From contig NZ_CP119766.1 in NCBI RefSeq assembly GCF_030378165.1, positions 124,001-188,000 of the forward strand: a stretch of DNA of 64,000 nucleotides, given 5' to 3'. The first letter of the stretch is position 1. Each line of letters opens with the position of its first letter. Under the pieces are notes generated by a model that was not told the origin of the DNA, ran no database searches, and saw only the letters and a list, made by a program, of their open reading frames with translations. Below, in pieces: positions 1-64,000 of this stretch. This stretch comes from Flavobacterium panacagri. Its GTDB lineage: Bacteria > Bacteroidota > Bacteroidia > Flavobacteriales > Flavobacteriaceae. Both the position numbers and the translations under genes were made by a program.

Positions 1-1289
1 AACTTATCTCTTAAATTTTCCGGATAAGAATCGTCTTTTATCGTTATTGTAAAATTAGAATGAACTGGAACAGTATCATCGTGGATATAAAGTTTTTTAT
101 TTCGAACATCAAAGTTCATATTAAAATCTTCATAGAAAGTGCCAGCCGGAAAGAAAACTGACATATTATCTTTTTCGAAATTAGAATCTTTATTATACCG
201 AACAAAATATGGAGAAGTAACTGGTTGTGCTTCTACAATCGGAGTGACACTGTCAAACTCAATTGGAACAGTAACTGTTCTTAAATTTCCAAAATAGTCC
301 GAAACTTCGATTCTGTAAGTAGAAGCTAAATTAGGCTCTGTTTTTATAATACCGCGAAGTGAATCCGTTTTAATAATACTTAAAGCAAAAGGTGTTTTCA
401 TAAAAAGCTTCTGCACACGCTGACTTGTTTTTTTGTATCTTGAATAATCAATAAAAGCATTGATATAACGCATCTCATCAAAAGAATAGGTATTAAACTG
501 GTAGTTATAATTTTGATTTCCATTTAAAAAACTAGTCACATTAAAAACACCATTTTTATTAAAAGAAACATCATCAGTATCCACAGCATTGATTCCAAAA
601 CCAATTTTCCCGTTTGCTTTCACTTTTGCTGCTAAATAATTTCCATCTTTCTGAAGTGTCATGGCCAGCAGCAAAGGCTGTTTAGACTGATTCACAGTTG
701 CATTATCCAAAGGATATACATACAAACTGGACAAAGTTGGCTTTTTGGTGTCTTTTATATTTTGGTCAAAGCCAAAGAAAATTGGATTGATGACAAACTC
801 CGTTTTAGAATCACGAATTTCAAAATGAAGATGTGGTCCTTCAGATGAGCCTGTATTTCCTGACAAACCTATAATTTCTCCTTTGGTAACTGGAAGTTCA
901 CCTGGCTTTGGGAACATTTCAATTTCATACGCTTTTTCTTTGTAATGAGTTGCTTTAACATAATCTAAAATTGCTCCAACCGGAGTCTGCAAATGCCCAT
1001 AAACAGAAGTATATCCGTTAGAATGTGTAATGTAAATACATTTGCCATTTCCAAATGTTGAAATCTTGATTCTCGATACATAACCATCTGCAATTGCATG
1101 CACACTCAAACCTTCTCTTTGATTGGTTTTTAAATCGAAGCCAGCATGAAAATGGTTAGGTCTTAACTCTCCAAAGTTACCAGAAAGTTGCATTGGAATA
1201 TCAAGCGGAGGGCGGAAATAGTCTTTAGGATATTGCGTTTGAGCAAATAAAAAATTACAAATAAAAAGGGTAAGTACAGAAAATCTCAT
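1..1289 (-). CDS. M23 family metallopeptidase, 3' end outside window
   Basis: Secreted or envelope zinc peptidase of the LytM/M23 type, expected to cut peptidoglycan cross-bridges or to act as a divisome scaffold. About 429 codons are present and the C-terminus runs off the window. The protein begins with a short signal peptide (MRFSVLTLFICNFLFAQ). It then has the M23 zinc motifs: HxxxD in NHFHAGFDLKT near residue 45, and HxH in GPHLHFEIRD near residue 150. The rest is beta-rich, probably Ig-like. An in-frame ATG at 1298 would add MLL; I chose 1289 because the Arg then follows the initiator Met as in a normal signal peptide. The gene is divergent from the zapA operon. The exact substrate is unknown. 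Confidence 0.85.
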   Translation of the reverse strand, partial: MRFSVLTLFICNFLFAQTQYPKDYFRPPLDIPMQLSGNFGELRPNHFHAGFDLKTNQREGLSVHAIADGYVSRIKISTFGNGKCIYITHSNGYTSVYGHLQTPVGAILDYVKATHYKEKAYEIEMFPKPGELPVTKGEIIGLSGNTGSSEGPHLHFEIRDSKTEFVINPIFFGFDQNIKDTKKPTLSSLYVYPLDNATVNQSKQPLLLAMTLQKDGNYLAAKVKANGKIGFGINAVDTDDVSFNKNGVFNVTSFLNGNQNYNYQFNTYSFDEMRYINAFIDYSRYKKTSQRVQKLFMKTPFALSIIKTDSLRGIIKTEPNLASTYRIEVSDYFGNLRTVTVPIEFDSVTPIVEAQPVTSPYFVRYNKDSNFEKDNMSVFFPAGTFYEDFNMNFDVRNKKLYIHDDTVPVHSNFTITIKDDSYPENLRDK

Positions 1290-1412
1290 AAGCAACATTT
1301 TTGCTAAGATAAGTAAAAATAAGCCAAAAAAAGCAAGTAAAAAACTACAAAAAACACAATCAACTGAAAAACATTCATTTATCTATTTTAATGCAAAAAA
1401 ATCGATAAAAAA

Positions 1413-1442
1413 TTGCATTAATAAAAAGGAATATTAACTTTG
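1413..1442 (+). promoter_or_regulatory. Promoter of the zapB-like/zapA operon
   Basis: TTG at 1413-1415, a 19-base spacer, then TAACTTTG at 1435-1442. This matches the Bacteroidota consensus TTG / TAnnTTTG exactly. The first start codon lies 28 bases downstream. Confidence 0.75.
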
Positions 1443-1470
1443 TAGGATTAAGTAATGAATAGGATGTATA

Positions 1471-1761
1471 ATGAGTGTAATTGCAGAAATAATTGATACT
1501 CTTGAATATAAAGTCGAAAAGCTTTTTGAAAAATCAAAAGGGCTGGAGAAAAATAATCAAGCATTACGATTAGAATTAGCTAAAGCTGCGCAAATTATCC
1601 AGAAACAATCTGAAGAAATTGAAGCTTTGAAGAAGCAAAATGAAACACTTAAGATAGCCAATTCGTTGCTTGGCAGCGACAATAACAAGAGAGAGACAAA
1701 GCTTAAAATAAATTCATTAATTCGCGAAATTGATTACTGTATAGCACAATTATCAGATTAG
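1471..1761 (+). CDS. Small coiled-coil protein preceding zapA (ZapB-like)
   Basis: A 96-residue, charged, almost wholly alpha-helical protein. Residues 1-75 show heptad-like spacing of Leu/Ile with many Lys and Glu, predicting a long coiled coil. Size, composition and position directly before zapA resemble the division factor ZapB, which bundles through a coiled coil and binds ZapA. No sequence-level family motif is visible, so the division role is inferred from context. It ends 4 bases before the zapA start, so the two are surely co-transcribed. There is no signal peptide or membrane segment, so it should be cytosolic. Confidence 0.75.
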   Translation: MSVIAEIIDTLEYKVEKLFEKSKGLEKNNQALRLELAKAAQIIQKQSEEIEALKKQNETLKIANSLLGSDNNKRETKLKINSLIREIDYCIAQLSD

Positions 1762-1765
1762 TAAC

Positions 1766-2059
1766 ATGGACGGAAAGCTTAAAATTAAAATATCAATTGC
1801 AGACCGCGTTTACCCGTTAACGGTTGAACCATCTCAGGAAGAAGGACTTAGAAGTGCTTCAAAAAAAATTGATGCTATGATAAAGCAGTTCGAAGAAAAT
1901 TACGCGGTTCGTGACAAACAAGATGTTCTAGCCATGTGTGCCTTGCAATTTGCATCACAAGTAGAACAAAAACAAATTGATAACGCAATCGATGGAGAAG
2001 AAACTATCGAAAGAATTAAGAAATTAAATTCGCTATTAGATCAATATCTCGAAAATTAA
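1766..2059 (+). CDS. zapA: Cell division protein ZapA
   Basis: A 97-residue protein of the ZapA family, which binds FtsZ and stabilises the Z ring at midcell. The N-terminal half has the beta-alpha fold of the family (KIKISIADRVYPLTVEPSQE) followed by the typical segment in which Asp, Met and Ala face the dimer (KKIDAMIKQFEENY, then DVLAMCALQFASQ). The C-terminus is the family's coiled coil. The length is normal. It follows the coiled-coil gene with a 4-base gap, and a 6S RNA candidate follows it, the same arrangement as ygfE(zapA)-ssrS in enterobacteria. Confidence 0.92.
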   Translation: MDGKLKIKISIADRVYPLTVEPSQEEGLRSASKKIDAMIKQFEENYAVRDKQDVLAMCALQFASQVEQKQIDNAIDGEETIERIKKLNSLLDQYLEN

Positions 2060-2083
2060 ACGTTCTTTACAGAAACTAAGATA

Positions 2084-2248
2084 CTGCCTACATTAGTTCA
2101 CAATTGGTAAACTCAACACTAACAATTTAGAATGAGCAAATCGTCGCTACTATAGTATGCCCTCCATTTGGCTGGGAAACTTGAACAGTGAGTTAGCTCA
2201 AAACTTGTCTTTACGAGTTTATACAAGCAATTAATGTAGGCTTTTTTT
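2084..2248 (+). ncRNA. ssrS: 6S RNA (ssrS)
   Basis: The 209-base gap between zapA and rny has no reading frame but folds as a long closed rod. A perfect 10-bp closing stem pairs 2086-2095 (GCCTACATTA) with 2232-2241 (TAATGTAGGC), and a run of seven T follows at once as an intrinsic terminator. The interior has complementary segments around a central bubble, as in 6S RNA, which mimics an open promoter and binds RNA polymerase holoenzyme. Length (about 165 nt), downstream position next to zapA and structure agree. The ends are approximate. Confidence 0.8.
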
Positions 2249-2268
2249 ATATATAAACCCTAACAAAC

Positions 2269-3828
2269 ATGGACATCATAACGATCATTATTGGTATTGT
2301 AGGTATTGCAGCAGGTTTTGCAATAGCTAAAATTATCGAGAAAAGTAATATTTCAAACCTCATCAAAAACGCTAAAAAAGAAGCTGCTTCAATTTTAAAA
2401 GACGCTAATTTAGAAGCTGAAAATATTAAAAAAGATAAAATCCTTCAAGCAAAAGAACGTTTTATCGAATTGAAATCAGAACACGAACAAGTTATTTTAG
2501 CACGAGATAAAAAAGTCGCTGAAGTAGAAAAACGCGTTCGCGATAAAGAATCTCAAGTTTCTAATGAACTTTCTAAAGCAAAAAAAGTCAACGACGATTT
2601 TGAAGCTAAAACTGCTGAATACAACAATAAAATTGAAGTTTTAGACAAAAAACAAGCAGAAGTTGAAAAACTTCACAAAAGCCAGTTACAGCAATTAGAA
2701 GTAATCTCTGGTCTTTCTGCTGAAGAAGCAAAAGAGCAATTAGTGGAAGGCTTAAAAGCTGAAGCTAAAACAAAAGCCATGTCTCATATTCAAGAAACTA
2801 TTGAAGAGGCTAAACTAACTGCACAGCAAGAAGCTAAGAAAATCATCATCAATACAATCCAAAGAGTTGGAACTGAAGAAGCGGTTGAAAACTGTGTTTC
2901 TGTTTTCAACATTGAATCTGATGACGTAAAAGGTAGAATTATCGGCCGTGAAGGACGTAACATTAGAGCGCTTGAAGCAGCAACTGGAGTTGAAATCATT
3001 GTCGATGACACACCAGAAGCAATCATTCTTTCTTGTTTTGATCCTGTTCGTAGAGAGATTGCTCGTTTGTCTTTACACAAATTAGTAACTGACGGACGTA
3101 TTCACCCAGCAAGAATCGAAGAAGTTGTGGCTAAAACAGCAAAACAAATCGACGATGAAATTATCGAAGTTGGAAAACGTACGGTAATCGATTTAGGGAT
3201 TCACGGTTTACACCCAGAATTGATTAAAGTTGTAGGTAGAATGAAATATCGTTCTTCTTACGGACAAAACTTATTACAGCACTCAAGAGAAGTTTCTAAA
3301 CTTTGCGGTATCATGGCTGCAGAATTAGGTCTAAACGTGAAATTGGCAAAAAGAGCTGGTTTATTACACGATATCGGAAAAGTGCCAGATACAGAAAGTG
3401 ATTTGCCACACGCATTATTAGGTATGCAGTGGGCTGAGAAATACGGTGAAAAAGAAGAAGTTTGTAATGCAATTGGAGCTCACCACGACGAGATCGAAAT
3501 GAAATCATTGCTTTCTCCAATTATTCAAGTTTGTGATGCTATTTCTGGAGCTAGACCTGGAGCTAGACGTCAAGTTCTTGACTCTTATATCCAGCGTTTA
3601 AAAGATCTTGAAGACGTAGCTTACGGATTCAGCGGAGTTAAGAATGCTTATGCAATCCAAGCTGGTAGAGAACTTCGTGTAATTGTGGAAAGCGAAAAAG
3701 TTTCAGATGACAATGCTGCCAACTTATCTTTCGAAATTTCGCAAAAAATTCAAACAGAAATGACTTATCCTGGACAGGTAAAAGTAACAGTTATTAGAGA
3801 AACTAGAGCTGTTAATATTGCTAAATAA
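2269..3828 (+). CDS. rny: Ribonuclease Y
   Basis: A 519-residue endoribonuclease that starts mRNA decay at the inner membrane. Domains in order: N-terminal membrane helix (about 3-22, [20 protein letters not shown]), long charged coiled coil (about 30-200), KH RNA-binding domain with [15 protein letters not shown] (about 220-235), and HD domain with the metal motif LLHDIGK (about 366) and [10 protein letters not shown] (about 404). The length equals the family's usual 510-520. Translation starts 21 bases after the 6S RNA end; it could be read from the upstream operon or from its own promoter, which I could not identify. Confidence 0.96.
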
Positions 3829-3846
3829 TTGAAGAATATAAACATA

Positions 3847-3882
3847 AAAAGAAAGGCCGTCAATAGACAGCCTTTCTTTTTA
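3847..3882 (+). terminator. Rho-independent terminator after rny
   Basis: The stem AAAGAAAGGC (3848-3857) pairs with GCCTTTCTTT (3870-3879), followed by more T. The flanking A and T runs allow it to serve the convergent histidine kinase gene as well. Confidence 0.85.
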
Positions 3883-3898
3883 TATGCTAATTTAAGCT

Positions 3899-5419
3899 TT
3901 ACATATCATTAAAAACGATTTTAAAGCTAGTTCCTACTCCTACTTCACTTTCCACCAAAACCGTCCCTTTCATCGCCTCAATTTGATTTCTCGTAATATA
4001 TAATCCAATACCGCGAGCTTCTTCGTGTTTGTGGAAAGTTTTATACATTCCGAACAATAAATCGCCATACACTTTCAAATCTATACCTAATCCATTATCC
4101 GTAATTTTAAGAGATTTAAACCCTTCAGGCTCGAGTGCAAAATCAAAAGTAATTATAGGATCACGATCTGGATGTGCATATTTAATCGCATTGGTTGTAA
4201 AATTCAACAAAACACTTTCCATATAGGCAGGGTTAAAATTAATCGTCAAATATTTTGGAACGTTATTTACAATCGTCACTTTTCGCTGTTTATCATATCC
4301 TTTGATTGTTGAAATCGTTTTTTCTATGTATTCGCACAATTTCAAAGGCACAACCGCAATATTAATATTACTCTGCGTTTTTACAATTTGCGTAAGATTC
4401 AAAATAGTTTCATTCAGATCGTTAGAAACAGCACGCAAATATTCCAACATTTCTGTCACAGTCTGCTTATTAACATCAGCATCAATAAGATCTAAAATCG
4501 ATTTTATGTTTCCTGCCTGCGTATTTAAATTATGCGAAACTATATGCGAAAAATTCAGCAGACGGCTATTTTGTTCGCTGTATAATTTCATAGTTTTCAA
4601 AAGCTCAAGCTCTTTTTCTTTTTGTGCAGAAACATCTGTATGAGTACCAATTACACGCAAAGGCTTTCCGTTTTCATCACGTTTAATTACTTTTCCACGA
4701 TCCAAAATCCATTTATAATTTCCGCTCGAAGTCATCACACGATGATAATTTTCATAGTATGGAATTTTATTATCAAAATGCTCTTGGATGTCCGAGTAAT
4801 ATTTTGGAAGATCATCTGGATGTACAATTTTATCCCAGCGTTCCGGATCATCAAAAATATCAGTCGATTCCAGTTCTAAAATTTTAAGCGAAAGCGAAGA
4901 ATAAAAAACACTATTAGTCACCATATCCCAATCCCAGATTCCAGCGGTAGAAGCATCAAGAGCAAATTGAAAACGTTCTTCGGATATCCTAAGCTTTTCT
5001 TCTTTGTCTTTTAAGTCTGTTATATCCGAAACATGTCCATAGAAAATAACGTTTCCATCCAAAGCCAATTCTGTTTTCGCCGCAATTTTAAACCATCGCA
5101 TTCCTTTTTTGGGAAGAATTGCTCTAAACTCGATTTCCCAAGGCGTAATTTCTTTTCTCGACTTAACTAGTGATTGAAAAAAAAAGTCACGATCCTGCGA
5201 TACAATTCTATTGTAAATTATAAGCTTTATATCATTTGTAAAATCTGATGCTGCAAGCTCAAATATCTCATCTGCCGACTTGCTGACAAGCGGGAATGTA
5301 TAATTATTATCCGTATCTATAATAAACTGAAAAAGTAAGTCAGGCATCTCGGCCAACAATTTTTTATAAAAATTATTTACCTCCAAGCAATCGTCATTTC
5401 CATATAAATCAAAAACCAT
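3899..5419 (-). CDS. PAS domain sensor histidine kinase
   Basis: A 506-residue cytosolic sensor kinase with no membrane segment. Domains in order: a PAS domain (about 10-135), a second PAS/PAC domain (about 148-270, with the WDWDMVTNSVFYS start typical of PAS_3), a HisKA-like dimerisation helix with the phospho-acceptor His in SHIVSHNLNTQAG (about 293-305), and a HATPase_c domain with the N box (NFTTNAIKYA), G1 box (DNGLGIDL) and G2 box (GIGLYITRNQIE). No receiver domain is attached and no response regulator gene lies nearby, so it is an orphan kinase. The signal is unknown. The gene is convergent with rny. Confidence 0.9.
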   Translation of the reverse strand: MVFDLYGNDDCLEVNNFYKKLLAEMPDLLFQFIIDTDNNYTFPLVSKSADEIFELAASDFTNDIKLIIYNRIVSQDRDFFFQSLVKSRKEITPWEIEFRAILPKKGMRWFKIAAKTELALDGNVIFYGHVSDITDLKDKEEKLRISEERFQFALDASTAGIWDWDMVTNSVFYSSLSLKILELESTDIFDDPERWDKIVHPDDLPKYYSDIQEHFDNKIPYYENYHRVMTSSGNYKWILDRGKVIKRDENGKPLRVIGTHTDVSAQKEKELELLKTMKLYSEQNSRLLNFSHIVSHNLNTQAGNIKSILDLIDADVNKQTVTEMLEYLRAVSNDLNETILNLTQIVKTQSNINIAVVPLKLCEYIEKTISTIKGYDKQRKVTIVNNVPKYLTINFNPAYMESVLLNFTTNAIKYAHPDRDPIITFDFALEPEGFKSLKITDNGLGIDLKVYGDLLFGMYKTFHKHEEARGIGLYITRNQIEAMKGTVLVESEVGVGTSFKIVFNDM

Positions 5420-5546
5420 ATACTACTTCTTTATGTAAATAAAATATTTAGATTTTTTACCTCTAAAAAAGAGAGAAAAATCACAACTTATTCCGATATT
5501 GTTTTTATTACAACAATATTTTAACACAATATATAAATTTTTACAA

Positions 5547-5554
5547 CAAAAGTA
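5547..5554 (-). promoter_or_regulatory. Possible -7 box upstream of the histidine kinase
   Basis: On the minus strand this reads TACTTTTG, a perfect TAnnTTTG. There is no TTG at the right distance, and the implied leader is about 120 bases, so support is weak. Confidence 0.35.
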
Positions 5555-5571
5555 ACGCAACAAATAAAAAA

Positions 5572-6468
5572 TTATTTTCTGGGGTGAAAACTATACATCA
5601 CTTCTTTTAAGAAACTGCGATCTAAATGCACATAAATTTCTGTTGTTGTAATTGATTCGTGACCAAGCATTAATTGAATTGATCTTAAATCGGCTCCATT
5701 TTCAAGTAAATGTGTCGCAAAAGAATGTCGTAGCGTATGGGGACTTATACTTTTTTTCAAACCTATTTTTTGAGCAAGATCTTTAATAATGGTAAAAATC
5801 ATAGCTCTTGTTAACTGGCCTCCTCTTCTATTGAGAAACAAGGTGTCTTCTGCACCTTTTTTAATCGTTTGATGTGATCGCACGGCATTTCTATAAATAT
5901 CAATATACTTTTGGGTTAATGAACCTATTGGCACAAATCTCTCTTTGTTTCCCTTACCTGTAATTTTAACAAAACCTTCATCAAAAAATAAATCTGAAAT
6001 TTTAAGAGTTGTTAATTCCGAAACACGAAGCCCACAGCCATAAAGTGTTTCAAGAATTGCTCTATTGCGTTCGCCTTCATTTGTACTTAAGTCTATTGCG
6101 TCAATCAAATTATCGATTTCTTCAAGCGATAAAGTATCTGGCAGTTTACGACCTGTTTTAGGTGCTTCGATTAATTCTAAAGGATTATCATTTCTATAAT
6201 CTTCAAAAACTAAATAATTAAAAAAACTTTTTAACCCCGAAATAATTCGTGCCTGCGATCTTGGATTTACTTCCTTTGCAACAGCATAAATAAATTGCTG
6301 TAAGGTTTCGTCGGAGATTTTAATTGGAGAAACATCTATTTGATTCGTTTCCAAGAAAAGACACAAACGTTCGATATCAAAGCCGTAGTTCTCAATCGTA
6401 TTTTTAGACAAACCTCTTTCTATCCTCAAATACGATTGATAATCTTTAATATATCTGCTCCAATTCAT
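5572..6468 (-). CDS. xerD: Site-specific tyrosine recombinase XerD
   Basis: A 298-residue tyrosine recombinase that resolves chromosome dimers at dif with a XerC-type partner. It has an N-terminal SAM-like DNA-binding domain (about 1-90) and a C-terminal catalytic domain. The catalytic residues are visible: Arg in GCGLRVSEL, Lys in GKGNKERFVPIG, HxxR in HTLRHSFATH, His in LGHESITTTE and the nucleophile Tyr in EIYVHLD. I placed the start at the ATG at 6468 (MNWSRYIKDYQ), which gives the family length; an upstream in-frame ATG at 6513 would add 15 hydrophobic residues not expected in Xer proteins. It is divergent from aroQ at a distance, a pairing common in this phylum. Confidence 0.93.
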   Translation of the reverse strand: MNWSRYIKDYQSYLRIERGLSKNTIENYGFDIERLCLFLETNQIDVSPIKISDETLQQFIYAVAKEVNPRSQARIISGLKSFFNYLVFEDYRNDNPLELIEAPKTGRKLPDTLSLEEIDNLIDAIDLSTNEGERNRAILETLYGCGLRVSELTTLKISDLFFDEGFVKITGKGNKERFVPIGSLTQKYIDIYRNAVRSHQTIKKGAEDTLFLNRRGGQLTRAMIFTIIKDLAQKIGLKKSISPHTLRHSFATHLLENGADLRSIQLMLGHESITTTEIYVHLDRSFLKEVMYSFHPRK

Positions 6469-6522
6469 ATTTACAAAGTAAAACAATTTTAGAAATAAAA
6501 ATGTCTCATACAACGAAATAAA

Positions 6523-6550
6523 AAAACCTTTCTTAAAGGAGAAAGGTTTT
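6523..6550 (-). terminator. Terminator of the beta-barrel gene 6572-7150
   Basis: The stem AAAACCTTTC (6523-6532) pairs with GAAAGGTTTT (6541-6550) around an 8-base loop, with an A run at its left edge that becomes U in the minus-strand RNA. Confidence 0.8.
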
Positions 6551-6571
6551 TACAATTAATAAATATTCAAT

Positions 6572-7150
6572 TTATAATTTATATCCCAGAGCCAAAGAAA
6601 ATACACTGCTTTTAATTTTATAATTATAATCCTCAACATGAAAATCTAAGGCATTTGACAAACCTAAGTTATAACGAAGATCTACCGAACAATCTTCCAG
6701 AAAATTATAGCCAATACCAAAATTCAAACCAAAATCGATAGTTTTAACATGATCCGTAATATTTAAACCTTTTTCTTCAGCATGCATTAAAAAACCAATT
6801 TGCGGACCTGCTTGCACAGTTAATCCCTGAGTGACAAAATATTTAGCCAAAATAGGCAAATTCAAATAGCTTAATTTAATATCATTATTGTATGCTATAC
6901 CATCTTCTACAAATTTATTTTTCGCTCCGTGAGTTGAGTATAGAAGTTCAGGCTGAATACCAAATTTTTCATCTGTTTTAATTTCCGAAAAAATACCAAC
7001 CTGATACCCTATCAAAGTTTCATTTTCATGGAAATTAGAACTATTTGGAAAATTGACACCTCCTTTAATTCCAAATCTACTCCCAGTTCCTTGAGCATTA
7101 GCAAAACCAAATGCCATAACTGCAAGAGTAGATAAAACAATTTTCTTCAT
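6572..7150 (-). CDS. Outer-membrane beta-barrel protein (porin family)
   Basis: A 192-residue small barrel of the OMP_b-brl_2 type. It has a signal peptide (MKKIVLSTLAVMAFGFANAQ), the family opening GSRFGIKGGVNF, alternating amphipathic strands, FGIQPELLYSTHGAK, VQAGPQIGFLMHAE, and an aromatic-ended final strand (SVFSLALGYKL) expected for BamA-dependent insertion. It is the first of three such genes in a row on this strand; a fourth lies on the other strand at 8865. No enzymatic motif is seen. The role is probably envelope structure or a narrow pore. Confidence 0.88.
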   Translation of the reverse strand: MKKIVLSTLAVMAFGFANAQGTGSRFGIKGGVNFPNSSNFHENETLIGYQVGIFSEIKTDEKFGIQPELLYSTHGAKNKFVEDGIAYNNDIKLSYLNLPILAKYFVTQGLTVQAGPQIGFLMHAEEKGLNITDHVKTIDFGLNFGIGYNFLEDCSVDLRYNLGLSNALDFHVEDYNYKIKSSVFSLALGYKL

Positions 7151-7188
7151 TTTAATTTGATTTTTTTAGTCTGGTTAATTTAATTCAC

Positions 7189-7196
7189 CAAATATA
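7189..7196 (-). promoter_or_regulatory. -7 box of the beta-barrel gene 6572-7150
   Basis: The minus strand reads TATATTTG, matching TAnnTTTG, 38 bases upstream of the start. The paralogue at 7301-7870 has the identical octamer at almost the same distance. Confidence 0.55.
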
Positions 7197-7245
7197 AAAA
7201 TATACATACGAAAACTTAATTTTATTTTAATAATAAAAATACCAT

Positions 7246-7288
7246 ATAACAAAAAAAGCCTTTCATATAGAAAGGCTTTTTTTGTTAT
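7246..7288 (-). terminator. Long terminator hairpin of the beta-barrel gene 7301-7870
   Basis: A perfect 19-bp stem pairs 7246-7264 with 7270-7288 around a 5-base loop. The GC core GCCTTTC/GAAAGGC is flanked by A and T runs. It can terminate on both strands. Confidence 0.88.
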
Positions 7289-7300
7289 ATTCTAGAAAAA

Positions 7301-7870
7301 TTAGAATTTATAAGCTAAGGACAGAGCTAAAACGCTATTCTTTGGGCTATCAAAATATTCATCAAAATCTTCAGCGTTATAATCTGCAACATTAGATATA
7401 CCTACAGTGTAACGCAGATTTACTGAAAGATTATCTGTAAAATTATATCCTCCTCCAAAGTTAAATCCAAAATCAGTTGATTTGTATGCATCTTTTGCAT
7501 CCTCGCCATCAACTTTAGCAGAAACTAAGAATCCAATTTGTGGACCTGCTTCCACAGTCCATTGTTTAGTAATAAAAAATTTTGCTAACACCGGTACATT
7601 TATGTAATTTAATTTAGAATTCACATCTAAATCATCAAGTTTAGCACCTTGCATCGAAAACAGTACCTCAGGTTGAATTGCTAATCTTTCAATAACTTTA
7701 ATTTCAGCAAAACCTCCAACATGAGCACCAACAAGAGATTTAGCATCCCAATAATTTCCTCCCGCAAAGGATGTTAAGTTAAGACCTCCTTTTACTCCAA
7801 ATCTGGTTTCCTGAGCATTTGTAAATGCAAAAGCCATAATAGCAATGGCTGATAAAATTATTTTTTTCAT
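7301..7870 (-). CDS. Outer-membrane beta-barrel protein (porin family)
   Basis: A 189-residue paralogue of the 6572-7150 protein. It has a signal peptide (MKKIILSAIAIMAFAFTNAQ), then TRFGVKGGLNL, LAIQPEVLFSMQGAK, VEAGPQIGFLVSAK and a terminal strand ending LALSLAYKF. It has its own -7 box and terminator, so it is a single-gene unit and a tandem duplication rather than an operon member. Function is unknown beyond a barrel in the outer membrane. Confidence 0.88.
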   Translation of the reverse strand: MKKIILSAIAIMAFAFTNAQETRFGVKGGLNLTSFAGGNYWDAKSLVGAHVGGFAEIKVIERLAIQPEVLFSMQGAKLDDLDVNSKLNYINVPVLAKFFITKQWTVEAGPQIGFLVSAKVDGEDAKDAYKSTDFGFNFGGGYNFTDNLSVNLRYTVGISNVADYNAEDFDEYFDSPKNSVLALSLAYKF

Positions 7871-7904
7871 TCTAATTTGTTTTGGGTTAAATTAATTTTC
7901 ATAT

Positions 7905-7912
7905 CAAATATA
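7905..7912 (-). promoter_or_regulatory. -7 box of the beta-barrel gene 7301-7870
   Basis: The minus strand reads TATATTTG, 34 bases upstream of the start codon, the same octamer as at 7189-7196. Confidence 0.55.
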
Positions 7913-8020
7913 AAAATATTCTTCATAAAAACTAATTTGGATTTTAACAAATAAAATAGTAATAAGTATAGATACTGTTAATTGACGATCAATTTGGTCT
8001 TAATTTTTTAAGCAAAAAAA

Positions 8021-8050
8021 AAAGGCCTTTTCATTTCTGAAAAGGCTCTT
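8021..8050 (-). terminator. Terminator of the beta-barrel gene 8073-8579
   Basis: GCCTTTTCA (8025-8033) pairs with TGAAAAGGC (8038-8046) around a 4-base loop. The long A run at 8014-8023 becomes the U tract on the minus strand. Confidence 0.85.
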
Positions 8051-8072
8051 AAAAAGAATTAACTAAATAATT

Positions 8073-8579
8073 TTAGAAGTGTAATGCAAATCCAATGTTT
8101 AATTGAAAAGCATTTTTATAATAATCATCATTTAATGAAACATTATAACGAAGTCCTGGCTCAATAGAAACATTATTTCCAATAAACCATGCATATCCTC
8201 CTTGCAATCCTACAAAAGATGGGTTTTCATCAGCTCCTTTACGACTCATTCCATTATAAGAAGCCTCAACAGGAAATTTGTTTGCGATATAATATTTCGC
8301 ACCAACTTTGTAAGCAAAAACGCTATCACCATCATCATCTCCATAGCCTAAACCTAATTTTACAGCCAAATTATCAGCAACAAAATAACCTCCTTCAGCT
8401 CCTACATTCCATTTAGTATATCCATCTGAAGACCACAAACCAAAAGATGTGCTTCCAACTAAAGGTGTACCAAAACCAGTATTAGCCTCAATTAACCATT
8501 TTCCTTTTGCTGTTTGTTCTTGTGCATTAGCAAATCCAAAAGCCATCACTGCAATAGCAGCTAAAAATAATTTTTTCAT
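8073..8579 (-). CDS. Outer-membrane beta-barrel protein
   Basis: A 168-residue barrel with a signal peptide (MKKLFLAAIAVMAFGFANAQ) nearly identical to its neighbours', but a different mature part: GKWLIEANTGFG, Gly- and aromatic-rich strands (KWNVGAEGGYFVADNLAVKL) and a terminal LNIGFALHF strand. This places it closer to the OprF/OmpW-type small barrels than to its two paralogues. Its own terminator makes it monocistronic. No partner or ligand can be read from the sequence. Confidence 0.85.
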   Translation of the reverse strand: MKKLFLAAIAVMAFGFANAQEQTAKGKWLIEANTGFGTPLVGSTSFGLWSSDGYTKWNVGAEGGYFVADNLAVKLGLGYGDDDGDSVFAYKVGAKYYIANKFPVEASYNGMSRKGADENPSFVGLQGGYAWFIGNNVSIEPGLRYNVSLNDDYYKNAFQLNIGFALHF

Positions 8580-8810
8580 GTTTATATTTTTTTAATTATC
8601 GAGATCAAAACTAAGATTAGACCTACAAAATAAAACACCTCAGAAGTTTAAAAAATATTAAAATAAGACATAAAAAATAACACGAAAACAAAACTGAAAA
8701 TCAACATTATAACTATAAAAATCACCGATAAAATGCTCAAAAAACAAAATATAGTGGGAATTTTAGTAATTATTTAATCTAAATTATAAGGCAATAAAAT
8801 GCTAAATATG

Positions 8811-8818
8811 TAGTTTTG
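8811..8818 (+). promoter_or_regulatory. -7 box of the beta-barrel gene 8865-9425
   Basis: TAGTTTTG matches TAnnTTTG and lies 46 bases before the start. No TTG sits at the expected -33 distance. Confidence 0.5.
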
Positions 8819-8864
8819 AACTTTAGAATAACATTTAAATACCAAAAAATTAAAAAACATTTTT

Positions 8865-9425
8865 ATGAAAAAAATAATTGTAGCCGCTGTATTGTTCCTA
8901 GCAACATCAGCAACGATGAATGCACAATTTGTACAAATCGGGGTTAAAGCAGGGGTTAACTTTGCTAACCAAACTGGAGGTTCGGATTTTAATGGAATTT
9001 CAGTTGACAAAGAAGGTATTACAAGCTACCATGCTGGTCTTGTAGCAGAACTTAAATTATTAGAAAAATTCTCAATCCAGCCAGAGCTTCTGTACACTAC
9101 TCAAGGAGCTACATATAAAAATGCTGTTGATGAATTTAAAAATGAAATGGGATACATTGCAATTCCTGTAATGGCAAAAATCTATATGACTAAATCTCTT
9201 AGCTTAGAGCTTGGGCCACAAGCTTCATTTCTTGTTAGTAATAAAAAAGAATTTGATCCAGCAGATCCAAAAACATTTGACTTTTCTCTTAATGCAGGTT
9301 TAGGATTAAAAGTGGTTGGAGGTCTTTTTGTTCAAGCCCGTTACGGTATAGGCTTAACAGAAGTTTCAAAAGAAGCTGACTTTAAAAACTCTGTATTCCA
9401 ACTTTCAGCTGGATACATGTTCTAA
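8865..9425 (+). CDS. Outer-membrane beta-barrel protein (porin family)
   Basis: A 186-residue barrel of the same family as the 6572 and 7301 products but on the opposite strand. It has a signal peptide (MKKIIVAAVLFLATSATMNAQ), then FVQIGVKAGVNFANQ, FSIQPELLYTTQGATYK, SLELGPQASFLVSNK and a final strand FQLSAGYMF. It is flanked by its own -7 box and terminator. It is convergent with nothing and divergent from the 8073-8579 gene. Function unknown. Confidence 0.88.
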   Translation: MKKIIVAAVLFLATSATMNAQFVQIGVKAGVNFANQTGGSDFNGISVDKEGITSYHAGLVAELKLLEKFSIQPELLYTTQGATYKNAVDEFKNEMGYIAIPVMAKIYMTKSLSLELGPQASFLVSNKKEFDPADPKTFDFSLNAGLGLKVVGGLFVQARYGIGLTEVSKEADFKNSVFQLSAGYMF

Positions 9426-9446
9426 AAGAATATCACATACTTTTAT

Positions 9447-9479
9447 AAAAACCGTTCTATTAATTAGAGCGGTTTTTTT
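9447..9479 (+). terminator. Terminator of the beta-barrel gene 8865-9425
   Basis: An imperfect stem pairs AAAACCGTTCT with AGAGCGGTTTT around a TA-rich loop, followed by a T run to 9479. Confidence 0.8.
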
Positions 9480-9554
9480 ATTTTTACACAATTCAATGGC
9501 AATATCAAAAGTCAATGTCAACTTCAATAAATACCTCAACATAAATAATTAAAC

Positions 9555-9968
9555 ATGAAAATCTGCATTATCAACGGTCCCAATTTGAATCTTTTAGGAA
9601 AACGTGAACCCGAAGTTTACGGAAGCCAGACTTTTGAAGATTATTTTGAAACGTTGAAACAAAAATTCCCAAACATTGAACTTTCTTATTACCAAAGTAA
9701 TATTGAAGGCGAATTGATTGAAAAAATTCAGGAAGTTGGTTTTTCGTTTGATGGAATTATTTTGAATGCAGGAGCTTATACTCATACTTCAATTGGTTTG
9801 GGTGATGCAATGAAAGCCGTAACGACTCCAGTTATCGAAGTTCATATTTCTAATACTTATGCTAGAGAAAGTTTCAGACATCAATCATACTTATCAGGAA
9901 ATGCAAAAGGGGTTATTCTAGGTTTCGGATTAAAAAGTTACGAATTAGCAATTCAATCTTTTTTATAA
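9555..9968 (+). CDS. aroQ: 3-dehydroquinate dehydratase, type II
   Basis: A 137-residue cytosolic enzyme that dehydrates 3-dehydroquinate to 3-dehydroshikimate in the shikimate pathway. Type II signatures are complete: INGPNLNLLGKREPEVYG (with the catalytic Tyr in EVYGSQTFED), LNAGAYTHTSIGLGDA, and VEVHISN-like VIEVHISNTYARESFRHQSY with the catalytic His and Arg. The length is slightly short of the 145-150 norm at the C-terminus only. It stands alone on this strand. Confidence 0.96.
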   Translation: MKICIINGPNLNLLGKREPEVYGSQTFEDYFETLKQKFPNIELSYYQSNIEGELIEKIQEVGFSFDGIILNAGAYTHTSIGLGDAMKAVTTPVIEVHISNTYARESFRHQSYLSGNAKGVILGFGLKSYELAIQSFL

Positions 9969-9979
9969 ATATTGTCTTC

Positions 9980-10031
9980 CTGAGCGAAATCGAAGGACTT
10001 ACCAACTGTGAAAGGCTTCGACTTCGCTCAG
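9980..10031 (+). repeat. REP-like inverted repeat after aroQ
   Basis: CTGAGCGAAATCGAAG (9980-9995) pairs with CTTCGACTTCGCTCAG (10016-10031), with one mismatched position, around a 20-base loop. It is GC-rich against an AT-rich background, as are dispersed palindromic elements. It may also act as a terminator for aroQ. Confidence 0.7.
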
Positions 10032-10133
10032 CCTGATAATCAAATTCGTTCCCTAAATAACAGAACTCCTAAGTTCATCAATTCACTTATTTTAATTTAA
10101 CAAATTATTAATAAGCTCGTTTTTAAGTTATTC

Positions 10134-10141
10134 TATTTTTG
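10134..10141 (+). promoter_or_regulatory. -7 box of the DUF5686 gene
   Basis: TATTTTTG matches TAnnTTTG, 17 bases before the start codon. No -33 TTG is apparent. Confidence 0.5.
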
Positions 10142-10158
10142 TAAGAGAAACTACTTAC

Positions 10159-12648
10159 ATGAGAAACTTTACGCTACTTGCCTTTTTAATTTTTTCTATT
10201 TCTAATTTCGCCCAAATCAAAGGAACCATAACCGATGAAAAGGGAAATCCGCTTCCGTTTGTTTCCATTTTTGAAGAAGGAACTTATAGAGGAACCACTT
10301 CAAATGAACAAGGACAATATCAATTGCAAGTAAAAGAAATTGGTAAAAACCGAATTGTGTTTCAATATCTAGGTTTTAAAACACAAAAAATAACGGTTTC
10401 CCCAGATTCCAAAACCGTAACATTGGATGTAAAACTAGTAGAAGAAAGTTTTGCATTAAACGAAGTCGTTATCGATCCTAAAAACAATCCCGCCAATGCC
10501 ATCATAAAAAATGCTATTGCGAACAAAAAAGAAAACTCAGATAAAACAGGAAGATTTACTGCGGATTTTTATTCTAAAGGAATGTTTAAAGTCAAAGATC
10601 TTCCTAAAAAAATCCTAGGTCAAAAAGTAGATCTTGGTGCTGACATGGCTTCCAATCTGGATTCGACAGGATCAGGGATTTTGTATTTATCTGAAACGGT
10701 TTCTAAAATTGCTTTTGAAAAACCAGCCAAACTAAAAGAGAAAATTATTGCTTCTAAAATTTCTGGAAATAACCGAGGCTATAGCTATAATACAGCTGCT
10801 TTGTCTACTTATGATTTCTATGACAATTCTTTAGATTTTGATGTCAAAATGATTTCCCCTATTGCCGATAATGCTTTCAACTATTACAAATACAAATTAG
10901 AAGGAAGTTTTTATGACGATAACAATAAGCAGATTTATAAGATAAAGATCATTCCGAAACGAGATAAAGAACCTGTTTTTGAAGGTTATATTTACATTGT
11001 AGATGATAGTTTTGCGATCTATGCCATCGATCTAGATCTTAAAGGTTATCGAATGAAAAATGAAATTACTGAAACGATGTCATTGACACAGAGTTTCAGT
11101 TATAATGCAAAAAATAAAATATGGTCTAAAAACGCCCAGACACTTTCTTTTACTGCAGGTCTTTTTGGAATAAAATTCTCTGGAAACTTTAATTATATAT
11201 ATTCTAATTATGAATTTCCAGCTTCTTTTGAAAAGAAAACGTTTGGAAATGAAATTGTTTCTTTTGAAGCCAATGCCAATAAAAAAGACAATGCCTTTTG
11301 GAATGAAATTCGCCCCATTCCGCTAACAATCGAAGAAAGCAACGATTATACTAAAAAAGACAGCCTCTTAGTCATTCGAAAATCAAAAAAATATACTGAT
11401 TCTATTGATGCCAAAAACAATAAATTTAAAGTTTGGGATATTTTGATGGGCTACGACTATAAAAATACTTTCAAACAATATTCTTTTAATTATCAAGGTT
11501 TATTGAATATTGCTTCTTTAAGTTTCAATACTGTTCAGGGATTCAATTTAGACTCAGGTTTTTCATTTAAAAAAGAAAATGAAGAGAAAGGAAAATCAAC
11601 TTCAATTGGAACCACTTTTAATTATGGTTTTTCAGACGAACGTTTTAGAGCAACTGGATATTTTTCGCATAAATTTAACAATATAAATTATGCTACAATT
11701 GGAGCTTCGGGCGGAACAAAAGTAGCTCAATTTAATAGTGCAGAACCCATTACAAAACTGGTCAATTCTGTAAGTTCTTTATTCTTTAAAGATAATTACA
11801 TGAAGTTGTACAACTTAGAATATGCACAAGTTAATTATTCACAAGACGTATTAAATGGCGTTAATTTATTTGCGAAAGTGGCTTACGAACAGCGAAAACC
11901 GCTCTTCAACACCACTGATTATTCTTTCTTTAAAAGAGATGATTTGTATTCTTCCAACAATCCTTTAGATCCAAATGATTTCACCACTGCTCCGTTTGAA
12001 CAGCATCATTTGTTTAAAACAGGTATCAATGCGCGAATTAATTTTGGCAATAAATACATCTCAAGACCTGACGGAAGATATAATTTTAAAGATGACAGAT
12101 ATCCAACTGTAGTTTTAGGATTCGAAAAAGCTTTTGCCGCAAGCGAAAAAAAATATGAATTTGAACGAATTGGAGCTTCTCTGCAATATGATTTAAACTT
12201 AAATAACAAAGGAACTTTAGGCATGAATTTCAGAGCTGGAAAATTCTTTAATGCCGAGAATATTGCTTTTATAGATTACAGACATTTCAACGGAAATCAA
12301 ACTCACATTGGAACAACGGGACGTTATTTGAATGTTTTCAATTTAATGCCTTATTATGCCAACAGTACGAATGACAGTTATCTTGAAATGCATCTGGAAC
12401 ATAATGATAACGGATATGTAATGAATAAAATTCCGTTATTAAATCTTCTTAAATCGACGATGAATATTGGGTTTCATTCTTTGGCAATTCCAGATCGCAA
12501 ACCTTACACAGAATATACAATTGGTTTAGACAATTTAGGTTTTGGTAAATTCAAATTATTTAGAGTGGATTATGTGCATTCTTACCAAGGCGGTATTCAG
12601 CAAAATGGAGTTGTTTTTGGATTGAAGATTTTGAATGCGTTGGACTAA
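10159..12648 (+). CDS. DUF5686 and carboxypeptidase-like regulatory domain protein
   Basis: An 829-residue outer-membrane protein with a signal peptide (MRNFTLLAFLIFSISNFAQ). A carboxypeptidase regulatory-like beta-sandwich follows (about 20-105: IKGTITDEKGNPLPFVSIF, then GTTSNEQGQYQLQV). The large DUF5686 region has many amphipathic strands in the C-terminal half and a final strand FGLKILNALD. This layout resembles a TonB-receptor-like barrel without a plug. Function is not established. It stands alone with its own -7 box and a very strong downstream hairpin. It is common in Flavobacteriia. Confidence 0.87.
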   Translation: MRNFTLLAFLIFSISNFAQIKGTITDEKGNPLPFVSIFEEGTYRGTTSNEQGQYQLQVKEIGKNRIVFQYLGFKTQKITVSPDSKTVTLDVKLVEESFALNEVVIDPKNNPANAIIKNAIANKKENSDKTGRFTADFYSKGMFKVKDLPKKILGQKVDLGADMASNLDSTGSGILYLSETVSKIAFEKPAKLKEKIIASKISGNNRGYSYNTAALSTYDFYDNSLDFDVKMISPIADNAFNYYKYKLEGSFYDDNNKQIYKIKIIPKRDKEPVFEGYIYIVDDSFAIYAIDLDLKGYRMKNEITETMSLTQSFSYNAKNKIWSKNAQTLSFTAGLFGIKFSGNFNYIYSNYEFPASFEKKTFGNEIVSFEANANKKDNAFWNEIRPIPLTIEESNDYTKKDSLLVIRKSKKYTDSIDAKNNKFKVWDILMGYDYKNTFKQYSFNYQGLLNIASLSFNTVQGFNLDSGFSFKKENEEKGKSTSIGTTFNYGFSDERFRATGYFSHKFNNINYATIGASGGTKVAQFNSAEPITKLVNSVSSLFFKDNYMKLYNLEYAQVNYSQDVLNGVNLFAKVAYEQRKPLFNTTDYSFFKRDDLYSSNNPLDPNDFTTAPFEQHHLFKTGINARINFGNKYISRPDGRYNFKDDRYPTVVLGFEKAFAASEKKYEFERIGASLQYDLNLNNKGTLGMNFRAGKFFNAENIAFIDYRHFNGNQTHIGTTGRYLNVFNLMPYYANSTNDSYLEMHLEHNDNGYVMNKIPLLNLLKSTMNIGFHSLAIPDRKPYTEYTIGLDNLGFGKFKLFRVDYVHSYQGGIQQNGVVFGLKILNALD

Positions 12649-12663
12649 GATACTGAGATTCTC

Positions 12664-12885
12664 AGATGCTAAGATTCTAAGTTTTCGTTTAGTGCTTAAT
12701 ACTAATTTTTGTCAAGCTGATCGATCCCGAAGCTTCGGGAGAAGCCCACGCAAAGATTTTCGAACTTAAAAAAAAACTGCTTAATTTACAATCTTGTTAA
12801 AGTAGATTGTAAATTAAGCAGTTTTTTAATGATTACAAGGGAATTATATTTACATGCTAAAGAAAAACTTAGAATCTTAGCATCT
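12664..12885. repeat. 21-bp inverted repeat enclosing smaller palindromes
   Basis: The 21 bases at 12664-12684 are the exact reverse complement of 12865-12885. Inside lie TCCCGAAGCTTCGGGA (12724-12739) and the 22-bp terminator hairpin. The nested symmetry suggests a non-coding mobile or REP-type element rather than chance. Confidence 0.75.
12772..12826 (+). terminator. 22-bp perfect hairpin terminator after the DUF5686 gene
   Basis: Positions 12772-12793 pair without mismatch with 12803-12824 around a 9-base loop, followed by T. On the other strand the leading A run gives a U tract, so it can also end minus-strand transcription from the CDF gene. Confidence 0.85.
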
Positions 12886-12901
12886 CAAAACCTTAGCACC
12901 T

Positions 12902-13780
12902 TTAGCAGTGATAATCATCCGGCTCAATATGAATCAAAACATTTCCTAACTGCGGAATCTTTTCTTTTAAAGTGTCTTGTAATTTATGAGACAAATCATG
13001 CCCTTCTTTTACCGAAATTTTAGCCGAAACAATGGCGTGTAAATCGACATGATAACGCATTCCTGCTTTACGGATAAAACATTTTTCTGTTCCTAAAATT
13101 CCAGGAACTGTTAAAGCCACAACACGAATTTCTTCCACCAAATCATCGTTTAGATTTTCATCCATGATTTCGCCAAGTGCTGGTCTGAAAATTTTATAAC
13201 TGTTGTATAAAATAAAAAACGCTGCAAAAAGCGCTGCCCAATCATCTGCCGATTCGTAGCCTTTTCCCATAATCAAGGCAATCGAAATCCCGATAAAAGC
13301 CGCTACAGAAGTTATCGCATCACTTCTATGATGCCATGCATCTGCTGCTAAAGAAGAACTGTTGGTTTGTTTGCTTCTTTTCATTACCAAACGAAAAGAA
13401 TATTCTTTCCAAATGATAATCGCTCCTAAAACATATAGCGTCCAAGATTTAGGCAAATCATGAGAAGTTCCAATGTTAGCAATACTTTCGTATCCGATAA
13501 TTGTTGCCGATGTAATTAAAAAACCAACAACCAAAAAAGTTATTAAGGGTTCTGCACGACCGTGGCCGTAAGGATGATTTTCATCAGCTGGTTTGTTTGA
13601 ATATTTGATTCCGAATAAAACCAGACAAGACGAAAATATATCCGTAGTAGATTCGATTGCGTCTGCAATCAAGGCATATGAATTGCCAAAAAAACCTGCG
13701 AGACCTTTTACAAGGGCCAGGCAGGTATTTCCTATTATACTAAAAATAGTAGCTTTTACAGCTTTTTGTTCATTTGTCAT
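12902..13780 (-). CDS. Cation diffusion facilitator transporter
   Basis: A 292-residue inner-membrane exporter of the CDF family, which moves Zn2+, Fe2+, Mn2+ or Co2+ out in exchange for protons. Six hydrophobic segments cover about 12-205. The metal-site motifs are present: YALIADAIESTTDIFSS in TM2 and AWHHRSDAITSVAAF in TM5, where HxxxD in TM5 is the pattern seen with zinc-transporting members. The C-terminal cytosolic domain (about 210-290) has the ferredoxin-like GMRYHVDLHAIVS. The stop overlaps a repeat-rich region. Metal choice is not certain. Confidence 0.92.
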   Translation of the reverse strand: MTNEQKAVKATIFSIIGNTCLALVKGLAGFFGNSYALIADAIESTTDIFSSCLVLFGIKYSNKPADENHPYGHGRAEPLITFLVVGFLITSATIIGYESIANIGTSHDLPKSWTLYVLGAIIIWKEYSFRLVMKRSKQTNSSSLAADAWHHRSDAITSVAAFIGISIALIMGKGYESADDWAALFAAFFILYNSYKIFRPALGEIMDENLNDDLVEEIRVVALTVPGILGTEKCFIRKAGMRYHVDLHAIVSAKISVKEGHDLSHKLQDTLKEKIPQLGNVLIHIEPDDYHC

Positions 13781-13800
13781 TTAGACTATTTTTTTTAGCC

Positions 13801-13856
13801 ACGAATTCACGAATTATTTTTTTATAATCTTTGACGATTTAAATTCGTGAATTCGT
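13801..13856. repeat. Inverted repeat between the CDF gene and murA
   Basis: ACGAATTCACGAATT (13801-13815) and AATTCGTGAATTCGT (13842-13856) are perfect reverse complements. They are separated by 26 AT-rich bases. Confidence 0.75.
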
Positions 13857-13868
13857 CGCTATAAACTT

Positions 13869-15182
13869 TTAAGCTCTCACGATTTTTGCACCGATTGCTC
13901 TTAAACGCTCATCGATACGCTCGTATCCACGGTCGATTTGCTCAATATTTTGAATAGTACTTGTTCCTTTTGCAGAAAGTGCCGCGATCAATAATGAGAT
14001 TCCCGCACGAATATCAGGAGAAGACATTGTTGTAGCTTTTAATTGAGATTCGAAATTATGTCCCATAACCACAGCTCTGTGCGGATCACACAACATAATT
14101 TTTGCGCCCATATCGATTAATTTATCCACGAAGAATAAACGGCTTTCGAACATTTTTTGGTGAATTAAAACATCTCCTTTTGCCTGTGTTGCTACAACCA
14201 AAACGATACTTAATAAGTCAGGTGTAAATCCTGGCCAAGGTGCATCGGCAATTGTTAAAATAGAACCATCGATATCTGTTTTCACTTCATATCCATCTTT
14301 GTGAGCTGGAATGTAAATATCATCGTTACGTTTTTCGATTGTAATACCAAGTTTTCTAAATGTATTTGGAATCAAACCTAAGTTTTCCCAGCTTACATTT
14401 TTGATTGTGATTTCGCTTTTCGTCATAGCAGCAAGACCAATCCAAGAACCAATTTCGATCATATCAGGAAGAATTCTGTGCTCGCAACCACCAAGACTTT
14501 CAACACCTTCGATAGTCAACAAGTTAGATCCAACTCCAGTGATTTTAGCTCCCATAGAGTTCAACATTTTACACAATTGTTGTAAGTAAGGCTCACAAGC
14601 CGCATTGTAAACTGTAGTTTGTCCTTTTGCTAAAACTGCTGCCATTACAATGTTTGCAGTTCCAGTTACAGAAGCCTCATCAAGAAGCATATCTGTTCCT
14701 TTAAGACCTTCTGCAGGAGATTCTACTCCGTAAAAATGATCTTCTCTATTATATCTGAACTTTGCTCCAAGATTAATAAAACCTTCAAAGTGCGTATCTA
14801 ATCTACGACGTCCAATTTTATCTCCACCCGGTTTTGGAATATATCCTTTTCCGAAACGAGCTAAAAGAGGCCCAACAATCATAATAGAACCACGAAGCGC
14901 TCCACCTTCTTTTTTGAAAGCTTCGGTTTCTAAATATCCAACATTAACTTCATCAGCTTGAAATGTAATTGAACCTGGTTCGTTACGTTGAATTTTTACC
15001 CCTAAATTACCCAACAAAGTGATTAATTTATTGATGTCTATAATATCAGGAATGTTATTAATTTTTACTTTCTCTCCTGTTAGAAGCACGGCACATAAAA
15101 TTTGTAATGCCTCATTTTTTGCTCCTTGCGGAGTGATTTCTCCTTTTAAAGGAGTTCCTCCTTCGATTTTAAAAATTCCCAT
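13869..15182 (-). CDS. murA: UDP-N-acetylglucosamine 1-carboxyvinyltransferase
   Basis: A 437-residue cytosolic enzyme that transfers enolpyruvate from PEP to UDP-GlcNAc, the first committed step of peptidoglycan synthesis. Family motifs are clear: the N-terminal GGTPLKGEITPQGAKNEAL with Lys and Asn of the active site, GALRGSIMIVGPLLARFGKG, and the C-terminal SSPDIRAGISLLIAAL. The catalytic loop reads PKPGGDKIGRRR. The residue that is Cys115 in E. coli is Asp here (D121, codon at 14820-14822), a change known to make MurA insensitive to fosfomycin. The length is slightly above the usual 420. Confidence 0.96.
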   Translation of the reverse strand: MGIFKIEGGTPLKGEITPQGAKNEALQILCAVLLTGEKVKINNIPDIIDINKLITLLGNLGVKIQRNEPGSITFQADEVNVGYLETEAFKKEGGALRGSIMIVGPLLARFGKGYIPKPGGDKIGRRRLDTHFEGFINLGAKFRYNREDHFYGVESPAEGLKGTDMLLDEASVTGTANIVMAAVLAKGQTTVYNAACEPYLQQLCKMLNSMGAKITGVGSNLLTIEGVESLGGCEHRILPDMIEIGSWIGLAAMTKSEITIKNVSWENLGLIPNTFRKLGITIEKRNDDIYIPAHKDGYEVKTDIDGSILTIADAPWPGFTPDLLSIVLVVATQAKGDVLIHQKMFESRLFFVDKLIDMGAKIMLCDPHRAVVMGHNFESQLKATTMSSPDIRAGISLLIAALSAKGTSTIQNIEQIDRGYERIDERLRAIGAKIVRA

Positions 15183-15199
15183 AGATCTTTGTTAAGGTT

Positions 15200-15292
15200 C
15201 TTTCAAAGTTTCTAAGATTCTGAGACTCTGAGACTCTAAGTAAAAAACTTAGCATCTTAGTCCCGATAGCTATCGGGATAGCATCTTAGTCA
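15200..15292. repeat. Repeat-rich spacer between murA and the DUF4290 gene
   Basis: The spacer holds short units of the type GATTCTGAGACTCT and CTTAGCATCTTAG, plus the perfect palindrome TCCCGATAGCTATCGGGA (15261-15278). The palindrome core recurs at 18439-18454, and the CTTAGCATC-type units recur at 12660-12690 and 12865-12900. Confidence 0.7.
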
Positions 15293-15299
15293 CTTTTTT

Positions 15300-16028
15300 T
15301 TATTTTTGATTATTGTTTTTTTGAAATGTCTTTTTTTGACCGCCTTTGTTATTGTTGTTTTTATTGTTGTTCTGAATTTTCGGCTGAACACCAGAAGCTG
15401 TTTTATTAGACATGCGTTTGTTGGTACGCATTAAATCTGTTGTATTTAACAACTCTTCTGTACTATGCAATAAATTAATTTTTCCGCCTGATAATTCATA
15501 TAAATGTTCGAAAATCACATCATCTTTCACGGTGTCTTTGTTCCAGCTTAAGAAAGATTTTTTCATGTGATTGGCGATAACCATTACCAATGCCGTTTTC
15601 ATCTCGCCTTCGTCCCATTTATTGGCGACATCAATCATGTACTTGATGTTGTTACCATAAAATCTGTATTTTGGGAAGTTCTGCGGATATTGCAAAACAT
15701 CTGGTTTTAACTCCAAAACTTCTCTTGATGGAATTGGATATGGCGATTCTACATTCAGTTTAAAATCTGACATAATAAAAAGCTGATCCCAAAGTTTGTG
15801 CTGGAAATCCGGCACATCACGCAAATGCGGATTCAAACTTCCCATAACCTGAATGATATATTTCGCCGATTTATTGCGCGTTTCATCATCTTCAATTGCG
15901 GTAGCCTGATCGATCAATTTTTGTAAATGACGACCATACTCTGGAATAATCAAACGCTGTCTTTCAGAATTGTATTCTAAATTATACACAACGTCGCTTG
16001 CGGCTTCTCTTTTATATTTTTCGATCAT
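15300..16028 (-). CDS. DUF4290 domain-containing protein
   Basis: A 242-residue protein of a family confined to Bacteroidota, function unknown. The conserved start is present (VVYNLEYNSERQRLIIPEYG), as is the central helical region with YPIPSREVLELKP. The last 40 residues are a low-complexity tail of Asn, Lys and Gln, probably disordered. There is no signal peptide or membrane segment. The DUF493 gene lies 4 bases upstream on the same strand, so the pair forms an operon that continues towards murA. Confidence 0.9.
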   Translation of the reverse strand: MIEKYKREAASDVVYNLEYNSERQRLIIPEYGRHLQKLIDQATAIEDDETRNKSAKYIIQVMGSLNPHLRDVPDFQHKLWDQLFIMSDFKLNVESPYPIPSREVLELKPDVLQYPQNFPKYRFYGNNIKYMIDVANKWDEGEMKTALVMVIANHMKKSFLSWNKDTVKDDVIFEHLYELSGGKINLLHSTEELLNTTDLMRTNKRMSNKTASGVQPKIQNNNKNNNNKGGQKKTFQKNNNQK

Positions 16029-16032
16029 AAGT

Positions 16033-16329
16033 TTATAATGAAACTATACCTTCTATTGTAGAAACTTCTTTGTATTTACTAATCACATCGTCTGAGCTGT
16101 GCATCGTAACATCTACAGAAACACTGGTAAATTTACCTGTTTTAGATTTTGTTGTTTTTATAACCGCTCCCATTCGATCAAAAGCTTTTTCGACACGCTC
16201 CACATTATCTGCAACAGAAGGTACAATGAATTTGTATAAATATTCTGCTGGCCAAGTGTTTGCGTTATCAAGCTCTACTTTTAATCTTTCGTAAAATTCG
16301 GCGGTATTTTTTTCTTTATCGTTCTCCAT
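16033..16329 (-). CDS. DUF493 family protein
   Basis: A 98-residue protein of the DUF493/YbeD family, a small ferredoxin-like fold. The family pattern is visible: WPAEYLYKFIVPS, VERVEKAFD, SKTGKFTSVSVDVTMHSSDDVISKYKEVSTIEGI. The length is typical. It is first in the operon with the DUF4290 gene. The molecular role in this phylum is unknown; YbeD-type proteins are proposed regulators, but nothing here shows a target. Confidence 0.88.
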   Translation of the reverse strand: MENDKEKNTAEFYERLKVELDNANTWPAEYLYKFIVPSVADNVERVEKAFDRMGAVIKTTKSKTGKFTSVSVDVTMHSSDDVISKYKEVSTIEGIVSL

Positions 16330-16527
16330 TCGTAATTAAAAATAAACGCAAATATACGGTTTTGATTTTAGACTTTTGAGTTTAGATTTTAGATTTTTTT
16401 CGGGGCTAAAACTTTGTTTTAAAGGGACAAAATTACAAAGGCGCAAAGGTGCAGAGAAAAAAGCAATCGAAGATTATTTCTTTGTAAAATTTACTGTTAT
16501 ATTTGAGAAAACAATCTTCTGATATCT

Positions 16528-16609
16528 CTCGCAAAGTCGCAGAGGCGCAAAGTTTTTTTTACTTATTAGACTACTATAAAATTTCTTTGCGATTCTGCGA
16601 CTTTGCGAG
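16528..16609. repeat. Inverted repeat before the hydrolase gene
   Basis: The 25-base arm at 16528-16552 (CTCGCAAAGTCGCAG plus ten more) pairs with 16585-16609, with only the central bases differing. A related unit (GGCGCAAAGGTGCAGAG) lies at 16440-16455. The same CGCAAAG vocabulary recurs at 54943-55045. Confidence 0.7.
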
Positions 16610-16626
16610 ATTAAAAACACATTACA

Positions 16627-17538
16627 ATGAAAAAACTTCTTTTACTTTTTATCGTTCTTATATCCAGCAATATTCAGGCACAAGAAGTCAAAACACTGAC
16701 TTACTTCCAAAACGACACTTTAAAACTGGATTTAGATTTATATCTGCCAAAGAAAAAAGCTGGCGAGAAAATCCCTCTAATTATGTTTGCTTTTGGTGGA
16801 GGATTTTCTGGCGGAGAACGCACAAGTGAGAAAGACTTTGGAAAATTTATGGCTCAAAACGGTTATGCCGTTGCAAGTATTTCGTATAGTTTATACATGA
16901 AAGGAAAAGATTTTGGATGTAAAGGAACTTTGACTGAAAAAATAAAAGCAATTCAGATTGGCGTGAGCGATATGTGGCAAGCGACCTCTTTTTTAATTGA
17001 AAATGCTGATAAATATAATTTGGACACTTCAAAAATCTTTATCTCTGGAATTAGCGCAGGCGCTGAAATTGGTTTTCATGCTTCGTTTTGGGATTATAAA
17101 CTGATGAATCTATACAAAAGTAATTTACCAGAAAACTTTAAATACAAAGGTTTTATAGGCGGTTCGGGCGCGATTCAGGATATTAATTTGATTACGAAAG
17201 ATAAAGCGATTCCAATGTTATTGGCGCATGGAAGCAATGATGATACAGTTCCATATAGTGCGGGTTCACATCGTTCTTGTCCGACAAATGCTTCAGGATG
17301 GCTTATCCTTTTTGGTTCTTATGCAGTATACAATCAAATGAAAGATTTACATAAAGACATCGAACTGATTACTTTTTGCGGTGGCGGACATGAATTTTCC
17401 GGCTACCTTTTCCATGAAGGACAACAATATGTTTTGGATTTTGTAAATGATGTTTTGAAAGGAAAGAAATTTGAATCGCATGTAATTGTGCCTTCTAAAA
17501 ATGGAAAAAGTTCTGGGAAGTATTTGTTTTGTGAGTAA
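16627..17538 (+). CDS. Secreted alpha/beta hydrolase, esterase-like
   Basis: A 303-residue alpha/beta hydrolase with a signal peptide (MKKLLLLFIVLISSNIQAQ), so periplasmic or secreted. The oxyanion segment is FAFGGGFSGG (about 60). The nucleophile Ser lies in SGISAGAEIG (about 141), the acid Asp probably in GSNDDTVPY (about 200) and the His in GGGHEFSGY (about 258). The layout matches carboxylesterase-type enzymes (BD-FAE/Abhydrolase_3). The substrate is not known. It is followed 17 bases later by a hypothetical gene. Confidence 0.88.
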   Translation: MKKLLLLFIVLISSNIQAQEVKTLTYFQNDTLKLDLDLYLPKKKAGEKIPLIMFAFGGGFSGGERTSEKDFGKFMAQNGYAVASISYSLYMKGKDFGCKGTLTEKIKAIQIGVSDMWQATSFLIENADKYNLDTSKIFISGISAGAEIGFHASFWDYKLMNLYKSNLPENFKYKGFIGGSGAIQDINLITKDKAIPMLLAHGSNDDTVPYSAGSHRSCPTNASGWLILFGSYAVYNQMKDLHKDIELITFCGGGHEFSGYLFHEGQQYVLDFVNDVLKGKKFESHVIVPSKNGKSSGKYLFCE

Positions 17539-17555
17539 TCTTTAAATCAATTTAA

Positions 17556-18200
17556 ATGAAGATTAATTATAAAAATTTTGAAATTGAAGTCTATGCCGAT
17601 CCAGATTATATTGCAAACATATATGACATTTACACCGACAATAAGAGACAATACGAAATAATTTATTCTGAATTCGAAGTAGAACCAAGCGAAAATCCCG
17701 ATTTTTTTTACACCAGTAATTATGCAATTATAGTTAAGGAATCTGAAAAAGAAATTTCTAGTGCAATAATTTGCGAGACTGACAGACAAACAATGCTAAA
17801 TAAAAATTCTTTCATAATTGAAAATGATAAAATTTGGATTTGTGTTTGTAATAAAATTTATTGTTTAGAAATACCATCTTTAGAGTTGATATGGCAAAAA
17901 GACTTTGATGCTTTTTCTAATTTTTACTTACATAAATTAGAAGATGATTTTATCATTCACGGAGAATTAGAAATATTTAGAATCACTAAAGAAGGAGAAA
18001 TTTTATGGCGTTTTGGAGGAAGAGATATTTGGGTAAGCATAGATGGGAAAGTCGAATGTAGTATAAAAGACAATAAAATAATTTTATTTGATTTTGAATC
18101 AAACGAATATGTTCTTGATTTTGAAGGAAAAGAATTAGAATTCAATCCCAGAATAATTGAAATCGAGACCAAAAAGAAATGGTGGCAAATATTTGGCTAA
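17556..18200 (+). CDS. Hypothetical protein
   Basis: A 214-residue protein that I do not recognise. It is acidic and beta-rich, with repeating short strands around aromatic residues (KIWICVCNKIYCLEI, LELIWQKDF, FIIHGELEIFRI, GEILWRFGG). This suggests part of a beta-propeller or a stack of WD/PQQ-like blades. There is no signal peptide. The C-terminus ends KKWWQIFG, a pattern often seen in small cytosolic companion proteins. It lies 17 bases after the hydrolase gene and directly before a large palindrome cluster. No function is proposed. Confidence 0.7.
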   Translation: MKINYKNFEIEVYADPDYIANIYDIYTDNKRQYEIIYSEFEVEPSENPDFFYTSNYAIIVKESEKEISSAIICETDRQTMLNKNSFIIENDKIWICVCNKIYCLEIPSLELIWQKDFDAFSNFYLHKLEDDFIIHGELEIFRITKEGEILWRFGGRDIWVSIDGKVECSIKDNKIILFDFESNEYVLDFEGKELEFNPRIIEIETKKKWWQIFG

Positions 18201-18226
18201 AGCCGAAATCTAAAAACCTTTTAAAC

Positions 18227-18559
18227 CCGTTGGTTAAAACCAACGGCAATTCAAAATCATCATTAATTCCTGCAAGGTTTTCAAAACCTTGTAGGTATAA
18301 AATATAAGCCGAACCTACGGCTCTTTACATCTTAGACTTTTATTTGATGGACGAATTAAAATTCGTCCCTACAATATTGATCGAGCCTAAGGGCTCTTTT
18401 GCTAAAGTTCCGAAGGAACGATTTATTTTGTAGCACCCCCCGATAGCTATCGGGATTAATCCGTTGAATTTTATCGAACATTAACAGAAATTCCATCGGA
18501 ACGAAACATATAAAATTGAATATCTAAATATACCTACAAGGTTTTGAAAACCTTGTAGG
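18227..18559. repeat. Cluster of short perfect palindromes in a gene-free stretch
   Basis: Between 18201 and 18784 there is no gene. Palindromes: 18227-18246 (arms CCGTTGGTT), 18273-18291 (arms CAAGGTTTT), 18307-18322 (AGCCG/CGGCT), 18349-18368 (arms GGACGAATT), 18383-18396 (GAGCC/GGGCTC), 18407-18419 (GTTCC/GGAAC), 18439-18454 (CCCGATAGCTATCGGG) and 18533-18559 (27 bp, arms CCTACAAGGTTTT). The last and the second share the core AAGGTTTTnAAAACCTT. The element at 18601-18695 follows. Confidence 0.8.
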
Positions 18560-18600
18560 AGGGATCATCATAGAAATAATTCCAAAAACAAAACCATGTC

Positions 18601-18695
18601 TCTCTCCTAGCCCTGATTGAGGCGGTATCCTTTTATGGTCTCGTTTTTTTCTAACGAGACCATAAAAGATATAGCCGAAAGCAGGAACCCATACC
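18601..18695. repeat. Dispersed hairpin element, copy 1
   Basis: A 15-bp perfect hairpin (18631-18645 with 18653-18667, core GGTCTCGTT/AACGAGACC) sits in a longer conserved frame. The whole element recurs in reverse orientation at 59365-59452. The stems differ by a compensated base pair (TATGG/CCATA here, TGTGG/CCACA there). Confidence 0.75.
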
Positions 18696-18758
18696 TACTA
18701 AAAATGCCAAATCTTTCGCTTCAAGTAAAAATTCTTTTTAATTACGAATAAGTTTAGG

Positions 18759-18766
18759 TAAATTTG
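18759..18766 (+). promoter_or_regulatory. -7 box of the ATPase gene, fixes its start
   Basis: TAAATTTG matches TAnnTTTG. It overlaps a possible TTG start at 18764, which therefore cannot be within the message. Translation must begin further down, at GTG 18785. Confidence 0.6.
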
Positions 18767-18784
18767 CCCTTTATTTTTAGAATA

Positions 18785-19318
18785 GTGCAAAAAGAAATTA
18801 TAGTCTTACTTGGCGGTCCTGGTACTGGAAAATCAACACTTATTAACGAATTGGTAGCTCGTGGCTTTTGCTGCTATCCTGAAATTTCTAGACAGGTTAC
18901 CATGAAAGCGCAACAGGAAGGCATTGAGCAACTGTTTCTGGAACAGCCTCTTTTGTTTAGCGAAATGCTTTTGGAAGGTCGTATCGAACAGTACAAAAAT
19001 GCTCTTGAAGAACCAGATAACGTCGTTTTTATTGACCGAGGGATTCCTGATGTTGTAGCCTACATGGATTACATTGGAGACGAATATCCAGAACGTTTTA
19101 CTAAGGCTTGTGAAGACTATAAATATTCTAAAACTTTTATTCTGCCGCCTTGGGAAGAAATTTATCAAAGTGATGCAGAGCGTTATGAAAATTTTGAACA
19201 AGCAGTTAAAATTCAGGAACATCTTATCGAGACCTATAAAAAATATGGGTACGAACTGATTGAAGTCCCAAAAGATACGGTTGAAAACAGAATTCTTTAT
19301 ATCTTAGACAAAATTTAG
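18785..19318 (+). CDS. AAA family ATPase / P-loop kinase-like protein
   Basis: A 177-residue P-loop NTPase of the AAA_28 type. The Walker A motif GGPGTGKST lies at about residues 9-17, a likely Walker B/DR motif at VVFIDRGIPDVVAYM (about 80), and a lid-like Arg/Lys region follows. The fold resembles thymidylate- or nicotinamide-riboside-type small-molecule kinases, and members of this family are annotated only as ATP-binding proteins. I chose GTG 18785 because a -7 box covers the upstream TTG; the protein then begins MQKEIIVLLGGPGTGKS, as is normal for the family. The recQ-fmt pair follows on the same strand 66 bases later. Confidence 0.82.
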   Translation: MQKEIIVLLGGPGTGKSTLINELVARGFCCYPEISRQVTMKAQQEGIEQLFLEQPLLFSEMLLEGRIEQYKNALEEPDNVVFIDRGIPDVVAYMDYIGDEYPERFTKACEDYKYSKTFILPPWEEIYQSDAERYENFEQAVKIQEHLIETYKKYGYELIEVPKDTVENRILYILDKI

Positions 19319-19384
19319 CAAAAAGGTTTTAAAGTTGCAAAACTAGGAACTGTTTTCTAAATTTTTAACTTTAAAACTTACGCA

Positions 19385-21280
19385 ATGCTCGGAGCGCAGG
19401 ATATTCTTCTAAAATACTGGAAACACGACAGTTTTAGACCGTTGCAAAAAGAAATTATCGATTCGGTTCTCGAAGGACAGGATACTTTTGCCGTACTTCC
19501 GACGGGAGGTGGAAAATCGATTTGTTTTCAGGTTCCCGCTATGATGCAGGAAGGTATCTGCCTCGTAATTTCTCCTCTTATTGCTTTAATGAAAGATCAG
19601 GTAATGAACCTGCAAAAAAGAGACATTAAAGCTATTGCTCTTACGGGCGGAATTCACACTGAAGAAATTATTGATCTTTTGGACAACTGCCAATACGGAA
19701 ATTATAAATTTCTTTATTTATCTCCAGAACGTCTACAATCGGATTGGATTTTGGAGCGCATCAAAAATCTTCCTATCAATTTAATTGCTATTGATGAGGC
19801 GCATTGTGTTTCGCAATGGGGACATGATTTTAGACCAGCTTATCTTAAAATTTCTGAACTCAAAAAATTCTTTCCTAAAATTCCGTTTTTGGCTTTGACC
19901 GCTACGGCAACTCCGAGAGTTATTGAAGACATCAGAACACAATTGGAATTGAAAAACCCAAGACATTTTCAGCAGTCGTTTGAGCGAAAAAATATTGCTT
20001 ATATGGTTTTTGAAGTAGAAGATAAATTGTACAGAACCGAGCAAATCCTTAAAAAGAATCCACAGCCTTCTATCATATATGTCCGAAATAGAAAGTCTTG
20101 TTTGAACATGTCTTCACAATTGCAGTCGTTAGGATTCACTTCGACGTATTATCATGGCGGACTTTCGGCAAAAGAAAAAGACAAAAACATGCAGTTATGG
20201 ATGTCACAGCAAGCACAAGTGATTGTGGCAACGAATGCTTTTGGAATGGGAATTGACAAAGACAATGTTAAAACGGTTATTCATACACAGCTTCCGGAAA
20301 ACTTAGAAAATTATTACCAGGAATCCGGTAGAGCGGGGCGAAATGGCGCAAAAGCTTTTTCGGTTTTGCTTTATAACAATTCAGACATGATCCAGACGGA
20401 ACAACAGTTTATTAATGTTCTTCCAGACAAGAAGTTTCTTAAAACGATGTACATCAAACTCTGTACTTATTTCCAAATTGCTTACGGAGAGGGTTTAGAT
20501 GAATCTTTTTCTTTTAAATTGAATCATTTTTGTAATAAATACGACTTCCCTACTTTAAAAACTTATAATGCACTGCAGTTTTTGAGTCAGCAGGGAATTA
20601 TTACGATGTCTCAGGAATTCTCTGAAAAAATCAATATTCAATTTTTACTCGAATCTAAAGAGGTGATTCGATACATGAGTTTGAATCCGAATGATGAAGA
20701 AATTATGCTGGCCATTTTAAGAACCTATCCTGGCGTTTACGAAGTAAAATCAAATCTAAATCTGGGATTAATAGCTAAAAAATCCAATCATACCGAAGAA
20801 CAAGTTACAGCACTTTTAGAAAAATTAAAGGAAAAGGAAATCATAGAATACAAATCTAAAAACAATGACGCTACTATTTTATTTAATGAAGTCCGCGAAG
20901 ACGATCTTACCATAAATAGGGTTTCAAAATATTTAGAAAAACAAAATCAAGTTAAAAAAGAACAGCTTCATTCTGTTTTACATTATATAAAAGACACCAA
21001 AACCTGCAAAAACAGATTGGTTTTGAATTATTTTGGAGAAGAAACCAACGAAAACTGCGGTATTTGTTCATACTGCATTACCCAAAAAGGAAAAATTACA
21101 GAAGCAGATTCGATTGCTGATAAAATTTTATCACTTTTAAAAACAGCTTCTTTGACTTCGAGAGAAATTGAAACCCAAATCAAAATGGATACAAAAGACA
21201 TTATTTCGGTTCTTCAAGAATTACTCGAAAACAATCATATCATTATACAAGCGAATAATAAATACACTTTAAAATCATAA
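19385..21280 (+). CDS. recQ: ATP-dependent DNA helicase RecQ
   Basis: A 631-residue superfamily 2 helicase for recombination and fork repair. Motif 0 is FRPLQKEIID. Walker A is LPTGGGKSICFQ (Lys44), the DEAH box IDEAHCVSQWGHDFRP, motif III ALTATAT, and motif VI YYQESGRAGRNGA. The RecQ zinc site has its Cys set in CKNRLVLNYFGE and CGICSYC (about 535-560). A winged-helix region follows; a C-terminal HRDC domain is not evident, so this is a short-form RecQ, as often seen in Bacteroidota. Its stop codon overlaps the fmt start by one base (TAATG), implying translational coupling. Confidence 0.94.
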   Translation: MLGAQDILLKYWKHDSFRPLQKEIIDSVLEGQDTFAVLPTGGGKSICFQVPAMMQEGICLVISPLIALMKDQVMNLQKRDIKAIALTGGIHTEEIIDLLDNCQYGNYKFLYLSPERLQSDWILERIKNLPINLIAIDEAHCVSQWGHDFRPAYLKISELKKFFPKIPFLALTATATPRVIEDIRTQLELKNPRHFQQSFERKNIAYMVFEVEDKLYRTEQILKKNPQPSIIYVRNRKSCLNMSSQLQSLGFTSTYYHGGLSAKEKDKNMQLWMSQQAQVIVATNAFGMGIDKDNVKTVIHTQLPENLENYYQESGRAGRNGAKAFSVLLYNNSDMIQTEQQFINVLPDKKFLKTMYIKLCTYFQIAYGEGLDESFSFKLNHFCNKYDFPTLKTYNALQFLSQQGIITMSQEFSEKINIQFLLESKEVIRYMSLNPNDEEIMLAILRTYPGVYEVKSNLNLGLIAKKSNHTEEQVTALLEKLKEKEIIEYKSKNNDATILFNEVREDDLTINRVSKYLEKQNQVKKEQLHSVLHYIKDTKTCKNRLVLNYFGEETNENCGICSYCITQKGKITEADSIADKILSLLKTASLTSREIETQIKMDTKDIISVLQELLENNHIIIQANNKYTLKS

Positions 21281-22227
21281 TGGAGAAATTGAGAATTATA
21301 TTTATGGGAACGCCAGAATTTGCTGTCGGCATTTTGGATACCATTATTAAAAACAACTATGAAGTTGTCGGCGTGATCACTGCGGCAGACAAACCAGCAG
21401 GACGCGGACAAAAAATAAAATATTCAGCAGTAAAAGAATACGCCTTAGCAAACAACCTTACTTTATTACAGCCAACCAATTTAAAAGACGAGAATTTCTT
21501 AGCCGAATTAAAAGCTCTAAACGCTAATTTACAAATTGTAGTAGCGTTTAGAATGTTACCAAAAGTAGTTTGGGAAATGCCAAGTTTAGGCACTTTTAAT
21601 CTTCATGCTTCTTTATTACCAAATTATCGTGGCGCGGCGCCAATTAACTGGGCCATTATAAATGGAGAAACCAAAACTGGGGTTACCACTTTCTTTATTG
21701 ATGATAAAATCGATACTGGTGCGATGATTTTAAATTCTGAAATCGCAATTGAACCAGAAGAAACAGCCGGACAATTACATGATCGTTTGATGCATTTAGG
21801 AAGTACAACCGTTATTGACACCTTAAAAGTTATTGAAACAGGAAATGTAACGACCACGATTCAAGAAGATAACGACGATATAAAAACAGCTTACAAATTA
21901 AACAAAGAAAACTGCAAAATTGACTGGACAAAATCTGGAACAGAAATCAATAATCTGATTCGAGGCTTGAGCCCTTATCCTGCTTCTTGGTGTTTTTTAA
22001 AAGATCAAAATGAGGAACTTAACATCAAAATTTATGAAGCAAAACTGGTCTCAGAGTCCCATTCTTATGAGATTGGAAAATTAATTAGCAGTAAAAAAGA
22101 AATCAAGATTGCAATAAAAGAGGGTTTTATTCAGTTATTAAGTCTACAATTTCCAGGAAAAAGGAGAATGCTTGCCTCAGAAATATTAAATGGAGTGAGT
22201 TTTTCAGATGCTGCAAAAGTCTATTAA
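21280..22227 (+). CDS. fmt: Methionyl-tRNA formyltransferase
   Basis: A 315-residue cytosolic enzyme that formylates initiator Met-tRNA using 10-formyltetrahydrofolate. The N-terminal Rossmann domain begins IIFMGTPEFAVGIL. The signature FNLHASLLPNYRGAAPINWAI contains the catalytic Asn and His, and DDKIDTGAM the catalytic Asp. The C-terminal OB-like domain is entered at about residue 205. The length is normal. It is coupled to recQ by a one-base overlap. Confidence 0.97.
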   Translation: MEKLRIIFMGTPEFAVGILDTIIKNNYEVVGVITAADKPAGRGQKIKYSAVKEYALANNLTLLQPTNLKDENFLAELKALNANLQIVVAFRMLPKVVWEMPSLGTFNLHASLLPNYRGAAPINWAIINGETKTGVTTFFIDDKIDTGAMILNSEIAIEPEETAGQLHDRLMHLGSTTVIDTLKVIETGNVTTTIQEDNDDIKTAYKLNKENCKIDWTKSGTEINNLIRGLSPYPASWCFLKDQNEELNIKIYEAKLVSESHSYEIGKLISSKKEIKIAIKEGFIQLLSLQFPGKRRMLASEILNGVSFSDAAKVY

Positions 22228-22333
22228 CGTCAGTAAAACAGGGGTTTGTACTTGTTTTTCATCGATGAATAACATTCTTTATGAACAAAAAAAGCAAGTT
22301 ATTAACAATTTTTGCTAAAATTAAAGAAAAGAC

Positions 22334-22363
22334 TTGCACGCAACGGATTTCCTACTAAATTTG
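22334..22363 (+). promoter_or_regulatory. Promoter of the HU gene
   Basis: TTG at 22334-22336, a 19-base spacer and TAAATTTG at 22356-22363: a perfect match to the Bacteroidota consensus. A 14-base direct repeat (TATTAACAATTTTT) flanks it at about 22299 and 22365. Confidence 0.8.
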
Positions 22364-22407
22364 TGTATTAACAATTTTTTTTAACCAACAATTAATAACT
22401 AATTATT

Positions 22408-22680
22408 ATGAACAAATCAGAATTAATCGATGCTATCGCTGCTGATGCAGGAATTACAAAAGCTGCGGCGAAATTAGCTTTAGAGTCTTTTTTAGGTAAT
22501 GTAGGGACAACTTTGAAAAAAGGTGGAAGAGTTTCATTAGTAGGTTTCGGATCTTGGTCAGTTTCTTCTAGAGCTGCTAGAGATGGTAGAAACCCTCAAA
22601 CAGGAAAAACAATCAAAATCGCAGCTAAAAATGTTGTAAAATTCAAAGCTGGTGCTGAATTAGAAGGTGCAGTGAACTAA
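22408..22680 (+). CDS. hup: HU family DNA-binding protein
   Basis: A 90-residue histone-like nucleoid protein that bends and compacts DNA as a dimer. The start MNKSELIDAIAADAGITKAAA, the core VGFGSWSVSSRAAR with the DNA-contacting arm (RNPQTGKTIKIAAKNVVKFKAG) and the length are canonical. It has a perfect consensus promoter with a 44-base leader and a strong terminator, as suits a highly expressed single gene. Confidence 0.97.
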   Translation: MNKSELIDAIAADAGITKAAAKLALESFLGNVGTTLKKGGRVSLVGFGSWSVSSRAARDGRNPQTGKTIKIAAKNVVKFKAGAELEGAVN

Positions 22681-22710
22681 GTAAGAAAGTTCTCTAAACT
22701 TACAATATAA

Positions 22711-22738
22711 TTAAAACCTTCCTTATGGAAGGTTTTTT
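22711..22738 (+). terminator. Terminator of the HU gene
   Basis: AAAACCTTCC (22713-22722) pairs with GGAAGGTTTT (22727-22736) around TTAT, followed by T. Confidence 0.88.
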
Positions 22739-22808
22739 TATGCGGTTTAACGATTTTTTTTGTGATTTTAATTTTTTTATGATTAAATTTAATAAAAATT
22801 GTAACCGT

Positions 22809-23369
22809 ATGATTTCAGAAAAATTAAAAAAAGGACACCTGCTTATTGCCGAGCCTTCAATAATTGGAGATTTATCTTTTAACAGATCGGTAATTTTATT
22901 AGCAGACCATAACAAAGAAGGATCAATAGGTTTTATAATTAACAAGCCATTAAAATATACTATTAGTGACTTAATACCAGAAATTGAGGCCAACTTTAAG
23001 ATATATAACGGAGGTCCCGTAGAACAAGACAATCTTTATTTCATTCACAATATTCCTGAACTAATCCCAAACAGTGTTGAGATTTCGAACGGAATTTATT
23101 GGGGTGGCGATTTTGAGTCCACCAAAGACCTTATAAACAGCGGTGCTATCAGCAAAAATAACATTCGCTTTTTCTTAGGTTACACTGGCTGGGACGAAAA
23201 TCAGCTTGAAAATGAAATGCAGGGAAACTCTTGGATCATTGCTGATAATAATTATAAAAATAAAATTATCGGAAAATCCACTACCCATTTTTGGAAAGAG
23301 CAGATTATAGAACTTGGAGGCGATTATCTTATTTGGTCTAATGCACCTGAAAATCCATATCTGAATTAA
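22809..23369 (+). CDS. algH: YqgE/AlgH family protein
   Basis: A 186-residue protein of the UPF0301 family. Its conserved segments are KGHLLIAEPSIIGDLSFNRSVILLADHNKEGS, here split as KGHLLIAEPS, then FNRSVILLADHN and GSIGFIINKPL, later IYNGGPVEQDNLYFIHN and FFLGYTGWDENQLENE. The biochemical role is unsettled. I placed the start at 22809 (MISEKLKKGH); an earlier in-frame ATG at 22725 lies inside the HU terminator and adds non-family residues. The last four bases overlap the convergent aminotransferase gene, and no terminator separates them. Confidence 0.9.
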   Translation: MISEKLKKGHLLIAEPSIIGDLSFNRSVILLADHNKEGSIGFIINKPLKYTISDLIPEIEANFKIYNGGPVEQDNLYFIHNIPELIPNSVEISNGIYWGGDFESTKDLINSGAISKNNIRFFLGYTGWDENQLENEMQGNSWIIADNNYKNKIIGKSTTHFWKEQIIELGGDYLIWSNAPENPYLN

Positions 23370-24202
23370 TTTTCAGAAATGGATTCGTTTAGTTTCTGTA
23401 CTAATAAATGAGCCAGATTCGCTTTAAACTCCTTTTTTCGATATTTAGTTATCGGCTGTATCCCTGTGATTACATTTGTGAGAAATAATTCGTCTGCTTT
23501 TTGAAGATCAAATGGCGAAATTATTTCTTCGGAAACTTCTATGCCTTCTATTTTCTTAGCCACAGCTAAAATTTGTTTACGCATTATTCCGTTTAAAGCT
23601 CCTTCTGAAACTGGTGGTGTGATCAATTTATTCCCCAAAACCATAAAAATATTTCCTTGAAGTGCTTCTACCACATTTTTACTGTCATTCAGTAAAATAC
23701 AGTTAGCAAGACCATTTTCGTCTGCAAAAATACTTCCTGTTATATTAATCATCTTGTTAGTCGTTTTAAGAGACGATAACAATTGTTTTGTCACATAGAA
23801 GTCTTTATATAAATCTACTTCGTATTCGTTTGCATTTATGCTATATGCTTTATTTCCAAGAGAAATGGCATTTATTAAAAACGAAATATCATTCGTTTTA
23901 GGAAGATACAAACCCCCATCTTTTCTAAAAACAGTAATTCTGGCTCTTGCCGAAGAAGCAATGTTTAATTGATTAACCAAATTTAAAATCTGCTCTTCAA
24001 AATATTCCATTGTAAAATCCATAGGAATCATCATTCTAACCACACGCATGGAAGCCATCAATCTAAAATAATGATCTTCAAGAAACAAGATTTTTCCGTT
24101 GACAATTTTTACTGTTTCAAATATGCCGTCACCATACAAGAAAGCACGGTTTAGAGTTAATATATTATCTTCCTTTGCTATGTTTCCGTTAAAATTAATC
24201 AT
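23366..24202 (-). CDS. Aminotransferase class IV (aminodeoxychorismate lyase-like)
   Basis: A 278-residue PLP enzyme of fold type IV. Family motifs: GDGIFETVKIVNGKILFLEDH near the N-terminus (here within 18-45), a catalytic Lys in SSLKTTNKMINI (about 150), GLANCILLNDSKNVVEAL and the PLP-phosphate-binding TNVITGIQPI. The subfamily could be 4-amino-4-deoxychorismate lyase (PabC, folate pathway), branched-chain or D-amino acid aminotransferase; the EALQGNIF segment favours the PabC-like group, but this is not decisive. The gene overlaps algH tail-to-tail. Its leader is peculiar: a -7 box lies 27 bases from the ATG with a terminator-like hairpin between. Confidence 0.85.
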   Translation of the reverse strand: MINFNGNIAKEDNILTLNRAFLYGDGIFETVKIVNGKILFLEDHYFRLMASMRVVRMMIPMDFTMEYFEEQILNLVNQLNIASSARARITVFRKDGGLYLPKTNDISFLINAISLGNKAYSINANEYEVDLYKDFYVTKQLLSSLKTTNKMINITGSIFADENGLANCILLNDSKNVVEALQGNIFMVLGNKLITPPVSEGALNGIMRKQILAVAKKIEGIEVSEEIISPFDLQKADELFLTNVITGIQPITKYRKKEFKANLAHLLVQKLNESISEN

Positions 24203-24203
24203 A

Positions 24204-24228
24204 AAAAAACCCTGAATTTTGTTCAGGG
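24204..24228 (-). terminator. Terminator-like hairpin directly before the aminotransferase ATG
   Basis: On the minus strand CCCTGAA (24222-24228) pairs with TTCAGGG (24210-24216) around CAAAA, followed by seven U and then the start codon. It would terminate the START-domain gene upstream. Confidence 0.7.
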
Positions 24229-24236
24229 CAAATATA
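24229..24236 (-). promoter_or_regulatory. -7 box of the aminotransferase gene
   Basis: The minus strand reads TATATTTG. The expected RNA would begin at or within the terminator-like hairpin. Confidence 0.5.
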
Positions 24237-24256
24237 AGGTATAAAATAGACTTTTA

Positions 24257-24649
24257 CTAAACAGAACCTATAAGATGTTTTAGGTCTGAAATCTGATTCT
24301 CCCACAATTGTTTAGCTTCTCCTAATTCTTCTTTTTCGGCAAAATCAACCACCATTAATGATACATCTTTAGTCAATTCATCAACTAAAATATGAAGTTC
24401 AAAAAAGTAATCAGTGTCTTTACTGCTTTCGTCAACCCATTTAAATTTTACTTTTTCGCCAGATTTTTTTGAAGCTAGACGTGCTTTTTCCTGTGAATCA
24501 TTCCAAATAAATGTAAAAAACTCTCCTCTTGAATTAACATTGTCAGCAAACCATTCTTGTAAACCTGACGGGGTTGATATATATTGATACAATAATTGCG
24601 GCGAAGAATTGATCGGAAACTCTATTTCGTAACGTATTTTTGACTCCAT
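24257..24649 (-). CDS. START-like domain protein
   Basis: A 130-residue protein of the START/AHSA1-like helix-grip fold: YEIEFPINSSPQLLYQYIS then PSGLQEWFADNV, KVKFKWVDES and a long C-terminal helix (AKQLWENQISDLKHLIG). Such folds bind hydrophobic ligands, but none is known for this branch, which is common in Bacteroidota. It has no signal peptide. The downstream hairpin at 24204-24228 should end its message. Confidence 0.85.
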   Translation of the reverse strand: MESKIRYEIEFPINSSPQLLYQYISTPSGLQEWFADNVNSRGEFFTFIWNDSQEKARLASKKSGEKVKFKWVDESSKDTDYFFELHILVDELTKDVSLMVVDFAEKEELGEAKQLWENQISDLKHLIGSV

Positions 24650-24737
24650 GTGCTACTTTTAATTTTTTTGGAAATATAAGAATATATGTCCAAAAACAAT
24701 GCGTTTTTAAAAATATTTTTTTTTCTTCATTTTATGC

Positions 24738-24767
24738 TTGCAAGCTTTAATATTATTTCTATCTTTG
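24738..24767 (+). promoter_or_regulatory. Promoter of the tRNA gene
   Basis: TTG (24738-24740), a 19-base spacer and TATCTTTG (24760-24767), an exact consensus, 34 bases before the tRNA. Confidence 0.85.
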
Positions 24768-24800
24768 CACCCGCAATCAGGAATTCATGATAGCAGTCCA

Positions 24801-24874
24801 GGCGAGGTAGCTCAGTTGGTTAGAGCGCAGGATTCATAACCCTGAGGTCACGGGTTCAACTCCCGTCCTCGCTA
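24801..24874 (+). tRNA. tRNA-Met (anticodon CAT)
   Basis: A full cloverleaf: acceptor GGCGAGG/CCTCGCT with a G-U first pair, D arm GCTC/GAGC, anticodon loop TTCATAA with CAT at 24835-24837, and T arm CGGGTTCAACTCCCG. The anticodon stem lacks the three G-C pairs of initiator tRNA, so it is an elongator Met or an Ile tRNA with lysidine-modified CAT. CCA is not encoded. Confidence 0.93.
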
Positions 24875-24885
24875 CTTGAAATAAA

Positions 24886-24917
24886 AAAACACCACTTTTG
24901 AAGTGGTGTTTTTTTCG
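24886..24917 (+). terminator. Terminator of the tRNA gene
   Basis: AAAACACCACTT pairs with AAGTGGTGTTTT around TTG, followed by T. Confidence 0.88.
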
Positions 24918-25121
24918 TTTATAGCAATATGTAATACCACTAATAATCAGTTTGTTTTATAATTCAAAAGAGTTTTTTTACTCTCTTATTTCTAAACAAC
25001 TCACTATCAACCTCAACATAGTTTATATTTCCAAAATACAGTTTTTATAATTACAAAACAGTTGTACAAAAGCCCAAAAGCTTTTCAACTCTCTATTTAG
25101 TAACCTTTAAACTATATTGAT

Positions 25122-25577
25122 ATGAATTTATTTAAACAACCTTTATTCATTGCATTAATTATAATGCTATTTTCTAATTCTATTGCTGCAAAAGTCAAAA
25201 TCCCTTTTGGAGAAAGAGAAGTATTAAACAAAGTTTACGATCTGCCTAATACAGATGAGTTTAAACTGAAAGATGGCAATTTTATGGATTTAGCAACACT
25301 TCATAAAGAATTCAACATTGCTTATTTTCTTCCATTGTATATCATGGAAGAACCCAAAATAGTAGGTTATGATGAAAAAACAGAAGCCTTTTATGACATT
25401 CCGCAAAATGAGATAGATGAGATTATAGCCTCGCAAAAGCTAAAAAAAGAAAATCTTCTTCAATTGCCATTTTACACCAAATACGGTGGCAAATTAGTCG
25501 CAGGATTAATTATTGGATTATTGATCTGGGGTTCCATACCTTCAAAGAAAGACAAAGTTGAACCAAGAAATGTCTAA
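25122..25577 (+). CDS. Hypothetical membrane-anchored protein
   Basis: A 151-residue protein that I do not recognise. It has an N-terminal signal peptide or anchor (FIALIIMLFSNSIAAK), an exported middle (about 25-120) and a C-terminal membrane helix (KLVAGLIIGLLIWGSI, about 125-142). The short charged tail KKDKVEPRNV would be cytosolic. It is first in an apparent three-gene operon (gaps of 15 and 5 bases). The middle is acidic and contains no Cys or metal motif. Confidence 0.7.
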   Translation: MNLFKQPLFIALIIMLFSNSIAAKVKIPFGEREVLNKVYDLPNTDEFKLKDGNFMDLATLHKEFNIAYFLPLYIMEEPKIVGYDEKTEAFYDIPQNEIDEIIASQKLKKENLLQLPFYTKYGGKLVAGLIIGLLIWGSIPSKKDKVEPRNV

Positions 25578-25592
25578 CCTAATTCACAAATC

Positions 25593-26291
25593 ATGAACTT
25601 TTACTATTTTCTTATTCCAGTTGTTTTAATTGTGGCAAGCTTAATACTTTCAAAAATTATGAAAAAGCGCCATCAATCTGCAAAATCTGAAATTGATTTT
25701 GATAAAGAAAGGGCAAATTATGCTTTATACAAAGACGAACTGTTAAGTAATGATTTTTCTTTTCTGAAAAAATGGATGAATGGCAAAACAATAAATGCTT
25801 TTACCTCTGCTTCTATTCCTCAAAGTACAGGAAATAAAATTAAAAACTTTATTGGTGATGGTTTAAAAAATGTCGCATTATCAACTGTAGGCGTAAGACT
25901 AAACAATATAGAAACGGATGCCTACTGGGTTTTAAGCGGCAATGATTTGCACTTTTTCACAACAGATACTGTTGGGGACTTAGAAGAACATTTGATTTTT
26001 GATACGTTTCGAATAGAAAGAGCTACGTTACAATATTCTGGACTATTAAAAACTCCAATAGGCTTTTACTCAAAACTTACGGAAGAATATCTGCCTAAAG
26101 TACATCTTATAACTTTTGATATTGATGGCCAGCAACTACCTTTAGAAATCCACGACAGATTAATATACCACGTAGATCCGACTGATATTTGGAGTGTAAA
26201 AAAGCAACTGCAAATCAGGACAAAACATTTAGTAGTTGGAGAAGGTTTCTTGGAAGAACTCAAATCTATATTTCCTAACTTAATTGCTTAA
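25593..26291 (+). CDS. Hypothetical protein with N-terminal membrane helix
   Basis: A 232-residue protein with a single N-terminal membrane helix (FYYFLIPVVLIVASLILSKI) followed by a basic stop (KKRHQ), so the rest is probably cytosolic. The body has alternating beta strands (DAYWVLSGNDLHFFTTD, HLITFDIDGQQLPLEIHD) reminiscent of a PH-like domain, with a final helix. I do not recognise a family. It is the middle gene between a membrane protein and a DUF1266 protein, 15 bases after the first and 5 before the third. Confidence 0.7.
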   Translation: MNFYYFLIPVVLIVASLILSKIMKKRHQSAKSEIDFDKERANYALYKDELLSNDFSFLKKWMNGKTINAFTSASIPQSTGNKIKNFIGDGLKNVALSTVGVRLNNIETDAYWVLSGNDLHFFTTDTVGDLEEHLIFDTFRIERATLQYSGLLKTPIGFYSKLTEEYLPKVHLITFDIDGQQLPLEIHDRLIYHVDPTDIWSVKKQLQIRTKHLVVGEGFLEELKSIFPNLIA

Positions 26292-26296
26292 CTTTT

Positions 26297-27007
26297 ATGA
26301 TTTTACTAAAATTATGGAGAGCTCTTTCTGGTTTGCGGTTAAACAATAAAGAACCTTTAAACGGACAACAACTTGATTACATATTAGTTAGTTCAATGTA
26401 CGCCGGTCAACAATCAGCTTATTTAAACTCTTATGCTACAGGTTTAAGCAAAAGAGAAATAACAAAAATCCTGCAAGATTATTGGGGCATTTACAATATC
26501 GAAAATGCAAAAGAAACAATCGAAAACTTAATGGAGAAAAATAATGATCCTTATACTTCTGTTTTGTATGAAGCATTTGAAAATAAAGAAAACTATGTTG
26601 AAATTTTAAAATCAAAATTACCTGATGAAGAGACTATATTAGATTACTATGTTCAAATTTACAGAGCCATAAGTAATATAATTCCTGAAGTCACGGCTCA
26701 AGGCTTATTTGAAAATTATTCCATACTAAAAGAAACAAAAGATGCTGGATGGAATTACGGTCGAGCTTCTTTTATTGCAAGATGCTGTTTCGAAATGGGC
26801 TATTTATCAGATAATGAATTCAAATTGTATTTAGAAGCAAGTTACAAGGGTCTAAAAAACCATTGCAAAACATGGAAAGAATATACTTCTAGTTATATTT
26901 ATGGCAGAGCTTTATGGGGCGGTTCACATAATGAAGGTATGATTTCTATTGCCAATAATTTATTGACCAATAATAAGAGCCCGCTAAAGGGCAAAAACTA
27001 TATCTAA
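26297..27007 (+). CDS. DUF1266 domain-containing protein
   Basis: A 236-residue cytosolic alpha-helical protein. The C-terminal half shows the DUF1266 pattern: GWNYGRASFIARCCFEMGYLSD, then YLEASYKGLKNHCKTWKEYTSSYIYGRALWGG, which I read as FxxGRxxW-type repeats of Trp, Gly and Arg. DUF1266 proteins in other bacteria accompany stress or secretion genes, without known activity. It is last in the three-gene operon and a terminator follows at 27033. Confidence 0.8.
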   Translation: MILLKLWRALSGLRLNNKEPLNGQQLDYILVSSMYAGQQSAYLNSYATGLSKREITKILQDYWGIYNIENAKETIENLMEKNNDPYTSVLYEAFENKENYVEILKSKLPDEETILDYYVQIYRAISNIIPEVTAQGLFENYSILKETKDAGWNYGRASFIARCCFEMGYLSDNEFKLYLEASYKGLKNHCKTWKEYTSSYIYGRALWGGSHNEGMISIANNLLTNNKSPLKGKNYI

Positions 27008-27032
27008 ATTACTTAAAAATCTGATTTTCTAT

Positions 27033-27075
27033 TAAAACAAATAACACTATTTTAAAAGTGGTGTTATTTTGTTTT
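27033..27075 (+). terminator. Terminator of the DUF1266 operon
   Basis: AAAACAAATAACACTA pairs imperfectly with the GTGGTGTTATTTTGTTTT arm around an AT loop. The remaining 27076-27250 holds no gene or clear signal. Confidence 0.7.
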
Positions 27076-27250
27076 GCAACGTGAAACATTTTACTACAAA
27101 TATGTTATTCATGTGCGATGGCACTAAAATGATAAGTCGTCAAATTCCTTTATGATTCAAGATCATTATATTCTTTGCAAAAAGACTCAAATTAGAAAAA
27201 TCTAAAAAACACTTAACAATAAATTTGCTTAGTATTTTACTGAAATCCGT

Positions 27251-27275
27251 AAAAAAACCCCTCAATTGAGGGGTT
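27251..27275 (-). terminator. Terminator of hicB
   Basis: The perfect palindrome AACCCCTCAA/TTGAGGGGTT (27256-27275) is followed on the minus strand by a U run from the A run at 27251-27257. Confidence 0.8.
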
Positions 27276-27321
27276 ACTTTCGACCGGGTTAACAAGGTAA
27301 TATATTTGCGGTTATTACAAA

Positions 27322-27732
27322 TTATAGTTTAATTGAGAGAAGCTCTTTACCTAATTTATGTAAACCTTCCTCAATTTCTTTTGCTCTTTTTTCTGATATA
27401 TATGTTTGTTTTTTAGATGTAGTATATTGTCTAAATAATGATGGATTAACTCCTATACTTTTTGCAAATACTGACTTATTGATAACTTCAAATATATTGA
27501 AAATTTCTGATATTTCCACATCATACTCAAATTCAAAACCTTTGACGTAAGCTTCATAAGTTTCTTTGTCGTGATCTTTTGCAGTCTCCAAATATAATTC
27601 TACTGCTTCTTTTAAGTTGTCTTTCATTTCATCGATAGTATCTCCATCAGATGCAATAACTCCTGGCACATTTTGTGTTGTACCCCAGAAGCTACCATCA
27701 GAAGATCTTTCAATCTTTACTTTGATTGCCAT
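27322..27732 (-). CDS. hicB: HicB-type antitoxin
   Basis: A 136-residue antitoxin with the HicB layout. The N-terminal partial RNase-H-like domain (about 1-65) contains SSDGSFWGTTQNVPGVIASDGDTIDEMKDNLKEAVELYLE split here as GSFWGTTQNVPGVIASDGDT and MKDNLKEAVELYL. A C-terminal helix-turn-helix-like region (about 85-136) can bind the operators upstream of hicA. It neutralises HicA and represses the operon. It follows hicA with a 92-base gap that holds two mutually exclusive hairpins. Confidence 0.9.
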   Translation of the reverse strand: MAIKVKIERSSDGSFWGTTQNVPGVIASDGDTIDEMKDNLKEAVELYLETAKDHDKETYEAYVKGFEFEYDVEISEIFNIFEVINKSVFAKSIGVNPSLFRQYTTSKKQTYISEKRAKEIEEGLHKLGKELLSIKL

Positions 27733-27802
27733 AACTCTTACCTTTCTTAGTGATTTTTCTCTTTACTTTTTTAATTTGCTTTTTGGTTGTTATAATAAAA
27801 CA

Positions 27803-27838
27803 CCCGACAAAATCGGGACTTACTCTACTTCAGTCCCG
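27803..27838 (-). promoter_or_regulatory. Two overlapping hairpins at the hicA stop codon
   Basis: CGGGACT (27814-27820) can pair with AGTCCCG (27832-27838), which lies in the end of hicA, or its CGGG can be used by CCCGA...TCGGG (27803-27817), which is followed by U-rich RNA on the minus strand. Both cannot form together, a layout like an attenuator. Confidence 0.45.
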
Positions 27839-28007
27839 CTTGTCTCAAAATATTGCTTTCGGTTCCTTTCGGAATATCCTTTCTCGGATGAGGAAGAACA
27901 ACAATACCTTCTTTCGTTGGGTGTCGAAACACATGATGGCTACCTTTTACTCGGTCGAGAATCCAACCATCATCTTCCAACAGCTTAAACAAATCCTTTG
28001 AACTCAT
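27825..28007 (-). CDS. hicA: HicA-type mRNA interferase toxin
   Basis: A 60-residue toxin of the HicA family, a small double-stranded-RNA-binding-like fold that cuts mRNA. The family features are plain: LFKLLEDDGWILDRVKGSHHVFRHP with the catalytic His in GSH (His24), then VVLPHPRKDIPKGTESNILRQAGL. It is complete and the usual length. It precedes hicB on the minus strand. Regulation is probably by HicB at two palindromic sites in the promoter. Confidence 0.92.
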   Translation of the reverse strand: MSSKDLFKLLEDDGWILDRVKGSHHVFRHPTKEGIVVLPHPRKDIPKGTESNILRQAGLK

Positions 28008-28013
28008 AATAAC

Positions 28014-28039
28014 CTGTTATTTGATTTATTAATAACAGC
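28014..28039. promoter_or_regulatory. Candidate HicB operator 2
   Basis: CTGTTAT (28014-28020) and ATAACAG (28033-28039) are perfect reverse complements with a 12-base spacer, in the hicA leader. They share the half-site ATAACA with the other palindrome. Confidence 0.5.
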
Positions 28040-28041
28040 AC

Positions 28042-28071
28042 AAATGTATAACATTTTCGCAATATAACAAA
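28042..28071 (-). promoter_or_regulatory. Promoter of hicAB
   Basis: On the minus strand: TTG (28069-28071), a 19-base spacer and TACATTTG (28042-28049), an exact consensus. The -33 element is covered by the palindrome at 28065-28080. Confidence 0.75.
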
Positions 28072-28080
28072 TTTGTTATA
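28065..28080. promoter_or_regulatory. Candidate HicB operator 1
   Basis: The 16-bp perfect palindrome ATAACAAATTTGTTAT spans the -33 element of hicAB, ideal for repression. Confidence 0.65.
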
Positions 28081-28287
28081 TATGTTTTTTTAAACTTTAA
28101 CATTTTTTACCTTTGAAATAAAAAAGCGCCCCATCTCTGAACTGCTTTTTCGACTAAACAAAACCACTAAAATTACTTCTTTTTTCTATATTTTTTAATC
28201 TGTCGCTTTCTAAGTAATCATCAATTGTTTCTGTTGCAAAAAAGCTATTCTTACCAAGAACTGAGCTTTATTGTAATGTAAAAGAAC

Positions 28288-28354
28288 TTAACATGTTACA
28301 GTTCTCATGTTAAAAAATTTCAAAAAAGTTAACACGTTATAAATCTCATGTTAA
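28288..28354. promoter_or_regulatory. Two tandem 26-bp palindromic sites
   Basis: Site 1 (28288-28313): TTAACATG-N10-CATGTTAA, perfect 8-bp arms. Site 2 (28329-28354): TTAACACG-N10-CATGTTAA, one mismatch. Starts are 41 bp apart, about four helical turns. The other parts of the gene-free stretch 28008-28512 are the hicAB promoter and a -7 box. No encoded regulator is known for these sites. Confidence 0.65.
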
Positions 28355-28439
28355 TCATAAACACATTTTTAAGTCCAATATAATCCCAATACTTTTTTCA
28401 AAGTGGTGCTTTTTTATTTACAAATCTTGTAATTTGTAC

Positions 28440-28447
28440 TAAATTTG
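28440..28447 (+). promoter_or_regulatory. -7 box of gene 28513
   Basis: TAAATTTG matches TAnnTTTG, 65 bases before the start codon. The tandem palindromes lie 86-152 bases upstream of it. Confidence 0.5.
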
Positions 28448-28512
28448 CAACTTATAATTCAGCATAAAAAACATCAAACCCACTTTTTTCAATCTAAGTA
28501 CTTTATTACCAA

Positions 28513-28773
28513 ATGGATATAGTCAAATTTAAAATCACATCAAAAACGATAAAAGTAGAAGTACGTAATTCGAATAATTATGTTTTCAATTTTAATAATG
28601 TTTTAGACATTAAAAAAGAAGACAAAGATGTTTTATTAAAATTGTACAATGCCCTGGATATACTTTTTAAGAAAGAAACTCCAACAGAAACAAAAAATTA
28701 TATTTCGCCTAATCAAACCAATATCTTGGATCAGATTTCTGATATTGATAAACTTGATCAGGAGAACAAATAA
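28513..28773 (+). CDS. Hypothetical small protein
   Basis: An 86-residue acidic, AT-rich gene product that I do not recognise. The first 55 residues alternate strands and a helix (KFKITSKTIKVEVRNSNN, DKDVLLKLYNALDILF). The C-terminal 25 are Asn/Asp/Gln-rich and probably disordered. No membrane segment. It has its own -7 box and a strong terminator, so it is a real transcription unit. It lies downstream of the unexplained tandem palindromes. Confidence 0.65.
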   Translation: MDIVKFKITSKTIKVEVRNSNNYVFNFNNVLDIKKEDKDVLLKLYNALDILFKKETPTETKNYISPNQTNILDQISDIDKLDQENK

Positions 28774-28824
28774 CAGATTTTCTTTATTTAATTTACTAAT
28801 CATTAATTTGATTTAAAAATATTC

Positions 28825-28860
28825 AAAACCCTCAAACAAAAAGTTTGAGGGTTTTCTTTT
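28825..28860 (+). terminator. Terminator of gene 28513
   Basis: A 13-bp perfect stem (28825-28837 with 28843-28855, core CCCTCAAAC/GTTTGAGGG) with an AAAAA loop, followed by T. Confidence 0.9.
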
Positions 28861-28896
28861 ATACTCTGTTTTTCAAAATAAAGTATTACTTTTAAT

Positions 28897-28933
28897 CTGT
28901 ATCCTTAAAAAAAGTATTTTCTGTATCTGTACC
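28897..28933 (+). promoter_or_regulatory. Candidate MocR operator direct repeats
   Basis: CTGTATC occurs at 28897-28903 and 28921-28927, and CTGTACC at 28927-28933. Direct repeats of this type are typical for MocR/PdxR regulators, and one is encoded downstream at 29360. The repeats end 18 bases before the -7 box. Confidence 0.5.
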
Positions 28934-28950
28934 CAAATCTAGAATCGCAA

Positions 28951-28958
28951 TAATTTTG
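28951..28958 (+). promoter_or_regulatory. -7 box of the MocR operon, fixes a start
   Basis: TAATTTTG matches TAnnTTTG and covers a possible TTG start at 28956, so the first gene must start at ATG 28971. Confidence 0.6.
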
Positions 28959-28970
28959 CTAAAAAAAGAT

Positions 28971-29339
28971 ATGGAGTCTACAGCATCAACACAGGAAAAA
29001 ACAAAATTTAGAGAGGTTTATATATTTGACATGGAGGAGCTACAAAACATCTTTAGTCAAAATAGTAGTGAAAAAACTGAAGATAAAATGCTTTTTGGCA
29101 TTCCCTTTCTTCTCAGTAAAAATAACAATAAGATTAATGCTTTTGCCAGTTTGATTTTGGATCAGAACAATGAAATCAAATTTGAAATTTATGATGACGG
29201 AAGTCTCAATGATCAAGAAAAAGAAGTTTTTAATGAATACATTATAAATTTTCTAAAGAAAAAAAGAAGTGCCAATTTCAATAATGTCACACAATTAAAA
29301 CAAAGTACAGAACATCTTGTTCATTGCCTTAGTTTTTGA
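28971..29339 (+). CDS. Hypothetical protein, first gene of the MocR operon
   Basis: A 122-residue hydrophilic protein that I do not recognise: MESTASTQEK, then FREVYIFDMEELQNIF, a short hydrophobic patch (MLFGIPFLLS), acidic IKFEIYDDGSLNDQEKEVF and a basic segment (FLKKKRS). It is probably cytosolic. I start it at ATG 28971 because the TTG further up lies in the -7 box. It ends 20 bases before the MocR-type gene and is probably co-transcribed with it. A leader or partner protein is possible, but nothing identifies its role. Confidence 0.65.
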   Translation: MESTASTQEKTKFREVYIFDMEELQNIFSQNSSEKTEDKMLFGIPFLLSKNNNKINAFASLILDQNNEIKFEIYDDGSLNDQEKEVFNEYIINFLKKKRSANFNNVTQLKQSTEHLVHCLSF

Positions 29340-29359
29340 AAGTTTAACAAATAACAAAA

Positions 29360-30778
29360 ATGAAGAACAATCAAACATTATATTTAAAAATTGCCAAAAT
29401 TATCGAGGATCAGATTCACAATGAAACTTTGGTACTTGGCGACAAACTGCCTTCTGTTCGAAGTGCACAGAAACTTTATAATGTTAGTTTAAATACCATC
29501 AAGCAGGCTTATTTGGAACTGGAGAGTCGTTCACTTATAGAATCACGCCCAAAAATGGGTTATTATGTGAGTAAAAGTGCGATACGTACCACGGCGCTTC
29601 CCAGCATTGCGAGCATAAATAATCACGAAACTAAAAATACTCCTGAGGAACTTATCGATAAAGTTTTCAGCACCCTTAACAAAACAGATGTGACACAGTT
29701 TGCACTTGGATTACCCGGAAAAAATTTCCTTCCAATTGCTAAACTTAATAAAGGGATTATCAATGCTGTTCGCAACAGAGACGATGCCGGAACTGCCTAC
29801 GAACCGGTTCAGGGATCTGAAAGTCTTCGGCGTGCCATTGCAAAATGGGCGCTTGTTATGGAAGGGAAAATTACAGAAGATGATCTTATCATTACCTCTG
29901 GTGCCATGCATGCTATGTACAATGCGTTAATGGCTGTAACTTCTCCCGGAGATAGTGTTGCTGTAGAAAGTCCTGCCTATTTTGGAATACTTCAAGCAAT
30001 TAAAGCTTTAGGTTTAAAAGCAGTTGAAATTCCAACGCATCCTTTATATGGACTGGATCTTGAGGCTTTAAAAAAAGTACTTCCCGAAATTAAGGCTTGT
30101 TGTTTTATTACTAATTTCAATAATCCGATGGGTTTTCAAATGCCTGACGAGAATAAACGGGAATTGGTTAAATTGATAACACAATACAATGTTCCGTTGA
30201 TTGAAGATGATCTTTACGGAAATTTATATTTTGGTTCAGAGCGTCCAAAACCTTGTAAATTCTACGACGAAGCTGGATTGGTTTTATGGATTGGGTCTGT
30301 TTCTAAAACTCTTGCGCCCGGATATCGTGTCGGATGGATTGCTCCGGGAAAATTTAAAGATAAAATTATACGCCAGAAACTGGTGCAAACCGTTTGTAAT
30401 TCTTCTTTGTTTTCGGATGTTATTAGCGACTTTCTGGAACACGGACGTTACGATCATCATCTTAGAACTTTTAGAAATAAACTTTACACCAATTACCTCC
30501 AAATTAATCGTGCTGTAGAAACTTATTTTCCTGACAATACTAAAATTGCGCAACCAAAAGGCGGTTTTATGCTTTGGCTCGAACTCGATAAAAGAATCTC
30601 AACAACAGAATTATATACCACTGCCCTATCTCAAAAAATCAATTTTGCGCCCGGAAGAATCTTTTCGCAATACAATCAATACAATAATTGCATGAGACTT
30701 ACTTATGCTCTGGAATGGAATGAACGCGTGGAATCTGATTTGGAAAAATTAGGCAGAATAATAAAGAATAGCATTTAA
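29360..30778 (+). CDS. MocR-type PLP-dependent transcriptional regulator
   Basis: A 472-residue fusion of a GntR winged helix (about 1-75: LYLKIAKIIEDQIHNETL, GDKLPSVRSAQKLYNVSLNT) with a class I aminotransferase-like domain (about 100-470). The PLP-binding Lys is in GSVSKTLAPGYRVGW (Lys316), and the phosphate-binding residues are at SGAMHAMYNA. This is the MocR/PdxR architecture: a regulator that uses PLP, an aminoacyl-PLP adduct or a substrate to control neighbouring genes. The next gene, 4 bases away, is a GNAT acetyltransferase. Direct CTGTAYC repeats upstream suggest autoregulation. Alternatively it retains aminotransferase activity. Confidence 0.92.
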   Translation: MKNNQTLYLKIAKIIEDQIHNETLVLGDKLPSVRSAQKLYNVSLNTIKQAYLELESRSLIESRPKMGYYVSKSAIRTTALPSIASINNHETKNTPEELIDKVFSTLNKTDVTQFALGLPGKNFLPIAKLNKGIINAVRNRDDAGTAYEPVQGSESLRRAIAKWALVMEGKITEDDLIITSGAMHAMYNALMAVTSPGDSVAVESPAYFGILQAIKALGLKAVEIPTHPLYGLDLEALKKVLPEIKACCFITNFNNPMGFQMPDENKRELVKLITQYNVPLIEDDLYGNLYFGSERPKPCKFYDEAGLVLWIGSVSKTLAPGYRVGWIAPGKFKDKIIRQKLVQTVCNSSLFSDVISDFLEHGRYDHHLRTFRNKLYTNYLQINRAVETYFPDNTKIAQPKGGFMLWLELDKRISTTELYTTALSQKINFAPGRIFSQYNQYNNCMRLTYALEWNERVESDLEKLGRIIKNSI

Positions 30779-30782
30779 CATT

Positions 30783-31259
30783 ATGAAAAATAACGTTCAA
30801 ATAGAAACTTATACTCCCAAATACAAAGAAAGTTTCAAGGATTTAAATATCGAATGGATTTCGAATTATTTTGAAGTTGAACCCAATGACATCAAAGCGC
30901 TCGATCATGCCGAAGATTATATTATTGAAAAAGGAGGCGAAATTTTTTCAGCTGTTTTAAACGATGAAGTCTTGGGAGTTTGTGCTTTAATCAAAAGCAA
31001 TACTAAAGATTACGATTACGAATTGGCAAAAATGGCCGTAAGTCCAAAAGCACAAGGAAAAGGAGTTGGATTATTACTCGCGAAAGAAGCTATAAAATGG
31101 GCTTCTGAAAAAGGTGCTTCCAAAATTTATCTGGAAAGCAATACCAAACTTCAGCCTGCAATTAAATTATACGAAAAACTAGGTTTTAAAGAAATTAAAG
31201 GCATTTCATCAAGTTACAACAGAGTGGATATTCAGATGATGCTTGTTCTTAATTCTTAG
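30783..31259 (+). CDS. GNAT family N-acetyltransferase
   Basis: A 158-residue acetyl-CoA-dependent transferase with the GNAT fold: motif A is LAKMAVSPKAQGKGVGLLLAKEA (the Q-x-x-G-x-G core binds acetyl-CoA pyrophosphate) and motif B is IYLESNTKLQPAIKLYEKLGF. The acceptor is unknown. It starts 4 bases after the MocR gene, so it is a likely target. In other bacteria MocR-GNAT pairs point to modification of amines or amino acids; that is inference here. Confidence 0.9.
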   Translation: MKNNVQIETYTPKYKESFKDLNIEWISNYFEVEPNDIKALDHAEDYIIEKGGEIFSAVLNDEVLGVCALIKSNTKDYDYELAKMAVSPKAQGKGVGLLLAKEAIKWASEKGASKIYLESNTKLQPAIKLYEKLGFKEIKGISSSYNRVDIQMMLVLNS

Positions 31260-31325
31260 ATTAAATTGTACTGGACTATTTCATTAAAAGCAAAAGTGGA
31301 CTATTAAAAACGTACTTTAGAAAAA

Positions 31326-31333
31326 TACATTTG
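31326..31333 (+). promoter_or_regulatory. -7 box of the amidotransferase gene
   Basis: TACATTTG matches TAnnTTTG, 19 bases before the start codon. Confidence 0.5.
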
Positions 31334-31352
31334 TAATCAATTTTTAGAAACA

Positions 31353-32081
31353 ATGAATATCCATATTATACAACACGAAACATACGAAGCTCCCGGCGCT
31401 TATCTCAATTGGGCAACAGAACGAAATTATAATCTGTCTTTTTCTAAAGTATATGAAAATGATAAACTGCCAGCCAACATCGATTTTATAGACTTGCTGA
31501 TTGTGATGGGTGGCCCGCAAAGTCCAAATACCACTCTTGATGAATGCCCTCATTTTGATGCATTAGGAGAAATTGCTTTAATACAAAAATGTATTACCGC
31601 TAAAAAAGCTGTTGTTGGAGTTTGTTTGGGTTCTCAGCTAATTGGCGAAGCTTTTGGTGCAAAATTCAACCATAGTCCAGAAAAAGAAATTGGAGTATTT
31701 TCTATTACATTAACTGAAGATGGAATAAAAGACGAAAAAGTAAATCATTTTGGTTCAGTTCTAAATGTGGGACATTGGCATAACGATATGCCAGGTTTAA
31801 CAAAAGAAAGTAAGGTTCTGGCTGTAAGCGAAGGCTGTCCTGTTCAGATTGTTTCGTATTCGAATCTTGTTTATGGTTTTCAGTGTCATATGGAATTGAC
31901 AACAGAAGTAGTTGGTCTTTTAATTGAAAGTGAAACTGATTTATTAGCTAAAAGCAAGCAATATCAATTTGTTCAAAATCCTGAAACGATTTTAGCTTAT
32001 AATTACAGTGAAATGAATGAAAAACTTTTTCAATTTCTGGATAAACTTGTAGAAGCTTACAAAAACCAGAATTCACTTTAA
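31353..32081 (+). CDS. Type 1 glutamine amidotransferase
   Basis: A 242-residue class I glutamine amidotransferase (GMP synthase-like, no synthetase domain). The nucleophile is Cys91 in VVGVCLGSQLIGEAFGA, preceded by LLIVMGGPQSPN; His and Glu of the triad are in YGFQCHMELT. Such stand-alone proteins supply ammonia by glutamine hydrolysis to an unknown acceptor, or hydrolyse gamma-glutamyl compounds. It is a single gene with its own -7 box and a shared bidirectional terminator. Confidence 0.88.
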   Translation: MNIHIIQHETYEAPGAYLNWATERNYNLSFSKVYENDKLPANIDFIDLLIVMGGPQSPNTTLDECPHFDALGEIALIQKCITAKKAVVGVCLGSQLIGEAFGAKFNHSPEKEIGVFSITLTEDGIKDEKVNHFGSVLNVGHWHNDMPGLTKESKVLAVSEGCPVQIVSYSNLVYGFQCHMELTTEVVGLLIESETDLLAKSKQYQFVQNPETILAYNYSEMNEKLFQFLDKLVEAYKNQNSL

Positions 32082-32144
32082 TTAAAACTATCATTTACTG
32101 AAATTTTTAGGGACGATAGAAGTTTCAGTTCAAAATAAATTTAA

Positions 32145-32182
32145 AAAAGCCACAAAATCAATTTGCTTAATTTGTGGCTTTT
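32145..32182. terminator. Bidirectional terminator
   Basis: AAAAGCCACAAA (32145-32156) pairs with TTTGTGGCTTTT (32171-32182). A on one side and T on the other serve both the amidotransferase gene and the convergent DUF2339 gene. Confidence 0.88.
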
Positions 32183-32191
32183 CTATTTTTT

Positions 32192-35100
32192 TTAATCAAA
32201 TCGGTGTTTGTATTTCTTGAATAAGGTATTCATAACCAAAAGCACTACTCCTACTCCCAATAAAACTAATGCCCTGATTAAGAAATCAGAATTCGAAAGA
32301 TCAAAAAACATTAATCGTATGACGCAGACTCCAACCAAAGAAAGAGAAACGTAGCGGAAATACTTTTCTTTCAGCATAATTCCAAGAATTAACAATCCTA
32401 AAGATTCTAAAATCCAGAAGAACGTTAAAATTCCTTTGTCGAATGTGAGATATAAAAACAATCCAATACTAAAAGTTGCCGGATAAATAATAATACTGTT
32501 TTTGAATGGAAACTCTTCGATGAATTTGTAAACAATAAAAACATACAATGCCAAAAGCGCAAATATAATGAGATAAACAAACTCGAATTTGGATTCAAAA
32601 TAGTTGAAACTAACAAAGGCCAAATGAAAATTAGCCAATAAATAATAAACAATACTAATTTCTTTTTTACTGCCAATCTTTTTGTAATAAAGCCAAGCAT
32701 TTACAATCGCTGTTGCTGCCCAAAATACTGGAAGCCATTTGTGTTCCAATTGCGAGAACATAATAATCGAAAGCCAAACGTTTATCACAATTTGATAGTC
32801 AAGCTGTAAAGATTTGATAAATTCTTTTTTGTGGATCAGGAAAGTTAATGCGATCAACAATGCAACTGCCGAAATTTGCAGCATCCAGTCCAACAAAGTG
32901 AAAGCGTTAAGGGTTTTAATGTTATAAAAGACAGATGTTAAAATAGCTAAAACTCCTATAACCAAAACCGATTCTGATGCCAAAACTATTTTTCTGTAAA
33001 GAATTAAACTAAAATTAACTATTGCCAAAATCATAAATAACAAAGGCAGATAAACGATTTCTACCTGAATAAACAATAAAGCAATTACCCATAAATTTTG
33101 AATGATAGGCAAAACTGCAATAAACATTTTTCCTTCTTCTCTCGGACTTTTAGTTTGCAGATAGACATAAACAACAGACAATAAAACACTGACTGTTTCT
33201 ACAACATAAAGAACGATTTGATTGGTTGCATTCAACTCAAAAGCACTTAAATAAATACTCAGCATCACAGTGCCAATTAAAAGTACAAAAGAATAAATAT
33301 TGAAGCGATTGATGCTTTCGATTTTTTGAAAAATCCAAAAAGTAATTAATGCTAAAACTCCTAAATAAACAGGAATGTAGTTCATCTCGACACAAGAAAA
33401 ACCAAACACCAAAGCATTAAAAAGAATAAAATCAGAATTTAGGACGTTGAAATTTTTCCAGCCTGAAATAATTTCGTTTGATTTATTTCTGATTTTTTCT
33501 CCAAAGAAAATATAAACTTCAATTAAAGAAATCCCAACGGCAATTAATCCGATTTCAGTATTATTTAAGAATCTCGTATTATGTAAAAACAACAAACTTC
33601 CAAATACCGAAAAAGCAAGACAAAAACCATATAATAAGATTTGGTTTCCTACAGAAAGTCGTTTCTGCTTAAACTGAATCCATAAAAATTCATGATTCAA
33701 TAAAGCGATTGCTAACAATCCAAAAATCTGAATAATATTATCCGATGTTAAATATTTGTACTCAATCGAAAGAAGTAAAGCATTTACCCCAATAATTCCG
33801 ATTGTTTTGACAATTGAATCGTCTTTGTAAAAAGATTTCACAAACCAGTTAAGCGTTATTACAACGATAATTCCTAAAGCAAAAAGAAGATCTAAATTTG
33901 ATTTTGGCTCTACCAGAATCAAAGTTAATCCCACACCAATAGCAATTAATAAAAACACAAATCGGCCAAGATCAAAAGTATTTGTTTCGAATTTAAATCG
34001 TAAAGAACACCACAGTAAAGCAATAAACACAATTGGATAGTAGAATGAAATTTCGATAGTATGATACCAGCTTATAAAAAACAATATGGAGGCCACAACA
34101 GAGAAAATTCCGTTTAAACTCAAGTTTTGTTTTGAAATAAAAGCATCAACCTCCAAAAATTCTTTTTTTACTGAGCAAAAAACTGGAACCATTAATGATG
34201 TAATTACAAGTACTATCAGCGCAGCAAAAGTGTTTGTTATATAGGTTTGAACAAAAAACGGATTAATATGCGAAATAAAAAAGATGAAAATAAACACACA
34301 AAAAATATGATTGATCACTAAAAATATTTTATGTAGTAATGTTTCTTTGTTTTTATAAACGATGAATAGACAAGTGACAATTAAAAAGTACAGACCACAA
34401 ATAATAATATCGTAACCAATTTTCCAATCGTTAAGCATAATCATACTTAGAGAAAAAAGGATAAAAGAGACCATTCCGTCTAAATGATACAGCCAAAAAA
34501 TCTTTTTCTTTCTGGCAAAAAGTGTCGCAAAAAGGCAAAGTATCCCCGCCACTAGCAAAACAAAAATCTTGATTTTACTGCCTGTAGAATGTAATATTAA
34601 ACCTGCCGCAAATAAAACCCAATTGGTTAAATGTGTAATAAAAGCAATTCTATCAAAGCGAGTATCGGCATAAATACTTCTGTACTGCATGTACATACAG
34701 CTTACTGAAACCAAAATAATTCCTATTATCGCAAAAAGATTTTCTGTTGAAGTCAAAGCATTTGCGCCCTGCGTAAACCAAATATCAAATATGATAAAGC
34801 CTGAAATAACAATTAATAAATGATATTCCCATTTTTCTTTATAAGACAAGATAATTCCCGCTGTTGCAGTTAACGAAGCCAATAAAAATGTAATTAAGAG
34901 TTTCTCCGGAATTACACATAAAATTAAGATACTTAAAATCACATGAAGAGATAAAAAGGTCTGCTGTTTTATAATATAGCCGACATACAAATTGAGCGCA
35001 ATCCCGAATCCGATTAGCGAATAAGCAATTGGGATATTAGTTATAAAAGTCAATGCTGGAATTTGCGAAGCACCAAAACAGCCAAACAAAAACAAACTCG

Positions 35101-35839
35101 CTCCCGCACTGCGTAACCAAAGTCCTGTTTTAAACCATTTTTCTTTTTTCTCCAGAAAATAGTATGATCCAACCAAAATTCCCGCATACAACCAAAGAAT
35201 TAAAATTCTAAACATTGGCGACACTTTCAAAGCCGTGTAAATGCTTAAATAGCCAATTCCTAAAACCATAATTGCCGTTCCAAGAATTCCCGTCCAGTTT
35301 TCGACAAACTGCTGTTCCAGCTTTTTCATGAAAAGGGAAAAAGCACTTTCTACATAAACTTCTTCTTCACGAACCTGCGTTTCTGGCTTGGATTCTAAAG
35401 CACTAAACGAAGGAGTTTCTAAAACTTCTTCTAATTCTGGAGTTTCTTTTTGCGCTGAAATTTCAGTTTTGTCTAATACAGGAATTGAGGCAGATTCAAA
35501 ACTTACCACTGGCTCAATGGATTCTTCAATAACCTCTTTTTCATTTTGAACTTCCTCGCTAACCACAAATGAATCTGTAACAACGGGCGAGAAAACTTCT
35601 TCTACAGGTTCCAGAATAATTTCTCGTTCCTCAATTACAGGTTTTGGATTTTCAGGAATAAAATCAGATTGTGAGAGTTGCCTTTTGATTTCGGCTAACT
35701 CATTTTTTAAAGTATTAAAATCGTCTCTGTTTTTTCTGTAAAGTGAATCCAGATGATCGTTTTCTTCTTTTAAGCTATTAAACTTATTAAACAAGACGAC
35801 AATGCACACGATTAAGGCAAAAAGAATAAAATTCTCCAT
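32192..35839 (-). CDS. DUF2339 domain-containing large membrane protein
   Basis: A 1215-residue integral membrane protein with one N-terminal helix (FILFALIVCIVVLFNKF), a coiled coil (about 20-60), an acidic Pro/Glu-rich linker (about 65-170) and then about 30 or more hydrophobic segments spread over 180-1210. This is the layout of DUF2339. The segments are mostly Ile, Leu, Phe and Val with few charges, as in a transport or sensor scaffold. Function is unknown. It ends 10 bases from the terminator shared with the amidotransferase gene. No operon partner is close on this strand. Confidence 0.9.
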   Translation of the reverse strand: MENFILFALIVCIVVLFNKFNSLKEENDHLDSLYRKNRDDFNTLKNELAEIKRQLSQSDFIPENPKPVIEEREIILEPVEEVFSPVVTDSFVVSEEVQNEKEVIEESIEPVVSFESASIPVLDKTEISAQKETPELEEVLETPSFSALESKPETQVREEEVYVESAFSLFMKKLEQQFVENWTGILGTAIMVLGIGYLSIYTALKVSPMFRILILWLYAGILVGSYYFLEKKEKWFKTGLWLRSAGASLFLFGCFGASQIPALTFITNIPIAYSLIGFGIALNLYVGYIIKQQTFLSLHVILSILILCVIPEKLLITFLLASLTATAGIILSYKEKWEYHLLIVISGFIIFDIWFTQGANALTSTENLFAIIGIILVSVSCMYMQYRSIYADTRFDRIAFITHLTNWVLFAAGLILHSTGSKIKIFVLLVAGILCLFATLFARKKKIFWLYHLDGMVSFILFSLSMIMLNDWKIGYDIIICGLYFLIVTCLFIVYKNKETLLHKIFLVINHIFCVFIFIFFISHINPFFVQTYITNTFAALIVLVITSLMVPVFCSVKKEFLEVDAFISKQNLSLNGIFSVVASILFFISWYHTIEISFYYPIVFIALLWCSLRFKFETNTFDLGRFVFLLIAIGVGLTLILVEPKSNLDLLFALGIIVVITLNWFVKSFYKDDSIVKTIGIIGVNALLLSIEYKYLTSDNIIQIFGLLAIALLNHEFLWIQFKQKRLSVGNQILLYGFCLAFSVFGSLLFLHNTRFLNNTEIGLIAVGISLIEVYIFFGEKIRNKSNEIISGWKNFNVLNSDFILFNALVFGFSCVEMNYIPVYLGVLALITFWIFQKIESINRFNIYSFVLLIGTVMLSIYLSAFELNATNQIVLYVVETVSVLLSVVYVYLQTKSPREEGKMFIAVLPIIQNLWVIALLFIQVEIVYLPLLFMILAIVNFSLILYRKIVLASESVLVIGVLAILTSVFYNIKTLNAFTLLDWMLQISAVALLIALTFLIHKKEFIKSLQLDYQIVINVWLSIIMFSQLEHKWLPVFWAATAIVNAWLYYKKIGSKKEISIVYYLLANFHLAFVSFNYFESKFEFVYLIIFALLALYVFIVYKFIEEFPFKNSIIIYPATFSIGLFLYLTFDKGILTFFWILESLGLLILGIMLKEKYFRYVSLSLVGVCVIRLMFFDLSNSDFLIRALVLLGVGVVLLVMNTLFKKYKHRFD

Positions 35840-36137
35840 AGTTTAGGTTTTGGTTGGGGCTAATGTAGGAATTATTGGTTTAATTTAGTTTTCAAATAAA
35901 AAAGATTTCGTAATTGAAATCACTTTCTCCAAAAAACAAAAGCTTTTAAAATTTTTCACAACTAAAAAACATTCAAGAAACTGTAACATTTTTCAATAAC
36001 AGCGTCAAAATATAGAATTAAATTACGGTTCTTTGTAACTTATTACATTCATAATACTAAACTGATAATTTTTGAATGCAATAATATTGAAACCAATGAG
36101 TTTAGATTAGTTAAAAACTAGTCGCGATATTTTCGTT
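35840..36137. other. Gene-free spacer before the ECF sigma gene
   Basis: 298 AT-rich bases. I see no exact TAnnTTTG box and no hairpin. The octamer TATTTTCG at 36128-36135, one base off consensus, is too near the sigma start to be its promoter. Confidence 0.6.
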
Positions 36138-36659
36138 ATGGACAATAAAAAGTTTATTTTAAGTTTGAAAAAAGGGAATGAGGAAGCCTTCAAAAAGGTT
36201 TACTTCGACTACTATGATAAACTGATAAACATTGCCAGACGATTTAATCTTACGGTTCTTACGCCAGATGACTTTGTTCAGGAAAGTCTTTTAAGATTAT
36301 ATAATAAAAGAGATTTACTTAACGAAGATGTTTTGTTTGACAAGCAATTATATACCATCTGTAAAAACATTATTATCAATCATGTGAACAGAGAAAACAA
36401 AATTGTACAGCTTGATCCTTTTCAAGTTGACATCTTAGATGAAGAACAAGATTCAGGAATTTTTGAAGAAAGAAAAGAAAAACTGCAAAACTTCATAGAT
36501 CAGCTTCCTGAACAGCAGCAAAAAATATTCACTTTACACAAACTGGAAAACCTTAGCTATAAGGAGATTGCAGAAATGACGGATCTTTCTGAGAAGACCA
36601 TAGCCAATCATATTTATCTCGCCAGTAAATTTATTCGAAAAAAAATCGAAAACCATTAG
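36138..36659 (+). CDS. ECF RNA polymerase sigma-70 factor
   Basis: A 173-residue extracytoplasmic-function sigma factor. Region 2 (about 10-75) contains EEAFKKVYFDYYDKLINIARRF and DFVQESLLRLYNKR. Region 4 (about 118-165) contains LPEQQQKIFTLHKLENLSYKEIAEMTDLSEKTIANHI, quoted here only by its ends LPEQQQKIF and EKTIANHI. It heads a locus with an anti-sigma FecR protein, a TonB receptor with STN domain and a DUF4249 lipoprotein, so it is expected to respond to occupancy of the receptor. Confidence 0.93.
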   Translation: MDNKKFILSLKKGNEEAFKKVYFDYYDKLINIARRFNLTVLTPDDFVQESLLRLYNKRDLLNEDVLFDKQLYTICKNIIINHVNRENKIVQLDPFQVDILDEEQDSGIFEERKEKLQNFIDQLPEQQQKIFTLHKLENLSYKEIAEMTDLSEKTIANHIYLASKFIRKKIENH

Positions 36660-36705
36660 GAACTTTTTTGTTCTCGTTTGTTATCTATAAAAACAAGAAC
36701 AAAAA

Positions 36706-36915
36706 ATGCACATTGAAGCTTATAAAACCAATGTTAGAACTAAAAAAGACGCGAGTTTAATTGTCGCTCTTTTACAGTTTGTTATTTCTGATTGTATCAT
36801 AAATTTTGATTTCACAAAAAGAGAAAGAATTCTTAGAATCGAAACCAACCGAGAAATCAAAGAAATGGTTTATGGTGTTTTCACCAAACAAGGATTTTAT
36901 TGTAAAAAGCTTTAA
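36706..36915 (+). CDS. Small hypothetical protein in the sigma/FecR locus
   Basis: A 69-residue protein between the sigma and FecR genes, 46 and 12 bases away. Secondary-structure sense is strand-helix-strand-strand-helix-strand (AYKTNVRTKKDASLIVALL, CIINFDFTKRERILRIET, IKEMVYGVFTKQGFYCKKL). This fits a ferredoxin-like fold similar to HMA domains but lacks the CxxC metal pair. I do not recognise a family. Its placement inside the operon suggests a role in the same signalling unit. Confidence 0.6.
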   Translation: MHIEAYKTNVRTKKDASLIVALLQFVISDCIINFDFTKRERILRIETNREIKEMVYGVFTKQGFYCKKL

Positions 36916-36927
36916 CACTTAACAAAC

Positions 36928-37773
36928 ATGGAAAAGGAAAATTTTGATGATGAGTTTGATAAAATATGGAACGCCCCTCCTGCTTCACATTCAGATGAAA
37001 TAAAAAAAACTTCGTGGGAAAAATTTCATTCTAAGGCTTTCGCCGAAAAGAAACGCAAATCGCAGCCGTGGCGTTATCTCGCTGCAGCATCTGTATTGCT
37101 TTTCGTTTTGATTGGAACTGGAATTTATTTCAACAATCAGCCTTTGGAAAAAAATACAATTGCCTCAACAGAAAATATAATTGAAAATACAACTTCAAAA
37201 ATTAAATATGTGATTCTGCCAGACAGTTCGAAAGTAGAATTAAGTCCGAACTCTAAAATTTCTTACGGCAACAATTTTGCTTTAAACAGAAAAATTCAAA
37301 TTGACGGCGAAGCTTATTTTAAAGTCAAAAAAGACAAACAGCATCCTTTTCAGGTTTTTTGCAATGAAACAACAACTACGGTTTTAGGAACATCCTTTAT
37401 TGTAAAAGAAGCTGAAAATGAACAAATAACTGTTGAACTTTTTGAAGGAAGCGTTCAAATGAATGTAAAAGGTCAGGATCAAAAATGGATTTTAAAACCA
37501 GGCGAGAAATTCACGTATGGAAATCAAACTGCTTCGGTAACCGAATTCAGCCGTTTTGTAGATTTTGAAAACGAAAAGCTAACCAACCTAAGCAAATATA
37601 TAGAAGAAAACTATGGTTATAAAGTTATTCTTCCAAGTGAATACCTGAATCAGAAAATCACAATCCGAATCAATAAAAAAGAAGATTTAAAAACAATTGT
37701 ACAATTAATATCAGAAATGTATAACCTAAACTTTGAGATCAATGAAGATTTAAAGCAGATTACTTTTCAGTAG
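36928..37773 (+). CDS. FecR family anti-sigma factor
   Basis: A 281-residue single-pass inner-membrane regulator. It has an N-terminal cytosolic sigma-binding part (about 1-45), a membrane helix (YLAAASVLLFVLIGTGIYF, about 48-66), the periplasmic FecR domain (about 88-190 with VILPDSSKVELSPNSKISY and GEAYFKVKKDKQHPFQV) and a C-terminal DUF4974-type domain that meets the STN domain of the receptor. It would keep the ECF sigma inactive until the receptor signals. Confidence 0.93.
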   Translation: MEKENFDDEFDKIWNAPPASHSDEIKKTSWEKFHSKAFAEKKRKSQPWRYLAAASVLLFVLIGTGIYFNNQPLEKNTIASTENIIENTTSKIKYVILPDSSKVELSPNSKISYGNNFALNRKIQIDGEAYFKVKKDKQHPFQVFCNETTTTVLGTSFIVKEAENEQITVELFEGSVQMNVKGQDQKWILKPGEKFTYGNQTASVTEFSRFVDFENEKLTNLSKYIEENYGYKVILPSEYLNQKITIRINKKEDLKTIVQLISEMYNLNFEINEDLKQITFQ

Positions 37774-37784
37774 AAAAGAAAAAA

Positions 37785-37840
37785 GGATGTAAGCCGCGAA
37801 ACTCCACATCCTCCTCATATTCAGGATAACACGAGGTTAT
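37785..37840 (+). promoter_or_regulatory. Two hairpins in the receptor gene leader
   Basis: GGATGT (37785-37790) pairs with ACATCC (37806-37811), and ATAAC (37826-37830) with GTTAT (37836-37840). They lie in the 101-base gap before the receptor gene and may slow or partly end transcription. Confidence 0.4.
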
Positions 37841-37874
37841 TCCAGTTAATAATTATTCAAAAATACAAAATTTC

Positions 37875-40493
37875 ATGAAGCATATAATTTCAGCATGCTT
37901 TTTTTTATTCAGCTTATGTATGTCCGCTCAAAGCGTTACAGTAACTGTAGATCAAAATGTAACTTTAAAAGAATTCTTTAAGCAAATTGAAAATCAAACC
38001 GATTATAAATTTGCCTTTACAGATCAAATTGACACCAATAAAAAATACTTTAATCAAAAAAGTACTTTTAAGCAGGCTGATATTGAAAAGCTTATTGCAG
38101 AACTAAACAAAACAGCATCTGTACAATTTTCTATAGTAGGCAATAATATTTTTGTGAAACAGAAATCTCAAACAACTAAACCAGCTAAAAAAAAAAGCAA
38201 GTTAACCGGACACATATTTGACGATGAAAAACAACCTGTTATTGGCGCCAATGTTTACATTAAAGAACTGGAAACTGGTGTTGTAACAGATGTTAACGGA
38301 AAATACAGCATGGAAGTTCCAAACGGAAGTTATATCGTTCAGGTAAGTTATGTTGGATTTAAAAATGAGGAAAAACGTGTTGCTGTTTCTGATGATACTA
38401 AAGTTAATTTCAACATAGATTCAGACAGCCAGCAATTGGGAGAAGTTATTGTCATGAATAACAAAGCCGCTGACATTAAAACAACTCAAATGAGTGTTAA
38501 TAAACTTTCGATGCAGGAAATCAAAAAGATTCCGGTTGCTATGGGAGAACCAGATCCCTTGAAATCGATTTTGACTCTGCCAGGAGTTACCAACGCTGGA
38601 GAAGCTTCTTCAGGATTTAATGTCCGCGGAGGTGCTGCCGATCAGAATTTGATTCTTTTAGATGGTGCTCCAGTTTATGCTGATTCACACATGTTTGGAT
38701 TCTTTTCTATTTTCAATGCTGATATCGTAAATGGTTTAGATTTATATAAAGGAGGAATTCCATCTAAATTTGGAGGCCGTGTTTCTTCTGTTTTGGACGT
38801 AGCGCAACAAACGGGAGATTTTGAAGAATATAAAGTAAATGGGGGAATCGGAATTATTTCGAGTCGTCTATTGGTTCAAGGGCCAATACAGAAAGAGAAA
38901 AGTTCGTTCATCCTTTCCGGACGTGCTTCGTACGCGCATTTGTTCATGAAACTGGCGGACAATAAAAACTCCGCCATGTTTTATGATTTGAACGCAAAAA
39001 TAAATCACCGCTTTAATGCCAATAATACGCTGTCTTTTTCTGGTTATTTCGGAAATGATTTATTTGATATTAATGATCGTTTTGCAAGCACTTACGGAAG
39101 CACAATGGGTATTTTAAGCTGGAAACATAAATTTTCAGATCGTTTAAACAGTAATTTATCTGGTTTTTACAGTGACTACAGATTTAATCTAGAAATTCCT
39201 ATTGAAAGCTTCAAATGGGACAGCAACATTCAGAGCTACGGATTGAAATACAATTGGAATTACCAATACTCAGAAAAGTTCAAAATCAATTATGGAATTG
39301 ATGGCCTGTATTATAATTTTAATCCGGGAGTTGTAGCACCTACTGCTTCAGATTCTCAGTTTAATTATAAACAATTAGATAAAAAATATGCTTTAGAAGC
39401 TTCTGCTTTTATTGATTTTGAAAATCAGATTACAGAGAAACTGAATTTCCGTTACGGCCTTCGTTACAGTTCATTTTATCGTTTCGGGCCAGAACCAATA
39501 AGTACTTACGAAAATGGTCAGGCTGTAGTTTATAATCCGCTATATAAAATCTACGAAGAAGGTACTCCGACAGGAACTATCAATTATAAAAAAGGACAGG
39601 CAATCAGTACTTTTAATAATTTTGAACCTAGAGCCGCCTTGTCTTATGCTTTTAATGACGAAACTTCTATAAAAGCGAGTTACAACAGAATGGCGCAGTA
39701 CATTCACATTTTGTCGAACACTCAATCTCCTTTACCCATGAGCATCTGGACGCCAAGCGGGCCATTTACAAAACCGCAGCTTTTGGATCAATATGCAATG
39801 GGTTATTTCAGAAATTTCAGAGACGGCGATTATTCTTTAGAAACCGAATTATTTTATAAAAATGTCCAAAATCGTATTGATTATATTGACGGAGCTGATG
39901 TCTTGGCTAACAATAATATTGAGCAGGTAATTCTAAACGGAAAAGCCAGATCTTATGGAATGGAATTATTATTCAGAAAAAATGTTGGCGTTTTCACAGG
40001 ATGGATTTCTTATACTTTGTCTCGTGCAGAACAAAAAACACCAGGAAGAACTCCTGAAGAGCCAGGCGTTGCAAACGGAAATTGGTATCTATCTGGTTAT
40101 GATAAACTGCATAATTTAAGCATTGTAGGAAGTTACGAATTAAACCCAAAATGGTCTTTTAATGGTAATTTCACTTTGCAATCCGGTCAGCCTGTAACTT
40201 ATGCAAATGGTTATTATGAAATGGGAGGCATTCATGTTCCGAATTATTCTTTAAGAAACGATAACAGATTACCACTTTTCCATCACTTAGACCTTGCAGC
40301 AACTTATACTCCGAAACCCGACAAAAAGAAAGGATGGCAGAGTTATTGGGTTTTCAGTCTTTACAATGTTTACAACAGAAAAAATGCTGCTTCGGTTAGT
40401 TTTACAACCAATGAAGATACGGGAGCAAATGAAACCAGAAGACTTTCTATTTTTGGAATTGTACCTGGGGTTTCTTATAATTTTAAATTTTAA
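37875..40493 (+). CDS. TonB-dependent receptor with STN domain
   Basis: An 872-residue outer-membrane receptor: signal peptide (ISACFFLFSLCMSAQ), STN domain (about 20-100), carboxypeptidase regulatory-like domain (about 113-190, GHIFDDEKQPVIGANVYIKE), plug (about 200-320 with FNVRGGAADQNLILLDGAPV) and barrel (320-872) ending in NFKF. The STN domain links it to the FecR protein upstream, so it both imports a substrate through TonB and signals to the sigma factor. The substrate is unknown; the next gene is a DUF4249 lipoprotein. Confidence 0.93.
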   Translation: MKHIISACFFLFSLCMSAQSVTVTVDQNVTLKEFFKQIENQTDYKFAFTDQIDTNKKYFNQKSTFKQADIEKLIAELNKTASVQFSIVGNNIFVKQKSQTTKPAKKKSKLTGHIFDDEKQPVIGANVYIKELETGVVTDVNGKYSMEVPNGSYIVQVSYVGFKNEEKRVAVSDDTKVNFNIDSDSQQLGEVIVMNNKAADIKTTQMSVNKLSMQEIKKIPVAMGEPDPLKSILTLPGVTNAGEASSGFNVRGGAADQNLILLDGAPVYADSHMFGFFSIFNADIVNGLDLYKGGIPSKFGGRVSSVLDVAQQTGDFEEYKVNGGIGIISSRLLVQGPIQKEKSSFILSGRASYAHLFMKLADNKNSAMFYDLNAKINHRFNANNTLSFSGYFGNDLFDINDRFASTYGSTMGILSWKHKFSDRLNSNLSGFYSDYRFNLEIPIESFKWDSNIQSYGLKYNWNYQYSEKFKINYGIDGLYYNFNPGVVAPTASDSQFNYKQLDKKYALEASAFIDFENQITEKLNFRYGLRYSSFYRFGPEPISTYENGQAVVYNPLYKIYEEGTPTGTINYKKGQAISTFNNFEPRAALSYAFNDETSIKASYNRMAQYIHILSNTQSPLPMSIWTPSGPFTKPQLLDQYAMGYFRNFRDGDYSLETELFYKNVQNRIDYIDGADVLANNNIEQVILNGKARSYGMELLFRKNVGVFTGWISYTLSRAEQKTPGRTPEEPGVANGNWYLSGYDKLHNLSIVGSYELNPKWSFNGNFTLQSGQPVTYANGYYEMGGIHVPNYSLRNDNRLPLFHHLDLAATYTPKPDKKKGWQSYWVFSLYNVYNRKNAASVSFTTNEDTGANETRRLSIFGIVPGVSYNFKF

Positions 40494-40497
40494 TGCT

Positions 40498-41337
40498 ATG
40501 AATAAATTGAAAAAAAATTGGGTAATGAATAGAGCACTGGCATTAATAAGTATTCTTTTTGTATTCGCTTTTGCTTCGTGCGAAGATGTAGTGAATCTTG
40601 ATTTGGAAACAGGCGAAACCAAATTGGTTGTTGATGCTGAGATTTTATGGAAAAAAGGGACAAGCGGAAATGAACAAACAATAAAAATCAGTAAAACAGC
40701 TTCTTATTACAGTGGCTCAACGCCAAAAGTTTCTGGTGCGCAGGTTCGAGTAGAAAACAGCAACGGAGATGTTTTTACTTTTAATGAAACAGAAGCCGGA
40801 GTTTACAAATGCACCAATTTTGTTCCTGTAATCGACATGGAATATAAATTGTTTGTAACTGCCGAAGGTCAAAGTTATACCGCAACAGAAAAACTAACTT
40901 CTGCTACTCCAATTAATAAAGTAGAACAGAAAATCGTTCCAGATTTTGGAGGAGAAGATGTAATCGAATTAACCTTTTATTATAACGACCCAGCAGATCA
41001 AATCAATTTTTATGTAACCGATTATCAAAGCGAATTTTTGATTTATCCGGAATACGAAATCACAAATGATGATTTTTATAATGGAAATGAAATCAGTACT
41101 CGTTTTTCTCATGAAGACATGAAAGCAGGAAATACTGTAAAAATTACGCACAGAGGTGTTTCTAAAAACTTCTTCAATTATTGGAAATTAATTTTAGAAG
41201 CTTCCAACTCAAATCCTTTTCAGGTTCCGCCTGGAAATATTAGAGGAAATATCATCAATACTACCGATGCTAACAACACCGCTTTTGGTTATTTCAGACT
41301 TTGCGAAGCGGATCAGGTTGATTATTTGGTAAAATAA
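40498..41337 (+). CDS. DUF4249 domain-containing lipoprotein
   Basis: A 279-residue lipoprotein with lipobox FVFAFASC (Cys28). DUF4249 proteins are usual partners of a TonB receptor in Bacteroidota and presumably sit at the surface to help capture the ligand. The body is beta-rich (VNLDLETGETKLVVDAEIL, GAQVRVENSNGDVFTFNE). I start at ATG 40498, four bases after the receptor stop; an in-frame upstream start would overlap the receptor by 200 bases and put the lipobox in the interior. Confidence 0.88.
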   Translation: MNKLKKNWVMNRALALISILFVFAFASCEDVVNLDLETGETKLVVDAEILWKKGTSGNEQTIKISKTASYYSGSTPKVSGAQVRVENSNGDVFTFNETEAGVYKCTNFVPVIDMEYKLFVTAEGQSYTATEKLTSATPINKVEQKIVPDFGGEDVIELTFYYNDPADQINFYVTDYQSEFLIYPEYEITNDDFYNGNEISTRFSHEDMKAGNTVKITHRGVSKNFFNYWKLILEASNSNPFQVPPGNIRGNIINTTDANNTAFGYFRLCEADQVDYLVK

Positions 41338-41357
41338 TCTTTAAATTCAATATTACA

Positions 41358-41431
41358 TTCCGTAGGAATGTTTCATTGGTAAAATAATAATAACCCTATA
41401 ATTTTTCTACCGATGAGATGTTCCTACGGAA
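41358..41431. repeat. Inverted repeat after the DUF4249 gene
   Basis: TTCCGTAGGAA (41358-41368) is the exact reverse complement of TTCCTACGGAA (41421-41431), and both are followed by similar bases (TGTTTCAT and ATGTTCC). It may terminate both flanking convergent genes. Confidence 0.7.
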
Positions 41432-41450
41432 CAAAATAGAATGTAAAATT

Positions 41451-42047
41451 CTATTTTATCCAGCCAGTCTTTTTTCGCCATTCCTCCATTTCCAGTTTTC
41501 TTTTTTCAAAATCTATTGGTGGAAATTGATTTTCATCTTTAACTCTTTTCTTCATAATTCCGATTTGTTCTTCCAAAGTATTGAAACCAATCTGTTTTCT
41601 TCTTTCGTTTACTTTGGTTACATCATCAAAGAAATTCGGGCTCATTTCACCGTTTTTATCCCAATCAAATTGAGTTCCGTATAACTGAGGCTTCCCTTCA
41701 AAAACGGCAATTCGATCTGTCAGATAAGCCAGATTTATTGGATCTGCTTTATTTTCGTTTACTGCTTTTTCTAATTCTTTGGCACACTTTCGCATAAAAT
41801 CAGGCAGTGCAATTGCATGCTGTATTATAATCCACGCATTTTGACTGGCCTCTTCTCCAACTTTATCAATTGATGGATAACCAATTTGGTTTATTATATC
41901 TTCTAATTCACCAGCATTTTTATTATGCAGTTTTTCCATTTCTGGATTATATCCTACTGAAAGTTTTCCGTCGAGAATGAGTTTTTCTCTCAATGCGAAA
42001 TCGGCGTTCTTTAGTTCTATTATTTTTTGGACTATGTCTTGATACAT
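41451..42047 (-). CDS. DUF6624 domain-containing protein
   Basis: A 198-residue cytosolic protein with the hallmark of DUF6624, IGYPSIDKVGEEASQNAWIIIQHA (about 56-79, cited as the segments IGYPSIDKVGEEAS and NAWIIIQHA), and a C-terminal Trp-rich tail (MEEWRKKTGWIK). Activity is unknown; the family is often annotated only by the domain. The gene ends beside an intergenic repeat and follows the hip operon by 16 bases on the same strand, so it may be co-transcribed with it. Confidence 0.8.
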   Translation of the reverse strand: MYQDIVQKIIELKNADFALREKLILDGKLSVGYNPEMEKLHNKNAGELEDIINQIGYPSIDKVGEEASQNAWIIIQHAIALPDFMRKCAKELEKAVNENKADPINLAYLTDRIAVFEGKPQLYGTQFDWDKNGEMSPNFFDDVTKVNERRKQIGFNTLEEQIGIMKKRVKDENQFPPIDFEKRKLEMEEWRKKTGWIK

Positions 42048-42063
42048 TACGTTTCTCCTTATT

Positions 42064-42993
42064 TTAAAATCTTCCCACTCGTTCTTTCAACAATTTAAAA
42101 TACTTCTCTTTCATATCTTCAGACAAAAATGAAAACTCAATTAATTCATTCCATTTTTCAACATTATCAAACATTTTTTTTATTATCTGCTCAATAATTT
42201 TATCATTTAATCCTAATCGTTCTTTTGCAAAATAATCAATCAAATCAACGGCTTTAAAATTACTTTTCTTCCCTTTTAATTTTAAAGCCATTTCTTCCTG
42301 CGGTTTTTTTATGGCAATGGAAGAATTTAGAAAATCATATGCTGGTGCTAAAGTCGTTTTACCCGATTTTGTAATCAATGAAAAGTTTTTCAAATGCATG
42401 TCTTCATTACCTGTTATAAAACAAAATAATACTCTTTTAAAAAGTGCTGCTTTTTCAATGGAAGGAAATGTGCAGAAATCATCCAAAACTTTTACAATTT
42501 TCTCCATCGTAAAATTATACTTGGTATCTCTGGAACTTCCTGTTAACTGTGCGAAATCCTCTGTAGCAAATTTTCTGCCTTTACTATAACGATCAAATCT
42601 TTTTATGAAATATGATTTTGAATCATCTTTAGAATAAACCAATCCATGAAGCGGTACATCGATTCCGTAAAGTTTTGCCATTCGCATGGTAAGATCTTCA
42701 TTCTCCGGTAGCTCAGGAAAAATATCACTTTGAGGTTTGATAATGAAATTACCAAACTGATCTACAATATCGAATTGTTGTTTTTTAATAGATAATACAG
42801 CGCTCAATTTAGGCTGAACACCTTGTATAGACAATTTACTGGCTCTATTAACCGCTTCTTGTCTCTGCTCTGATGCAGAAAAAGGAAGATTATGAAAAGA
42901 ATTCAATTTAGGAGATAACATTCTTAAACCTTTACTACTGTATAATCCATCTCCACATAATTCATATGTTATTGGGCACCTATTCATAATCAA
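42064..42993 (-). CDS. hipT: HipT-like serine/threonine kinase toxin
   Basis: A 309-residue kinase of the HipA/HipT family, here without the N-terminal subdomain, which is encoded separately. It has the Gly-rich loop LSIQGVQPKLSAVL (about 54-67), the catalytic loop LFCFITGNEDMHLKNFSLI (Asp in NED-MH, Asn in KN) and the Mg2+-binding ALP-type segment APAYDFLNS. In E. coli HipT the loop has Ser-Ile-Ser; here it reads Ser-Ile-Gln (residues 55-57), one of the natural variants. HipT-type kinases phosphorylate an aminoacyl-tRNA synthetase. It overlaps the hipS-like gene by 14 bases. Confidence 0.88.
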   Translation of the reverse strand: MIMNRCPITYELCGDGLYSSKGLRMLSPKLNSFHNLPFSASEQRQEAVNRASKLSIQGVQPKLSAVLSIKKQQFDIVDQFGNFIIKPQSDIFPELPENEDLTMRMAKLYGIDVPLHGLVYSKDDSKSYFIKRFDRYSKGRKFATEDFAQLTGSSRDTKYNFTMEKIVKVLDDFCTFPSIEKAALFKRVLFCFITGNEDMHLKNFSLITKSGKTTLAPAYDFLNSSIAIKKPQEEMALKLKGKKSNFKAVDLIDYFAKERLGLNDKIIEQIIKKMFDNVEKWNELIEFSFLSEDMKEKYFKLLKERVGRF

Positions 42994-43294
42994 CTTCTTT
43001 TACTGTTACCGCTCCCACTAAATCGCTTCCAGTTGCAATAAGTTGCGAAAAATAATCTTTCGTGTCTATTTTATTTATCTTTAAAAGACCTTCCAGCATT
43101 ATTCCTTCTGGTAGTAATCCTTCAAAAAATGGAGGAAAATTCAAGAATGAATATTTTTTATGGGTAATAGGCATAGTAAGTGAAACTGGCTCAGCCGAAT
43201 AATCTTCATCATATTCAAATACATAACTGCCATTTCCTTCTTCCAAAAGCTCGCCAGCTCTTACACCATGTACATAAACAATTGCTTTTCTCAT
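42980..43294 (-). CDS. hipS: HipS-like protein (HipA N-terminal domain)
   Basis: A 104-residue protein equal to the HipA N-terminal subdomain 1: KAIVYVHGVRAGELLEEG, LTMPITHKKYSFLNFPPFFEGLLPEG in two parts, and DLVGAVTV. In the HipBST system of enteropathogenic E. coli the small HipS protein is the antitoxin that binds HipT. Here it lies 3 bases after the hipB stop and overlaps the kinase gene, the same order. Whether it is the antitoxin in this organism is inference. Confidence 0.87.
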   Translation of the reverse strand: MRKAIVYVHGVRAGELLEEGNGSYVFEYDEDYSAEPVSLTMPITHKKYSFLNFPPFFEGLLPEGIMLEGLLKINKIDTKDYFSQLIATGSDLVGAVTVKEVDYE

Positions 43295-43297
43295 CTC

Positions 43298-43507
43298 TTA
43301 TTTTTTTAGTGGGCTATTAAATTGCACTTCAATATTTAAAACATTCAGAATCGCTTTTAGACTATCCCATCTCACAGATTCTTTATTTTTTTCAACATCA
43401 AATACAGTCGTTTTTCCTATACCTGCTAAATTTGCTAATTCAAGCTGTGTTAATCCTGCAGTTTTACGATGCTCTTTAATTAATTGTCCTAAATTAAAAT
43501 CATTCAT
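43298..43507 (-). CDS. hipB: HipB-type XRE regulator
   Basis: A 69-residue helix-turn-helix protein of the HipB/XRE family: LGQLIKEHRKTAGLTQLELA, NLAGIGKTTVFDVEKNKESV and a final dimerisation strand (EVQFNSPLKK). HipB proteins repress their own operon and hold the kinase in check. It is the first gene of hipB-hipS-hipT on the minus strand. Three 20-bp palindromes directly upstream are its probable operators. Confidence 0.9.
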   Translation of the reverse strand: MNDFNLGQLIKEHRKTAGLTQLELANLAGIGKTTVFDVEKNKESVRWDSLKAILNVLNIEVQFNSPLKK

Positions 43508-43508
43508 A

Positions 43509-43528
43509 ATTACCGTTTTAACAGTAAA
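43509..43528. promoter_or_regulatory. Candidate HipB operator A
   Basis: ATTACCG-TTTTAA-CAGTAAA, 2 bases upstream of the hipB start codon. It follows the consensus TTTACYG-N6-CAGTAAA shared with sites B and C, with one arm base changed. Confidence 0.7.
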
Positions 43529-43580
43529 TATATTGATTTTTTAAAGACAAAAAATGAAATAGAGATATTTTACACCATTT

Positions 43581-43600
43581 TTTACCGCTATAACAGTAAA
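43581..43600. promoter_or_regulatory. Candidate HipB operator B
   Basis: TTTACCG-CTATAA-CAGTAAA, 72 bp from site A (start to start). Confidence 0.75.
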
Positions 43601-43651
43601 AACACATGTTAAACAATCTTTTTTTATTCTTTTCAATCTGATTAACGAATA

Positions 43652-43671
43652 TTTACTGCTACAACAGTAAA
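43652..43671. promoter_or_regulatory. Candidate HipB operator C
   Basis: TTTACTG-CTACAA-CAGTAAA, a perfect palindrome of 7-bp arms, 71 bp from site B. E. coli HipB also binds 20-bp palindromes cooperatively. Confidence 0.75.
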
Positions 43672-43675
43672 AAAG

Positions 43676-43713
43676 AAAAACCTTCAAAATCATTTCTGAC
43701 TTTGAAGGTTTTT
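43676..43713 (-). terminator. Terminator of the GH2 gene
   Basis: AAAAACCTTCAAA (43676-43688) pairs with TTTGAAGGTTTTT (43701-43713), with U on the minus-strand exit. Confidence 0.87.
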
Positions 43714-43735
43714 CAACTTTATCTAAAACTATAAC

Positions 43736-45538
43736 TTACTTGTATTCTTTCTCTTTTTGTGCATACCAATCTTTCATCACATAAAAAGCTTTCTTTTTAA
43801 TTCCTTGATCTGAGATTAAACCTTTACGATTAAAGAAATCCTGGATGTTTGGCAATTGTCTTCTAGGAGATCTAAAGTCAACTAAAATCCAAGGCGAAAC
43901 TCCAGCTAGGCCTTCAATACGATTGAACATCTGTGTGTTTTGAATGTACAATTCTTCCTGATATTCTTCGTTCCAGCGCTCTTTTTTATCGCCGTGACGA
44001 CCTTGTAAAGCCTCCCCTCCGAATTCGCTGATGATTACAGGTTTGTTATACGGAATTACCCATTGCATGTCTTTGCAAGATTCATTCGTTCCTCTGTACC
44101 AACCTAAATATTGATTGAAGCTTACAATGTCTACATATTCATTCATATTATCGTGAAGTGTATTGACATTGTTCGGACTTTTGGTTACTTCCATCGCCAT
44201 ACTGATTAAACGTGTATTATCCTGCGTACGAGCATATTTTGCCAATTTACTAAGGAAAATATCTCTTTCTTCACTATGTGGTGTTTCGTTTGCAATTGAC
44301 CAAATCACGATACCGCAACGGTTTTTATCTCGATAAATCATATCGTGTAACTGTCGTTCTGCATTGGCATACGTATCAGGATTTGTCCATGAAATTGTCC
44401 AGTAAACTGGAACTTCAGACCAAATCATAATTCCCATTTTTTCAGCTTGTCTTACCATGTTTTCGTTGTGCGGATAATGTGCTAAGCGAACATAATTACA
44501 ACCTAATTCTTTTGCCCAATTCAATAATGTAATGGCATCGTCTTCTGACCATGCTCTTCCCGATCTAAAAGGTGCTTCTTCGTGAATACTGATTCCGCGT
44601 AAAAAGACTTTTTTCCCATTTAAAAGAATTTCTTTTCCTTTGGTCTCAATAGTTCTAAACCCAATTTGATCTGCGATATTTTCATCAGCTTTGGAAATAG
44701 TTACCTCATATAATTTTGGTTTTTCAGGCGTCCATAAAACGGGATTGGCTTTGATTTCAAAATAAGCCATTCCTTTTGCATCTGTCGTAATGCTCTTTTT
44801 GATTTTCAATTCGGGAATCGAAACAGAAACCGATTGATTTGCTGTTTCATCATTCAGTTTTATCCACCCTGAAATTTTTCCTTTTTCTTTTTTATCCAAT
44901 TGAACCAAATAATCTTCGACATATGTATTTGGAACTTGAGCCAAAGTCACGTCTCTTGTAATGCCGCCGTAATTCCACCAATCCATGTTTACGGTTGGTA
45001 CATTGTCTTTATGACGTTTGTTATCAACCTTTACAACTACGAAATTGTTTCCATCTACCAATAAATCGGTTACATCAAAATTGAAAGGTGTATAACCTCC
45101 AACGTGTGTTCCTGCCAGTTTTCCGTTTAAATACACTTTAGCATCGTAATTGACTGCTCCGAAATGAAGAATCCCTTTGGTTTTAGAATCTTTTTTATAA
45201 TTAAAGTCTTTCTGAAACCAAACCGTTCCTTCATAAAAAAACAATCTTTCGTCTTTGCTGTTCCAATCTGATGGAATATCCATTGTGGCAGAAGTCGCGA
45301 AATTATATTCCGTTAAATCTGTGGTATTCCATTTTTTGTTTTCGAAAAATCCGTTGTTTTTAAAAGGCATTAATCGGTAATCGTAATATCCATTTTCCAA
45401 AGGATCTACGATATAACTCCATTTTCCGTTTAAGGTAATATTGTTTCGGGCCGCAATATTGGAAACTAATGGAACTTCCTGCGCTATGGCTTTTCCCATC
45501 AATAGAAAAGTACAACACAGCATTACAATTTTTTTCAT
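43736..45538 (-). CDS. Glycoside hydrolase family 2, beta-glucuronidase-like
   Basis: A 600-residue exo-glycosidase with a signal peptide (MKKIVMLCCTFLLMGKAIAQ). Domains: sugar-binding jelly roll (about 25-210), Ig-like domain (about 211-300) and TIM barrel (about 300-600). The acid/base Glu418 lies in IVIWSIANETPHS and the nucleophile Glu505 in PVIISEFGGEALQG. The family covers beta-galactosidase, beta-glucuronidase and beta-mannosidase; in a GH10 locus, removal of glucuronic acid or galactose side chains is plausible. It is the last gene of the utilisation locus and is preceded by inverted repeats. Confidence 0.9.
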   Translation of the reverse strand: MKKIVMLCCTFLLMGKAIAQEVPLVSNIAARNNITLNGKWSYIVDPLENGYYDYRLMPFKNNGFFENKKWNTTDLTEYNFATSATMDIPSDWNSKDERLFFYEGTVWFQKDFNYKKDSKTKGILHFGAVNYDAKVYLNGKLAGTHVGGYTPFNFDVTDLLVDGNNFVVVKVDNKRHKDNVPTVNMDWWNYGGITRDVTLAQVPNTYVEDYLVQLDKKEKGKISGWIKLNDETANQSVSVSIPELKIKKSITTDAKGMAYFEIKANPVLWTPEKPKLYEVTISKADENIADQIGFRTIETKGKEILLNGKKVFLRGISIHEEAPFRSGRAWSEDDAITLLNWAKELGCNYVRLAHYPHNENMVRQAEKMGIMIWSEVPVYWTISWTNPDTYANAERQLHDMIYRDKNRCGIVIWSIANETPHSEERDIFLSKLAKYARTQDNTRLISMAMEVTKSPNNVNTLHDNMNEYVDIVSFNQYLGWYRGTNESCKDMQWVIPYNKPVIISEFGGEALQGRHGDKKERWNEEYQEELYIQNTQMFNRIEGLAGVSPWILVDFRSPRRQLPNIQDFFNRKGLISDQGIKKKAFYVMKDWYAQKEKEYK

Positions 45539-45615
45539 AGTTTTTATTTTTAATTATCTGATTTAATTCAGGAGCTGTATGAGGACACTGATTAAACGGA
45601 TTCGTTATCACGAAG

Positions 45616-45786
45616 ACGCGGATAAAAACGGATTTTTTCAACAAAATAAAATCTGTTTTTTTCTGCGCTTTTGCGAATGCAAATCTGTTTTATCCGCGTT
45701 CTATCTACGCAAACTAATTTATCTGCTGATCTGCTAAATCTGCGAGCTGAAAATTTCTCTCGCAGATTTGGCAGATTAAGCAGATT
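45616..45786. repeat. Two inverted repeats between the GH2 and agarase-like genes
   Basis: An imperfect repeat pairs 45616-45635 (ACGCGGATAAAAACGGATTT) with 45681-45699. A second pairs 45721-45745 (ATCTGCTGATCTGC plus more) with 45759-45786. Together with 45793-45958 they fill the 423-base gene gap. Confidence 0.7.
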
Positions 45787-45792
45787 TTATTT

Positions 45793-45958
45793 TTTAAACA
45801 CATAGAAACATAGGTTTTCTTTGTGTGCAAAAGGCGTTTCACTTGCATAAATACACATAGCTGGATTTTACTAACAAAGTTTAGCTATGTGTTAGAAACT
45901 AGTTTCTTTTAGTATCCTTTTTTCAAGTCTAAAAAATCTATGTTTCTATGTGTTTAAA
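45793..45958. repeat. Inverted-repeat element, copy 1 of 3 in the utilisation locus
   Basis: Arms of 20 bp (45793-45812 and 45939-45958) are perfect reverse complements. Inside are AGGCGTTTCACTTGCATAAA and GAAACTAGTTTC, both also found in copies 2 and 3. Confidence 0.85.
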
Positions 45959-45961
45959 CTT

Positions 45962-47380
45962 TTACATTTTATCAAAATAACGCGTCAATTCATAAGCATT
46001 ATCATTGATCACTTTCATCTCTTTTAATAATGGCTGATACGGTTCGAAATTGCTGTTCACAATTCCTTTGTTCGAATCTCTGTTGGAATAATCCGTACTT
46101 AAATCCAGCGGATCATTATCCATATATTTAAACCAATGCCAGCCTACTGAATTTTTATTTTTCAGAAGTTCTAAAGTGAAATTCTGATAAAAAAGCCCTC
46201 TTTCTTTTTGAGTTCTAACTAACCATCCGGCACCTGTATTATTGGGCAAACCTGAATCTTCTCCTTTAGTATACCATTCTGTAATTAAAAATGGTTTTCC
46301 TGACCACTCGCCCCATTTGTTCATTAAATCCTGACTCGGTTCCCATTTTCTGTAATGATTAATTGAAATAATATCCATGTATTTTCCTGCCACTTTAAAA
46401 ATCTCAGGATTCGTCAATTCCTGTTCTTTATCCTGATTGAAACGGCATCCTAAATACATGTGGTTTGGATCTGCTTTTCGAAGTGCTTCCGTTACCTTTT
46501 TCATATAAGTTTCAAAATAAAAAGCGGTAAATGCCATTCGGTCTTCCTGAGTAATATCCGAAACGGAAGCATTAAAACCTTTTCTTTTATCAAACCACTC
46601 TTTTGCAGCGATATAACCCTGCTCATCTTTGGCCAATAAAGTTAAATGTTTATCTAATGCGTCATTATACCAAGGCAATTCATTATCAGTAAAATAACCC
46701 ATCAAATACTTATCATTTTTGTACTGGGCAACCTCTTTTACCGATTTTTCGATGTAAGCATCAAATTCTTTATCAAAAACCATTACCAGATCAAAGCGGT
46801 AATTTTGCCAGCTTGCTTCTTTGTATTTTCCGCCGTATTTCTTGATGTGATCCGAATGATACATTCCCATTGGCGAAATAATTACCGTATAAACCAACGG
46901 ATTTTCAGCATTTCGTACCAAATCAACATTCGACCAAGCTCCTACGCCATTGAATCCGTTGTCACGAAGTAATTTCGATTCTTGTTTGACCCAGTTTTCT
47001 TTGCTTCCGAATTTCTTATCAAATGCTTTCTGCTGGTTTACAGAACGTCCTGCATTAAAAACGGCAATTCCTTTATAGATATAAGGATAACCTTCAGGAT
47101 CAATAATCCACCATCTATTGTCTATTTTTTCGGTTCTAAAAAATCCTGTTGCTTCTTTCTGCCAGACTTTTGATCCGCCGTAAATTGAAGTCGATTCTTG
47201 TTTTTTGATTTTAAATCCAGGCAGTTTATCAATAGTTTTGGCTTCGTAAGAAATCCATTTTGGATCTAAAGCATTTTGTCTGGCTTCAACTTTTTGATAG
47301 GTAATTTTATTCTGAGCATTCAACGATATGACACTTGTAAAACAGAACAATACGCAAATGGAATGTTTCTTTAAATTCAT
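45962..47380 (-). CDS. Secreted glycoside hydrolase, agarase-like (clan GH-A type)
   Basis: A 472-residue enzyme with a signal peptide (ICVLFCFTSVISLNAQ). The layout is a TIM barrel in which the acid/base Glu would be Glu234 in GYFTDNELPWYND and the nucleophile Glu368 in PFLITEWYTKGEDS, a Glu pair typical of clan GH-A. Other strong segments are WWIIDPEGYPYIYKGIAVF and DIISINHYRKW. It resembles proteins annotated as agarase or GH50-related, but the assignment to a CAZy family is uncertain. In this locus a role on a xylan- or galactan-like oligosaccharide is more likely than agar. It stands between GH2 and the surface lipoprotein gene. Confidence 0.75.
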   Translation of the reverse strand: MNLKKHSICVLFCFTSVISLNAQNKITYQKVEARQNALDPKWISYEAKTIDKLPGFKIKKQESTSIYGGSKVWQKEATGFFRTEKIDNRWWIIDPEGYPYIYKGIAVFNAGRSVNQQKAFDKKFGSKENWVKQESKLLRDNGFNGVGAWSNVDLVRNAENPLVYTVIISPMGMYHSDHIKKYGGKYKEASWQNYRFDLVMVFDKEFDAYIEKSVKEVAQYKNDKYLMGYFTDNELPWYNDALDKHLTLLAKDEQGYIAAKEWFDKRKGFNASVSDITQEDRMAFTAFYFETYMKKVTEALRKADPNHMYLGCRFNQDKEQELTNPEIFKVAGKYMDIISINHYRKWEPSQDLMNKWGEWSGKPFLITEWYTKGEDSGLPNNTGAGWLVRTQKERGLFYQNFTLELLKNKNSVGWHWFKYMDNDPLDLSTDYSNRDSNKGIVNSNFEPYQPLLKEMKVINDNAYELTRYFDKM

Positions 47381-47420
47381 TTTTAATTATTTTTTTGAGA
47401 GGAAATACTGTGTTCATTTT

Positions 47421-47640
47421 TTTTAACACATAGAAACATAGCTTTACTTTGAGCATAAAAGGCGTTTCACTTGCATAAATGCACATAGCTAGATTTTATT
47501 TTCTGCTATTTCTCTCAGATTTTGCAGATGGTGCAGATTTTTAATTGTCTACATTCACAAAGTTTAACTATGTGTTAGAAACTAGTTTCTTTCTATACTC
47601 TTTCCAAGTCTAAAAAAATCTATGTTCCTATGTGTTTAAA
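47421..47640. repeat. Inverted-repeat element, copy 2
   Basis: Outer arms about 47421-47441 and 47620-47640, one mismatch. The internal AGGCGTTTCACTTGCATAAA and GTTAGAAACTAGTTTC match copy 1; an extra 'CTCAGATTTTGCAGATGGTG' segment is inserted in the middle. Confidence 0.8.
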
Positions 47641-47643
47641 AAA

Positions 47644-48543
47644 CTATTTAGACAAATAAATGTGATCGAAATCAAACGTATAGTTGTTTAAAGCTCTTAC
47701 ATCTTCTGGATCAACACTTCTCAAAACCAAAATGTCTTTGATTTTAGTTAAATCTAATGCCGGATTTTGCTTTTTGTATTCTGCGATTGGGATTTGAACC
47801 ATGTTCCAGCTTCCATCTCTTTTTAGTCCGTATAAGTTGCTTGTTGCATCAAATTCAACATAACCAGTATTAGTCGCATCTTTCATTCTAAATCTGATTT
47901 TTCCAGTACTTGTAGTTCTTACTGCCATATTGATATAAGTGTAAGATGAAATATCTGTGAAATTGACAAACTGCAGAATTGCCATTGCCCATTTTGCTTC
48001 TGCTGCAGGTGGAGTTGCCGGAAGAGAAAAGTTTCTGTAAACGCCTTCATATCCATCAGTTGCTACTTCTTTAATTACAAACTGATTGCTTGAAACCCAG
48101 TTTAAAACTGGAGCCGTTTTGGTAAAATCAGGATTTTCAGAGTAGATTTTAAGGGCATCTGTTGGAATAACAATTGGCGGCGTAGGCGGTGCTTCTACCT
48201 CAACTGTGAACGTTTTCTTTTGAATGGTATTATCTACAAAAGTGATTTCTAAAGTAGTGGTAAAAGTTCCTGCTTTGGTATATTTTACTTCAACATTTGG
48301 CTCAATTGAGGCCCCTGGCGAACCGCCTTGAAAAGTCCATTTTATGGCACGCACTTTTGTCGACGAATCGGTATAGGTTACCGTTTCTCCTCCCTGAATG
48401 GCTGTATTTGTTGAAGTCGCATTTAATTCTCCTTTTTTATAAAGATATACTTCGCGCACATCGTCTTCGCAGGAAAGCAAACCTACAAAAAGCACTAAAA
48501 GGAAATATTTTAATTTCGGTATATGGTTTAGTTTTATGGTCAT
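47644..48543 (-). CDS. Surface lipoprotein with PKD-like domain (SusE/F-position glycan binder)
   Basis: A 299-residue lipoprotein with lipobox LVLFVGLLSC (Cys25). A PKD-type Ig domain (about 35-120, GSPGASIEPNVEVKYTKAGTF) precedes a C-terminal jelly-roll region (about 145-299) like a carbohydrate-binding module. Such proteins act at the cell surface as glycan-capture partners of SusCD. I start at ATG 48543 because upstream in-frame residues are hydrophobic and would separate the lipobox from the N-terminus. It lies between the agarase-like and GH10 genes. Confidence 0.82.
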   Translation of the reverse strand: MTIKLNHIPKLKYFLLVLFVGLLSCEDDVREVYLYKKGELNATSTNTAIQGGETVTYTDSSTKVRAIKWTFQGGSPGASIEPNVEVKYTKAGTFTTTLEITFVDNTIQKKTFTVEVEAPPTPPIVIPTDALKIYSENPDFTKTAPVLNWVSSNQFVIKEVATDGYEGVYRNFSLPATPPAAEAKWAMAILQFVNFTDISSYTYINMAVRTTSTGKIRFRMKDATNTGYVEFDATSNLYGLKRDGSWNMVQIPIAEYKKQNPALDLTKIKDILVLRSVDPEDVRALNNYTFDFDHIYLSK

Positions 48544-48617
48544 GATTTTAATTTTTTTGGTTATTTTTTTATAGAAAATAGAACATAGATTATAGAGAAA
48601 AGACTTTTTTATTTTGA

Positions 48618-48734
48618 AGAATATAGAGAATAGAACATAGAAAAAAGACTTCCTTAAAAATCTCATTTGTGATATCTCTAGTTTCTATTTCCATATTGTA
48701 TTTTCTTTGTTCTATATTCTATTCTCTATATTCT
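48618..48734. repeat. Inverted repeat between the lipoprotein and GH10 genes
   Basis: Arms of 23 bases with one mismatch, about 48618-48640 (AGAATATAGAGAATAGAAC...) and 48712-48734. It differs in sequence from the copies at 45793, 47421 and 49932. Confidence 0.7.
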
Positions 48735-48740
48735 AAAATC

Positions 48741-49835
48741 CTATTTCAATCCTTCTAAAAATCCTTGGTAAGCTGGTTTTTTATTATAGTCAGCATCTAA
48801 AAGCAATGGATATTCTTTATAATGCCAAAAGCTTGTCAGCCAAGTATATTTATCGGTTACTCCCCAAGTTGTAATGGCAAATTTTTGGTTTTGAGGCAAT
48901 TCTTCATACATAGTCGTGATGTACTTGTAGGTTTCTGACTGTTTTTGAGCTTCGGCATCATTAAAAACATAGGAATCAGATTTACTTGTATTGACTTTGA
49001 TATCTAATTCTGAAATATGAATTAACAATCCTGTCGAAGCCATATCTGTAAAACCGGTTTTCATAGTCTGCCTGTTGGTGTCTGTAGCATAGTGAAACTG
49101 ATCTCCAATACCATCAATAGGCACTCCGTTGGCTTTGAATCTGGTCACCATTTTTTTGATGGATGCTCTTTTTCCTGCATCCAGCACTACGCTGTAATCG
49201 TTGTAAAACAATTTGGCGTCTGGATCTGCTGCTTTCGCATATCTAAAACATCTTCCATAAAAACCTATTGGATCTTTAAATAATGAGTTTATTACGGTTT
49301 CGTTTCGCATAGCTCCACCATCTGCAAAAACTTCGTTGACAACGTCCCAGCTTTTTACTCTGCCTTTATAACGCCCAACAACATCGGTTATGTAAATTTT
49401 CACTTTTGACTCGAAGGCAATAGAATCGTATTTGGCATTTTTAAACCATTCTGGAAATGAATCATACCAAACTAAAGTATGTCCGTGAACTTCCATATTA
49501 TTGTCTTTGGCAAAACCAACTAAATAATCGGCTGCAGTATAATTGTAAGCCGTTGAAGAAGACCAAATAGTGGCCATTTTCATTTCAAATTCTGCCGAAA
49601 TTTGATTGTAATGTTTTAAAACAGCATTTTTAAAATTGGCTTCATTTTGCAAATCTCTCATTTTGACTGCGGCTCCAATTTTAAACTTTGCTTTTTCTTT
49701 TAAAGTCTGCGTAATCGGATTTGGATTTCCTGTATCGCCTTCATCTGCATTAATAAAAACTACTTTTTCGTCGTTGCTGCAGGATGCAAACAACAAAACG
49801 GTAAGTATACCAAGAATATATTTTTTATTTATCAT
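48741..49835 (-). CDS. Endo-1,4-beta-xylanase, GH10
   Basis: A 364-residue lipoprotein xylanase (lipobox LTVLLFASC, Cys19) with a GH10 TIM barrel covering about 45-364. The acid/base Glu168 is in KSWDVVNEVFADGG, the nucleophile Glu276 in LLIHISELDIKVN, and supporting residues are in VHGHTLVWYDSFPEWF and DGIGDQFHYATD. It would cut xylan at the cell surface for SusCD uptake. The next gene upstream is susD. The length is normal for a catalytic domain without carbohydrate-binding module. Confidence 0.95.
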   Translation of the reverse strand: MINKKYILGILTVLLFASCSNDEKVVFINADEGDTGNPNPITQTLKEKAKFKIGAAVKMRDLQNEANFKNAVLKHYNQISAEFEMKMATIWSSSTAYNYTAADYLVGFAKDNNMEVHGHTLVWYDSFPEWFKNAKYDSIAFESKVKIYITDVVGRYKGRVKSWDVVNEVFADGGAMRNETVINSLFKDPIGFYGRCFRYAKAADPDAKLFYNDYSVVLDAGKRASIKKMVTRFKANGVPIDGIGDQFHYATDTNRQTMKTGFTDMASTGLLIHISELDIKVNTSKSDSYVFNDAEAQKQSETYKYITTMYEELPQNQKFAITTWGVTDKYTWLTSFWHYKEYPLLLDADYNKKPAYQGFLEGLK

Positions 49836-49931
49836 TTTGTGTCTTTTTAAATCCGGAAGTCAGATTAGGATTATGCTAACTTCCGGATGGGTTATTACTA
49901 ACTTTAACCTTAACTTTTTTGGGTGTGATTT

Positions 49932-50059
49932 TTTAAACACATAGAGACATAGTTTTTGAGAAACTTAAAAAAAGGCGTTTCACTTATTTAAATTCACATA
50001 GTAATCTGTGTGTGAGAAACTAGTTTCTTTATTTTAATCTATGTTTCTATGTGTTTAAA
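49932..50059. repeat. Inverted-repeat element, copy 3
   Basis: Arms 49932-49952 (with GAGACATAG) and 50039-50059 (with one mismatch). The internal AGGCGTTTCACTT and GAGAAACTAGTTTC match copies 1 and 2. Confidence 0.8.
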
Positions 50060-50064
50060 TCAAA

Positions 50065-51657
50065 TTAATTGTACCCAACATTAAAACCTGCTGGTTTTCC
50101 CATTAAATCGATTTGACTCTGTGGAATTGGCATGTTTACCATTGCTGGAGTCATTTTCAATTGTACTTCTCCAGAAATAGTTCCTGATGGACTTGAACGG
50201 AAATATAAATTTTGTCTTTCGACCAAAAGTCCAAGTCTTTTCAACAGAAACCATCTGTTATTTTCAAATGCTAATTCTCTTGCTGATTCGTCTAAATAAT
50301 TATTTAATGTCCAAGCTGTCAAATCAAAAGTGGTTACAGTGCTTTCAGGATTTCCAGTGTATCCTCTCCTTCTTACTTTGTTTAAATAAGCCAAAGCTTT
50401 AGTATCATTACCTAAATTATGATACGCTTCAGAAGCCAATAAATAAGTTTCAGCTAATCTGTAATACATATAATCTTTGTAACTATTTGAAGTCATTGGC
50501 AGTTTTTCTGAATCATGATATTTCTTTAAACTCCAATGCCAAGCTCTATAGTTTCCGTTTGGCGCTGCAATGGCTGGATTGGTAATTGGCTGTCCAAATT
50601 TTGGATTACTTGGAACGTTGATTTTATAATCTTGATAATTATCTGAATAATAATACGTTTTAAATCTCAAGTCATTTGTCTGATCGTATAATGATTTCAA
50701 ATAATTATTCGGATAAAACCATCCTAAAGCCTGACCTCCGTAAGCCACATCCTGAACCAATTCGCTTGTATTCAATTCGTAAGTTCTGTGGGTAAAAACA
50801 CTGCTCAACCAAGAACCACCGCCTCCGGCTAAATTATCATCAGGCCCTAATAAAAAGTCTTTTTGATAGGTAAACAGTGATTCTTTATGATTTCCGTTTT
50901 GTCCCCAAACATCAATAAGGTTTACCAAACCATGAGTTCCATCATTAATAATGGCATCAAATTGTGTTGCTGCTTCTGTCCAGTCTTGCTGCCATAAAGC
51001 GCTTTTACCGCGAATGTGTCTGGCAACACCTTGTCCGTAACGTCCTGGATCTACTTTAAAAGGAAGGTTGGCAATTGCATAATCCAAATCTCCATCAATT
51101 AATTTGTAAACATCTGCATCGCTGGCTACTTTATATTCAACTGGATCGTTGATGTTTTGAGGTGTTGTTGGAATCGTATCGATTAGAATGCCGCCATACA
51201 TTTGTTTTAAATCCAAATACAATTCGCCTCTAATTACACGAGCCTGTGCTACTAATCTTTTCTTAGCAGCTTCATCCATTTTTATAGATCTTGCCGAAGT
51301 AATAATAGCCGAACATCTGTCAATGATTTTATATCCCTGAATCCATTTTGAACCTGTAAACGACTGTGGGTTATGACCAGTTCCGTAAGGTGTATTCCAT
51401 GTTCTGTGCAAACCTAAATCGGTTGCCACCATAAAGAATACATTGGCCCATAAATCGCTGTTGTCCCCAGATGGCAGATTGTAAAAACGCATCTGGTTGT
51501 AAAGTGCATTAACTCCAACTTCTAAACCAGCCGGAGAATTGTAGATATAATCTACTGAAACCTGATCTTTTACTGTTTCCTCCAGAAAATCTTCGCACGA
51601 AGTAAGTCCTAAAGAAAGTCCGAAAATCAAAACAAATAGAAAATTTATATTTTTCAT
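50065..51657 (-). CDS. SusD/RagB family surface glycan-binding lipoprotein
   Basis: A 530-residue lipoprotein (lipobox GLSLGLTSC, Cys21) of the SusD family, which forms a lid over the SusC channel and binds the glycan. Helical TPR-like repeats and the family's conserved ends are visible: RLAETYLLASEAYHNLG, LDESARELAFENNRW and the final IDLMGKPAGFNVGYN. It starts 44 bases downstream of susC, with which it forms the canonical pair. The ligand is inferred to be a xylan oligosaccharide from the GH10 neighbour. Confidence 0.95.
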   Translation of the reverse strand: MKNINFLFVLIFGLSLGLTSCEDFLEETVKDQVSVDYIYNSPAGLEVGVNALYNQMRFYNLPSGDNSDLWANVFFMVATDLGLHRTWNTPYGTGHNPQSFTGSKWIQGYKIIDRCSAIITSARSIKMDEAAKKRLVAQARVIRGELYLDLKQMYGGILIDTIPTTPQNINDPVEYKVASDADVYKLIDGDLDYAIANLPFKVDPGRYGQGVARHIRGKSALWQQDWTEAATQFDAIINDGTHGLVNLIDVWGQNGNHKESLFTYQKDFLLGPDDNLAGGGGSWLSSVFTHRTYELNTSELVQDVAYGGQALGWFYPNNYLKSLYDQTNDLRFKTYYYSDNYQDYKINVPSNPKFGQPITNPAIAAPNGNYRAWHWSLKKYHDSEKLPMTSNSYKDYMYYRLAETYLLASEAYHNLGNDTKALAYLNKVRRRGYTGNPESTVTTFDLTAWTLNNYLDESARELAFENNRWFLLKRLGLLVERQNLYFRSSPSGTISGEVQLKMTPAMVNMPIPQSQIDLMGKPAGFNVGYN

Positions 51658-51701
51658 GATCTTGTTATTTTTTATTTATTGAAATGTCTTAAACCTTGTG
51701 A

Positions 51702-54700
51702 TTAGAAACCTACCTGCAATCCGATAACACAAGTAACAGGTTCTGGATAATCGTATATTTCTTTTTCTGGACTATACGATTGGTAATCGGTAAGGGTAAC
51801 CAAATTACTTCCTGTTACGTAAAGTCTCATATTGCTTAATCCTAATGGTTTCAGCGTACTTTCCGGGAATTTAAATCCAACTGAAACGTTTTGTAAACGA
51901 ATGTATGAGGCATCTTGCAATCCTAGAGTATTGATGTACGGCGGATCATTTCCGTCTCTTGGTCTCGGCCAGTTTCCTCCTGGATTTTCTGGTGTCCAAT
52001 AATCTTGTTTGATACCGTTTTTCACTCCTCGTAAAGAACCTCCACGAACATAATCGTATAAGAATAAGTTGTCTCTTGTAACTCCCTGAACAGTATAAAT
52101 ATCTGCTGAAAAATCAAATTGTTTATATTCTAACGCCACAGAGAAAGTTCCGAACCAATCCGGCATTTTAGACGTAATTACTCTGTCTTGATCTGGATTT
52201 GGATTGGCTCCATTTGACGGATCTGCGTCCCACAATTTTATATCTCCAGGATATAAAGTAGTTCCTGTTACCAGCGGAATATTTTCTCCTTCCTGATAAA
52301 TTCCAACTGCTTTGTATCTGTAATAAACATCAATCGGTTTTCCAATAAACCATAAGTTTCCAACAGCATCATCTTCTCTTCCGTCTCCGTCTGCATCTTT
52401 TCCGTAGATACTTACAATGCTGTTTTTGTTTTTAGTAAACGTGGCTCCCAGATTCAGTCTAAAATCTTTTGTTTTAATTGCATCGCCATTCAAAGTCACT
52501 TCCAAACCTTTATTGTTGACTTTTCCAATATTAGAAAGTTTGGTCGTGTAACCTGTATTCGCGTTAAGCGTTTCATAAATCAATAAATCTGAAGTATCGG
52601 TATTGTAAACCTCAACTGTTCCATTCAATCTATTTTTGAATAAACCGAAATCGGCAGCCAAGTTTAATTGAGTAGAAGTTTCCCATCTTAAATCTGGATT
52701 GGATAATTGCGAACCTGGCACATAACCCGAAACTTTTACACCATTGATAATGTAATCTCTCTGAGTTGCCGTTGCCATACTTTGATACGGATCTTTCGGC
52801 TGGTTTCCTACTTTACCATAACTTGCTCTTAATTTCAAGTTGCTGATTACTGGAACGTGCTCTCTCATGAATTCTTCATTCGAAACATTCCATGCTGCAT
52901 TGACAGCCGGGAAGAATCCCCATTTATTATTGGCTCCAAAAACAGAAGATCCATCAGCTCTTCCTGAAACTGTAAAATAATATTTGCTGTCGAAATCGTA
53001 CTCTAATTTTCCTGCGAAAGAAATCAGCGATCTTTCATTTCCTCCAATTTCAGGCGTATTTAAGAAAGCACTTTCTAAACCGTAAATCCCAAGAATATCA
53101 CTCGGAATTCTGCTTGCTGAGTTTCTAAAATCATTGTATTCCGAAGAAGTAATCTCATAAACTCCAGTTACGTTAAAATGATTTTTTTCGGCTACATTTA
53201 AATTATAATGCAAAATATTACTCAATTGATATTCTACGTTATCCTGAAAACGAATATAACCGCTTCCTTGTCCTGAGTTTGCAATTCCTGAAAGTGATTT
53301 TGAAGAATTGAAAGACATCGCTTTGTAATTCCACGATCTACGGCTGGCATTCAATTTATAAGTAAAACCTTTTGCCAGATTAATATCCAAAAAGATGTTC
53401 ATGATATCGTTACGATTTAATTCGTTTGTATTGGTTTCGTAAACATCAATCAAGGGATTTGGTGTTTCCTGAATTCCTCCCGGCAGATAACGGAAAGAAC
53501 CATCTTCATTATAAACCTGTCCTAATGGCGAGGTATTAATCGCATTATTCAAAATATTCCCCACATTCGGACGGTTCGATTCTGAATACTGAAGCGAAAC
53601 ATTCATTCCTACTTTCAGCCAATCTGTAATTCTTTGATCGACATTTACTCGCATCGCTACCTTATCGTAATCCGAATTAGCAATTACTCCAGAAGTATTG
53701 ATGTAGTTGATACTAGAAAAAATACTAGTTTTCTCTGTTCCAGATGAAATGCTCACACTATGGTTATTGGTTACGCCCGTTCTTAAAACCAGTTTTTCCC
53801 AATCAATATATTTTCCAGATTGAACAGATTCCAATTCTAAAGGAGTAAAAACCTGATCGTCTGGTCTGTAAACTCCACCATTGCTTGTTCTGTAGGCTTC
53901 TCTTTTTAGCTGTGCAAATTCTTCTCCACTGTAAACATCAAAATTTCTATTGATGGTCTGAACTCCCGAAAAACCATTATAAGAGATTTTTGCCTTTCCT
54001 GTTTTTCCTCTTTTAGTCGTAATTAAGATTACACCATTTGAAGCTCTTGCTCCATAAATAGATTGAGCAGCGGCATCTTTTAAGATTTCTAGAGAAGCAA
54101 TATCGTTGGCATTAATATCATTAATGTTTCCAATTACGATTCCGTCTGCAATAACAATTGGCTCGTTGCTTCCATTAATCGATTTTTTTCCTCTAATTTG
54201 GATGGAAGAAGAACTTCCCGGTCCGCCATCATTTAAACTTACTTGTACTCCGGCAGCTTTACCACGAAGCATTTCTCCAACATCTGAAGTTGCTACTTTG
54301 GTCATGTCACCCGGTTTTACCGAAGCCACAGAACTGATTACGTCGCTTTTCTTTTTGGTGCCATAACCTACAACGATGATTTCGTCTAAGGCTTGAGAAC
54401 TTGGTTTTAAAACTACTTTTAGGTTTTTCTTGTTTTCGGTTTCCACCGAAACCTCATCCATTCCGATGAAAGAGAATACAAGTGTACTTTTTGGGGCAGT
54501 ACTGATTGTGAAGTTACCGTCGAAATCGGTTTGGGTTCCTTTTGTACTTCCTTTAACGTGAACGTTTACACCCGGAAGAGGCAATCCTGCATTATCGACT
54601 ACTTTTCCAGTAATCGAACTTTCTTGTGCACTCGCAGTGGTTGAGAGAATACACATCAGAAGTAATACAACTAGTTTGAGATATTTTCCTTCACGGCAAA

Positions 54701-54728
54701 ACATCTTTACAGGTTTGTTTTGTTTCAT
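51702..54728 (-). CDS. SusC/RagA family TonB-linked outer-membrane transporter
   Basis: A 1008-residue TonB-dependent transporter: long N-terminal region and signal (LVVLLLMCILSTTASAQ, about 19-35), carboxypeptidase regulatory-like domain (about 36-115, ITGKVVDNAGLPLPGVNVHVKG), plug with SusC motifs (VVGYGTKKKSDVISSV, SIQIRGKKSINGSNEPIVIADG), and a 22-strand-type barrel ending TCVIGLQVGF. It imports glycan oligomers powered by TonB. The upstream ATG at 54728 was kept; a Met at residue 9 is an alternative. No exact TAnnTTTG is seen before the gene (CACATTTG at 54778-54785 is one base off). Confidence 0.95.
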   Translation of the reverse strand: MKQNKPVKMFCREGKYLKLVVLLLMCILSTTASAQESSITGKVVDNAGLPLPGVNVHVKGSTKGTQTDFDGNFTISTAPKSTLVFSFIGMDEVSVETENKKNLKVVLKPSSQALDEIIVVGYGTKKKSDVISSVASVKPGDMTKVATSDVGEMLRGKAAGVQVSLNDGGPGSSSSIQIRGKKSINGSNEPIVIADGIVIGNINDINANDIASLEILKDAAAQSIYGARASNGVILITTKRGKTGKAKISYNGFSGVQTINRNFDVYSGEEFAQLKREAYRTSNGGVYRPDDQVFTPLELESVQSGKYIDWEKLVLRTGVTNNHSVSISSGTEKTSIFSSINYINTSGVIANSDYDKVAMRVNVDQRITDWLKVGMNVSLQYSESNRPNVGNILNNAINTSPLGQVYNEDGSFRYLPGGIQETPNPLIDVYETNTNELNRNDIMNIFLDINLAKGFTYKLNASRRSWNYKAMSFNSSKSLSGIANSGQGSGYIRFQDNVEYQLSNILHYNLNVAEKNHFNVTGVYEITSSEYNDFRNSASRIPSDILGIYGLESAFLNTPEIGGNERSLISFAGKLEYDFDSKYYFTVSGRADGSSVFGANNKWGFFPAVNAAWNVSNEEFMREHVPVISNLKLRASYGKVGNQPKDPYQSMATATQRDYIINGVKVSGYVPGSQLSNPDLRWETSTQLNLAADFGLFKNRLNGTVEVYNTDTSDLLIYETLNANTGYTTKLSNIGKVNNKGLEVTLNGDAIKTKDFRLNLGATFTKNKNSIVSIYGKDADGDGREDDAVGNLWFIGKPIDVYYRYKAVGIYQEGENIPLVTGTTLYPGDIKLWDADPSNGANPNPDQDRVITSKMPDWFGTFSVALEYKQFDFSADIYTVQGVTRDNLFLYDYVRGGSLRGVKNGIKQDYWTPENPGGNWPRPRDGNDPPYINTLGLQDASYIRLQNVSVGFKFPESTLKPLGLSNMRLYVTGSNLVTLTDYQSYSPEKEIYDYPEPVTCVIGLQVGF

Positions 54729-54942
54729 AAAATAATTGTTTGGTTAGTTAGATAGAAATCAGTCATGATTTATGTTGCAAATGTGACTAATAAATGATGG
54801 TTTTAGGGGAGGAAAACATTCGCATTTGGGGGCGTGAATGTGTTTATTTGCGAATTTCATGCTTTGTAATGCCTTAAAAAACGGGATTCGTAATATAAAC
54901 CTTAAAAAATTGTGAGGTGCTTATTTTTTTTAGTTCTGGTTA

Positions 54943-55045
54943 TTTAACCGCAAAGCACGCAAGGAATAAAAGCGCAAAGTCCGCAAGTTTTAATATTCAA
55001 ACTTTTGCGGACTTTGCGTAAACCTTCGCGCGCTTTGCGGTTAAA
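54943..55045. repeat. Inverted repeat between susC and the hybrid regulator gene
   Basis: Outer arms TTTAACCGCAAAGC (54943-54956) and GCTTTGCGGTTAAA (55032-55045) are perfect. Inner AAGCGCAAAGTCCGCAA and TTGCGGACTTTGCG are also complementary. The surrounding 324-base gene gap otherwise holds only AT-rich DNA. Confidence 0.78.
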
Positions 55046-55052
55046 TAGGAGG

Positions 55053-58000
55053 TTAATTTTTCACCTGAGCCCCTTTATACTCACTTGGCGATAAATTATA
55101 AAACTTTTTAAATTCTTTACTAAAGTGTTTTCGATCATTAAAACCTACCATATAAGTAACTTCAGAAACCGAATAACTAGTATTGATTAAAAGACTCGCC
55201 GCTTTCTTTAAACGCATATTTTTAATAAGGCCAGCCACAGACTGATTCGTCAGCGTTTGTACTTTTTTATATAATACTGTTCTGCTCATTCCGATTTCGT
55301 TGACCAGATCGTTTACATCAAAATCAGTATTATCGAGATTGGCTTCAATAATCTGAATTAGTTTTTTTAGGAACTGTCCTTCGGGTGTATTTAGATTTTC
55401 CTGTTCCGTATCTTCAATAAATCCGTCACCATATTTCTGACGCATGATTTCTTTGGCTGATAATAAATTCGCAATCGTCAGTTTTAATTCTTCAATACTG
55501 AAAGGTTTCGAAATATAAGCATCTGCACCAGTTGAAAGCCCTTCGATTCTGTTTAAAGTTGACGATTTTGCTGTCAATAAAATAACCGGAATATGATTGG
55601 TATTCTGACTTGTTTTTAAAATCGTACACAATTCAAATCCATCCATTTCTGGCATCATCACGTCGGTTACAATCAAATCCGGAATTTCTTTTTCCATATA
55701 TTCCAGCGCCTGGATTCCATTTATGAATTTCAGCACTTTATAATCGGCGTACAAAATATCGTAGACAAAAGAGAGCACTTCTTCATTGTCTTCAATTACT
55801 AGGACGGTCTTTTTAGAAGTGTTTTCCGGTTCCTCTAAATATTCGGGTTCATAAAGATCAATTTCAGTTTTAACATCTGAAATCGGATTTGCATTTTCTT
55901 CAATCTTAACCGAATTTTCAACAATCTGCGATTTCTTAAAATGCTCTTTTCCTTTCTTTAAAGTAATTGTAAAAATGGTGTTGAAATTAGCGTCGGCTTC
56001 AGTCTGTACTTTTATTTCGCCATGATGTAATTCAACAATACTTTTACTTAGCGCCAAACCAATTCCGCTTCCTAAATTGGCGCTTCCGCGTTCGTCCAGC
56101 TGAAAAAAGTTCTTGAAGATTTTCTTCTTTCTATTTTCTGGAATCCCAATTCCGTTGTCTTTTACTTTAATTTCAATCAAATCAGAATCTTCTTTTTGCT
56201 CGACAGCCAAAGTAATTCTGCCATTCTTGCCCGTAAATTTAAAAGCATTCGAAAGCAGGTTATAAATCACTTTCTCCATTTGATTTTTATCGAAATAAAT
56301 CAAAGCCGTATTGATATTCAGCACAAACTTATAATCGATTTTTTTCTCTACTGCAATGCCTCGGAACGATTCATAAATATCAAAACAAAACGAAACAATA
56401 TCTTGCTGTTCGCAATAGATTTTCATGCTTCCTTTTTCGGCTTTTCTGAAATCCATTAATTCGTTAACCAATTTCAAAAGGCGATCCGAATTGTTTTTAA
56501 TGATTTTCAGTTTATGTTCCAGATTCGAATTCTTTTCGGCTCCATTTAATAATTCTTCAACTGGCCCGCTTATCAGGGTTAATGGCGTTCTAATTTCGTG
56601 TGAAACATTCGTGAAGAAATCCAGTTTCATTTTATACAATTCTTCCTGTCTTTCTTTTTCAACCTGTTCCAGATAATAAGCTTGTTTTAATAATTCACGG
56701 TTTCTTAAAAAACGGAACAATAAAACTCCGGCTCCTGCTAGTAAAGCAACATAAATTAAGTATGCCCACCACGTTTTCCACCAGGGCGGTAACATAATAA
56801 TTTTTAAAGTTTTAACCGACGGATTCCACTCTCCGCCTCCGCTTGAAGTTTTGATTTTTAGAGTATAAGTTCCCGAATTCAGGTTCGTCAAATTGATGTA
56901 ATGCTGTGAACCTATTACATGCCATTCGTCTTTATTAAACGAACTTTCCAGTTTATACGCATATTCACTTTTTTCGGGCGAAATAAAATTCATGGCACTA
57001 AATTCTATTCCAATATAGCCCTGATCGTGTTTTAAAGTGATTTCAGAAGTTTCGCTAATACGTTTTTCCAACGAAACCTCTTTATTTCCTGGTCTGATTT
57101 CTTCATTATTTACGATTAGTTTGGTTAGGACAATTGGCGCTTTATCTTCGGTTTTAATTAATTTCGAAGGATTAAAAAGCACTAATCCGTTCGAACAGCC
57201 AAAAGCAAGTTCTTTAGCATTCAGCTGTATACTGCAATTATTAGAAAACTGCTTTACTTTCAATCCATCTTTCGATGAATAAGAAGTAATTTCAAAATCG
57301 GAAATTCTAAAAGTCGGACTTAACTTTTTGGTTTTTAACTTATAAAGCAAATTATTATCGCTAATCCAGATATTTCCTTCCGAATCTTCCGAAATACTTT
57401 TTATGGTTTCATCTGTAAAACCCATCGAACGGTTGATTTCAAAGAATCTTCCTTTCTTTTCGTCAAATAAATTCACGCCTCCGCTTTCGGCACCGATCCA
57501 AAATCGGTTTTTAGAATCGGTAAACATGACAGTAAGACTGTTGTTAGACAAACCGCTTTTTCCGCCGGTTTTAAAAACTCTTGTAACCTTTTTTAGTTTT
57601 TTATCGAAATAATTCAAACCGTATTGTGTAGCAATCCAAAGTCCGTCTTTTCGGTTCACCAAATCGGTAATAAAATTATCGCTAAGCGAATTCGAACTGC
57701 CGTCTGCCATATAAATTTCGACCGTTCCGTCGGGCATTACTTTTTTCAGTCCGTTTCCGTTGGTTCCAACCCAAAGATCTTCATTATCCATCAACAAAGA
57801 AGTAATCGGACGTTCTCTTTCTTTGGAATCCTTTCGCGAAAGCGAGATAAACTGAAATGTTTTACTGCTTTTATTGAATTTAAATAATCCGTTGAAAGTC
57901 CCACAAAATAAATTCTGCTTGTTCTGATTGACCAAAGCTGTAATCATATTCACGCTTTTGTCAAAATCATAACCTTCAATCTGATACGTTGTGTTTCGGT

Positions 58001-59186
58001 TATTTCTAAAATCAAGATAATTTAAACCTCCTCCATTCGTTCCAACCCATAGAGCACCGTCATTTTCTCGTGCAACCGCATTGACAAAAGCGGTATTTAA
58101 TCCGAAATTCGGTTTAACCACTTCTCTGATGTTGGTGAAATTGGCATTTGTTTTCTGAAAAAGATTAACTCCTCCTCCATTTGTACCAATCCAAATATCA
58201 TTGTGACGATCTTTTAAAAAGCATTTTACATCATCGTCTGAAAGGCTGTAACTTTCTAACGGATTGTGTCCGTATTTGGTAAACTGATTTCTGTCTTTTT
58301 TGTAAACACACAAACCGTTTTTTGTAGCAAACCAAATCGTATTATTGTCCACTGCAACAATATCATTTACCCAGTTTGAGGATAAACTATTTCTGTTATT
58401 TGTATTCAGCAGATAATTTTTGACAACATTTTTATCGACATCAAAATGAAAAACGCCATTGGCTTCGGTTGCAAACCACAAATCGCCATTCTTTTCTTTG
58501 ACGACTTTCCAGATTTTAGATTTTAGTAAAGCTTCATTTTCTACCAAAGCTTTTGGAAGCGTTTTTTTAGAACCGTTTTTAGGATCAAAACATTCCAAAC
58601 CTTTAGAAGTTCCAACTAAAACTCCATAATTACGATCGTAAAACAAAGACAAAACCCTGCTTTTTCTGAATGGCGAATTATGATCGTTTGAGATTTCTTC
58701 CAGTAAATATTGCTGTCTGTTCAGGCGTTTGATTCCGCCAAAAGTTCCAATCCAGATTCGGTTTTCATCGTCCTGAATTATGGAAGAAATATAATTTCGC
58801 CCGCCTTTTATTTTCTGGACATCGACACGTACAAAACTTCTTTCGTTTTTATTAAAAAGATTCAGTCCGTTATTGGTTCCAATCCAAAGTTCTTTTTGAT
58901 TGTCTTCCAGAATTACATTTACGTGATTATTGCTGATACTGTTCAAAATGTCCTTATTGTAAACATATCGAAGGAAATCATATCCGTCATAACTAATCAA
59001 GCCGTTCGCCGTTCCGATCCAAATAAAACCTTTTTTGGTTTGATGAATACTCGAAATCATACTCTGCGAAAAACTGGTATCATAGTTAATATGGTCAAAG
59101 TACAAATCGGAACTTTGAGCAAATGAACTGACAGCAGTTGCAAAAAATAGAATAAAACTTAAAATGTAGTTTTTGATGCTTTTCAT
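55053..59186 (-). CDS. Hybrid two-component system regulator (HTCS)
   Basis: A 1377-residue one-protein two-component system controlling the locus. A signal peptide or anchor leads (SFILFFATAVSSFAQ). A periplasmic sensor of Reg_prop repeats follows (about 35-720, two beta-propellers with recurrent WIGT, LWVGTNGGGL, FWIGAESGGVNLF), then a Y_Y_Y domain (about 760-830) and a membrane helix (WWAYLIYVALLAGAGVLLF). HisKA has His863 in FFTNVSHEIRTPL, followed by HATPase_c (KDNGIGIPE, GSGIGLAL), a receiver with phospho-acceptor Asp1175 in TDVMMPEMDGF, and an AraC-type DNA-binding domain at the end (about 1270-1377). I start at ATG 59186 (MKSIKNYILSF); upstream in-frame residues do not look like a signal peptide. 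Confidence 0.95.
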   Translation of the reverse strand: MKSIKNYILSFILFFATAVSSFAQSSDLYFDHINYDTSFSQSMISSIHQTKKGFIWIGTANGLISYDGYDFLRYVYNKDILNSISNNHVNVILEDNQKELWIGTNNGLNLFNKNERSFVRVDVQKIKGGRNYISSIIQDDENRIWIGTFGGIKRLNRQQYLLEEISNDHNSPFRKSRVLSLFYDRNYGVLVGTSKGLECFDPKNGSKKTLPKALVENEALLKSKIWKVVKEKNGDLWFATEANGVFHFDVDKNVVKNYLLNTNNRNSLSSNWVNDIVAVDNNTIWFATKNGLCVYKKDRNQFTKYGHNPLESYSLSDDDVKCFLKDRHNDIWIGTNGGGVNLFQKTNANFTNIREVVKPNFGLNTAFVNAVARENDGALWVGTNGGGLNYLDFRNNRNTTYQIEGYDFDKSVNMITALVNQNKQNLFCGTFNGLFKFNKSSKTFQFISLSRKDSKERERPITSLLMDNEDLWVGTNGNGLKKVMPDGTVEIYMADGSSNSLSDNFITDLVNRKDGLWIATQYGLNYFDKKLKKVTRVFKTGGKSGLSNNSLTVMFTDSKNRFWIGAESGGVNLFDEKKGRFFEINRSMGFTDETIKSISEDSEGNIWISDNNLLYKLKTKKLSPTFRISDFEITSYSSKDGLKVKQFSNNCSIQLNAKELAFGCSNGLVLFNPSKLIKTEDKAPIVLTKLIVNNEEIRPGNKEVSLEKRISETSEITLKHDQGYIGIEFSAMNFISPEKSEYAYKLESSFNKDEWHVIGSQHYINLTNLNSGTYTLKIKTSSGGGEWNPSVKTLKIIMLPPWWKTWWAYLIYVALLAGAGVLLFRFLRNRELLKQAYYLEQVEKERQEELYKMKLDFFTNVSHEIRTPLTLISGPVEELLNGAEKNSNLEHKLKIIKNNSDRLLKLVNELMDFRKAEKGSMKIYCEQQDIVSFCFDIYESFRGIAVEKKIDYKFVLNINTALIYFDKNQMEKVIYNLLSNAFKFTGKNGRITLAVEQKEDSDLIEIKVKDNGIGIPENRKKKIFKNFFQLDERGSANLGSGIGLALSKSIVELHHGEIKVQTEADANFNTIFTITLKKGKEHFKKSQIVENSVKIEENANPISDVKTEIDLYEPEYLEEPENTSKKTVLVIEDNEEVLSFVYDILYADYKVLKFINGIQALEYMEKEIPDLIVTDVMMPEMDGFELCTILKTSQNTNHIPVILLTAKSSTLNRIEGLSTGADAYISKPFSIEELKLTIANLLSAKEIMRQKYGDGFIEDTEQENLNTPEGQFLKKLIQIIEANLDNTDFDVNDLVNEIGMSRTVLYKKVQTLTNQSVAGLIKNMRLKKAASLLINTSYSVSEVTYMVGFNDRKHFSKEFKKFYNLSPSEYKGAQVKN

Positions 59187-59364
59187 AAACAAAATAGAAT
59201 AAACGCCCGAGTAATTTAATTTCAATAAACCTATGAAAAAAATCAATCGAATGCACTGCAAAATACCGCTATTGCGAAAAATAAAGGAGGGAGTTTTTTC
59301 TTTTTAAGGGGTGTAGATGTACTTTCTCCCTAATTTTTAAGAGTAGTTTTTTAATTTGGAGCTA

Positions 59365-59452
59365 ATTCCAGCTATCCGCTATATCTTTTGTGGTCTCGTT
59401 TTTATTTTACGAGACCACAAAGGATATCGCTCCTATCTGGGCTAGGGCAGTC
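59365..59452. repeat. Dispersed hairpin element, copy 2 (reverse orientation)
   Basis: A 13-bp hairpin (59387-59399 with 59409-59421, core GGTCTCGT/ACGAGACC) lies in a frame (CTATATCTTT... and GGGCTAGG) matching the reverse complement of 18601-18695. It is the only structured sequence in the 371-base gap 59187-59557. Confidence 0.75.
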
Positions 59453-59557
59453 ATTTTCAAAAGTCCGTTTTTTATTGAATTAAAATTAGAAAGCGGAAGT
59501 ATCCATTTTTAATTTATATTTAATCAAAAAATACGATTCTGTTTTTCAAAACTAAAC

Positions 59558-60385
59558 ATGCAACAATTAGAAGATATAATAAATCACGTTTCAACTAAAA
59601 ACAAAAGAAACCTCTTTACCTTTTTGACAGGAGCCGGACTTTCTTCAGAAAGCGGCATTCCAACTTACAGAGGTGTTGATGGAATTTGGGTCAAAGGAAC
59701 ACAATTTCATAAACCGGAAGAATTTGGAACTTTTAAATACTTTAAAGAACATCCCGAAGAAGTCTGGCAATATTCTTTGTTTAGAAAGAAAATGTTTCAA
59801 AATGCCAAACCAAATGAAAGTCATTACGAATTGGTTGAAATTGAAAACATCCTGAAAGACCGATTTCATCTTATTACCCAAAACATTGATAATTTACACC
59901 GACAAAGCGGAACCGAAAGAATTTTCGAAATCCATGGCAACAATAGAGAAATTAAATGTTCGAAAGGCTGTAAAGAAATCGTAAAGCTACCTGAAGAAAT
60001 AAAAGGAAAAGAAATTGACGAAGATCTGACTCAAAGAGAAATAGAACTTTTAAAATGTCAAAGTTGCGGAAGCTGGATGAGACCTAATATCTTATGGTTT
60101 GATGAATATTATGATGAGAAAACCAATAAAAAATTCAGTTCTTTAAAAATTGCTAAAAATTCGGGAATACTATTTATTCTGGGAACTTCGGGCGCGACAA
60201 ATCTCCCGATTGCAATTGCAGAAACCACTCTAAAATATGGCGGAACTATTGTTGATATCAATATAGAAGACAATCAGTTTACCGCTTTGATAAAGGATAA
60301 AAAAAATAAAATCATCATTCGTAAAACATCGACTGAAGCTTTAAAAATCATAAAAGAGATGATTAAAAATATACAACTGACTTAA
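59558..60385 (+). CDS. SIR2 family NAD-dependent protein deacylase
   Basis: A 275-residue sirtuin. Its Rossmann motifs are FLTGAGLSSESGIPTYRGVDG (split as FLTGAGLSSESGIP and TYRGVDGIW) and LITQNIDNLHRQSG. The catalytic His is in FEIHGNNRE (about 129). The zinc site is formed by two Cys pairs: CSKGC and CQSCG. The C-terminal GTSGATNLPIA binds NAD. It removes acyl groups from lysines and produces nicotinamide and O-acyl-ADP-ribose. It shows no fused domain of a phage-defence type. The next gene starts 5 bases later. Confidence 0.93.
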   Translation: MQQLEDIINHVSTKNKRNLFTFLTGAGLSSESGIPTYRGVDGIWVKGTQFHKPEEFGTFKYFKEHPEEVWQYSLFRKKMFQNAKPNESHYELVEIENILKDRFHLITQNIDNLHRQSGTERIFEIHGNNREIKCSKGCKEIVKLPEEIKGKEIDEDLTQREIELLKCQSCGSWMRPNILWFDEYYDEKTNKKFSSLKIAKNSGILFILGTSGATNLPIAIAETTLKYGGTIVDINIEDNQFTALIKDKKNKIIIRKTSTEALKIIKEMIKNIQLT

Positions 60386-60390
60386 AGAAT

Positions 60391-61356
60391 ATGTACAAAT
60401 TTTATTTTTTCATACTACTATCTTTTTTATTGACATCTTGTGATAGAAGAAGTGATATAACTCAAGAGTTATTAGATTCTGTATGCGAGATTCATATACA
60501 AAACAGAGCTATTGATCCATATGGAGGAATTGAAGAATATAGAATTACAGATAAAAAAGAAATAGTTTCTATATGCAGTGAATTATTATCATTAAAGCAA
60601 GAAAATAATTTACCTACTAAGCCGTATGATGGAACTATTCTTATTTTATTTGTTAGAAAAGATCATGATGGTACAAAAGAATATATTAATTTCCTCTCCA
60701 CTGGAATTATTCTTAAACCTAATAATGACTATTATATAGATTTTTCAGAAGGTCAATATGTCTCAGACCATTTTCTAGCAAGAATTTTAAAGTATTTGCA
60801 AATAGATGAAACTAAAGTTGCCGCATTAGATAACTATAGAAAATCTCAGGAAAAATCTAGTCTATCTTTTGGTTCTAAAAACAAAAACATAAAAACATTA
60901 GAAAATCATAATTTTAAATTAGATATCGAAACTCAGTTTTCTAATGACACATTGGATATAATTGATTATAAAAATGATTTTTGTAGCAGTCCTATAATTT
61001 TAAATCAGGAATTATCTTTTTTTGAGAAAAATAAATTAATTAAACATTATAAACTGCCTGTTAAGATTGTAAAGAGAAAAACTATTACAAAAAGCAGTTT
61101 GAATACTTTACAAACTCCAATCTATGAAGTAAATCTGGCGAAAACTAGCGACAATGATTATTATATAGTTAATGGTTCAGACTGTTGCAATGGTTCAGGT
61201 TGTCCAGAATTTACAGGAATTTACACAATGCAAGGAAAAGTAATTTATGAAGGATTATCTACAGAAAAACAAAAAATACTTTTAAGAGATGTATTGAAGA
61301 AATATAAAATAGATATCAATACTCCTAAAATGAAAATTAAGGTAGATGACTTTTAA
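60391..61356 (+). CDS. Hypothetical lipoprotein
   Basis: A 321-residue lipoprotein that I do not recognise. Lipobox SFLLTSC (Cys17) follows a Tyr/Phe-rich signal. The mature part is mixed alpha/beta with a Cys-rich patch near the end (NGSDCCNGSGCPEFTG, about 274-289) that could form disulfides or bind metal. It lies 5 bases downstream of the sirtuin gene, close enough for co-transcription, and upstream of another small envelope gene. No enzymatic motif is seen. Confidence 0.7.
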   Translation: MYKFYFFILLSFLLTSCDRRSDITQELLDSVCEIHIQNRAIDPYGGIEEYRITDKKEIVSICSELLSLKQENNLPTKPYDGTILILFVRKDHDGTKEYINFLSTGIILKPNNDYYIDFSEGQYVSDHFLARILKYLQIDETKVAALDNYRKSQEKSSLSFGSKNKNIKTLENHNFKLDIETQFSNDTLDIIDYKNDFCSSPIILNQELSFFEKNKLIKHYKLPVKIVKRKTITKSSLNTLQTPIYEVNLAKTSDNDYYIVNGSDCCNGSGCPEFTGIYTMQGKVIYEGLSTEKQKILLRDVLKKYKIDINTPKMKIKVDDF

Positions 61357-61414
61357 ATGGTAAATCCCCACACTCTGAAGATTTCACTATAAAAGCTTTT
61401 CAATTAAAATAAAG

Positions 61415-61738
61415 ATGAAAAAAATAACCGTTCTTAGAATTTTGCCCATATTTATTGTTGTTTCCGGAGTGACTGCATTTCTTATATACAATAATCAATT
61501 GAATAAAAAATTCATTCTATTGGAGGTAAACAGTATTATTATCAAACGAAATAATTGGCAATTAACAACAACCGAATTTTATTTACAAAATGGGTTGAGA
61601 ATTGATTCTACATTTAAAGATAATTTTGACCTGAAAATAGGAGACTCTATTTCAAAAAAATCAAATACAACTATTTTTATGGTTTACAGAAAGGAAAATG
61701 GAACATATAAGTTTTACAAAAAAAATACTATTGATTAA
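61415..61738 (+). CDS. Hypothetical single-pass membrane protein
   Basis: A 107-residue protein with one N-terminal membrane helix (VLRILPIFIVVSGVTAFLIY), probably an anchor, and a small basic beta-rich extracytoplasmic part (ILLEVNSIIIKRNNWQLTTTE). I do not recognise a family. It may belong to the group of small immunity- or envelope-like proteins found downstream of lipoprotein genes. It is 58 bases after the lipoprotein gene. Confidence 0.65.
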   Translation: MKKITVLRILPIFIVVSGVTAFLIYNNQLNKKFILLEVNSIIIKRNNWQLTTTEFYLQNGLRIDSTFKDNFDLKIGDSISKKSNTTIFMVYRKENGTYKFYKKNTID

Positions 61739-61782
61739 AACGACCTTATTTTAGACTTAAAAATTTTAAAAAAGCCACTTCA

Positions 61783-62388
61783 TTAAGAAATAACTTCTGT
61801 CTCCTCAATCAACCCCAAAATTTTCCCATAAGCGATCGCTGCTTTATGCACTTGGACTGTCCAGTCTTCGGCAGCATTGTCATCAGCACCGTCTGAAATG
61901 TATTTTAAAGATAAAAATGGAATGTTTTCTTTCATGGCAATCACGGCTAAAGCATAAGCTTCCATATCAACTACATTGTAAACATCAGATTTATGTTCCA
62001 TTTCGAAGTTATCGCCTGTTCCGCAAATACCTTCAGGCAAATCATCCATTTTTAAACCGTATTCTAAAACTGGCGGTAAACCGGATAGCGGCGTTTCGTA
62101 TAAGGCAAAACCTAAACCGCGGACATCCATATCTCTTTGCACAAATTGAGTACAACAAATTACTTCGCCTTTTTGAAAACAACTGCTTCCCGCCGAGCCC
62201 AGATTTATAATTACAGCCGGTTTTTTCTTTTGAATAGCTTTAGTCAATTCATAAGCCGCATTTACTTTACCAATTCCAGTAATTAAAACGTTATGTCCTT
62301 TAAAAACTTCAGCTGCTTCAGATTCAAGAGCAAATGAGAATAATATATCTTGGACAGCAAAAGATTCTGTCTGGTTAATTTGTATCAT
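61783..62388 (-). CDS. Nucleosidase, phosphorylase superfamily (MTAN-like)
   Basis: A 201-residue enzyme of the PNP/UDP superfamily, probably an N-glycosidase. Motifs: VLITGIGKVNAAYELTKAI, INLGSAGSS, the ribose-binding VVDMEAYALAVIAMK (Glu) and the catalytic Asp region KYISDGADDNAAED. It is shorter than 5'-methylthioadenosine/SAH nucleosidase (about 230), chiefly at the N-terminus, so the substrate is uncertain. It stands alone with a TATTTTTG -7 box at 62411. Confidence 0.85.
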   Translation of the reverse strand: MIQINQTESFAVQDILFSFALESEAAEVFKGHNVLITGIGKVNAAYELTKAIQKKKPAVIINLGSAGSSCFQKGEVICCTQFVQRDMDVRGLGFALYETPLSGLPPVLEYGLKMDDLPEGICGTGDNFEMEHKSDVYNVVDMEAYALAVIAMKENIPFLSLKYISDGADDNAAEDWTVQVHKAAIAYGKILGLIEETEVIS

Positions 62389-62410
62389 GCGTAATTTAAT
62401 TTTCGGTTTA

Positions 62411-62418
62411 CAAAAATA
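62411..62418 (-). promoter_or_regulatory. -7 box of the nucleosidase gene
   Basis: The minus strand reads TATTTTTG, 22 bases upstream of the start codon; no CAA at the expected -33 distance. Confidence 0.45.
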
Positions 62419-62510
62419 CGTTTTAAAATTTACGCGGTTCTAACCTAAATTTAAAATCTAAAAAACACGTTAAATTCTGGTTTGAATGCGGGATTTTGTT
62501 TTTTAAAAAA

Positions 62511-62518
62511 TACTTTTG
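62511..62518 (+). promoter_or_regulatory. -7 box of gene 62572
   Basis: TACTTTTG matches TAnnTTTG and lies 53 bases before the start. TTG at the wrong distances (12 and 26) means the -33 element is not clear. Confidence 0.45.
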
Positions 62519-62571
62519 TTAGAAACAGTTAAAAAGAATTTCCATCCTTAAAAACCAGAAAGAGAAACTGC

Positions 62572-63135
62572 ATGGATAGCGAAAAATTTATTTTCTGCCT
62601 AGAAGGCGTGAAAGATATAGACGATCTTACTCCAACGCATGTGGTAAAATGTCTCGAAGAATTGGCTATTGACCAAGGCATTTCGAGCATTCATAAAACT
62701 TGCGATACCATTGAAGGTTTAGAAGAAAGTTTGAACATTTTATTGTATGAAGATCATAATTTTAAAGATTATGAAATCATTTATCTTGCCATGCCAGGAC
62801 AGGAAAACAACATTTGCCTTCATGATTATTACTATAGTATAGAAGAAATCGCCGAACTTTTTGAAGGAAAAATGAAGGGCAAAATCATCCACTTTGCCAA
62901 TCTTAAAGTTTTAGATTTAAATGAAGAAGAATCACAATATTTTCTGGATATAACAGGAGCAAGAGCCATTTCCGGTTACGGATCCACCTATAATAGAATT
63001 GCAAGCTGCAGTACGATTGATAAAGCATTTTTTAGTTTGTATCAGGAAAACGATAACTTGATTGAAGTTGTCGAAGACCTTTATGCTAAACATTATAATC
63101 TATGTAAACTGCTTGATTTTAGATTATACTATTAA
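62572..63135 (+). CDS. Caspase/CHAT-fold-like protein without catalytic dyad (DUF6642-type)
   Basis: A 187-residue cytosolic protein. The order of segments resembles caspase/CHAT domains: KFIFCLEGVKD, a strand ending IIYLAMPGQENNICL, a helix, GKIIHFANLKVLDLN, then LDITGARAISGYGSTYN. In active CHAT proteins the HG and GSC positions carry the catalytic His and Cys; here they read MPG and FAN, so the dyad is missing and the protein should be inactive as a protease. I recall such proteins as DUF6642, without function. The gene sits 1 base before the AraC-type gene, so they are one operon. Confidence 0.65.
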   Translation: MDSEKFIFCLEGVKDIDDLTPTHVVKCLEELAIDQGISSIHKTCDTIEGLEESLNILLYEDHNFKDYEIIYLAMPGQENNICLHDYYYSIEEIAELFEGKMKGKIIHFANLKVLDLNEEESQYFLDITGARAISGYGSTYNRIASCSTIDKAFFSLYQENDNLIEVVEDLYAKHYNLCKLLDFRLYY

Positions 63136-63136
63136 A

Positions 63137-64000
63137 ATGAAAAAAAAGCAGGCTGAGAAAATAAAGACATACAGTCCATCAGGATTTCGGGAGAAGTTTC
63201 TGGGAGAAGACAATCCCATTCATTTACTTTTCAAATCCAATTCGGATCATTTTTTCTGTCTAGAGATTGAGGAAATCATGCAGATGCAGCATCCTGTTCC
63301 GCCTTCTAAACATTCTTGCCATACCTTAATTTTTATTTCTTCGGGACAACATGTAATGAAATTGGGACATCAGGAATACATCACGACCGATAACGAAATG
63401 ATTATGGTACCTGCTGGACAGATTTTCTCTCTTGAAAATGTCAACAATATACATAAAGGATTTATCTGTCAGTTTCATCCTGATATTTTAATTCGAAAAT
63501 ACGGAAGCCGAGAACTGCTGAATGAATTTGATTTCTTAAAAATTTCAGGAAACCCAAAAATAAGCCTTCCTAAAGAGGATATCGGTTCCATTGTCAACAT
63601 TTTGGAACGATTGAAAAAAGAATATTCTGAAACTGCCTTTACAGATCTTAATATTGTACAGTCTTACCTGATTACTCTTTTTTATGAAATGAATAAAAAT
63701 GCGGTAAAAACGGCAAAAGGCATTTCGGCTGCTGCTGTTATTACAGCAAAATTCAAAGAGCTTATTCACGATCATATCAAAAGCCAGCATCAGGTCAATT
63801 ATTATTCCTCTCTATTGAGCGTAACTCCTAACCATTTGAATAAATGTGTCAAAACCGTAACGGGGAAATCTGCCGTAAAATGGATTGATGAAAACATATT
63901 GTTAGAGGCCAAATATTTACTCTTTCAGACCACACTTTCTGTAGGTGAAATCGCAACTCAGGTAGGTTTTGAGGATCAATCTTACTTTAGTCGTTTCTTT
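63137..64000 (+). CDS. AraC family transcriptional regulator, 3' end outside window
   Basis: 288 complete codons are visible. The N-terminal half (about 1-160) is a cupin-like effector domain (HSCHTLIFISSGQHVMKLG, MIMVPAGQIFSLENV). The C-terminal half is an AraC helix-turn-helix domain, with LLSVTPNHLNKCVKTVTGKS and EIATQVGFEDQSYFSRFF, which is the usual end of the first HTH and start of the second. Only about 15 residues should be missing. It starts right after the caspase-like gene (ATTAAAATG) and probably regulates it or a nearby transport gene. Confidence 0.9.
   Translation, partial: MKKKQAEKIKTYSPSGFREKFLGEDNPIHLLFKSNSDHFFCLEIEEIMQMQHPVPPSKHSCHTLIFISSGQHVMKLGHQEYITTDNEMIMVPAGQIFSLENVNNIHKGFICQFHPDILIRKYGSRELLNEFDFLKISGNPKISLPKEDIGSIVNILERLKKEYSETAFTDLNIVQSYLITLFYEMNKNAVKTAKGISAAAVITAKFKELIHDHIKSQHQVNYYSSLLSVTPNHLNKCVKTVTGKSAVKWIDENILLEAKYLLFQTTLSVGEIATQVGFEDQSYFSRFF

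Follow-up and report, generated by a model that had tools for sequence, protein, structure and literature searches.

In Legionella, the HipBST system carries three evenly spaced operators, O1-O3, upstream of hipB (Lin et al., mBio 2023, PMC10653801). These are 18-nt sites with 6-nt arms, separated by 53-bp gaps (a 71-bp period) and found in nearly all of 28 species, and the operator nearest the gene lies 24 nt upstream of the start codon (PMC10653801). Legionella HipB binds each of the three operators in EMSAs, with a supershift by HipT and by HipS-HipT, and the upstream DNA is bound by HipB but by neither HipS nor HipT (PMC10653801). Lin et al. raise a possible intermediate occupancy of the Legionella sites, contrasting it with the cooperativity of E. 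coli HipB; describe homologues of the Legionella system as widespread in Bacteroidota and its superphylum; and state that the Legionella operator motifs are absent from E. coli O127 (PMC10653801). The same paper sets the Legionella (Lp) type apart from the E. coli O127 system by a HipS that lacks W65 and has I65/M66 and by a HipT P-loop that reads S-I/V-Q, with a single serine (PMC10653801). The letters of the Legionella operators stand in a figure; the main text of that paper, searched for the motif, contains none, and the words "spacing" and "helical" are absent from it (PMC10653801). For E. coli O127, a further paper describes HipB as necessary and sufficient for repression, but requiring high expression when alone, and HipBST or HipBT as repressing at very low, leaky expression (PMC10627512).

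Here we analyse a hipBST locus of Flavobacterium panacagri within a stretch of 64,000 nucleotides, the whole of which is called the window. The sequence-only reading of this DNA had described three regularly phased palindromes upstream of hipB and did not know such a layout from described hip operons. That remark does not hold: a layout of three operators with a 71-bp period has been published for Legionella (PMC10653801), and E. coli K-12 hipBA has four sites. Among open-licence papers, we found no published account of the spread through Bacteroidota, of the spacing classes, of the phase pattern or of the operator-helix pairs reported below.

An Lp-type hipBST operon preceded by three palindromes

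The window contains the three genes that an Lp-type HipBST requires, namely hipB, hipS (HipA N-domain) and hipT (HipA_C kinase), arranged as one operon (Table 1). Among solved structures, HipB is nearest to HipB(Lp) 8ezt (E 1.8e-17), HipS to HipS(Lp) (E 6.4e-35) and HipT to HipT(Lp) 7vkb and 8ezr (E about 1e-114 to 1e-115). HipT scores 386.6 bits against the Lp chain versus 112 against 7ab4, on the E. coli O127 side, where its best HipT match has E 3.2e-31; likewise, HipS scores 122.4 bits against Lp versus 47.8 against the E. coli O127 system. Structure 7ab5 is identified as E. coli HipBST. In the alignment HipS has I65 and M66, and the P-loop of HipT reads SIQ, with a single serine, as in the Lp type. 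Genes, protein scores, HipS and HipT residues and operator layout all fit, and the operon is, as judged from its sequence, of the Legionella (Lp) type. The listed hipT frame begins at TTG; most relatives align from residue 3, which is the ATG at 42987. The nearest named relative found is F. phragmitis, whose HipT is 94-95% identical.

Table 1. Features of the hipBST locus, in window coordinates
Feature	Position	Strand	Remarks
hipT, HipA_C kinase toxin by homology	42064..42993	-	HipA_C
hipS, HipA N-terminal-domain protein, 104 aa, antitoxin by homology	42980..43294	-	Couple_hipA
hipB, HTH repressor, 69 aa	43298..43507	-	profile score below TIGR03070 cut-off
near operator (predicted)	43509..43528	-	gene strand TTTACTGTTAAAACGGTAAT; ends 1 bp before hipB ATG; in 32/32 distinct loci
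conserved block, probable core-promoter (-7) region	43529..43543	-	immediately upstream of near operator
middle operator (predicted)	43581..43600	-	gene strand TTTACTGTTATAGCGGTAAA; in 32/32 distinct loci
distal operator (predicted)	43652..43671	-	gene strand TTTACTGTTGTAGCAGTAAA; in 32/32 distinct loci, L004 copy degenerate (4 mismatches)
terminator-like hairpin + T-run of upstream GH2 gene	43676..43708	-	read from sequence

Two neighbouring genes flank this arrangement. The terminator-like hairpin of the upstream GH2 (beta-glucuronidase-like) gene stops 4 bases short of the distal operator. Directly downstream of hipT, on the same strand, lies a DUF6624 gene (window 41451-42047), which was considered as a fourth gene of the operon and rejected: among the loci compared it is present only in the window (L001), L002 and L063, and it is therefore probably a passenger.

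The palindromes share an 18-bp core, TTACYG-N6-CRGTAA. On the plus strand they read ATTACCGTTTTAACAGTAAA at 43509, with 1 mismatch to TTTACYG-N6-CRGTAAA, and TTTACCGCTATAACAGTAAA at 43581 and TTTACTGCTACAACAGTAAA at 43652, each with 0 mismatches. Their start-to-start distances are 72 and 71 bp, the gaps between cores are 54 and 53 bp, and the near core lies 2 bp from the hipB ATG (43507-43505, minus strand). A search of the window allowing one mismatch at most returned exactly these three sites and none besides, compared with a mean of 0.08 matches and a maximum of 2 in 100 dinucleotide shuffles of the window; the array as first noticed, three palindromes 72 and 71 bp apart, is thus borne out by pattern search, and the shuffles exclude chance. 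Matches with up to 3 mismatches are uninformative because 25 occur in the window against 13.83 expected. Across the 5.98-Mb genome the 18-bp core has five copies, the three operators and two others (L034 and L035). A wider HipB regulon was looked for genome-wide and not found, because both off-array copies lie within long coding frames.

Conservation of the sites and selection on their spacing

We collected 44 loci, of which five have no detectable hipB (L015, L026, L028, L070 and L072), one is truncated (L008) and six are duplicates. The remaining 32 distinct loci, each with hipB and the DNA upstream of it, include the window's own, L001, and a single member, L038, from another genus of the family. 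All 32 contain the three sites, that of L004 being degenerate at the distal position, and their positions relative to the ATG are about -163, -93 and -22. Distal and middle sites are 69-72 bp apart (mean 70.6, sd 0.8), middle and near sites 70-73 bp (mean 71.3, sd 0.7). A finder that was given neither motif nor spacing, only a site length of 20, returned the identical triple in every one of the 32 loci. Conservation in relatives, the check proposed along with the sequence-only reading, was run and passed, with three sites in 32/32 loci at 69-73 bp.

We also scanned 299 Flavobacterium genomes for site pairs at any spacing from 53 to 83 bp. This returned 39 pairs in 25 genomes, all of them 69-72 bp apart (one at 69, 10 at 70, 16 at 71 and 12 at 72 bp), and a hipB match was present in 25/25 loci fetched from the scan; a reversed-pattern control over the same 299 genomes gave 0 pairs. 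Because these genomes share their genus with the 44-locus collection, the scan is a test of spacing and no independent sample. F. frigidimaris has two HipBST operons of the window type (L064 and L068), with a three-site array in both.

The linkers between the sites have diverged in sequence and kept their length. For the distal-middle linker the median pairwise identity is 0.53 versus 0.52 in shuffled sequence, and 92% of 496 pairs fall inside the shuffled 95% bound; its sequence is therefore close to saturated, and yet it is 49-52 bp long throughout. The middle-near linker, 50-53 bp long, has an identity of 0.58 versus 0.54 shuffled, with 69% of pairs inside the bound. Because the distal-middle linker resembles shuffled DNA in identity yet holds to 49-52 bp, the spacing itself is selected; on this comparison of sequences, selection acts on the distance between HipBST operators independently of sequence. 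That the palindromes are chance matches or neutral leftover repeats is already refuted and has a negligible probability: only 0.08 matches are expected in the window, the three sites persist in 32/32 loci despite nearly saturated linkers, and 39/39 pairs in the free-spacing scan lie 69-72 bp apart.

Arrays with other spacings in other clades

In more distant HipBST loci of Bacteroidota, whose HipT is 34-43% identical, the operator sequences are different and the spacing is 39-42 bp. We took 26 such loci, skipped L048, L057 and L058, and analysed 23. Three sites at 39-41 bp were obtained in 22 of the 23, among them L049 and L054, which scored under their own shuffled maximum; L062 failed. Loci of the TATACCC type have triples at 40-41 bp in 12 of 13 cases, L099 having one 41-bp pair only, and L107 and L108 have 42-bp steps.

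Among 32 TTACYG-side loci that lie outside the window's clade, 20 have triples at 70-73 bp and L082 has a 71-bp pair. L104 is spaced 61/61 bp; L079 has one 61-bp pair, and its distal site, likewise at 61, came from the motif-free finder. Arrays with added sites occur in L121 (41/31/38 bp), L123 (73/41 bp) and L125 (41/41/31/41 bp plus one weak outer match). No classifiable array was found in six of the 32 loci (L089, L090, L115, L117, L119 and L120), among which L117 has one weak 71-bp pair, L115 a single site and L120 a site within hipB. The motif-free finder did not itself recover the arrays of L105, L106 and L125 as given here, because the near site extends into the gene in L105 and L106 and because L125 has more than three sites. 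In L105 and L106 the near operator, starting 8 bp before the hipB start, overlaps the start codon, so that the first hipB codons are part of the operator. In the HipT tree, the 61-bp arrays and the added-site arrays form one supported clade each, nested in the 71-bp side.

Operator class follows the HipB recognition helix

Operator sequence and HipB sequence change together. TTACYG sites pair with the helix GK[TS]...[DN].E in 58/58 loci, TATACCC sites with G[LIY]RF.R[DE].E in 23/23 and TATAY..CATATA sites with [AS][LI]TV.RK.E in 15/15, so that operator class and helix agree in 96/96 classified loci, the classes and motifs having been assigned by hand after viewing the sites and the HipB sequences. 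L062 and L099 were entered as TATACCC despite the lack of a full array from the finder. Six further loci are unclassified: five have none of the three helix motifs, and L115 has GKT.

Even when 2 mismatches were allowed, no site was found in L015/L072 (one locus), L070, L026 or L028, all of which are without detectable hipB. F. salmonis (L015/L072) and F. saccharophilum (L070) carry hipS and hipT with no detectable hipB and no operator sites. L026 and L028 are fragmentary loci, the hipT frame of L015 (F. salmonis) contains a TGA, and L072 has a different gene, a 255-aa frame, ahead of hipS.

These pairings bear on whether a regulator other than HipB might occupy the sites. HipB binding here is itself an inference, which leaves some room for such a regulator; against it stand the agreement of operator class with the HipB helix in 96/96 classified loci, the lack of sites in five loci without hipB, and Legionella, where the upstream DNA is bound by HipB and not by HipS or HipT (PMC10653801). 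We therefore consider another regulator very improbable. The three palindromes are very probably HipB operators serving autoregulation, and autorepression by HipB at these palindromes is very likely by analogy and from the covariation. The operator/recognition-helix pairs also provide a starting specificity code for HipB.

A promoter-like block next to the near operator

In agreement with the sequence-only reading, the window's own linker contains no good promoter box; relatives do have a block of strong conservation directly upstream of the near site. Conservation over the 15 positions before each site amounts to 10.4 bits at the near site, 3.2 at the middle and 2.3 at the distal, and the extra conservation of the middle-near linker is located in the 15 bp directly before the near site. 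Promoters were scored in 15 of the 20 triples outside the window's class (L105, L106, L109, L126 and L128 were omitted). In 12 of these 15 relatives the middle-near linker yielded a better top-scoring sigma70-like -35/-10 pair than did the distal-middle linker, the other 3 being ties. In 8 of the 15, the end of the -10 hexamer is 8 bp from the near core, roughly where the conserved block sits. The Bacteroidetes promoter consensus, TTG-N17-23-TAnnTTTG, was rejected as a discriminator: in 32 Flavobacterium loci the middle-near linker scored higher than the distal-middle linker in 6, tied in 15 and scored lower in 11. The Flavobacterium promoter is therefore placed by conservation only, since this consensus fails to separate the two linkers. 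In L125, as read from its sequence, a TTGACA-N17-TATAAT promoter has an additional operator lying over its 17-bp spacer.

In the main rival to contact between neighbouring complexes, three HipB operators would act independently, without contact, the additional sites raising occupancy or grading the response and the spacing being set by a promoter between two of them. The middle-near interval does bracket promoter-like sequence in relatives outside the class, and the discussion by Lin et al. of intermediate occupancy in Legionella would suit such a design (PMC10653801). Independent action leaves unexplained, however, why the distal-middle spacing is equally fixed, given that this linker is near-saturated and has a promoter-like score that is lower in 12 and tied in 3 of the 15 relatives. 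It likewise does not explain the sister-clade arrays at about 40, 61 and 31/41 bp. We regard independent operators as the less likely account, and as the main rival.

Helical phase and a proposed contact between complexes

The sequence-only reading had put the interval at about seven helical turns. This holds only at about 10.15 bp per turn, where 71 bp make 7.0 turns; at 10.5 bp per turn they make 6.76. Once whole turns of 10.5 bp are subtracted, the 31-bp class leaves 0.95 of a turn, the 40-bp class 0.81-0.84, the 61-bp class 0.81 and the 71-bp class 0.76; their best common period is about 10.1 bp. With data and random trials on one grid, random classes were as good as 31/40/61/71 with p 0.007 (free period) and 0.022 (10.5 fixed), the four classes having been chosen post hoc and the 31-bp class being based on two loci, L121 and L125. 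When 38 (L121) and 42 (L107/L108) were added as classes, again post hoc, the pattern weakened to p 0.052 for a free period and 0.036 at 10.5. The clades would then sit at roughly whole-turn spacing steps, a pattern that is suggestive only, with few classes that were picked after viewing.

We propose that each palindrome would be bound by a HipB dimer, most strongly within the HipB-HipS-HipT complex. The near site would span the DNA between roughly the transcription start and the start codon, with the middle site upstream of the core promoter, so that the 71-bp near-middle interval would bracket the promoter. Adjacent complexes, held at a fixed helix angle, would touch or bridge through HipT, and because they touch, the linkers of about 51 bp would be bent or looped and repression would be cooperative. 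The distal site would be one more identical step of the array. For this proposal as a whole, that is, Lp-type HipBST operators with autorepression and contacting complexes, we estimate a probability of roughly 0.55.

Phase-dependent contact between neighbouring complexes, taken by itself, appears slightly better than an even bet. It best explains why the distal-middle distance, in a linker that gives no hint of containing a promoter, is no looser than the middle-near one, and why the clades shift by about whole turns; counting against contact, 71 bp does not make an integral number of turns of 10.5 bp. We infer bridging or wrapping of the DNA by HipB complexes, and bridging is best supported by the fixed spacing of the distal-middle pair, whose linker is near-saturated in sequence and has a lower or equal promoter-like score. 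Obligate bridging is disfavoured because Lin et al. raise a possible intermediate occupancy of the Legionella sites (PMC10653801). Independent occupancy versus bridged complexes at a HipBST promoter thereby becomes a directly testable question.

A broader and more tentative idea, to which we give somewhat less than even odds, is that a phase-locked nucleoprotein array controls HipBST operons across Bacteroidota (and Legionella). In it, HipB-HipS-HipT complexes on adjacent operators would make contact at a constant helical angle, so that spacing could evolve only in steps of approximately one turn (31, 40, 61 and 71 bp) while operator and helix change together. If it were true, the linker DNA would be overwound or wrapped left-handedly, as its slope of about 10.1 bp per turn implies.

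Comparison with known systems

A search of E. coli K-12 hipBA with the operator consensus TATCC-N8-GGATA gave four sites at 28, 39 and 28 bp. K-12 hipBA thus resembles the window in having palindromes repeated upstream of hipB and differs from it in motif, site number and spacing, as well as in its one-piece hipA and lack of hipS. In LacI-type DNA-looping repressors, repression acts through phase-dependent operator spacing, whereas in the window phase dependence is suggested by the spacing. E. coli O127 HipBST shares the split three-gene operon (PMC10627512, PMC6581861); its proteins are more distant from those of the window than are the Legionella proteins.

Legionella HipBST is alike in its three operators, with 18-nt sites, 6-nt arms and a 71-bp period (gaps of 54 and 53 bp here), in providing the nearest relatives of the window's HipT, HipS and HipB among solved structures, and in the type of recognition helix, GKT..YD.EK. 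It differs in belonging to another phylum and in that O2 and O3 break symmetry, whereas the window's distal and middle sites are good palindromes. The present analysis extends the Legionella observation to much of a phylum, the Bacteroidota.
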